Virus record (IMG/VR): IMGVR_UViG_3300037042_002604
Location: 1-29,353 of that record
Origin: a virus
Direction: 5' to 3' (one strand)
DNA length: 29,353 nt
The position numbers were made by a program, and so were the translations under genes. The notes under the pieces were generated by a model. It did not search any database. It saw nothing but the letters and a program-made list of their open reading frames with translations, and was not told the origin of the DNA. Below are positions 1-29,353 of the stretch, piece after piece. Position 1 is the first letter of the stretch, and each line of letters starts with the position of its first letter.

Positions 1-1504
1 AATCTATAGGAGTCCATATTTTATTAGTATTATTATTATTTGCTAATTGACTACATTCACAATCAGTTATAGGTATTGAATGTTTAATAATTTCATTTGT
101 AGTATTTTTATAACAACAAATCCCTAAAGTAGAAATTGGTCCATCTGGATCTGTACATGTTGGATCATTTGCAATACTAGTCCATCTATGAAACGCATCA
201 TTTGTACATCCGGATTGTACAGTCTGTGTTGATATTCCATTACATATATCACAGCATGTTCCAACTACCGGAGGAACTGTGCATGTATTACAATTTTCAA
301 TAATTTTACCTGAACATATATCAGCAGGAACTATAGTACATGCACCATTTTGTTCATTGCAACACTTTACAAATTCTAATTCTGGATTATCTGGTGGTTT
401 AGATCCAGAACAATTTAGATAACTATTATCAAAAATAGTTTCATCTATATCAATAGTATCAGTTGATGTATATTGTTTATTATAAACTCCAAAGTTTGAA
501 TACCAAATTCCATCAATAAAGACAGAAGTTATAACATCAGTATTTGATGTTAAACAAGGAGCATATCCCAAAGGCCATGATATGGTAGAAAATTTTACAT
601 CTTCAGATGATGGAACATTATCACCATGTGCTAATGTTATTCCATTTGCAACATTAGTTGTAGTAGCATATCCAGTAAATACACTATTTGATGATGTTAT
701 GCCAGACGGAACTATTACAGTCACTCCGTAAGCATTTGTGGTATCTATTGGATTTTCAATTAATAATATCTGAGCAATTACAGTTTTTCCTACTGGAATT
801 TGATCAGAATATGAACCTAATTTAAATATATTTCCTTGTTTCCAATCAATAGGCCAATAAAAATAAATTGAAGAAGTTCCAGTTACATCTTTCTTTATAG
901 GAGAAACAAAGTGAACACGTTCTCCATAATTAGTAGTTTGAAGATCTACCGTTCTAGCATTCTTATCATAAGCAGTTCCAGTAAGTCCTCTGAATCCAGA
1001 ATTATAAATTAAAAGTTCTGGTTGAGATCCTGCTGATATTCCAATATATGAAATATTTCTAAGATTATAAGTAATACCAATATTTTTATTATTAGGATCA
1101 CTAATAATTTCTATAGTTTTAGTTGTACTATTTTGTGATGATGTGGTTAATCCACGAATATTTAAATTATAAGTTTGACTATCTTCTCCATTTTCTAAAG
1201 ATAGTCCATAAAAAAGATTTAATCCTACACCACTTAAATTATTACCATCAGCAAATAATACATAATTTCCAGTTTGTCCAATTATATCTGGCGAAGATCG
1301 TAATGTACCATCACTAAACTCTGTAACGATCTGTGTGCCTGTCAGGGTCATTCCAGTAATACTTGCTCCAGTATTTCCTGTATTTCCTTTATTGCCTATA
1401 TTGCCCCTATTGCCAGTAGAACCAGTAGGACCAGTATTACCAGTATTTCCGGTAATTCCTATTATATTTGGACTTATAATTCTGCTGCTTCCGTATATTG
1501 CCAT
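1..1504 (-). CDS. Collagen-like, cysteine-rich tail fibre-type structural protein (3' end outside window)
   Basis: The frame is open from the ATG at 1504 to the left edge, so at least 501 residues are seen and the C-terminus is missing. Residues about 16-46 have glycine at every third position (G-N-T, G-P-T, G-S-T triplets), a short collagen-like stretch. It is followed by a segment rich in T/G/S with an 'SDGT' motif, a pattern I associate with phage fibre proteins. The last 140 or so visible residues are rich in cysteine, including CC pairs (KCCNEQNGAC, GTCCDIC, GICCYK). The gene starts 1 nt after the stop of the preceding fibre gene, so it is the latest visible member of the baseplate/fibre operon. 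Role as a virion fibre or appendage is inferred from context and composition; the receptor and exact position in the particle are unknown. Confidence 0.8.
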   Translation of the reverse strand, partial: MAIYGSSRIISPNIIGITGNTGNTGPTGSTGNRGNIGNKGNTGNTGASITGMTLTGTQIVTEFSDGTLRSSPDIIGQTGNYVLFADGNNLSGVGLNLFYGLSLENGEDSQTYNLNIRGLTTSSQNSTTKTIEIISDPNNKNIGITYNLRNISYIGISAGSQPELLIYNSGFRGLTGTAYDKNARTVDLQTTNYGERVHFVSPIKKDVTGTSSIYFYWPIDWKQGNIFKLGSYSDQIPVGKTVIAQILLIENPIDTTNAYGVTVIVPSGITSSNSVFTGYATTTNVANGITLAHGDNVPSSEDVKFSTISWPLGYAPCLTSNTDVITSVFIDGIWYSNFGVYNKQYTSTDTIDIDETIFDNSYLNCSGSKPPDNPELEFVKCCNEQNGACTIVPADICSGKIIENCNTCTVPPVVGTCCDICNGISTQTVQSGCTNDAFHRWTSIANDPTCTDPDGPISTLGICCYKNTTNEIIKHSIPITDCECSQLANNNNTNKIWTPID

Positions 1505-1505
1505 A

Positions 1506-2618
1506 TTACATTATCAATGTGTTTTCAATTGTATTAAGTCTTGAAAGAATATTACTTAGTACAGTCGATACATTGTCTCCCGATGGACCTAATAATAGTG
1601 TCGTAGTATTTATTGTATTTGCTGAAATGGTTGTTGGAATTGATACTCTTGACTGTGTTGGTTTGACTTTAATTCCAACTTTTATAGTTTGTGTTACTGG
1701 ATTTGAACCATCATTTGTTTGTATAATTAAAGGTTCAGATATTCTAATTTTTGGAGTATATACTGCATATACTTGTGAGTTTGTTATTGTACTTTGCGTT
1801 CCAGCAATATTTACTTTTTTGTTAGTAGAAGCAAGAGTGGCATTTGCTGGTCTAGAAACATAAATGAACTTATTTGCATAATCGACGGAAGACACAGTTC
1901 CACTATAAGATGATGAACTCTGAGTTACAGTTTTTTCAGATGTAACAGATCCTGGAATAGTTTCAGACGCAGATACAGTTAATTTTTCAATAAAACCATA
2001 GGTTGTATTGAATGCACTATAAAATTCTGGATATTCAGTAATTGGTAATTGATGACTCAAAGAAGCATCAACATATCCATCATCAAAACTATTATTACCA
2101 ATAATAGTTTGTAATCCACCAACGGATTCTCCATCAAGATTAATAGCAAGAACATCTCCAGATATTTTATACCCAAGGTAGTTTACTACAACTCCCGTAT
2201 ACGATCCATGTGGTGCTGCTTGGTAAACAGGTTTAACAATATGATCTAAATTCTCAGGAGCAAGATTCTGTAATACTCCAGCGGTTTGACCACTTAAAAA
2301 GTAAATATCATTTCCACCAGATCCACCACCACTTCCCATATCTACTAATTTTCCTGCTGGAATATTAATTGAACCATATATGACCGCATCATATGTGGAT
2401 GTTGAAGCATTATAATTTTCTATAACACCAAAAACTTCAGCATTTGCTGAATTATCTGCCTTGGATGCCGTATATCCAGATGAAATATCATAACGAATTA
2501 CTTGCCCAGATGTGAAACCAGTACCAGTGATGGGAACAACAAGTCTAGAACCACCTTGTGTAACAGAAATATTATTTATTAATGATGTTATATTTGAACT
2601 ATTACTACAACTTGGCAT
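1506..2618 (-). CDS. Tail fibre/collar-type structural protein
   Basis: A 370-residue protein. Residues about 34-150 form a domain also present in the neighbouring 771-residue fibre: GQVIRYDI, SGYTASKA, then an 'AEVFGVIE' strand, 'YFLSGQTAG' and a final 'GVVVNYLGY'. Around residue 200 the segment SHQLPITEYPEFYSAF followed by TTYGF resembles the phage tail-collar motif (L-P-I-x-x-Y-P-x-x-x). The C-terminus ends with a likely helical, trimerising stretch (VSTVLSNILSRLNTIENTL). A GGAG ribosome site precedes the ATG at 2618. The gene sits between two other fibre genes with 1 and 11 nt gaps. Most likely a short tail fibre or baseplate-attached fibre; the family call is moderate and the ligand is unknown. 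Confidence 0.75.
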   Translation of the reverse strand: MPSCSNSSNITSLINNISVTQGGSRLVVPITGTGFTSGQVIRYDISSGYTASKADNSANAEVFGVIENYNASTSTYDAVIYGSINIPAGKLVDMGSGGGSGGNDIYFLSGQTAGVLQNLAPENLDHIVKPVYQAAPHGSYTGVVVNYLGYKISGDVLAINLDGESVGGLQTIIGNNSFDDGYVDASLSHQLPITEYPEFYSAFNTTYGFIEKLTVSASETIPGSVTSEKTVTQSSSSYSGTVSSVDYANKFIYVSRPANATLASTNKKVNIAGTQSTITNSQVYAVYTPKIRISEPLIIQTNDGSNPVTQTIKVGIKVKPTQSRVSIPTTISANTINTTTLLLGPSGDNVSTVLSNILSRLNTIENTLIM

Positions 2619-2629
2619 CTTTTACTCCG

Positions 2630-4945
2630 TTAGATAGGATAACTTGCATCTGCTATTATATGACAGGTAAGAACATCATAAGGAACCGCACCACCATTAA
2701 TATTAATTCTAATTGTTGTATCATCTTGTGATGTAGAAACTGTAGGAGTTCCAGACAACGAAGCAAACATTCTTGTTTCGTTGTTATAACCTTTAGTACC
2801 AGAAGTATTCTTTAAATCTCTAGTTGCTGTATAGTTATAAATTTCTGGTTGACTTATTGTTCCAGATGGAGAATAAATTGAAACATTTGGTGATTCTCGC
2901 ATCTTTACTGGAAGTTTATACATGTTAAATGGAGATGCTGGTAAGTATTGAAATGTATGTACATTTAACACTGGATCGATAAATGTATTCATAGTTTTAC
3001 TTCCAGCAGTTTGAGATGAATTATATGTTGTGAAATAATACTTTTGTGCTTTCTTCATTTTCTCATCAATAGAATTAAAATAATGAGTGGGTGAAGAAAT
3101 TTGACCTTGATAAACGCACATTGAAGCGATACTTGTAACTAAGTTAGTTCCAGTAGCAACACTTGCTGTTCTCGCAGCAACTACGAGTGGTTTTAGATCT
3201 ATTCCAACTTCGATATAATCATCATCATATGTTCCAGCACCTAATGATGGAACGGTGTAAGTTAATGTATGCTTTGTCCAAGAAGTTGATAAATTAATAG
3301 TTGAAACTGTATTTTTAGAAACTAAAGCGTTATTAGCATAACGAGCAAAATATACATTTGCTGTATAGTTTGGTTGTGTACATTTTGCATAAAATGATAT
3401 TGTAATTTTAGAACCATTAAATGATTCAATATTATCAATTACATGTCCAGCAGAATATACCATAGTAGATGCTGGAGCAGGATATGCAGGATCTGAAATA
3501 CACTTCAAATCAACATAATATTCTGGATTTCCTTCAACAGAAGTGCTTGTTACTGGGAAAGTTTTCCTTTCAATATATTGAACACCATTGGTAACTCCTT
3601 CTTGTCTACGAATCCAATTATCAGCAAAGTAAATATTTCCTAATGTTGTATATTGTGCATCTCTTCCAGTTGATCTTTGCCAAATACTAAAATCACCATT
3701 GAAAGTATGATTTTGTGTATTATTTACAGAAGCACTACCAGATGGAGCATCGCCATAATAACCAGAAGGTTTCAAATTTACATACCAAGATGTTGGTGAT
3801 GAACTTGTAACTACACCAACTAAAAATGATGATCTATATGCATTTGCAGATGCTGTTGCTGGAAGTTTTGAAATTTGATTTACACCAGAAGCAGAAACTA
3901 AATATGCTCCACCTGTTATTCCCCAAATTCCTTTTTCATCAGAAGCATAAGTAGAAATAGCATTTGGTATAATATTAGTTTCACCTTCTGAAATTAATTG
4001 ATAAATTAAATCTGAACCAGATGTAGTAATATTTTCAATCATTCCAATGATACAATCATCTTCACTTGGAATATCATACGCTTGTGATGTGCTAAATCCG
4101 TATAAGTAAGAACCACTTAAAAAATAACCATTTATAGCAGTTCTTCCAGTTTCTACTAGATACGCATTAAAATCTGGATTACCTGAAACAGCATCTGGAT
4201 GATATGATATAAAATTACCAGCAGAGAATCCGTATAAGCGTGGATCTGTTGGTGTTGTTGGTAAGGTTATAAAGAAACGATTAGATCCTGATCCACCAGC
4301 ACTACCAGAAGCATTTAGATAATTTCCACGATATTGTAAAACAACTCCAGCAGTTTCTCCTAAACCAAGAAGAACTGGTTTTGATACTTGTCCAATGGTA
4401 GTTGGTTCAGTTGTGGTAACGTATCCAGCAGTAGTTGGATCTAGGAAGTAAACACATCCTGGGGATAAAGTTCCTCCTGCCACAGTCTGAAAATTACCAT
4501 TAATTCTTCCAGCAAGAGTTACAGTAGAAGATGAAGATGTTAATGCAGATAATACACCAACAATTTCCGCACTATCTGGATCATTTGCTTTTGCTGCTGT
4601 ATATCCAGAACTTGTAATTCTAACAACTGAACCAAATGTATAACCTGGAGTGCCTACGGTAATTCCAGTAATATTATATGAAATATTTGGAATATTTACT
4701 TGACCAGTAAAATTAATAGTTCCACCAAATGTCAAACCAGTTTGAATTGTACCCGAAGTCGCACCTAATGATAATGTAGCAAGACCAGATGTAGCATTTA
4801 GTGAAACTAAAACACCATCACCATTAGTAACACCAGAAACAGTACATTGATTTAATTTAGAAATAACTTCATTATTTTCTTTTATAAACCAATCATAGAA
4901 ACTATTGTTTCCAGTTAGTGTATTAATTGTAGTGTTAAATGACAT
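2630..4945 (-). CDS. Large tail fibre protein with repeated beta domains and a carbohydrate-binding-like module
   Basis: A 771-residue protein. Residues about 95-210 and, more loosely, about 230-400 each look like the repeat seen in the next gene (SGYTAAKAND, AEIVGVLS, VYFLDPTTAGYV, GVVLQYRGNYL). From about 415 the sequence changes: 'FNGDFSIWQRSTGR', 'YFADNWIRRQEG' and 'ITISFYAKC' are the usual landmarks of the CBM_4_9-like sandwich often found near fibre ends. The last 120 residues are a separate domain. The start at 4945 has AGAGGA upstream. It is cotranscribed with the flanking baseplate and fibre genes. Inference: a receptor- or glycan-contacting fibre; sugar specificity cannot be read from the sequence. 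Confidence 0.78.
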   Translation of the reverse strand: MSFNTTINTLTGNNSFYDWFIKENNEVISKLNQCTVSGVTNGDGVLVSLNATSGLATLSLGATSGTIQTGLTFGGTINFTGQVNIPNISYNITGITVGTPGYTFGSVVRITSSGYTAAKANDPDSAEIVGVLSALTSSSSTVTLAGRINGNFQTVAGGTLSPGCVYFLDPTTAGYVTTTEPTTIGQVSKPVLLGLGETAGVVLQYRGNYLNASGSAGGSGSNRFFITLPTTPTDPRLYGFSAGNFISYHPDAVSGNPDFNAYLVETGRTAINGYFLSGSYLYGFSTSQAYDIPSEDDCIIGMIENITTSGSDLIYQLISEGETNIIPNAISTYASDEKGIWGITGGAYLVSASGVNQISKLPATASANAYRSSFLVGVVTSSSPTSWYVNLKPSGYYGDAPSGSASVNNTQNHTFNGDFSIWQRSTGRDAQYTTLGNIYFADNWIRRQEGVTNGVQYIERKTFPVTSTSVEGNPEYYVDLKCISDPAYPAPASTMVYSAGHVIDNIESFNGSKITISFYAKCTQPNYTANVYFARYANNALVSKNTVSTINLSTSWTKHTLTYTVPSLGAGTYDDDYIEVGIDLKPLVVAARTASVATGTNLVTSIASMCVYQGQISSPTHYFNSIDEKMKKAQKYYFTTYNSSQTAGSKTMNTFIDPVLNVHTFQYLPASPFNMYKLPVKMRESPNVSIYSPSGTISQPEIYNYTATRDLKNTSGTKGYNNETRMFASLSGTPTVSTSQDDTTIRININGGAVPYDVLTCHIIADASYPI

Positions 4946-4954
4946 TTAATCCTC

Positions 4955-5713
4955 TTAAGTGGCTGAATATGTTATAGAAACTGGAGTATACGTTATATTA
5001 TTATCGGTATATTCAGCAGTAAACGATTCTGTATCTGCTTGAACTTTAAATAATAAAGACCAAAATGAACCATCTGGATCTGCTATATTAGGTATTGATA
5101 TTCTAATATCTACATCACTATTAATAGTTGCTTTTAATCTTGACGCACCACAAGTTAAATATCCACCTGGATATCCAGAAGAATTATCTCTTAGTTCTGA
5201 ATCTTCTGTCTCTGAGCATGTATTTGATGAGCAACATGAAATTATTTGATCTAATATAGTGAATCCAATATATCTTGTAGTATTTACTGGTATAGAAAAA
5301 TTAGAAGTAATATTTTCATCCAAATAAATCCAAAATCCTAAATTGCTATTAGGATTATTCCATAAGTACCAACCTTGGGAAATGTTTACATTTCCAGTCC
5401 AAGATCCACCATCAGATGTTACATTACTTACATTTGTTAATGAAATATAGGTAGGATCTAATGGAATTAAACCATTCCAATATGGAATAGTTTGTGCTTT
5501 ATTTGTCCAAATACTACTAAATCTAGTTGAAAGTGTATTATTAAGAAAAATTAATTCTTGAAGTTCATTTAATTCAGATGCTTGTAGTGGATAACCAGGG
5601 TTAAATGCTATTGCATAATAATTTTTAATAGGAGATGAAGTCAATTGAGTAGATATTCTACTATAAAATGGACTTTTTTCTAATGGAAAGGTTGCTACAA
5701 GTGGAAACGTCAT
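4955..5713 (-). CDS. Baseplate/neck structural protein with the 'LQASELNELQ' N-terminal motif
   Basis: A 252-residue protein following the gp8-like gene in the operon. Residues about 35-60 contain YAIAFNPGYPLQASELNELQ, a signature I associate with phage virion proteins that attach fibres at the baseplate (DUF4815-like). The rest is beta-rich (NVNISQGWYLWNNPNSNLGF) with a cysteine cluster (SCCSSNTCSE) near the middle. The ATG at 5713 is taken as start; an in-frame TTG directly upstream could also be used, and AAGGA lies 9 nt before the ATG. By T4 order (8-9-10) it occupies the slot of gp9 or gp10, but I cannot show homology to either. Confidence is good that it is virion-related, low for the exact role. 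Confidence 0.65.
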   Translation of the reverse strand: MTFPLVATFPLEKSPFYSRISTQLTSSPIKNYYAIAFNPGYPLQASELNELQELIFLNNTLSTRFSSIWTNKAQTIPYWNGLIPLDPTYISLTNVSNVTSDGGSWTGNVNISQGWYLWNNPNSNLGFWIYLDENITSNFSIPVNTTRYIGFTILDQIISCCSSNTCSETEDSELRDNSSGYPGGYLTCGASRLKATINSDVDIRISIPNIADPDGSFWSLLFKVQADTESFTAEYTDNNITYTPVSITYSAT

Positions 5714-5716
5714 CAA

Positions 5717-7459
5717 TTACATTCCTTTAACCATATTTATACGAATAATAACTGTTTCTGGATCATCTATTTGTAAATTATTGGTCTTAGTTGTAGATAA
5801 TATTGATCCACTGTATTGAATAAAATCTGGTTGTTCAACTATTGTAGATAATGTAGCATATTCAGTCTCAGATGTATATACCTTTGCACCTACTAGATCA
5901 TCTATAATATCATACTGAATATTTGAAAGTTCTGCATTTCTAGTGTTAGGATCAATTATTTGTATTCCACTTATTTTAGCACCCTTACTAGTTATTGTTT
6001 GTCCATTTTTTGTATATTCAATATCAACGGAATCTCCAGTCGATGGTAATGGATTCGTAGAAACTCTTCCAAGTCTGACTTTAGTAGATGCTCTATATAA
6101 CGTGTCTGTTTTTTTATTTTGATTAGATCCTGCAATAATTTGAGTTCCATTAGTAGCAGTTTCTTCAGGATTTAATATCAATCCAAAAAAGTTAAGAGAT
6201 TCAGGTAATGCTATAGTAACCTTTGGAACTTCAAGTTGGGACTTTTCAATTTTTACGTCAATCATTAAATGTTGAGCATCTAAAACATCAACTGGATCGA
6301 ATCCAAGTCCATCAATTTTATCTAAATTAATTTCAATTGCAGATATAATAAGATCTTTAACAGATACATCTTCAAATATCGAAGAATCCATATCTATGAC
6401 TAAATCTTTATAACCTAAACCATTAGATTCTATTGAAATTCCATCTACTATAATAGAGTTTGAAGAATTAATATAAGTAGTCAATTTAATAACACCACCA
6501 GAACCAGATGTACTGGTTATTGTAAATTGTGGATTCTCTTGTGTTACTTTTAATTGAGAAGAGGTAAAATTATTAAGGTCTAAAAATGCAGAGACTATAG
6601 AACCTTCTTCTAATTCATCACTAGTATTAATATCATAAAGATAATAATATGGAGATGAGAGTGAAATTTCATTAGATGCTATCTTTGCTCCGATTTCATC
6701 GAAAGAATTTACTATTGTATAAGTGGATTGTACTGCACCCTTATCCCCATAAAACTTACTAACAAATTTATCATTATCTAAAAAAACATGGAAACATTCA
6801 CTACAAGCAACTTCTTCCATTGTAGAATATAAATCGCCTATATCATATTCATCACTAGAATCCGATTCAATCAAAGGTTTCTTACAGTATACTGCACATA
6901 CTCCTTTGGAAGTTGTATCCCCCAAACAAAATTCTGATGTTTGAGATGATAATGATGATTGTGAAGTTCCATCAAATACATCAAATGAAACAACAGGAAT
7001 CCAAGAAGAACTCACAAATCTCTCAAGTGATGGTGTAATTTTATATAATGCTTTCCAAGAATAACCATCAGAATAAGATTGAGTTCCAAATGTATGAGAA
7101 GGTCTTATGTTTGAAACATTTTGACCTCTAATATCTGTTCTATTTTTTACATTATCACTTATACACAAATATACATATCCATTTTCCTGATTGTATACAT
7201 AATAATTTCCAGTATTTACTTGAGTCGATGACCAAGGTTTATATGGTTTTTTTTCAATCCAAAGTACATTTGGAACAACTGGTATTAAACTATTTTGTCC
7301 AATTTTTACAGAGAAATTAGAATTTCTCCAGATATCAATCGATGTTTGATTGGAATCGGATGTAGTTGAATTTTCATCACTTCCTACAAAAAGGAAAAGT
7401 TGATTTTTTGTTCCAGTTTCTTTTATGAAATTTTTAATATTTTGACTTCTAGTGCTCAT
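5717..7459 (-). CDS. gp8: Baseplate wedge subunit gp8-like
   Basis: A 580-residue protein. The first 180 residues follow T4 gp8: 'DIWRNSNFSVKIG', 'PYKPWSS', 'GYVYLCISD' and then 'YSDGYSWKALYKITPSLERF' ending in 'WIPVVSF', matching the T4 segment with DGYVWEYLFEIPP and IVVPWP. T4 gp8 has 334 residues, so this one carries about 250 extra, mainly a central and C-terminal beta-rich part (about 250-580) of no recognised family. In T4, gp8 is part of the baseplate wedge with gp6, gp7, gp10, gp25 and gp53. Its place after gp6 and the gp7-like gene agrees with this. The start is preceded by AAGGA. Confidence 0.78.
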   Translation of the reverse strand: MSTRSQNIKNFIKETGTKNQLFLFVGSDENSTTSDSNQTSIDIWRNSNFSVKIGQNSLIPVVPNVLWIEKKPYKPWSSTQVNTGNYYVYNQENGYVYLCISDNVKNRTDIRGQNVSNIRPSHTFGTQSYSDGYSWKALYKITPSLERFVSSSWIPVVSFDVFDGTSQSSLSSQTSEFCLGDTTSKGVCAVYCKKPLIESDSSDEYDIGDLYSTMEEVACSECFHVFLDNDKFVSKFYGDKGAVQSTYTIVNSFDEIGAKIASNEISLSSPYYYLYDINTSDELEEGSIVSAFLDLNNFTSSQLKVTQENPQFTITSTSGSGGVIKLTTYINSSNSIIVDGISIESNGLGYKDLVIDMDSSIFEDVSVKDLIISAIEINLDKIDGLGFDPVDVLDAQHLMIDVKIEKSQLEVPKVTIALPESLNFFGLILNPEETATNGTQIIAGSNQNKKTDTLYRASTKVRLGRVSTNPLPSTGDSVDIEYTKNGQTITSKGAKISGIQIIDPNTRNAELSNIQYDIIDDLVGAKVYTSETEYATLSTIVEQPDFIQYSGSILSTTKTNNLQIDDPETVIIRINMVKGM

Positions 7460-7469
7460 TTATAGTTCC

Positions 7470-8606
7470 TTAAGATCCGCATGTTACACCCGAATTTGGT
7501 GATCCAATATCTGGATCATAACACAATTCAAACATACTGCTTATTTGTATTCCTTGAAAATTATATAGTCCAGCATTTGAAGTCCAATTTGGAAATACTG
7601 CTGAGGGACCAGTAAATGATCCATAAGAAGATCCACAACATCCAACTCCAGCACCTAATCCATATAATGTAAATCCAGTAAATCCAGAACGTGTTGTAAT
7701 ACTATTGATATAATCAAAACTTATACCATAAGCAGCATAATTTTTTAATTTTGGATATTCGCAAATTGTAATATCATCTTCATTATAGGTTGGACCTTGA
7801 TAATCTGCTAATGTCTTTTCAAATACAACTTTTAAACCAGCAGGATGTGCGATCTCAAGATATGAATTTTTATATGCAGATGATTGAATACCAGTCTTTA
7901 ATAAATAAGACCAATCTTGAATCCAATTTCCATCTTGCATTCTAGAAACATTCAATGCGCTAGAATTTAGCGAACCTACTTTTTCATAAACATTAATTTC
8001 ACTTGAGAATGAATATTTTTCATCGTAAAATTTACCACCATTTAATCTTAGCATTATTTTCTTAGGAATTTCTATGGTGATATCTTCGTTTGATATCCCA
8101 AATAAAGTCTTAAAGAAATATTTAATTGAATCTTCTGTAGTCTTTTTATGATAAAATGTTCTTTTAACACCGTCAATAAAATTACGAAGTCTTGCTTCTG
8201 TAATATATCCACCATTAGATTCTAATGATTGAACATCAAATCCAGGAGTGTATATTTGAGATAATCTTTCTAGAAATTTAGTTCTAGTTTTTTGGACATC
8301 AATTATGTCTAAAAATGATTTGCTCAATTCGTACTGAGCACCTGATTCATTATCGCAATATAACCAATCATAATATTTTTGAATAAAATCAAATATTGTA
8401 GTACCATCCACATTATTAGCTATTCTATCTGATTTTTCATAAATTACCCATAAAGGAATTTGTTTTTCAATATCATATCTTGTTGGACAATTTTTTTCAT
8501 CAAATACAAGTTCGGCAACTTCATCTATAGCATTAGATAAAGATGAAGTTAATCTATTCTTTATAGTTGTAGATTGAGCAGATGATGTTAGTGATGATGA
8601 TAACAT
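7470..8606 (-). CDS. Baseplate wedge protein, gp7-like (short form)
   Basis: A 378-residue protein. Residues about 45-190 carry the pattern I associate with the gp7-position protein of marine T4-like phages: 'TTIFDFIQKYYDWLY', 'SFLDIID..RTKFLERL', 'LRNFIDGVKRTFYHKKTTEDSIKYFFKTLFG' and 'ITIEIPKKIMLRLNGGKF'. The C-terminal 150 residues are beta-rich with 'GVGCCGSSYGSF' and 'FELCYDPDIG'. T4 gp7 has about 1030 residues, so this would be a strongly reduced version. Synteny (gp6 before, gp8-like after) is the main support for calling it gp7. Its ATG overlaps the gp6 stop by one base (TAATG), suggesting coupled translation. Confidence 0.6.
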   Translation of the reverse strand: MLSSSLTSSAQSTTIKNRLTSSLSNAIDEVAELVFDEKNCPTRYDIEKQIPLWVIYEKSDRIANNVDGTTIFDFIQKYYDWLYCDNESGAQYELSKSFLDIIDVQKTRTKFLERLSQIYTPGFDVQSLESNGGYITEARLRNFIDGVKRTFYHKKTTEDSIKYFFKTLFGISNEDITIEIPKKIMLRLNGGKFYDEKYSFSSEINVYEKVGSLNSSALNVSRMQDGNWIQDWSYLLKTGIQSSAYKNSYLEIAHPAGLKVVFEKTLADYQGPTYNEDDITICEYPKLKNYAAYGISFDYINSITTRSGFTGFTLYGLGAGVGCCGSSYGSFTGPSAVFPNWTSNAGLYNFQGIQISSMFELCYDPDIGSPNSGVTCGS

Positions 8607-10360
8607 TAGATTACTGTTATATTATTTAAAGATAATGTTGTTAAATTATTTAAACTAAAAACTACGTTCTTTTTCACAAAATCCAAGGTTAATGTAACTG
8701 ACGATCCTGTTTTTATAGTTCCAGGTTGAATACTAAGAACACCCTTCTTTACTATAAAGTAACCAGAATTACGCACAAAGGTTCCACTAGATGTCCATAA
8801 TTGTAGATTTAAAATTTTATATTTATCTTGAGTTGAAGATGTATACATCTTTAGTACACATTTATTTCCAGGTGAATAATCTGAATCAAATTCAGTGCTG
8901 ATTGTTGTATATACACCAAGATCTAAAGAAAATTCATTATTTAAATTGAATAAAAACTCTTGAGTGTTTGATAATGGTCTTATTTGTTGTTGAAAATAGA
9001 TATTAAAATCTTCTGGAGTAATGACAATGTTTTTGACATCAGCATCCCCTACATTATCACTTCCAACATATTCAATAAAATTTTCTGCACTAAATTCTAC
9101 GTTATACTTTTTATTCTCTGCAAATTGTGTGGCGAATAAATTACGTAAATAATTTGTTACTTTTATTTGATTTGTTGTAGTATTTGCTGTAGTATTACCT
9201 AAACGATAAACAAAATCAACATAAGTTTGCACTGGATTTGATGTTACATATTCAGGAAATACTGTAATTATACTTCTTTCCTTTAAGAAATTTATTATTT
9301 TGATAACATCAGGATCGTCTGGATTTTTATTTGATGTTACAAATACTCTACCATATTTTGGTGGAGTTAAATCTTGACCACCAAATACATTAAAATCGTT
9401 TGGAGTATTAAAAAATCCTGCTTCTAGTAAAAGTGCTTTGTAATCATTTACAGTCACTGCTCTTTCTTGTGAAGCAAACCATTTTGGTGCTAAGAATCTA
9501 ATATCATCTAGATCTGGAGCATTTCTACCATTAGATGAAGAATTTACTGTTGTTATTGTTCCAGTTGGACTCGTAAATGCAGATATTCCATTTCCAGAAG
9601 ATCCATTTGTAGTTAAGTATCTAACTTTAATAGATTTTACACTAGTTGTAATTTGTCTTCCTAAAGAATTTTCAACACCAAATAGAATTCCAAATCCAGT
9701 AGAAGTTCTTTCTACGAAGTAGATATTTTCACTTGATTGGGAAACATATCCTACGTTTTGTAGACGAGTCCATATATTAGTTTCACTAACCCCCGTTGAT
9801 AATGTTTCAGTTATAGTTATTTTAATTGTAGATAAATCAAAATTATTATCAGCAATTGAAATTCTTTGATTAGTAAAATCGAAGGATGGAAGAGCATCAA
9901 ATTCAATATATTCTTGTCCTTCATGAACAATAAATTCTTGAGATTGTCCATCAACAATATCTTGATCTTCTAGATTGTAAAAATTAAAAGATCTACCATC
10001 AGAATCTTTGCCAGTGAATGCAGTTCCAGCATTTATTCTACCATCAGTATTAGATGAAATTTGAATTGTTGCAATCGAGCATGTTCTATCTGGAACAGTA
10101 AAACCAAGAGGTTTACATAAAGATATCATAGAACTTGTTTTCTGTGCGCTATCCAAAAATGCTTCGGCGTTAATCATATTAGCATAATATGCATAATAAA
10201 ATGTATTATAAGCAAGTAAATCTATAACAGTTTGTAACGCACTACCTTCAAAATTATATCCATCAAATAAAGTTTGAGTTCTTAGATAATCAGTCAAACT
10301 TCGTTTGATATCGTTGAATTCTAGTCCGCCAAGAGTGGTTGGTGTTAATTGTGATGCCAT
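8606..10360 (-). CDS. gp6: Baseplate wedge subunit gp6
   Basis: A 584-residue protein with the gp6 / baseplate-J-like signature at the N-terminus: 'LGGLEFNDIKRSLTDYLRTQ', 'FDGYNFEGSALQTVIDLLAYN', 'MINAEAFLDSAQ' and 'CKPLGFTVPDRTCSIATIQI'. The mid part has 'DDIRFLAPKWFASQERAVTVNDYKALL', the conserved core of this family in which the protein is threaded around the hub. In T4, gp6 dimers form the inner ring that ties the wedges together. The gene begins 2 nt after gp25 and overlaps the next gene by 1 nt. Length matches the family (T4 gp6, 660). Confidence 0.93.
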   Translation of the reverse strand: MASQLTPTTLGGLEFNDIKRSLTDYLRTQTLFDGYNFEGSALQTVIDLLAYNTFYYAYYANMINAEAFLDSAQKTSSMISLCKPLGFTVPDRTCSIATIQISSNTDGRINAGTAFTGKDSDGRSFNFYNLEDQDIVDGQSQEFIVHEGQEYIEFDALPSFDFTNQRISIADNNFDLSTIKITITETLSTGVSETNIWTRLQNVGYVSQSSENIYFVERTSTGFGILFGVENSLGRQITTSVKSIKVRYLTTNGSSGNGISAFTSPTGTITTVNSSSNGRNAPDLDDIRFLAPKWFASQERAVTVNDYKALLLEAGFFNTPNDFNVFGGQDLTPPKYGRVFVTSNKNPDDPDVIKIINFLKERSIITVFPEYVTSNPVQTYVDFVYRLGNTTANTTTNQIKVTNYLRNLFATQFAENKKYNVEFSAENFIEYVGSDNVGDADVKNIVITPEDFNIYFQQQIRPLSNTQEFLFNLNNEFSLDLGVYTTISTEFDSDYSPGNKCVLKMYTSSTQDKYKILNLQLWTSSGTFVRNSGYFIVKKGVLSIQPGTIKTGSSVTLTLDFVKKNVVFSLNNLTTLSLNNITVI

Positions 10361-10362
10361 TG

Positions 10363-10755
10363 TTATCTCGTTCTAATTACTGAAAGACTTATCGTATCAA
10401 ATATCCCTACACTTGGAATCGAATATTGTATTGTTATGTCTATTCTATTTTCTGATGGATACGGAAGAATGTAGATTTCATCTACCTTCACTCTTGGTTC
10501 ATTTATTTGTATTTGTTCTAATAACTTAAGTTGTATTTCAATTTTTGCATCATCTTCTACGTTTTCAAAAAGAACATCATAAACATTTCCACCAAACTCA
10601 TATTCAAAGGATCTTTCGCCATTGTTAGTTAAAATAATATTTTTAAGTGCTTGTCTAATTGCCGGAAGGTTATTAACAGTATTTAAATCATTAGTAAATG
10701 GATTTTTACTAATGAAAAATGGTATGTCTTTAAAATCTTGTTTTTTCTTCAGCAT
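10363..10755 (-). CDS. gp25: Baseplate wedge subunit gp25 (lysozyme-like fold)
   Basis: A 130-residue protein of the gp25 family. Landmarks: 'IRQALKNIILTNNGERSFEYEFG' (residues about 33-56), 'YDVLFENV', then 'LLEQIQINEPRVKVDEIYILPY' with the conserved E-P-R, and a last strand 'DITIQYSIPSVG'. In T4 and other contractile systems gp25 connects the sheath to the wedge and nucleates sheath assembly. It lies between the giant hub gene and gp6. No Shine-Dalgarno sequence is visible before the ATG; instead an exact T4-type late -10 octamer (TATAAATA) ends 5 nt upstream, so its transcript may be leaderless. Confidence 0.93.
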   Translation of the reverse strand: MLKKKQDFKDIPFFISKNPFTNDLNTVNNLPAIRQALKNIILTNNGERSFEYEFGGNVYDVLFENVEDDAKIEIQLKLLEQIQINEPRVKVDEIYILPYPSENRIDITIQYSIPSVGIFDTISLSVIRTR

Positions 10756-10760
10756 AATAT

Positions 10761-10768
10761 TATTTATA
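10761..10768 (-). promoter_or_regulatory. gp25: T4-type late -10 octamer upstream of gp25
   Basis: Exact TATAAATA on the minus strand, 5 nt before the gp25 ATG and just after the hub-gene stop. Expected start would coincide with the ATG, implying a leaderless message. It could instead be chance in AT-rich DNA. Confidence 0.5.
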
Positions 10769-10770
10769 AA

Positions 10771-13700
10771 CTATTTTTTAGTTACCCCTTCTGGTAATTG
10801 TGGTTTGTATTCTTCATAATTTTCAAATCCATCCCGTACTAAAGTAATATCCATACGATAATTATTTTGACCAGTAAAGATGTGATCGATTCCAGTAATT
10901 CTCCATTTTCCAGATATTCTCTTAAACTTATGCTTGGTTTCTGAAATATCATTTGGAATTATAATTTCTACAAGTTCTCCAATTTTGACTTTATCATTTG
11001 GTGGAACTGTAATTCTTATTTTCTGCCGTTCTAGTAATAATCTTGATTTTAGATCAATTAGTGGTTGATCTAATCTAGCACCCCAGAATGTAGCATAAGT
11101 TTCCATATACGCTTTATATTCAGGAAACTTAGGTCCAATTTCGGGACAAATACAATTACATGATGCATCTGGGTCAGACCAAATACATCCTAACCAATCT
11201 TCTCCTAAGAATTCTTTAACATAATTACATTCTTTTGTTTTTTGATATGCTTGGTAAAGTTCCAAATATGTTGGTTCTTCTTCTATAGGCATAGCATACA
11301 ATGCTGGACAATTACAGTATGGATCATATGCACAACCTCCAGCAGATTGTATTGCTCCATTTTGAATTGCTTTAGGATTGATACACTTAAGACCAATATC
11401 ATCACATGATCTAGTTCCTCTTGCATATACTACAAATTGCATTGCAAAGTTGCGATCAAAGAAATCATATTCAGTATCAACTGGTGGAGTTATAAGTCCA
11501 TATTCAGTTTCACCACTTAAATCATATTTCCATAAATCTTCAACTTTAACAAGACCTGGTTGCTTATATAATAAGAAACTTCCAGCAAGATAATGCATCA
11601 AAGAATCTCTAAAATATGAAACTATACCATTTACTGATGATGAATATGGAGAAATATGACTCTTAGCATCAGAATCTTCAACAAAGAATGATATATCTGG
11701 TGCTACTGTATCTAACATTGATCTAGCATCTTCTGAAAGTGCTATCCAATTTTCAAATTCACTACCATACCAAGATTTCCAGTAATTTGGAGATATTGTA
11801 AATATTGCTTTACCACCGAATAAATCTCTTGCTTTTGTGTTTGGAGATTTAAACATATTTGCAAATCTAATTGGAATGAACAGATTTCTGGGTACAAATA
11901 ATGACCACCATGATCTATGTGGTTTTAGTTTTCTATAACTGTTTGGAAGAATATATGATCCCATCACCGAGGTTCGATATAAAGGATCAAATTGTTTTCC
12001 TGAACTCATACCATAATGATATAAAGATTCCATCCAATCTTGAGATTCATCTTCAAAGTAGTATGCACCACCCATATGGAAATCTAAATCATAACCACCA
12101 CCATGCATATCTTCTTGGGTTGGATCATATGAATAATATGGATATTCAGTTTCAAATCCAACCTCAGGCCATAGATCCATTCCATTATAATCAGTAGTCA
12201 AATAATCAGTCTTAGATAACATAGATCCAATATCATGATTCCACCATTTATAATAATTACCTTTATCAGCACCTATCAACTTTCGATTTGTTGGTAAATC
12301 ATCTTTTATTTTCTTAACTGCTATATCAAATCCATATGGATCAATACCAATCACTGCACAGTTATACTTAACACCTTGTCTTCCAAAAGGTCCAGGTGTC
12401 ATTTGTACAAGATATGGTAAGAAGTATTCAGAACCAGCATCTCGAATAAACCCATTTGGAAATTCACGAATTCGATCAAGACCAATTGGATTATTAAATT
12501 CTATGCGAACATAAGAAGAAATTTCTTCTTTCTTTAAATTTGGTGGTTTCTTTTGGACAGGTGTATTATTTTGCTCTGTATTATAAAATCTAAACGTATT
12601 ATCAATTGGAGCAGAAAATGCAGGAAGTTCAAGATCACTTTGCGCTTTTCCATAATTTTTAAGTTCCTGAAAACTAGAAATTGTACTTAGATTTTGAATA
12701 TCATTAGATGCAATATGCAATATTGCATCTTCTACATATTCTTCACCTTTAAAGGATGGACCATAAGAACCAAAATCTCCAGAACTTCCAGGATTATCTG
12801 TAGAATCTGCATCACTAAAACCAATCCATTGGTGTGCATGTCTAGAAGTTATAAATGAATTTTTTGTATATCCTTGATCATAATAGGGGTGTGCTGTAGA
12901 CCCACTGTTACCTCCAAAGAAAATATTATAAATCCATTCTCCGGCACTTGCTCCTGTAATTCCTTTAGCAGTTGCAAGTAGTTCATATCTGCTTCCTCTT
13001 ACTTCTTTTCTTTTAATGGATTTTATATTTTGAAGAGATAGTGGAGAAGATATAGTCTCCTTGTTAGTTTCTTCATTTTTAAATATATTTTCTCCTGGTT
13101 TCTTTGAGAAGAAGAATGAATTTCTATTATACCAATCCTGATATGCAGTTATCCATTTTTGTTTAAATTGTTCTCCTACTAAATTTCTTAGTTGAGTAAA
13201 TAGTTCTTTTTCAGCACTTAATATTTTTATTTCTGCTTCACATGTTCTTTTTAGAACTTCTAATGCTACTGCACTCAAGCATGTAGTATTATAACATTGT
13301 CCAGCATTTAAACAATTTTTAGTTTCTGTCACTACATCTTGATTAACAACTGCTGGTATTAATTCTGAATCAGTACCATAATCAAGATATGACCAATCAC
13401 TTGGAACTGCATCCCAGAGATATGGAGCAGCATAAAGATATATTGGACTATATTGTGAACTTGCAGCATTAACATACTTGATATATCCACGAATTATTGG
13501 ATCAATCGAACATGCCTTCAATAACGCAGGATCAATATAGATAACATCTTGCTCTGTTGGTAATGCTGAAGGTCCAGTTGGTCCAGTTGGTCCGGTAGGT
13601 CCGGTGGGTCCAGGTTCACAGCAACATTCTCCGGGATCATCACTGTTGCATGTACCACTACAACCAACTACATTTGGACCCAAATATGTTGTAAAGGGTG

Positions 13701-16296
13701 GACATGTAGTTCCATCTACTGAAAATATATTACCGCTATCTTTATCACAACAACACGAACCTGATGTTGTACATAGATCACAAGCATTTTCATCTGGTCC
13801 AAGAAATAATCCATTTATTGCACTACAATTACTTAAAGTTGTATTTGTACAACCTAATGCAGAACAACAAAATCCAGTAACATCACCACCCCCACCCCCA
13901 CCACCACCGCCACCGCCATTAGCATCACACAAATCTTCACATAAAGAACAATACATACCACCGTCTGCACAGTTAATAAGATCTTCAGTTGTTATTATCG
14001 GAGAACAAATTCCATTTACACAGCAACAAAATGTTGGTACATCTACACCTAGTAAAGATTCTGTCGTTATAGTTCTAAATTCTATATTGCTAGTATTTTC
14101 TTCAGTATCTTCAAATCCTAATGTGAATGATGTTTGATTATTGGAAGTTTGACCAAGAACTACTTGAGCAAATCCTTTATTTTCTGGAATTGCACTTGCA
14201 GGGATTAAACCAAATTCATATGAAGTTATAGGCCATTCTGGTATAACTTCTTTTACAATAGCATCTCCAATATATCTTCCTTGTATACCAGTTTTTAATA
14301 AATCAATAGGTCTTTTGATTGGAGAAACCTTATCAATTAATGCCTTTTGAAAGATTGAATCAGCAGTTGTTTTATAGGTTGAAACTCTATTGTTAACAAA
14401 ATCTTGTAAATCTGCTACTCTATTTGTTATTTTATTAAGCACAATATCATATTGACTCAAAGCACGATCAATTACAAATTTAACATAATCTTGTGGAGGA
14501 GTTGGTCCAGATAAATTAAAGAATTGTCCTATAGATTGATTATATGGATATGTACTCAAATCATAAGATTGAGTCAATCCTCTTTCTAAGAATGTATTTC
14601 CAGAATCATAATTCAAAAGATCAGTAAAGGATCCAGCAGCAGCGATCTTATAAGATTGATCCATATCTGCGAATAAACCAGTTGGACCAAACAAAGCATT
14701 ATAAGTATAACCTGTAACATCTCCAGGGTTTGTAAAGATTTCAATATCTTTAGTAGATCCTAACGCACCATTTTCATGACAACAAACAGTACATCTAAAT
14801 ACTTCCCATTTTCTTTTAATATTTTTAAGATAAGCATATCTATTTCTATTAAAAATTAAAGGTTTACGAATTTTTTCATGTATGATACTTAAAACTTCTG
14901 GACCAAGATCTGTGATATCATATGGTGGTTGATATAATGTCTTTAACCATTTTGGATTTGATACAGAATACTCTTCCCATTGTTTTGATTGAGAATTTAA
15001 AGTAGAAGTAAAGTATCCATAAACATTATCAGAATATATGCTAGGCAAAGCACCATCATATTTTGGTTTTGGAATCGCATATTTTTCATAATCGTTTGGA
15101 ACTTCTTGAATATCATCTCTAACCTTATGAGATTCATATAGTAATAAAGAATCAGCACTATATCCCAAAAAACTAGAATATTGAGCAGTTACACCTTGTA
15201 CGATTTCCAAGAAATCAGAATACATAGACTGCATTGCATCTGTATAATCCGTTCCTGATTCTGATACTATTGGTTTTTTAGGATTGATTGTTTCATATTG
15301 AACATATTCAGTATTAAAATAACTATCGTATAATTTTTGTAAGTTATATTCAGTTAATACTTGCATTCCCAAAATTTTATTTGGATTAGTTTCTTCTATT
15401 GTAACTAAAAAACCATCAACTGGTTCTTTATCTTCATCTTTGATTGATGATTTGATATATTTAAAATTCCAAGAATTTAAATCTTGCCACCAAAATGTTG
15501 GAGCATATTCATTTAATGCACTACTATTACTTCTTGCTGACGACTCTAATAATTTTAAAATAGAATTTGGAGTCTTATACTTCATTGAAGGATAAGTAAA
15601 ATTAATTCTTCTACTCCAAATTCCTACTGGAGAATCATCAATATTTAAAGTTTTACTTTTATTATTTTTAATAAGTTTAGAATATACTTCATTTACAAAT
15701 CCTTTTAATAAAGGACTATCTTCTCCTGTAGATCCAGCACTCTCTGCATTTGCAATATACATGATACGATCATCAGGAATTTCGGCAACTTGACCAATAT
15801 AGTTAAAATAAAAGAAATCTTTATCCATCAAATCAAAACGCCAAAGACTTAATCTTTCATTTCCTGGTGCTAATATATCTGTTTGAGATTCATCACTCAC
15901 ATGCTGTGCATTATAAATTACAAAGTTTACTGTTTTAGATTCAGTAGATTTTGGATTAATTTTAAATTTAATTTCAACTTCACAAACATCACCATCACCT
16001 ATGGCAAACTCATCAATCCAATTGCGTATATCACTACACGTCATTGATCCCATCATTGGACCAACAAACATATTTTCAGAAAATGAAAAAGAAACTAAAG
16101 GTGATCTTAATGATGCAGTTGGATCCCATGGATATAATGAAAATTCAACATTTTGTTTTTCTTCCTGATTTCCAGTACTAATTGGACGAATTAACTTAAT
16201 AGATTCGATTGTGGATTCATTTGAATCTATTAAGTTATTTTCAGTTTTTACTGGACTTTGAAGAAATATTTTATCTAATGTTTTAAATTCTGGCAT
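10771..16296 (-). CDS. Giant baseplate hub-type protein with cysteine-rich/collagen insert
   Basis: A protein of 1841 residues. The N-terminus (VEFSLYPWDP, SPLVSFSFSENMFVGPMMGSM, ISDIRNW-like segment) and the extreme C-terminus (KWRITGIDHIFTGQNNYRMD, TLVRDGFENY) look like the two halves of a gp27/gpD-type hub protein, with very long additions between. Residues about 750-895 hold about 30 cysteines in three units beginning with CC or CCC, interrupted by 11 glycines (about 794-804); then come five G-P-T/S triplets (about 895-908). The position between gp53 and gp25 is where marine T4-like phages carry the large 'VrlC'-type virion protein, which is my best match from memory. The ATG overlaps the gp53 stop by 1 nt. 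Hub/central-spike function is inferred. Confidence 0.7.
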   Translation of the reverse strand: MPEFKTLDKIFLQSPVKTENNLIDSNESTIESIKLIRPISTGNQEEKQNVEFSLYPWDPTASLRSPLVSFSFSENMFVGPMMGSMTCSDIRNWIDEFAIGDGDVCEVEIKFKINPKSTESKTVNFVIYNAQHVSDESQTDILAPGNERLSLWRFDLMDKDFFYFNYIGQVAEIPDDRIMYIANAESAGSTGEDSPLLKGFVNEVYSKLIKNNKSKTLNIDDSPVGIWSRRINFTYPSMKYKTPNSILKLLESSARSNSSALNEYAPTFWWQDLNSWNFKYIKSSIKDEDKEPVDGFLVTIEETNPNKILGMQVLTEYNLQKLYDSYFNTEYVQYETINPKKPIVSESGTDYTDAMQSMYSDFLEIVQGVTAQYSSFLGYSADSLLLYESHKVRDDIQEVPNDYEKYAIPKPKYDGALPSIYSDNVYGYFTSTLNSQSKQWEEYSVSNPKWLKTLYQPPYDITDLGPEVLSIIHEKIRKPLIFNRNRYAYLKNIKRKWEVFRCTVCCHENGALGSTKDIEIFTNPGDVTGYTYNALFGPTGLFADMDQSYKIAAAGSFTDLLNYDSGNTFLERGLTQSYDLSTYPYNQSIGQFFNLSGPTPPQDYVKFVIDRALSQYDIVLNKITNRVADLQDFVNNRVSTYKTTADSIFQKALIDKVSPIKRPIDLLKTGIQGRYIGDAIVKEVIPEWPITSYEFGLIPASAIPENKGFAQVVLGQTSNNQTSFTLGFEDTEENTSNIEFRTITTESLLGVDVPTFCCCVNGICSPIITTEDLINCADGGMYCSLCEDLCDANGGGGGGGGGGGDVTGFCCSALGCTNTTLSNCSAINGLFLGPDENACDLCTTSGSCCCDKDSGNIFSVDGTTCPPFTTYLGPNVVGCSGTCNSDDPGECCCEPGPTGPTGPTGPTGPSALPTEQDVIYIDPALLKACSIDPIIRGYIKYVNAASSQYSPIYLYAAPYLWDAVPSDWSYLDYGTDSELIPAVVNQDVVTETKNCLNAGQCYNTTCLSAVALEVLKRTCEAEIKILSAEKELFTQLRNLVGEQFKQKWITAYQDWYNRNSFFFSKKPGENIFKNEETNKETISSPLSLQNIKSIKRKEVRGSRYELLATAKGITGASAGEWIYNIFFGGNSGSTAHPYYDQGYTKNSFITSRHAHQWIGFSDADSTDNPGSSGDFGSYGPSFKGEEYVEDAILHIASNDIQNLSTISSFQELKNYGKAQSDLELPAFSAPIDNTFRFYNTEQNNTPVQKKPPNLKKEEISSYVRIEFNNPIGLDRIREFPNGFIRDAGSEYFLPYLVQMTPGPFGRQGVKYNCAVIGIDPYGFDIAVKKIKDDLPTNRKLIGADKGNYYKWWNHDIGSMLSKTDYLTTDYNGMDLWPEVGFETEYPYYSYDPTQEDMHGGGYDLDFHMGGAYYFEDESQDWMESLYHYGMSSGKQFDPLYRTSVMGSYILPNSYRKLKPHRSWWSLFVPRNLFIPIRFANMFKSPNTKARDLFGGKAIFTISPNYWKSWYGSEFENWIALSEDARSMLDTVAPDISFFVEDSDAKSHISPYSSSVNGIVSYFRDSLMHYLAGSFLLYKQPGLVKVEDLWKYDLSGETEYGLITPPVDTEYDFFDRNFAMQFVVYARGTRSCDDIGLKCINPKAIQNGAIQSAGGCAYDPYCNCPALYAMPIEEEPTYLELYQAYQKTKECNYVKEFLGEDWLGCIWSDPDASCNCICPEIGPKFPEYKAYMETYATFWGARLDQPLIDLKSRLLLERQKIRITVPPNDKVKIGELVEIIIPNDISETKHKFKRISGKWRITGIDHIFTGQNNYRMDITLVRDGFENYEEYKPQLPEGVTKK

Positions 16297-17225
16297 TATA
16301 ATTCAACCTTTATCACTCTACCAATTAAATCACTCTTGACAGCATTTTCTAGTGCATTTAAAACCACAGCAAGTAATTCTGGTTTTAATACTTTAATTTT
16401 TTGTTTATCAAGATAGTTTTGAAAATTTGTATTTTGTTCAGTAATCTTCAAAACACCAGATGGTAATACACCAGCAGATGCTCCATATCTAAAAATTAGT
16501 GTTTTAGCAAAATTATTTAGTGTAATGGTATCGGCACTATTTGAATATGTTGTTCCTGGATCTATAGAAGTTTTTTGTATTGTGCTTCCTATTATTGTTC
16601 TGTATGGATCAAGTACGACACTATTCCCTGTAATAAAGTAATCAACACTTGATTTGTATTCTTCAAGATACTTTATAGTGCTTACTTGTTTACCATAAAA
16701 AGATACAATATCCATAACACCAGAATCTGTTTTTCTTGCAAACAATACAGAGTCACCAGAAGCAAATGTACCAGAACCGCATATACCCCTTATTTTTCTA
16801 AAATAAGGATCAAATGATTCAATATGTCTATAAGTATTCTCATCTATATCTGATGGTTCATTTGAAGTGACAGTGGTAACTTTTACCATTACATCACCTA
16901 CTTCTAAACTTGGCAAGTCTTCTATGTAGAATGCTTGACCACCAAAATTGACTTCCTCTTTTTTAGCATAATCTTTAGCACTCTGAAACCATTCATTTTC
17001 AATATCTGCGATACTGTTAATTAACATAATCAACCATGAATATTGACTATTACCATAGACCTTAATTGATATTATTTCTGGTGTTTCTCCATCTTGAATA
17101 TAATATTCGTCATAAGCATTTGATTGATCAACATCTTTAAACACCACATTCTTAAAAATATCAACAAGTTCGATATTTTTATTATTTAATATGTAAGTAA
17201 TGTTTGGATAATCGTTAAATAACAT
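16296..17225 (-). CDS. gp53: Baseplate wedge subunit gp53
   Basis: A 309-residue protein. The first 90 residues are diagnostic: 'MLFNDYPNITYILNN', 'VDIFKNVVFKDV', 'YDEYYIQDGETPEIISIKVYG' and 'QYSWLIMLINSIADIENEW', the LysM-like segment shared by T4 gp53 and relatives. The remainder is beta-rich and ends in a long helix. In T4 gp53 clamps neighbouring wedges during assembly around the hub. The ATG at 17225 overlaps the TGA of the preceding gene (TGATG); the in-frame TTG just upstream is a less likely start. T4 gp53 is 196 residues, so the C-terminal 110 residues are extra. Confidence 0.9.
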   Translation of the reverse strand: MLFNDYPNITYILNNKNIELVDIFKNVVFKDVDQSNAYDEYYIQDGETPEIISIKVYGNSQYSWLIMLINSIADIENEWFQSAKDYAKKEEVNFGGQAFYIEDLPSLEVGDVMVKVTTVTSNEPSDIDENTYRHIESFDPYFRKIRGICGSGTFASGDSVLFARKTDSGVMDIVSFYGKQVSTIKYLEEYKSSVDYFITGNSVVLDPYRTIIGSTIQKTSIDPGTTYSNSADTITLNNFAKTLIFRYGASAGVLPSGVLKITEQNTNFQNYLDKQKIKVLKPELLAVVLNALENAVKSDLIGRVIKVEL

Positions 17226-18181
17226 CAAGCACCACCATCTCGTAAAGAAGCAATTACATTTGTTCCAACACTGAATATTCCTGCTGATCTGCTCTGAATT
17301 GCAGTTCCGGTAGACGATCCAGGAGAAGTTGATCGCACAGAAGGTTCTAATTCTCTAAATCCTAAACTTACAGAATAGGCAACAGGTTTAAATTGTCCAC
17401 TACCATCTGAGATTGCTGCCAATGATTCTGTATCAAATGCAGTCTTTCTAACATCTACGTTAGTTAAAACGCATAATTGAGGATAACCAGACCATTCTCT
17501 GTCAAATTTAATACTGTCCAGTGGACCAATTCCAAATATCCACAAGGGAGGGTGAAAGAAATGAGTAGTTCTTAAAGAAAGAGCACCGATTAAAGTAGGA
17601 AGAGATAATGCTTCAAATGATTGAATAATTTTACCAGCAACTAGAGAATCGGCAACGGATAAGCATGGCATATACAGTCTAACATCAAAAGACCTATATG
17701 ATCCATTTCCACCTTTAAAGGTAAGTTCTTTTAGGTCTGTTTGAATATTCTGTTGAAATGCAGTCCCTGCAAGTTGTGAACTCAAATCTATAACTGCATC
17801 TAAAGCATCTAATCCTGCATCGGCAGCATTATTAACTACATCTTGTACACCTTGAGGTACTAATGCTTGATATAATCTTTCATATATGTTAGAACCAGGT
17901 GTCAATTCTTCTGCAATGTATGGTAAAGATGTTGAACTTTTAAAACTTGCTGGTGCTGGGACCATTATAGAAGTTTTACGTTTATTAAGTCCTGGTACAG
18001 AAGAACCAGTTACTGATGGTACTGCTTCTGCTCTCGCAATCGAAGAATTGACATATTCAATGCAGTGAAATTTCATCCATAGTGGAATTTTACCACGAAC
18101 ATCTGTTTCTGATGGAAAAATCAGAGTAGATGCCGATTCCAAAATACTAAGGGGGTTTCCTGTCGTCTTTTCACTTGCCAT
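17225..18181 (-). CDS. gp48: Baseplate tail-tube cap protein, gp48/gp54-like
   Basis: A 318-residue protein, first gene of the minus-strand operon. The C-terminal half follows the T4 gp48 pattern: 'SYRSFDVRLYMPCLSVADSL' (T4 has the tube-fold F-x-W-x-L-x-P-R-S equivalent), 'HPPLWIFGIGP', 'YPQLCVLTNVDVRKTAF' and 'YSVSLGFRELEP'. gp48 and gp54 form the platform on which tube polymerisation starts. I prefer gp48 to gp54 because of the proline-rich, weakly ordered N-terminal third (residues 1-110) and a second tube-fold protein on the plus strand. GGGA lies 7 nt before the ATG. Only 20 nt separate it from the divergent gp4 gene, so its promoter must lie inside gp4. Confidence 0.75.
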   Translation of the reverse strand: MASEKTTGNPLSILESASTLIFPSETDVRGKIPLWMKFHCIEYVNSSIARAEAVPSVTGSSVPGLNKRKTSIMVPAPASFKSSTSLPYIAEELTPGSNIYERLYQALVPQGVQDVVNNAADAGLDALDAVIDLSSQLAGTAFQQNIQTDLKELTFKGGNGSYRSFDVRLYMPCLSVADSLVAGKIIQSFEALSLPTLIGALSLRTTHFFHPPLWIFGIGPLDSIKFDREWSGYPQLCVLTNVDVRKTAFDTESLAAISDGSGQFKPVAYSVSLGFRELEPSVRSTSPGSSTGTAIQSRSAGIFSVGTNVIASLRDGGA

Positions 18182-18201
18182 TTTAGTCCCTATATATTAT
18201 T

Positions 18202-18657
18202 ATGCCTTACAAAACGGTATATAAACCAAAAAATCCCTCAAAATATATAGGTGATTTAAATAAAATATTATGTAGGTCATTGTGGGAACGTAAATTTTGT
18301 AAGTATCTAGATGAAAATATAAACATTATTAAATGGTCGTTTGAAACTTTAAAAATTCCTTATATTTCACCAGCAGATAAAAAAGTTCATTCGTATATAC
18401 CAGATTTCATAGTTGAGAAGAAAAATAAAGATGGATCGGTTGATACAATCATAGTTGAAATTAAACCAGAAAAACAAACAGTCAAACCAAAAATTACTAA
18501 AAGAAAAAAGAAAAAAACTATTCTTCAGGAAAATTTAACTTACGAAATAAATAAAAGTAAGTGGGAGTCTGCAAAAAATTTCTGCGATGCACATGACTGG
18601 AAGTTTGTAATTTTAACAGAAAAAGAACTTTTCAATGGCAATCCAAAACAAAATTAA
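18202..18657 (+). CDS. gp4: Head completion protein gp4 (TnsA-like nuclease fold)
   Basis: A 151-residue protein aligning along its length with T4 gp4: 'YKPKNPSKYIGDLNKILCRS' at the N-terminus, 'LWERKFCKYLDEN', 'IIKWSFETLKIPYISPADKK', 'YIPDFIVE' and 'IIVEIKPEKQ', then 'KWESAKNFCDAHDWKFVILTE'. P67-D68 and E86-x-K88 give the PD...ExK arrangement of restriction-endonuclease/TnsA folds. In T4 gp4 completes heads so that tails can join and appears to trim DNA ends. No ribosome site is visible upstream, yet the start is fixed by the family alignment. It overlaps the next gene by 23 nt. Confidence 0.92.
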   Translation: MPYKTVYKPKNPSKYIGDLNKILCRSLWERKFCKYLDENINIIKWSFETLKIPYISPADKKVHSYIPDFIVEKKNKDGSVDTIIVEIKPEKQTVKPKITKRKKKKTILQENLTYEINKSKWESAKNFCDAHDWKFVILTEKELFNGNPKQN

Positions 18658-19297
18658 TAGAACAATTAATCAATTTCGTGAAGAAATAAACAGTAGAGGT
18701 ATTCAGAAAGCAGCATTCTACGAAGTTACCATGGTTCATGGTGAATCGATTATTTGCTATCCATTGAGTGTCGTTACTCCAGGAAGATCATTTATTTATT
18801 ATAATCATGATATATGGGGACCAACTAGAAAGATTCCATATAAGAGAACATATACAGAATGCAATATGTCATTCATAATACATGGCGATTGGGGTGAAAG
18901 AATATTTTTAGAACAATGGGCAAATGACGGTATATCAAATATATCTGGATTAAATTTAGCAACTGCTACTCCATTAGATTCATCTGGAAATGGCGTAACA
19001 GATCTATCTTCGGCACAAGCATTAGCAGACACTATAGTTGAATCTGGAAGTTCAAGTTCACCAAGAAGTATTGGAAATTATTCAGATTATGTTGATTATT
19101 TGGGTGGTCTTGGAACTGTAAAAATTAAATGCTTAAATACAAATGATAAAGACAAGGCAAATATTGAATTTGTATTAAGAGAAGCATACCCATCAAAGTT
19201 AAGTCCAATCACATTAGCATCTGATGGTGGTTCATATGCTACTTTCAATGTTACTTTTCAATTTAGAGAATATGAAGTATATCCTGGAGGGAAATAA
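18635..19297 (+). CDS. Tail-tube-fold baseplate protein (gp54- or gp19-type)
   Basis: A 220-residue protein. 'INQFREEINSRGIQKAAFYEVTM' is similar to the T4 gp54 N-terminus; 'VTPGRSFIYY', 'WGPTRKIPYKRTYTECNMSF' and 'GDWGERIFLEQWANDGI' follow the tube-protein pattern (P-G-R, then a basic strand, then an E-x-W helix). The C-terminus 'YPSKLSPITL' followed by 'ATFNVTFQFREYE' is the closing strand typical of gp19/gp54. It is shorter than gp54 (about 320) and longer than gp19 (163). Being next to gp4 and gp26, and with a gp48-like gene nearby, gp54 is the likelier role. Start lies inside gp4; its stop overlaps gp26 (TAATG). Confidence 0.7.
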   Translation: MAIQNKINRTINQFREEINSRGIQKAAFYEVTMVHGESIICYPLSVVTPGRSFIYYNHDIWGPTRKIPYKRTYTECNMSFIIHGDWGERIFLEQWANDGISNISGLNLATATPLDSSGNGVTDLSSAQALADTIVESGSSSSPRSIGNYSDYVDYLGGLGTVKIKCLNTNDKDKANIEFVLREAYPSKLSPITLASDGGSYATFNVTFQFREYEVYPGGK

Positions 19298-19992
19298 TGG
19301 AAAAAATAATTAGTATGATGAAAAACTCATTACCAAGATATGTGATAACACAACCATCTACAGGTAAGAAAGTTACATTTAGACCATTCACTGTTAGAGA
19401 AGAAAAGCATTTGTTAATGATTAAACAAACTGGAGAATATGCAGATTTGTTAGCAACTATTGCGAATATAATTGACTCATGTTTTGAGTTAAATGCAGAA
19501 GCAAAAAAACTTCCAATATTTGATATTGAGTACTTCTTCCTAAAGTTAAGAAGTAAATCTATAGGTGAAATAGTAGAACCTACAATTATTTGTCCACATA
19601 CTGGTGAACGAATAAAGATTATATTGAATATTGATGAGATTCAACCAACAGTTAAAAATACAAATTTCAATATTAAAATAAATGAAAATATTATAGTCAA
19701 TATGAAATATCCAACTTTAGATATTTTATTAAAAAATGCTGACGCTGATTTATATGACGTAACTTTAAATTGTATAGAAAGTATAGAAAGTATAGATGAG
19801 AAGATAGAAAATTCAGATATTTCGAAAAAAGAATTTCTAGAATTTATTGATCTAATGACTAATGATCAATTTAAAAAAATAATAGAATTTATAAAGAATG
19901 TACCATCACTAGAAAAAGAAATAAAATATAAAACATCGGATAATATTGAACGAACAATAAAATTAAAAGGTATCAAAGATTTTTTTCAATAA
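19297..19992 (+). CDS. gp26: Baseplate hub assembly protein gp26-like (zero-frame product)
   Basis: A 231-residue protein of the gp26 family: 'YVITQPSTGKKVTFRPFTVREEKHLLMI' (residues about 15-42), 'IIDSCF', 'FDIEYFFLKLRSKSIGE' and 'CPHTGERIKIILNIDEIQP', then a helical C-terminal half. In T4, gp26 acts with gp51 in hub assembly; a chaperone-like role during tail assembly fits. The last sense codons read GAT TTT TTT CAA TAA, which contains the canonical -1 slippery heptamer T_TTT_TTT in the right phase. A -1 shift here would extend the protein to 295 residues, ending with the small downstream ORF at 20043-20183. Confidence 0.85.
   Translation: MEKIISMMKNSLPRYVITQPSTGKKVTFRPFTVREEKHLLMIKQTGEYADLLATIANIIDSCFELNAEAKKLPIFDIEYFFLKLRSKSIGEIVEPTIICPHTGERIKIILNIDEIQPTVKNTNFNIKINENIIVNMKYPTLDILLKNADADLYDVTLNCIESIESIDEKIENSDISKKEFLEFIDLMTNDQFKKIIEFIKNVPSLEKEIKYKTSDNIERTIKLKGIKDFFQ
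19965..19992 (+). promoter_or_regulatory. Candidate -1 programmed ribosomal frameshift site
   Basis: Seven T residues (19980-19986) sit in the phase X_XXY_YYZ relative to gp26. An SD-like AAAAGG (19965-19970) lies 9 nt upstream, close to the spacing of the dnaX stimulator. The zero frame stops two codons later (TAA, 19990-19992), while the -1 frame stays open for 65 codons to 20183. I see no strong stem-loop just downstream, only weak pairing. Function is inferred. Confidence 0.72.
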
Positions 19993-20042
19993 GCCTCAGT
20001 CATTTGTCATTAACTAGTGTTTTTAAGATTAACTTTAGTTTA

Positions 20043-20183
20043 ATGCAAATTCATAAACAAACTCTATCTGATATAGAAGATATGATTCCATGGGAAAGAG
20101 ATTTGTTCGTAGAGCAGTTGAGGCAGCATATGGAAGAACAAAATCTTAAATCAATGCAAATGAGAGCATTAAATAGGAGATAA
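20043..20183 (+). CDS. Small gp51-like ORF, probably expressed as a -1 frameshift extension of gp26
   Basis: A 46-codon ORF from the ATG at 20043. Its core 'DIEDMIPWERDLFVEQLRQHM' (key residues I-P-W-E-R, then a helix) is a motif I recall in small proteins next to gp26 in T4-like phages, annotated as gp51 or hub assembly catalyst. No ribosome site precedes its ATG. The same frame is open upstream to the slippery run at 19980-19986, 19 codons before the ATG, so it most likely forms the C-terminal 65 residues of a gp26 fusion, as in the G/GT tail-assembly chaperones of lambda-type phages. Its own 3' end carries the AGGAGA ribosome site of the next gene. Confidence 0.7.
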   Translation: MQIHKQTLSDIEDMIPWERDLFVEQLRQHMEEQNLKSMQMRALNRR

Positions 20184-20185
20184 TC

Positions 20186-21187
20186 GTGCCAGAAAGTAAA
20201 AGAGATATTGCAAATAAAGAGTTGAGTGATACTTCAATCAATTCAAATTTTTTGGATACTATATTTCCGCCAGCAGTGTCTTTGCCAGAAGATGCTCCAT
20301 CGTATGAACAAAATTTAAATTCTGAAAATAATTATAATGTTACAGTTAATCTAAATGGAAACGAAAATAAACCTTCTAAAAAAGAAGTAAGCAATGTTGT
20401 TAATAATATAATTAATAATCAAGTAATAAACTCACCAGAAGAGTTAAAAAAAAACTTACCAGAGGATTCCAGTCAAAAAGATGGATCAAGTGAAACCGTA
20501 ATAATTTCAAATGAATCTAGTCTAATTCCAGATGAATCTACTCCAACAACAATTGAAGTAGAAAATACTAAATCAAATAACTCTACGCAAAATTCTAATC
20601 TAATAGGTGAACAAATTAGTGACAATATTGGTATACAGATTAGTCCACCACACGAACCATTCTATGTAGAACCTCCACTTACTTTTGATTTAGATTATTT
20701 TGGAGAAATGGAACCATCTGAATATGCTAGAACTAGTTTTATTGAAAAAAATAATTTTAGTTTATTACCATATCAGGTAGTAAATAATATTATTCAAAGA
20801 TCCATACAACCTGTATCATCTGGTGGTATTAGTAAAAATGCATTATCAGATGCATATATCAATCAAATTTCTTATATCGAAAGAAACATAGAATTAGAAC
20901 CATCAGAAAACGAAACTTTCAATAAAGTCTCAGATCAATCTAAAGTTCAAGAAATTGAAAAAAATGCAAGAGAGCAAGACAATCAAAACAGTCTTAAAGA
21001 AATAAAATCTAGTATATCTCCACAAGCACAAGATGTTAGATCAATGAATGGTGTATCTTCTATTGCTGGTGCTCCTCTTGCGGAACTTTCAGAATCCAAA
21101 TTTAAAATTTATTCTGGAGATAACAGTATGAACTTATTCACCAGAGAAAAAAACAGTCCTCCGAACTGGAGGACTGTCACAAGTTAA
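20186..21187 (+). CDS. Low-complexity Asn/Ser/Glu-rich protein of unknown function (hub/tail region)
   Basis: A 333-residue protein starting with GTG at 20186, 5 nt after a strong AGGAGA. The first 170 residues are rich in N, S, E and P (NNYNVTVNLNGNENK, VVNNIINNQVIN) and probably unstructured. The middle has 'PFYVEPPLTFDLDYFGEMEPSEYAR', the end 'KFKIYSGDNSMNLF' and 'PPNWRTVTS'. I recognise no family. By T4 order (26-51-27-28-29) it lies where hub or tape-measure proteins would be, but it is too short for a tape measure. The last 11 codons overlap the intrinsic terminator of the convergent gp32 gene. Confidence 0.7.
   Translation: MPESKRDIANKELSDTSINSNFLDTIFPPAVSLPEDAPSYEQNLNSENNYNVTVNLNGNENKPSKKEVSNVVNNIINNQVINSPEELKKNLPEDSSQKDGSSETVIISNESSLIPDESTPTTIEVENTKSNNSTQNSNLIGEQISDNIGIQISPPHEPFYVEPPLTFDLDYFGEMEPSEYARTSFIEKNNFSLLPYQVVNNIIQRSIQPVSSGGISKNALSDAYINQISYIERNIELEPSENETFNKVSDQSKVQEIEKNAREQDNQNSLKEIKSSISPQAQDVRSMNGVSSIAGAPLAELSESKFKIYSGDNSMNLFTREKNSPPNWRTVTS
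21145..21177 (-). terminator. Intrinsic terminator of gp32, inside the 3' end of the convergent gene
   Basis: Perfect 10-bp stem (21153-21162 with 21168-21177, sequence ACAGTCCTCC), 5-nt loop, followed on the minus strand by a run of T (A-run 21147-21153 on the plus strand). It lies 24 nt after the gp32 stop. On the plus strand it lacks a T-tract, so it should act only on gp32 transcripts. Confidence 0.88.
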
Positions 21188-21200
21188 TTTGACTTGTATT

Positions 21201-22085
21201 TTAACTTTCGCTTAACTTCTGAAAATAACTCAGAGCATCTGATTCTTCATCGACATCTTCTTCGACTGGTTTCTTTGACTTCATGACTGGTTTACGTTCA
21301 CTCATATCAACGTCTTCAGCAGTCTTTGTTGAAGATGGAGCAGTGCTACGAATATCACCACCAAGAACTTCATAAAGACGAGTCTTAAGTTCTTCATATG
21401 ACTTAAAGTTAGTAGGATCTACAAATGGTAGAAGAGCATGTTGCGCTTTCCAAATCTTTTCCAACTTAGAATCATCATCTGAAAGAACAGTCTGTGAATC
21501 AAATTCAGACTTATCGTAATTATTGAATCCACCAACCTTACGAATCTTGATTCGGAAGTTTGCACCCTTCCAGAAGTCAAATGGATTGATTGGTTCTTCA
21601 TCACTAAACTCTGGTTTCATTGCTTCTTGAACCTTTTCAAAAATCTTTGTGCCAAACTTATAAAGGAAAACTTTTCCTTCATTCTGTGGATTGGCAGGAT
21701 CTGAAACAATGTAAACATTAGCGATATAGTTCAATTTACGCTTACGATTACGTGCAATATCCTTGTCGGATTCGAGTCCAGAATTCCAAAGTTGATTATT
21801 TAGTTCACCGACTGGATCCTTTTGTCCAAGGGTTGTCAATGAATTTTCAATATACCAACCACCTGGTCCTTGGAATGAATGCTCATAAACCTTTACCCAC
21901 GGAACATCCTCGTTATCTACTGGAGGAAGGAAACGTACAATTGCAAATCCGTTTCCTGACTTATCTTGTTCTGGTCGCCAGAACCGATCATCCTTATAGT
22001 CCTTAGTCTTGTTTTGATCTTCCATCTTCTTGATAAGATCATCAATACCCATCTTGGACTTCTTCTTAAGATCACTAAAACCCAT
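21201..22085 (-). CDS. gp32: Single-stranded DNA-binding protein gp32
   Basis: A 294-residue gp32. Basic N-terminal segment 'DLKKKSKMGIDDLIKK' for cooperative self-contact, OB-fold landmarks 'FWRPEQDKSGNGFAIVRFLPP', 'VYEHSFQGPGGWYIENSLTTLGQKDPV', 'RKLNYIANVYIVSDP' and 'VFLYKFGTKIFEKV', 'PINPFDFWKGANFRIKI', and an acidic C-terminal tail (VEEDVDEESDALSYF) that would recruit replication partners. T4 gp32 binds zinc through one His and three Cys; here H69 is kept but the protein has no cysteine at all, so it must be zinc-free. It coats ssDNA in replication and recombination. A TTAGGAAA ribosome site, a structured leader, a consensus promoter and a terminator make it a self-contained transcription unit. 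Confidence 0.95.
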   Translation of the reverse strand: MGFSDLKKKSKMGIDDLIKKMEDQNKTKDYKDDRFWRPEQDKSGNGFAIVRFLPPVDNEDVPWVKVYEHSFQGPGGWYIENSLTTLGQKDPVGELNNQLWNSGLESDKDIARNRKRKLNYIANVYIVSDPANPQNEGKVFLYKFGTKIFEKVQEAMKPEFSDEEPINPFDFWKGANFRIKIRKVGGFNNYDKSEFDSQTVLSDDDSKLEKIWKAQHALLPFVDPTNFKSYEELKTRLYEVLGGDIRSTAPSSTKTAEDVDMSERKPVMKSKKPVEEDVDEESDALSYFQKLSES

Positions 22086-22101
22086 AATTTCCTAACTTTC
22101 C

Positions 22102-22148
22102 CCGAAGATCTCCTTCGGTCTTGAACTGATTCGTGGGAACTCCCCACG
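22102..22148 (-). promoter_or_regulatory. gp32 leader with two hairpins
   Basis: Reading 5' to 3' on the minus strand, CGTGGG (22148-22143) pairs with CCCACG (22137-22132) around a 5-nt loop, at or next to the predicted transcript 5' end; CCGAAG (22118-22113) then pairs with CTTCGG (22107-22102) around a 5-nt loop, 17 nt before the start codon. T4 gp32 represses its own mRNA through a structured leader, so an autoregulatory or stabilising role is plausible but inferred. Confidence 0.6.
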
Positions 22149-22154
22149 TTTTAT

Positions 22155-22182
22155 ATTATATACAAAATAAATTACGTGTCAA
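22155..22182 (-). promoter_or_regulatory. Consensus sigma70-type promoter of gp32
   Basis: Minus strand: TTGACA (22182-22177), 16-nt spacer, TATAAT (22160-22155). Both hexamers are perfect. Start expected near 22148, giving a leader of about 63 nt. The -35 overlaps the stop codon of gp33. Confidence 0.85.
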
Positions 22183-22406
22183 ATGAAAGGTAATTTATTC
22201 TTGGTTTTTGGTAAAAAATTTAATTCCCTTGCTTCCTGTTCTATTTTTTCCAAAATAGGTTGAGTTAAAAGTTTGGGAGCAACCGAAAAATCGTAAGAAT
22301 ATTCATCAAAAAAATGAATAACTGTTTCCATATACGTGCTTTCGTGTACTTTAACGTAATTTTCAATTCTTTTTGAAAATTCTTCCTTAGTAATGTTGAA
22401 TATCAT
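22179..22406 (-). CDS. gp33: Late-promoter transcription co-activator gp33
   Basis: A 75-residue protein resembling the short gp33 of marine T4-like phages: 'ITKEEFSKRIENYVK', 'TYMETVIHFFDEYSYDF' and the ending 'EARELNFLPKTKNKLPFI'. gp33 bridges the host RNA polymerase flap and the phage sliding clamp and, with sigma gp55, switches on late genes. T4 gp33 is 112 residues; the compact form lacks N-terminal residues. It lies directly upstream of gp32, as 33 lies near 32 in T4. A promoter with a perfect -10 ends only 6 nt before its ATG and no clear ribosome site is seen, so the transcript may be leaderless. A 3-codon ORF (M-K-T-stop) overlaps the start. Confidence 0.8.
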   Translation of the reverse strand: MIFNITKEEFSKRIENYVKVHESTYMETVIHFFDEYSYDFSVAPKLLTQPILEKIEQEARELNFLPKTKNKLPFI

Positions 22407-22412
22407 GTCTTC

Positions 22413-22440
22413 ATTATACCTTAGAAATTTTATTTTGCAA
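22413..22440 (-). promoter_or_regulatory. Promoter of gp33, sharing its -35 with the divergent gene
   Basis: Minus strand: TTGCAA (22440-22435), 16-nt spacer, TATAAT (22418-22413). The start point would fall on or beside the gp33 ATG at 22406. Confidence 0.55.
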
Positions 22441-22464
22441 GAGTAAAGTACATTAGTATATATA
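22435..22464 (+). promoter_or_regulatory. Candidate promoter of the 22484 gene
   Basis: Plus strand: TTGCAA (22435-22440, palindromic, shared with the gp33 promoter), 16-nt spacer, TATATA (22457-22462). TATATATA (22457-22464) also differs by one base from the T4 late octamer TATAAATA, which would suit a structural gene. A ribosome site AAAGGA follows at about 22470. Confidence 0.45.
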
Positions 22465-22483
22465 TCAATAAAGGAATTGTTCT

Positions 22484-23728
22484 ATGCCATATACTGGAGA
22501 TAACATTGAAATTACAATTGCATCAGGTACTGCCGTAATTGCAACTGATTATGGTACTAGCGGTGCAGTAGGATTTAGTGCATCTCATGCACAGATTTCA
22601 AAGGTTGCTTGGGGAGATGAAAATAATAGTTATAGAGTTAATGAGGCATATCCACTCCCTGTAAAGATGTATGGTACTACTGGTACAACAATGCCAATTT
22701 CTGGAACAATTTCAGGAACTGGTTCTTTCTATGTACAAAATACTATATCCACTCCAATTATTATTAAAGGATCAACAAATTCATCTGATGCTTTAGTTGG
22801 AGTTACTGGATATATTCAAGGAATAACTAACGGAGTCCGTGTAGGAGTCACTGGATCAGTTTCTATTCTAGGAAATGTTGGAATTTTCGGTATCAGTGGA
22901 GCAACTGCAATTACGGTAACTGGTGGTCGAAGATTAAATTCAACATCCGATAGTGTTACTGTGTATGGTAATGTTGGAATTAGCGGTGGTTTCCAATTGC
23001 TTGCATCATCTGATTCTGTTTCTGTATATGGTCCAGGTGGAACCACATTTGTAGAAACTAATCTAAACGTAGGTGGATTTGCACTTGGTCGTTCTGGTGA
23101 TGCACTCAAGGTTGCTGTAACAAATGCAGGATTTACATTTAGTGTTTCAGTTGCATCAACTGTTGGTGTTACAAATGGATCAGAAGGTCCATTACGTATC
23201 CAAGGTTACAGTGGTGCGGGAACTCCTGTAACAATTCAGGGTAGTCTTGCAGGAGGTGCTGTAGAAATTGGAGCATACTCTGCGGTCCCTGTAGGTGTAT
23301 CTGGAACTGTATCTATTGATGATACAGATCTTATCAGTTCAATTGAAAGTCTTAAAACAAATATAGGAACAGTTGCAACTAATGCCGGATATGCACTTGA
23401 TATTTTAAATCTTGTAAATTCCAGTGGATCAGGTGCAAAAGTTATTATTGATTCATTCAGAAGACCATCAAGATTTGTTCACGGACAAAAGAGTGTAACA
23501 ACTACACCATCTGCAATATCAACTGAATCATTAAGAACTGGATTAACAATAAAATCACCTTTGACAAATGTTAATGATATTTACATAGGTAACTCAGTTT
23601 CAGTATCAACCACTACTGGTTATATTCTAAGTCCTGGTGAAGTTTTATTCTTAGAAGTAGGAACATCAGGAACAGTATTTGTTAGAACTGCTTCTGGTAC
23701 ATCAACACTAGTATACATTGGATCGTGA
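22484..23728 (+). CDS. Beta-repeat virion-type protein of unknown function
   Basis: A 414-residue protein dominated by G, S, T, V and I. After an N-terminal stretch with 'ISKVAWGDENNSYRVNEAYPLPVKMYG', residues about 65-285 consist of short repeats of the type V-x-V-x-G (VTGSVSILGNVGIFG, SDSVTVYGNVGISGG, SDSVSVYGPGG), as in beta-helical or beta-sandwich fibre proteins. The C-terminal third has 'SFRRPSRFVHGQKSVTTTPSAIS' and a small beta domain ending 'TSGTVFVRTASGTSTLVYIGS', like a head or tail surface domain. I do not recognise a named family. It is translationally coupled with the next gene (GTGA overlap). Structural role inferred from composition. Confidence 0.72.
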   Translation: MPYTGDNIEITIASGTAVIATDYGTSGAVGFSASHAQISKVAWGDENNSYRVNEAYPLPVKMYGTTGTTMPISGTISGTGSFYVQNTISTPIIIKGSTNSSDALVGVTGYIQGITNGVRVGVTGSVSILGNVGIFGISGATAITVTGGRRLNSTSDSVTVYGNVGISGGFQLLASSDSVSVYGPGGTTFVETNLNVGGFALGRSGDALKVAVTNAGFTFSVSVASTVGVTNGSEGPLRIQGYSGAGTPVTIQGSLAGGAVEIGAYSAVPVGVSGTVSIDDTDLISSIESLKTNIGTVATNAGYALDILNLVNSSGSGAKVIIDSFRRPSRFVHGQKSVTTTPSAISTESLRTGLTIKSPLTNVNDIYIGNSVSVSTTTGYILSPGEVLFLEVGTSGTVFVRTASGTSTLVYIGS

Positions 23729-24783
23729 AAAATAATTCAATAAACAATACCACTAAATTAAAGAAAGGTACTAGGACTGGGAAACTAGTTCTAGTAAGGC
23801 AACATTTTCTTTTAGGTTTAACTATTGAAGAATATAAAACTGAAACTATTTCAGTTAATAGAGGAATTGTATCCACTCCAAATGTATTATTTTACACAAA
23901 CAATACCAAATGCTTAATAGATTTTACCAATCTAACAAACACAGAGATTGAAACTAATATTAAAGATTACTTTACACAAATGGTTGCTGGAACAAGCATG
24001 ACCGTTTTGAATGGTGAATATCATGATCCAAATTTAAAAGTATCTGCTGATATTTCTGGAACTTACACATTTCAATCATTTAACGATGGTATTATAAAAG
24101 CAAATATTACTTCTGTTACTGGATTGTCGTCTGAAATAAACAGATACGATAAAACTAAGTTCACCGATATTCCATATATTATTGCTAATACAATAACAAG
24201 TCCATTAGAAAAAAGATCAGCATCAATTATTAAAAATAAACTAGGAAAAAATAGCAAGAATTCTTTTTCTTACATTGGAATAAATGTTGGAGATTATATA
24301 GAGATTCCATCCATAATCACACCAACACAAGTATTAGAAATTGGACTTGATGCTGATGGTAATGAATATATTTTAATTGATCAAGTTTTAAGTCAACAAG
24401 ATCTTACTACGAAAAGTACTTTAGTTAAATGCTATATTGACGTTATCGATTCATATAAAAATGAACCAGATATATCAGATAATAGAACTGGATCTTGTAT
24501 ATCTTACCAAGGTGGGGCAATAATAAATTGTTCTGATAATAATACATTTTCTCAGTGTAGATTTAGGTCAAGTAAACTTAAAGATATCAAGACAGAATTT
24601 ACCGTAAACACATTCTGTAGAACTCCAGAGACTGATACTGCGGTAGAAACAACGGTCACAGAAAACCTTGTACAAATTACTACGGCACTTGTCAATAACA
24701 TGGCAAACATTACCAATCCAAATACTGGATCTATAAATCGTAACGGTACATCAAGTTATAATTTTTACGGCAGATCTTTTTAA
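23725..24783 (+). CDS. Uncharacterised protein, coupled to the beta-repeat protein
   Basis: A 352-residue protein with a GTG start at 23725 overlapping the TGA of the upstream gene by 4 nt. Segments: basic N-terminus (TTKLKKGTRTGKLVLVRQHF), 'YFTQMVAGTSMTVLNGEYHDPN', 'IGINVGDYIEIPSIITPTQVL' followed by 'ADGNEYILIDQ', then a cysteine-containing part (GSCISYQGGAIINCSDNNTFSQCRF) and a polar C-terminus 'GTSSYNFYGRSF'. The 'GDYIEI...VLEIG..ADGNEYI' part looks like a small SH3-like or OB barrel. No family recognised. The cotranslated arrangement suggests a partner or chaperone of the preceding protein. It overlaps the convergent next gene by 4 nt with no terminator between. Confidence 0.7.
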   Translation: MKNNSINNTTKLKKGTRTGKLVLVRQHFLLGLTIEEYKTETISVNRGIVSTPNVLFYTNNTKCLIDFTNLTNTEIETNIKDYFTQMVAGTSMTVLNGEYHDPNLKVSADISGTYTFQSFNDGIIKANITSVTGLSSEINRYDKTKFTDIPYIIANTITSPLEKRSASIIKNKLGKNSKNSFSYIGINVGDYIEIPSIITPTQVLEIGLDADGNEYILIDQVLSQQDLTTKSTLVKCYIDVIDSYKNEPDISDNRTGSCISYQGGAIINCSDNNTFSQCRFRSSKLKDIKTEFTVNTFCRTPETDTAVETTVTENLVQITTALVNNMANITNPNTGSINRNGTSSYNFYGRSF

Positions 24784-24998
24784 ATTATAATTTTATTCTT
24801 AAGTTTTAAATTAAACTTGTCTTTTAGTAATTTATCTAATTCAGTGAATGATTCAGGGGAATCAAATAAAATAACAAGGGTTACGGTATCCGTTAAGACA
24901 CCGTAACCCGTTACTTTACACCCATCTAACTTTTCTATAAATCTTTTAGGTTTTCCACTTAACTCTTTGAAAGAGTAAGTATATGTTGCTTTTACCAT
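24780..24998 (-). CDS. Small uncharacterised protein
   Basis: A 72-residue protein from the ATG at 24998; the in-frame TTG one codon upstream is a weaker candidate. It starts 'MVKATYTYSFKELSGKPKRF' and ends in a basic helix (LLKDKFNLKLKNK). Predicted as one small alpha/beta fold; no membrane segment and no recognised family. Its middle is encoded across a perfect 10-bp inverted repeat (24878-24909) followed on the minus strand by a T-rich tract. It converges on the upstream plus-strand gene with a 4-nt overlap. Confidence 0.6.
   Translation of the reverse strand: MVKATYTYSFKELSGKPKRFIEKLDGCKVTGYGVLTDTVTLVILFDSPESFTELDKLLKDKFNLKLKNKIII
24878..24909 (-). repeat. Perfect inverted repeat inside a coding region
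   Basis: GGGTTACGGT (24878-24887) pairs with ACCGTAACCC (24900-24909), loop of 12 nt. On the minus strand it is followed by a T-rich stretch (TTGTTATTTTATTTG), which makes it resemble a weak terminator or an attenuating hairpin inside the 24780-24998 gene. Confidence 0.6.
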
Positions 24999-25016
24999 CA
25001 AGAATATTTAGAATTT

Positions 25017-25325
25017 TCACTTCTTAGAGCAAGACATGCTGCGATTACATTCCTTTACTTCATCACGAATGTCCCGTGCAGTGTCATCAATGTAACGATA
25101 CACAGCATCAAAATCACGATAGACTTCAACTCTGTCTGAGTCGATTTGTGCTTGACTCTTTTGATTGAGGATGATGTAGACAAGGGCAGAAGCAATAGCA
25201 ATGCTACCAATATTTGTAAACAGACTTGCCACACTAGACTCAAGATTCTTCCCAGCAAATGCAACAAACAGATTTGCAAAGAGCCCTAGAGCAGCAACAC
25301 CAGCGAAAAATACACGACTTGACAT
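25017..25325 (-). CDS. Small two-span membrane protein
   Basis: A 102-residue protein. The ATG at 25325 is preferred because AAAGGAG lies 8 nt upstream; the frame is open 38 codons further but that stretch has no ribosome site. Two hydrophobic segments, residues about 5-24 and 36-54, joined by a short polar loop (GKNLES), then a charged cytoplasmic tail with 'DSDRVEVYRDFDAVYRYIDDTARDIRDEVKEC', probably a coiled coil, ending in two cysteines. I recall similar small membrane proteins with a V-Y-R-x-x-D tail in marine T4-like phages, with no known function. A role in lysis timing or superinfection control is possible but unsupported. Confidence 0.7.
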   Translation of the reverse strand: MSSRVFFAGVAALGLFANLFVAFAGKNLESSVASLFTNIGSIAIASALVYIILNQKSQAQIDSDRVEVYRDFDAVYRYIDDTARDIRDEVKECNRSMSCSKK

Positions 25326-25352
25326 ATTATTAACTCCTTTGTTAAAATTATT

Positions 25353-25373
25353 GTATGGAACACGCTTCCATAC
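25353..25373 (-). terminator. Hairpin after the HNH gene (possible terminator)
   Basis: An 8-bp perfect stem (25353-25360 with 25366-25373, GTATGGAA/TTCCATAC) with a 5-nt loop, followed on the minus strand by the A/T-rich AATAATTTTAAC but no clean T-run. It separates the HNH gene from the membrane-protein gene. Weak terminator or processing site; unproven. Confidence 0.4.
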
Positions 25374-25425
25374 CATCTTTGGTCCAAACGACTTCTTCAA
25401 GATAAACCAATTTTCATTTTTAAAT

Positions 25426-25785
25426 TTATTCATAAGCATTCCCGATTTGATGAAGTTCTCTGTGACAGTTAGCGCATAATAATATGCATTTACTTAATTC
25501 ATTTTTAAGTTTACTTTCACTTAATTGTCGCATTTTTGACCATTCGTATTGTTTGGTGGAATCATCAATATGGTGTAACTCCAAAGCAGCGATACATTTA
25601 GAATATCCACATTTAGAACAACATCCACCCATATCATTAACTACTTCTATTTTTCTTTTTTTCCATCTCTCCATACAATATTGATTAAAACAATCTTTAC
25701 AATATGAAGATGATTTTCTTCCTTTTTTATTATAGAAATTATTTTCTGTTTTTTCTTTATTACATTTAGTACATGTTTTATTCAT
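25426..25785 (-). CDS. HNH endonuclease (homing type)
   Basis: A 119-residue protein. An N-terminal zinc ribbon (C5-x2-C8 ... C29-x2-C32) is followed by the HNH module: C56-x2-C59, 'IAALELHHIDD' with H71-H72, and 'LLCANCHRELH' with C104, N106, C107, H108 and H112. This is the arrangement of free-standing phage HNH homing nucleases, which cut DNA lacking the gene and so spread it. It sits between a tRNA gene and a small membrane gene. It has an exact late octamer TATAAATA 7 nt before its ATG, inside an inverted repeat, and no ribosome site, a setup like the late-promoter control known for several T4 genes including I-TevI. The target site is not known. Confidence 0.88.
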   Translation of the reverse strand: MNKTCTKCNKEKTENNFYNKKGRKSSSYCKDCFNQYCMERWKKRKIEVVNDMGGCCSKCGYSKCIAALELHHIDDSTKQYEWSKMRQLSESKLKNELSKCILLCANCHRELHQIGNAYE

Positions 25786-25807
25786 GGTTAGATATTTATA
25801 TTCTAAC
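25786..25807 (-). promoter_or_regulatory. T4-type late promoter within an inverted repeat, upstream of HNH
   Basis: TATAAATA (minus strand, 25800-25793) is an exact T4 late -10. It is flanked by GTTAGA/TCTAAC (25802-25807 and 25787-25792 on the plus strand), able to form a 6-bp stem. The expected start, about 6 nt downstream, falls 2 nt before the ATG. Confidence 0.6.
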
Positions 25808-25816
25808 TAATTTCAA

Positions 25817-25888
25817 CGACCCCACCAGGAATCGAACCTGGAATAACAGCTTAGAAGGCTGTAGTTATATCCTTTTAACTATGAGGTC
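25817..25888 (-). tRNA. tRNA-Arg (anticodon UCU)
   Basis: A 72-nt cloverleaf: acceptor GACCTCA with TGGGGTC, U8-A9, D stem GTTA/TAAC with GG in the loop, anticodon stem ACAGC/GCTGT with loop CTTCTAA (anticodon TCT), 4-nt variable loop, T stem CCAGG/CCTGG with the normal loop TTCGATT, discriminator G. No CCA is encoded. It reads AGA/AGG, AGA being common in the phage genes here. A TTGACT-17-TATAAT promoter lies immediately upstream. Confidence 0.95.
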
Positions 25889-25898
25889 TTATACTCCC

Positions 25899-25927
25899 AT
25901 TATACTACAGATGGTGAGTCGAGTCAA
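25899..25927 (-). promoter_or_regulatory. Sigma70-type promoter for tRNA-Arg
   Basis: Minus strand: TTGACT (25927-25922), 17-nt spacer, TATAAT (25904-25899). The start would lie about 4 nt before the tRNA 5' end. It sits just after the stop of the upstream gene. Confidence 0.85.
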
Positions 25928-25929
25928 GG

Positions 25930-26241
25930 TTAAACTGTAAGTTTCAGACCACCTGTGTCGAGTGTCTTCTTACCTGGGATAAAAAGATTATTGACAAAAG
26001 TTGTCGTGTAGTGGTTTGCAAGATCCGATTGTGGATCTACAATAAACATAATAAAATTCTTAGCAAGTGTAAATCCATTTTCATCATTTGCATATGGCAT
26101 CCACTTTGCCATTAGCAACTTGCCTTCTGGAGAAGGAATCAAGACTGCTGGATTCTTTACAGTAATTGTTTCACCGTTATCAATAACGGTACAAAGCATT
26201 TCTTCACCACTAATAAGACGAATAATCTTCACTTCACTCAT
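25930..26241 (-). CDS. Sm-like/SH3-like fold small protein conserved in T4-like phages
   Basis: A 103-residue protein starting at the ATG at 26241, which has AAAAGGAG upstream; the longer frame to 26268 is not used. The pattern 'VKIIRLISGEEMLCTVIDNGETITVKNPAVLIPSPEGKL', then 'KWMPYANDENGFTLAKNFIMFIVDPQSDLANHYTTTFVN', is very familiar from marine T4-like phages. Alternating strands with G-E-E and K-N-P-A turn motifs suggest an Sm/SH3-type barrel, as in RNA-binding LSm proteins. Biochemical role unknown; RNA binding is only a structural guess. It belongs to a minus-strand run of small genes between the holin-like gene and tRNA-Arg. Confidence 0.75.
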   Translation of the reverse strand: MSEVKIIRLISGEEMLCTVIDNGETITVKNPAVLIPSPEGKLLMAKWMPYANDENGFTLAKNFIMFIVDPQSDLANHYTTTFVNNLFIPGKKTLDTGGLKLTV

Positions 26242-26255
26242 AATAAAAACTCCTT

Positions 26256-26483
26256 TTAATTTGGACAATTAAACATTATACGATTCCAGAACGAACATTC
26301 TGGTGGTTTTTCAATAGGCCAACATGTGCAGCAAGTATCCGGAATTAAATCTGCATTCTTTGGATCTTCTGCTCTCGCAAGTGCCTTTGCTATTTCTTTT
26401 TCAGTAAAAAGCATATCAAGACAACGTCCATCCTTTGAGGACTGTAGAAAAATTAATTCTGTTCTGTTGACTTCTTTCGGCAT
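26256..26483 (-). CDS. Small cysteine-containing protein, function unknown
   Basis: A 75-residue protein. The ATG at 26483 is preferred over the one 12 nt upstream because GGAG lies 6 nt before it. Sequence: 'RTELIFLQSSKDGRCLDMLFTEKEIAKALARAEDPKNADLI' split into a beta strand and a helix, then 'DTCCTCWPIEKPPECSFWNRIMFNCPN' with five cysteines that could bind a metal ion. Resembles small hypothetical proteins of marine T4-like phages, but I know no function. It is 14 nt upstream of the Sm-like gene and probably cotranscribed. Confidence 0.65.
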   Translation of the reverse strand: MPKEVNRTELIFLQSSKDGRCLDMLFTEKEIAKALARAEDPKNADLIPDTCCTCWPIEKPPECSFWNRIMFNCPN

Positions 26484-26504
26484 GTTAGTCTCCATTATAT
26501 CAAT

Positions 26505-26846
26505 TTACATACTGATGTCAATATTTATCTTACCATTTTTTGCTTTTAATTTCTTAGAAACAAAATCATAAATCAATTCTAATGATTTTAATCCAATAAA
26601 TCCCATTATAAATGCAGCACCATATTTACCATTAAGTTGTATAGATTCTGGCATAAAATGAAGAGCAATTGGAGTCAAATAGTTTGCACATAATGCTCCT
26701 GCTAAAATTGAAGTTATTGCTCTACCGGGTGTTTGATTTTTTGCTGTTAATGCTAAAATTAAAGCACCAAAAAATCCTGCCAACATAAGACCAAGATCTA
26801 TACCAATTCCTGTAAAATTATCAGTGTTATTGCTTTGTCCCTGCAT
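26505..26846 (-). CDS. Small three-span membrane protein, holin-like
   Basis: A 113-residue protein with an extracytoplasmic-type polar N-terminus (MQGQSNNTDN), three hydrophobic segments at about 13-34, 43-65 and 74-94, and a basic C-terminal tail (KKLKAKNGK). Size, number of spans and tail fit a class I holin, which makes pores for the endolysin at lysis. No endolysin or antiholin gene is seen next to it, so the call rests on topology. The ribosome site and start read AAGGAACTATAAATG, the same 15 bases as before the gp8-like gene. Confidence 0.55.
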   Translation of the reverse strand: MQGQSNNTDNFTGIGIDLGLMLAGFFGALILALTAKNQTPGRAITSILAGALCANYLTPIALHFMPESIQLNGKYGAAFIMGFIGLKSLELIYDFVSKKLKAKNGKINIDISM

Positions 26847-26906
26847 TTATAGTTCCTTATAATGAGTGATACTAAAACATCTTATATAAGGCATATAGTA
26901 TGTATA

Positions 26907-26934
26907 TAAAAAACAACCCCCATTACTGGGGGTT
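26907..26934 (-). terminator. Intrinsic terminator downstream of the 26977-27288 gene
   Basis: A 7-bp stem (26915-26921 with 26928-26934, AACCCCC/GGGGGTT), 6-nt loop, followed on the minus strand by TGTTTTTT (A-run 26908-26913 on plus). It closes the tRNA-Ile/Tyr transcription unit. The bases between it and the 26846 start (60 nt) hold no clear promoter. Confidence 0.9.
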
Positions 26935-26976
26935 AGGTCAATTCAGTCACGGGATGATTAATATTACTCATTTTTA

Positions 26977-27288
26977 TCATTTATTTACAAATTCTTGTAG
27001 TGCAGCAGTCATTTGCTTTAGACTGTTCTGGGCAATCATAATTTCATTTCCAACACGATTTAATTCTTTATTAGTTTCCCCAATGATAATTCCTTTATCC
27101 TTGTGAGAATTATTAAACATCTCTTGAAGATTATTGATCTCATAATCAGAAGGAAAATGTTTAAGACGATCACTTGCACGTTGACGAATTTCCTTTGGAA
27201 CTTTCGGAGTCAACGCAGGATCAAGAAGTGCCACCATAAACATACGAGCACTACGAATAGAATTAAACATTTCCTCTGGAATAGTCAT
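26977..27288 (-). CDS. BPSL0761-like conserved protein
   Basis: A 103-residue protein. Its N-terminal 60 residues follow the pattern of the BPSL0761 family and its marine phage relatives: 'TIPEEMFNSIRSARMFMVALLDPALTPKVPKEIRQRASDRLKHFPSDYEI', that is a helix, a proline turn with K-V-P, a second basic helix and a H-[FY]-P-S end. The second half is an extra, mainly helical region. Function of the family is unknown to me. AGGAAA precedes the ATG at 27288, 2 nt after the upstream gene. It is the last gene of the unit that begins with the tRNA-Ile promoter. Confidence 0.7.
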   Translation of the reverse strand: MTIPEEMFNSIRSARMFMVALLDPALTPKVPKEIRQRASDRLKHFPSDYEINNLQEMFNNSHKDKGIIIGETNKELNRVGNEIMIAQNSLKQMTAALQEFVNK

Positions 27289-27290
27289 AA

Positions 27291-27779
27291 TTATTTCCTA
27301 TTGAATTTATCAGTTTTACATTCCCACCAAAAATGTGGCATTTGAGTAATGCCATCATAAATCAATGGAGTATAGGTTGGTTTGAAAATAGATCTAGAAT
27401 CGCAACAAATTGAAGTAACAAAAATATTAGAATCTGAAATGCCATAATTCAGTAAAATATTTTTTACTGTTTTAAAATTATTACCAGACATGCAACCGCT
27501 ATCCACTACAATAAAATTATCATATGGATCTAGTTGATCTGGATGAATATTTACTTTAAATTCATCAGCGTATGGAATACTAACTGGTTCAATATCAATT
27601 GGTCTATTATCGACAGAAAGACGATGAGAAAGTAATTGAGCAAAAATTCCAGAATATTCTGTACTAAGTTGAAGAATACATGTATTCAATTTAATTTGAA
27701 AATTATTTCGAACATAATCAACAATATCTTGTACTAAAGTTAGTTCCCATTCTTGGGAGATGTATAGATTTGATTTCAT
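27291..27779 (-). CDS. Phosphoribosyltransferase-like protein
   Basis: A 162-residue protein. Residues 89-102 (FIVVDSGCMSGNNF) resemble the PRPP loop of type I phosphoribosyltransferases: hydrophobic strand, D, small residues, G, then a helix (KTVKNILLNYGI). It is followed by a strand with 'NIFVTSICCDSRS' as in that fold, and ends 'LIYDGITQMPHFWWECKTD', a W-rich tail that could cover the active site. If real, it would transfer a ribosyl-phosphate to a base; the substrate cannot be told. The second acidic residue usual in the PRPP motif (D-D or E-D) is missing, a caution. The gene begins 5 nt after the tRNA-Tyr and has only a weak ribosome site. Confidence 0.5.
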   Translation of the reverse strand: MKSNLYISQEWELTLVQDIVDYVRNNFQIKLNTCILQLSTEYSGIFAQLLSHRLSVDNRPIDIEPVSIPYADEFKVNIHPDQLDPYDNFIVVDSGCMSGNNFKTVKNILLNYGISDSNIFVTSICCDSRSIFKPTYTPLIYDGITQMPHFWWECKTDKFNRK

Positions 27780-27784
27780 CTTAA

Positions 27785-27866
27785 TGGATCATGAAGGACT
27801 TGCACCTACGAAGTTAAATAACAAGTGATTTACAGTCACTCCCCGTTGCTGCTTGGGTAATGATCC
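27785..27866 (-). tRNA. tRNA-Tyr (anticodon GUA), class II with altered elbow
   Basis: An 82-nt cloverleaf: acceptor GGATCAT/ATGATCC, U8-A9, D stem CCC/GGG, anticodon stem AGTGA/TCACT with loop CTGTAAA (anticodon GTA), long variable arm (GTTA..AAC), T stem GTAGG/CCTTC with one U-U mismatch, discriminator A, no encoded CCA. The T-loop is TGCAAGT, with G in place of T55, and the D-loop has AG where GG (18-19) is usual. Otherwise it matches the bacterial Tyr pattern closely. It lies 4 nt from tRNA-Ile. Confidence 0.85.
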
Positions 27867-27870
27867 AAAG

Positions 27871-27942
27871 TACGCCGTACAGGTGCTGCCCCTGCGCTTA
27901 GACGATTATAAGTCGTCCTGAGATGCTGACCTCCCACGGCGC
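27871..27942 (-). tRNA. Atypical tRNA-Ile-like gene (anticodon UAU)
   Basis: A 72-nt cloverleaf can be drawn: acceptor GCGCCGT/ACGGCGT (first pair G-U), D stem GAG/CTC, anticodon stem GACGA/TCGTC with loop CTTATAA (anticodon TAT), variable TAAGC, T stem GCAGG/CCTGT, discriminator A. Odd points: position 8 is G, the D-loop has no GG, and the T-loop is GGCAGCA instead of TTC-type. It is more G+C-rich than its surroundings. A perfect promoter starts transcription at its 5' end. It would read AUA. Could be a functional odd tRNA, a decaying one, or a tRNA mimic. Confidence 0.6.
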
Positions 27943-27951
27943 GTTGATGTA

Positions 27952-27980
27952 ATTATAACAGGTCTTTAGTGTCTTGTCAA
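27952..27980 (-). promoter_or_regulatory. Perfect consensus promoter of the tRNA-Ile/Tyr unit
   Basis: Minus strand: TTGACA (27980-27975), 17-nt spacer, TATAAT (27957-27952). Start expected near 27943, at the tRNA 5' end. The sequence AGACAC flanks the -35 on both sides. Confidence 0.9.
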
Positions 27981-27987
27981 GTGTCTT

Positions 27988-28296
27988 TCAAAGAAGTCCC
28001 ATCTCTTGATCCAACCGTGCAAGAGCATCCAATGGATCTTCCTTGTTCACGGTAGGAACAATGATCGTTGACTTCTTGTTATTTACATGACCATTTTCAT
28101 TTTTATGAAAATAATTACTCTTCTGACGATCATCATCATGACCCAGACGATAATTAATTTCTTCAACACCAATAGCATTTAAAATGATTGCATCTGTATC
28201 GACGTTTGCAATAATGCCTAGAATTTGTTGAGATGCGATAAGTGCTTCTTCTTCACTCATATTGAGTGGAATATCGATGTGTAAACGGTATGGCAT
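27988..28296 (-). CDS. Small uncharacterised protein
   Basis: A 102-residue protein from the ATG at 28296 (AGGA 7 nt upstream; the in-frame TTG six bases earlier is unlikely). N-terminal half: 'YRLHIDIPLNMSEEEALIASQQILGIIANVDTDAIILNAIGVEEINYRLGHDDDRQ', a strand, a helix and a second strand, like a small ferredoxin-type domain. The second half is polar, ending in 'EDPLDALARLDQEMGLL', a short helix that may dock onto a partner. No family recognised. It is 2 nt downstream of the 51-residue gene and immediately upstream of the tRNA promoter. Confidence 0.6.
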   Translation of the reverse strand: MPYRLHIDIPLNMSEEEALIASQQILGIIANVDTDAIILNAIGVEEINYRLGHDDDRQKSNYFHKNENGHVNNKKSTIIVPTVNKEDPLDALARLDQEMGLL

Positions 28297-28298
28297 AA

Positions 28299-28454
28299 TC
28301 AATCCTGTAAAAAATTCACAATATCTTGTTTTGAAACTTCAGTAATTTGACCAGATTCAGTCTTAATCTTGACCATTTCATTACCAAATAAATCAGTAAA
28401 TGTTTCAAGAATTACACAAGTTTCTTTCGTTTCTTTAATCACATATTTACTCAT
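28299..28454 (-). CDS. 51-residue conserved-type small protein
   Basis: A short ORF with coding character: ATG at 28454, GGAG 6 nt upstream within the end of the preceding gene, stop TGA at 28301-28299. Residues: 'SKYVIKETKETCVILETFTD' forms two strands, 'NEMVKIKTESGQITEV' a third, and 'SKQDIVNFLQD' a helix, suggesting a compact SH3-like barrel. No known function. It is coupled with both neighbours (2 nt gaps). Its place in a tight operon is the main evidence that it is real. Confidence 0.6.
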   Translation of the reverse strand: MSKYVIKETKETCVILETFTDLFGNEMVKIKTESGQITEVSKQDIVNFLQD

Positions 28455-28456
28455 AA

Positions 28457-28822
28457 TTACTCCATTTTCTTTATACCTTCGTCATCGGTATAGTATATAT
28501 CACTAAAAACTTCACGACACCAAGGTGTACATAAGTCGCAAGGTTTAGACATGCGAAGTTGTCTAAATCTATTATAGCGAACATTCACTAGAGTCAATTT
28601 TAATCCACGATAATTGTGTGGAATTTTGCGATAGGCATCAAGTTCAGAATGCATCTCTTCGTATGCATATCCAATTTCTTTTGCCTTTGGATGTGTTTTG
28701 AAACAATTACGACCAATTGAAATCAATCGTTTCTTATGAAAGATAAGAGAAAGATGCTTCTTCTGTCTAGGAATTTCAAGACAAAGAGGATAAGCAAAAT
28801 TCAAAATATTTTCAATGTTCAT
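28457..28822 (-). CDS. Cytidine/deoxycytidylate deaminase-like zinc protein
   Basis: A 121-residue protein with the cytidine-deaminase zinc signature: H58-x-E60 in 'EMHSELDAYRKIP' and P94-C95-x2-C98 in 'SKPCDLCTPWC'. In this fold the His and two Cys hold zinc and the Glu shuttles protons. 'LTLVNVRYN...RMSKPC' is the strand before the second motif. Small deaminase-like proteins of this pattern (H-[SA]-E-x-D-A-x-R-K-I-P) are known to me from large phages; the substrate, dCMP or a nucleic-acid base, cannot be told. The start codon follows directly on the T-run of an intrinsic terminator and has no normal ribosome site. Confidence 0.7.
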   Translation of the reverse strand: MNIENILNFAYPLCLEIPRQKKHLSLIFHKKRLISIGRNCFKTHPKAKEIGYAYEEMHSELDAYRKIPHNYRGLKLTLVNVRYNRFRQLRMSKPCDLCTPWCREVFSDIYYTDDEGIKKME

Positions 28823-28855
28823 AAAAAGAAAGGAGCGATTTTACTCGCTCCTTTC
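28823..28855 (-). terminator. Intrinsic terminator ending at the start codon of the deaminase gene
   Basis: An 11-bp perfect stem (28828-28838 with 28845-28855, GAAAGGAGCGA/TCGCTCCTTTC) with a 6-nt loop; on the minus strand it is followed by TTTTT and then directly by ATG (28822). It follows the HTH gene, whose stop codon is part of another 7-bp hairpin (28862-28878). Confidence 0.85.
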
Positions 28856-28861
28856 CAAAGT

Positions 28862-28878
28862 TGATAACTTAGTTATCA
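28862..28878 (-). repeat. Small hairpin overlapping the stop codon of the HTH gene
   Basis: TGATAAC (28878-28872 on minus) pairs with GTTATCA (28868-28862) with a 3-nt loop. Its first three bases are the TGA stop. It precedes the intrinsic terminator; role unknown. Confidence 0.5.
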
Positions 28879-29142
28879 GTTAGCGAGGCGATAACGGGTT
28901 CCATCCTTGCGGAATCCGTAGGTGCGCTTACCTGGGTGAGTATCGCGCATTACATAACGACCATTTTGATCGCTTGTAATTTCCCAATTACCATACTCTT
29001 CAACCATTTCACGTACATCACTGATGGTTGCACGGAGATTACGTACTCCGTAACGCTTACGAGCAGTTTCGGCAGTGATGCCCCAACCACGTGCAAGATG
29101 ATTCATAACCTGACGCTTCTTTGAAATTCGCTGTGTCTTCAT
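28876..29142 (-). CDS. Helix-turn-helix protein (HTH_39-like)
   Basis: An 88-residue protein from the ATG at 29142, which has AGAGGA upstream; the longer frame to 29214 would cover the structured leader and lacks a ribosome site. Residues about 8-48 (KKRQVMNHLARGWGITAETARKRYGVRNLRATISDVR) follow the HTH_39 pattern common in phages: helix, G-x-I-T, helix with A-x-x-x-Y-G-V, then R-L/N-x-A-x-I-x-D-[LV]-R. The C-terminal half is a beta-hairpin wing with 'RYVMRDTHPGKRTYGFRKDGTRYRLAN', basic. Likely binds DNA, perhaps as a transcription regulator. The promoter -35 upstream lies in a dyad (29255-29273), which could be an operator. Confidence 0.7.
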   Translation of the reverse strand: MKTQRISKKRQVMNHLARGWGITAETARKRYGVRNLRATISDVREMVEEYGNWEITSDQNGRYVMRDTHPGKRTYGFRKDGTRYRLAN

Positions 29143-29173
29143 ACTAAAAATCCTCTGAGGTTGACCTTTGATA

Positions 29174-29222
29174 AAGTGAACTTTGTCGGTCATTCGCTGT
29201 TCACTTGGCAACACCCGTTGCC
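29174..29222 (-). promoter_or_regulatory. Structured leader of the HTH gene
   Basis: Minus strand: GGCAAC (29222-29217) pairs with GTTGCC (29212-29207) around a 4-nt loop, a few nucleotides from the predicted 5' end; directly next, AAGTGAAC (29206-29199) pairs with GTTCACTT (29181-29174) around a 17-nt loop. The leader is about 85 nt. Possible stability element or regulatory structure; not matched to a known riboswitch. Confidence 0.5.
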
Positions 29223-29233
29223 TTGATGTGATT

Positions 29234-29261
29234 ATTATATCAGATGCTGTGTCTTTGTCAA
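29234..29261 (-). promoter_or_regulatory. Consensus promoter of the HTH operon, -35 within a dyad
   Basis: Minus strand: TTGACA (29261-29256), 16-nt spacer, TATAAT (29239-29234). The bases TTGTCAA (29255-29261) and TTGACAA (29267-29273) on the plus strand form a 7-bp inverted repeat with a 5-nt gap that covers the -35, a possible operator. Confidence 0.85.
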
Positions 29262-29287
29262 TGCCTTTGACAAGAAACTAAAAGTTT

Positions 29288-29353
29288 TTAAATTTTATCT
29301 TCTGGTTTTTGTTTTCTATACTTAAGTTTCCAAAGCGCATCTGTAATTGTTGT
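29288..29353 (-). CDS. 3' end of a gene running in from the right edge
   Basis: On the minus strand the frame entering at 29353 is open for 21 codons (TITDALWKLKYRKQKPEDKI) and stops with TAA at 29290-29288, just before the dyad/promoter. Charged, helix-like sequence in the direction of the surrounding operon. Too short to assign. Confidence 0.4.
   Translation of the reverse strand, partial: TTITDALWKLKYRKQKPEDKI

Follow-up and report, generated by a model that had tools for sequence, protein, structure and literature searches.

A candidate HNH homing cassette with a substitute tRNA-Arg(UCU) and a late-promoter motif in a start-codon hairpin in a probable T4-like cyanophage

Introduction

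Homing endonucleases usually insert where the harm is small, such as next to a gene or inside a self-splicing intron. Synthetic home-and-rescue gene drives cut a gene with a nuclease and restore that gene from the inserted cassette, whose copy lacks the target sequence.

Some phage homing endonucleases are placed under a late promoter associated with a hairpin. Published cases are I-TevI, segB in the T4 tRNA region and mobE of Aeh1 (PMC2988022), and this type of control is also covered in PMC3014915. In mobE and I-TevI the hairpin hides the ribosome-binding site, and the late promoter is positioned such that late RNA loses the inhibitory 5' arm (PMC2988022). The segB gene of T4 lies among tRNA genes next to tRNA-Arg, and its late motif, CATAAATA, is part of the 5' arm of a hairpin that covers the start, with a predicted energy of -19.4 kcal/mol and with both the Shine-Dalgarno sequence and the AUG in the stem. 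Preferred inheritance of the T4 tRNA region is reported in the title of a cited paper, and both the tRNA association of SegB and the amplification of the tRNA segment against tRNA-cutting defence are known (PMC13096335).

Here we describe a locus in an IMG/VR contig record of 29,353 bases (IMGVR_UViG_3300037042_002604), the whole of which is referred to as the window. Like segB, the gene under study lies among tRNA genes next to tRNA-Arg and has a late-type motif in a hairpin at its start. It differs in encoding an HNH rather than a GIY-YIG protein, and in sitting beside the remains of an interrupted resident tRNA, a feature that the passages on segB in these sources do not describe. It shares the HNH type with Aeh1 mobE (PMC2988022) and departs from mobE and I-TevI in having no Shine-Dalgarno sequence to hide and a predicted leader of only 2 nt. 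Late-promoter hairpins and the tRNA association of SegB are thus known, whereas a homing nuclease accompanied by a replacement tRNA was not found in the titles and abstracts of the open-licence literature searched, which is weak evidence of absence.

Results

The phage and its probable late-promoter motif

The gp32 gene (21201-22085, minus strand) has its best listed matches, with identities near 55%, in cyanophages and marine virus records, and the baseplate genes gp25 (10363-10755) and gp6 (8606-10360) were also found. The window is a fragment of a T4-like myovirus, the host of which is probably a cyanobacterium. A late-promoter motif has been published for cyanophages (PMC2984593). In three cyanophage stretches, in which the annotated genes all lie on one strand, NATAAATA occurs 11 times on the coding strand and never on the opposite one, including once before gp25 in each stretch. 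The motif is likely to be a genuine late-promoter element in these phages, although the gap to the next annotated start is 18-254 nt at these 11 sites and 7 nt at the HNH gene of the window. Within the window, ATAAATA is the rarest of 21 7-mers of the same composition (10 copies, the next rarest having 19), and 4 of the 10 copies fall in the 60 nt before a listed ORF start; two of the other 7-mers likewise place 4 copies there, from totals of 41 and 45.

At gp25 (10755-10768, minus strand) TATAAATA ends 5 nt before the ATG, a Shine-Dalgarno sequence is absent and late RNA is predicted to begin with the A of the ATG itself. This layout is conserved in the related loci L019, L020 and L021, one of which is identical to the window there, suggesting that this phage may tolerate late RNAs with almost no leader. 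Elsewhere in the window (27779-27867, minus strand), a tRNA-Tyr ends 4 nt before the ATG of the ORF at 27291-27779; a related locus, L004, has tRNA-Glu and tRNA-Tyr in tandem.

The HNH gene and the hairpin at its start

The features of the locus are listed in Table 1. The protein belongs to phrog_2255, relatives of which were detected by tblastn in FelixO1, kuraviruses and PAK_P4. The FelixO1 copies lie in a tRNA cluster, but the annotations examined for these relatives name no substitute tRNA-Arg cassette. Residues His71, His72, Asn106 and His108 are invariant across eight sequences. No GIY-YIG domain was found: the best PHROG matches are HNH endonucleases, and there is no Pfam match at E 0.01. 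Apart from the HNH gene, the only listed ORFs in the 443-bp unit are two overlapping ones of 66 and 55 aa on the plus strand, neither of them long enough for an integrase.

Table 1. Features from the tRNA-Arg promoter to the right flank of the HNH gene.
Feature	Position	Strand	Basis
Proposed mobile cassette: substitute tRNA-Arg(UCU), spacer hairpin and HNH gene minus its last codons	25446..25888	minus	absent from near-identical allele L022, present in L004/L017
Sigma70-like promoter of the resident tRNA gene, TTGACT-17-TATAAT	25899..25927	minus	11/12 consensus bases; nearly the same site in empty allele L022
Substitute tRNA-Arg, anticodon TCT	25817..25888	minus	ARAGORN
Spacer from tRNA to HNH gene, 31 nt	25786..25816	minus	30/31 identical to L004
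5' arm GTTAGA	25802..25807	minus	sequence and folding
Loop ATATAAATA	25793-25801	minus	sequence
Putative late-promoter motif TATAAATA within the loop, predicted +1 = 25787	25793..25800	minus	spacing convention (PMC2988020)
3' arm TCTAAC	25787..25792	minus	sequence and folding
C between 3' arm and ATG	25786	minus	sequence
HNH start codon ATG	25785-25783	minus	sequence
HNH endonuclease gene, 119 aa, phrog_2255	25426..25785	minus	E 3e-32; H71, H72, N106, H108 present
3' remnant of resident tRNA-Arg, TCGGGAA, read as part of the HNH C-terminus	25439..25445	minus	comparison with L022, L023 and L026
Apparently co-converted right flank	24946..25438	minus	81-94% identity to L022 per 100 bp, then 99-100%

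A sequence-only reading of this DNA had proposed that TATAAATA lies in the loop of a GTTAGA/TCTAAC stem, and this is indeed the case, with the motif taking up 8 of the 9 loop bases. Between the stem and the ATG there is 1 nt, rather than the 2 nt given there. T4 late promoters span -13 to -6 (PMC2988020), and this spacing predicts the very start near 25787 that had been suggested, with a leader of 2 nt. The hairpin begins 9 nt after the tRNA, and the AUG sits 1 nt outside the 6-bp stem. A pattern search found no Shine-Dalgarno sequence before the HNH gene; the same pattern is absent from 19 of the 31 listed ORFs. A split ribosome-binding site like that of T4 gene 25 (PMC3014915) was also considered and rejected, there being no Shine-Dalgarno sequence between the tRNA and the stem. 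No terminator-like site was found in 25650-26050.

Folded alone, the 22-nt hairpin has a predicted energy of -3.6 kcal/mol (z -3.27), while the 91-nt context around it shows no excess of structure (z 0.32). The window holds 3 copies of TATAAATA against 6.4 expected. When TATAAATA was fixed and the 31-nt spacer shuffled around it, 260 of 20,000 shuffles (1.3%) enclosed the motif in a 6-bp stem, and 1.9% of all 8-mers of the window are enclosed in a comparable stem. Comparison with L004 gave 1 difference in the 31 spacer positions and 17 in 112 third codon positions (Fisher p 0.12), and constraint on the spacer is not demonstrated by this pair. The statistics of the window are suggestive, not decisive, and the relatives described below provide stronger support for the hairpin and motif than the window alone.

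Comparison with the empty allele

The sequence-only reading missed the main fact about this locus, which is that the nuclease gene and the tRNA-Arg appear to be one mobile unit that replaces a resident tRNA-Arg. A phage nearly identical to the window (loci L022 and L072) has no HNH gene, and its tRNA-Arg(UCU) is a different, native one that follows a nearly identical promoter. The two agree at 99.7% over 1.9 kb on the left and at 95% over a further 1.6 kb, and at 99.2% over 10.7 kb on the right, with lower identity near the site. Near the site, 900 bp of the left flank are identical, and 97 of the last 100 positions match. The right flank, by contrast, shows 81-94% identity per 100 bp for about 500 bp before returning to 99-100%. 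Presence and absence of the HNH gene between near-identical phages, together with a flank that looks co-converted, fits a free-standing HNH homing endonuclease. Judged from this comparison, the cassette appears to have replaced the native tRNA-Arg except for its 3' tail.

The same tRNA-HNH unit is present on another background in L004 and L017, for which the nearest empty form found is L023 (352/400 on the right and 329/433 aligned columns on the left, compared with L004). On a third background, L026, the same tRNA occurs without the HNH gene, the corresponding empty form being L069 (384/401 left, 386/400 right). At 13040-13140 of L026, the substitute tRNA-Arg is followed by a short scar and then by a longer remnant of the resident tRNA, an arrangement that could represent either loss of the HNH gene or an intermediate. 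The tRNA and the first spacer bases (79 nt) are identical in the window, L017 and L026, while immediately upstream only 285 of 408 columns agree between the window and L026. Among 57 loci with the resident type of tRNA, 32 match the flanks of the window and none has an HNH gene at the site, an absence that is partly by selection since these loci were found through their intact resident tRNA.

tRNA-Arg genes beside related HNH genes

Of at least 548 relatives reached by a profile scan with eight relatives, 80 HNH loci were retained. Among these 80, a tRNA lies within 300 bp in 64 and a tRNA-Arg(UCU) within 300 bp in 44. Arg(UCU) makes up 38 of the 81 tRNAs at up to 150 bp and 6 of the 153 beyond 300 bp (Fisher 3.5e-15, with loci that are not independent). 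Seven annotated phage relatives gave a weaker picture: three have tRNAs within 1 kb, none of them an annotated Arg, and four have no annotated tRNA.

In 7 of 82 loci the HNH gene lies between matching 5' and 3' tRNA halves that form 6 or 7 of 7 acceptor pairs, compared with a mean of 0.59 and a maximum of 4 in 500 permuted controls. Two of these loci are from kuraviruses and five from other contigs, and an intact tRNA-Arg(UCU) lies within 300 bp in six, the exception being L144. Among the kuraviruses, which are E. coli phages, LAMP has an intact tRNA-Arg, whereas in Bas92 and Ptacy1479 a substitute tRNA-Arg(UCU) and an antisense HNH gene stand between the two halves of a LAMP-type tRNA. In place of the resident tRNA, other HNH genes occupy the same locus in Bas93 (L096), where a tRNA-Arg-like sequence can be seen by eye but ARAGORN calls none, and in Paul (L101), which has a tRNA-Arg; Bas94 (L098) has an odd tRNA-like sequence there and no HNH gene. 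Breakage and replacement of a tRNA gene seems to have happened several times, namely on two window-type backgrounds, in kuraviruses and in five other contigs. The tRNA need not have come with the nuclease, since tRNA-Args like the substitute occur in four cyanophages without an HNH gene of this family within 700 bp.

Several of the resident tRNA-Args are broken at or near GGATAGA, a heptamer of the D-arm. On either strand, GGATAGA is found no more than 60 nt upstream of 13 of 74 HNH genes, compared with a mean of 0.52 and a next best of 3 among its 140 permutations; these upstream copies may be a target-like operator, as for I-TevI, or left-over target DNA. The heptamer is present in 1 of 42 distinct HNH-adjacent tRNA-Args versus 29 of 30 in loci retrieved by an anticodon/T-arm pattern. 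These counts do not establish that the D-arm of the substitute tRNA was recoded convergently, the control being a single tRNA subtype and GGATAT-type tRNA-Args occurring also in cyanophages without an adjacent HNH gene of this family.

Spacers and hairpins in the relatives

An HNH start was assigned for 80 of 83 sequences by choosing the ATG with a CxxC rule, which may have set some starts wrongly. An upstream tRNA on the same strand is present in 35 loci, of which 34 were covered and one, with a spacer above 160 nt, was left out. The upstream same-strand tRNA was Arg(UCU) in 21 loci (20 plus the window), from which we used 17 spacers, with a mean length of 45 nt, after excluding L110 (6 nt), the exact duplicates L128 and L166 and, by hand, L156 (155 nt, holding TATAAATA). 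ATAAATA is present in 10 of these 17 distinct spacers, compared with a mean of 0.79 and a maximum of 5 in 2000 shuffles, and the best other permutation of ATAAATA reaches 4 of 17. The spacers are not independent, as the window and L102 are one base apart and L124, L130 and L133 are close.

In all 10 spacers with ATAAATA, at least six predicted pairs span the motif and would be lost from an RNA started at +1. The predicted leader is 17-22 nt in eight of them and 2 nt in the window and L102; the late RNA of the window would not keep a normal leader. Folding z-scores of the 17 spacers range from -0.96 to -6.55, with the window at -1.32. Related stems recur as GTTAGA/TCTAAC in the window, GGTTAGA/TCTAACC in L004, TTGGTTAGA/TCTAACCAA in L108 and GGATAGA/TCTATCC in L135. 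In L121, L124, L130, L133, L131 and L127, an outer stem is predicted to pair the spacer with the first codons, with the AUG inside. For this L121-type geometry, 92.5% of the alignment cells are paired versus 31-56% when the stem is slid. Double changes are seen in 2 of its 16 pairs, a number also reached by 60 of 500 shuffles, one of them being in L127 and out of register. L121, L127 and L131 have CTAAATAG or CTATATAG at the hairpin position held by TATAAATA in L124, L130 and L133, and these are perhaps the late motif of another phage. Hairpins are also present where a late motif was not seen (L165, L169, L177) and are predicted upstream of HNH genes with a tRNA on the other strand (e.g., L103).

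As the motif is present in 10 of 17 spacers and the pairs that span it would be lost from late RNA, a T4-style late switch is well supported for the HNH family on the basis of sequence. A T4-type portal and sheath were found in 1 of 20 HNH-bearing records, many of them fragments, which leaves T4-type late transcription unproven in the majority.

Discussion

Taken together, the comparisons favour a free-standing HNH homing cassette that targets tRNA-Arg(UCU), carries a substitute tRNA-Arg(UCU) and has its nuclease delayed by a late promoter in a hairpin at the start codon, and we assign this reading a probability of roughly 0.65. The sequences themselves show the replaced allele, the tRNA remnant, the co-conversion-like flank, the strong link to tRNA-Arg among the sampled relatives and the recurrence of the hairpin with the late motif; cleavage, late timing, the block to translation and rescue by the tRNA are inferred from them. 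In a mixed infection, the HNH nuclease would cut the resident tRNA-Arg of a cassette-free phage, and repair would copy in the cassette along with part of its flanks. Transcribed from the resident sigma70-like promoter, the substitute tRNA would maintain decoding of AGA. In early read-through RNA from the tRNA promoter, the hairpin would form against the start codon. Once replication has taken place, gp55-type late transcription would start from TATAAATA inside the hairpin and yield RNA without the 5' arm; in the window nearly the whole hairpin would be lost from a late RNA that is nearly leaderless.

The sequence-only reading had likened this arrangement to a control used in T4. The comparison holds insofar as the arrangement is published for I-TevI, segB and mobE, the layout of segB is alike and the motif-hairpin combination recurs in the relatives. 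It does not extend to the details of the window, which unlike the T4 cases is near-leaderless, has no Shine-Dalgarno sequence and places the AUG just outside a weak stem. The window thus looks like a stripped-down version of the switch, in which the translational block is likely to be weaker than in T4 segB.

The dyad could instead be a DNA operator: the HNH protein would bind a sequence like its homing site beside its own promoter and repress itself, and the hairpin would be a by-product of a palindromic site. Autorepression has a precedent in I-TevI (PMC2988022), the enrichment of GGATAGA upstream of HNH genes fits such a site, and so do the hairpins of L165, L169 and L177, which have no visible late motif. 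However, the arms in the window and L004 read GTTAGA and GGTTAGA rather than GGATAGA, the stems of the L121-L133 group reach into the coding sequence, which fits RNA better than DNA, and the upstream heptamers could equally be left-over target DNA. We consider the operator unlikely, though it deserves to be taken seriously. We are just as doubtful that the HNH gene and the tRNA-Arg are merely neighbours in a recombination-prone tRNA region, the substitute tRNA having arrived by ordinary recombination and having no rescue function. Similar tRNA-Args without an adjacent HNH gene of the family, L026 with its tRNA alone, and the general enrichment of tRNAs near SegB-type homing endonucleases (PMC13096335) all point that way, but mere proximity accounts poorly for split tRNA halves around the HNH gene, six of the seven cases having an intact tRNA-Arg(UCU) nearby, for the strong Arg(UCU) enrichment beside HNH genes and for the same unit on two backgrounds.

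Chance pairing of the stem and TATAAATA in AT-rich DNA, with the HNH gene weakly translated from tRNA read-through RNA and under no timing control, would agree with the 1.3-1.9% level in the window alone and with the unstructured 91-nt context. It is at odds with the motif lying within a predicted hairpin in 10 of 17 family spacers and with the rarity of ATAAATA in the window except upstream of starts, and we regard it as improbable. Least probable is a role of the hairpin in 3' processing of the tRNA or in stopping transcription after it, which its position 9 nt downstream of the tRNA would suit; a terminator-like site was not found in the region searched, and hairpins are also predicted before HNH genes whose tRNA is on the opposite strand.

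The preferred reading, a homing cassette that supplies its own tRNA-Arg(UCU), may apply beyond this phage. Many unrelated phages could carry HNH nucleases that cut tRNA-Arg(UCU) at the GGATAGA of the D-arm and supply a divergent tRNA-Arg(UCU) without the site, with T4-like members delaying the nuclease by a hidden late promoter, and the swap of the tRNA body might evade tRNA-cutting host defences; we hold the odds of this wider proposal to be about even. In its logic of cut and replacement, the cassette resembles the synthetic home-and-rescue drives, with a rescue that would be provided by the substitute tRNA. It would differ from them in being natural, 443 bp long, aimed at a tRNA and spread in mixed infections of phages.

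The locus contrasts with the usual low-harm insertion of homing endonucleases in that a tRNA gene is broken by the element, which also appears to take over the function of that gene. If our reading is correct, the cassette would be a natural model for home-and-rescue inheritance and would explain why phage tRNA-Arg genes change identity within a group. It would also add a new nuclease family to those with a late-promoter hairpin switch, the phage described here having a near-leaderless version.
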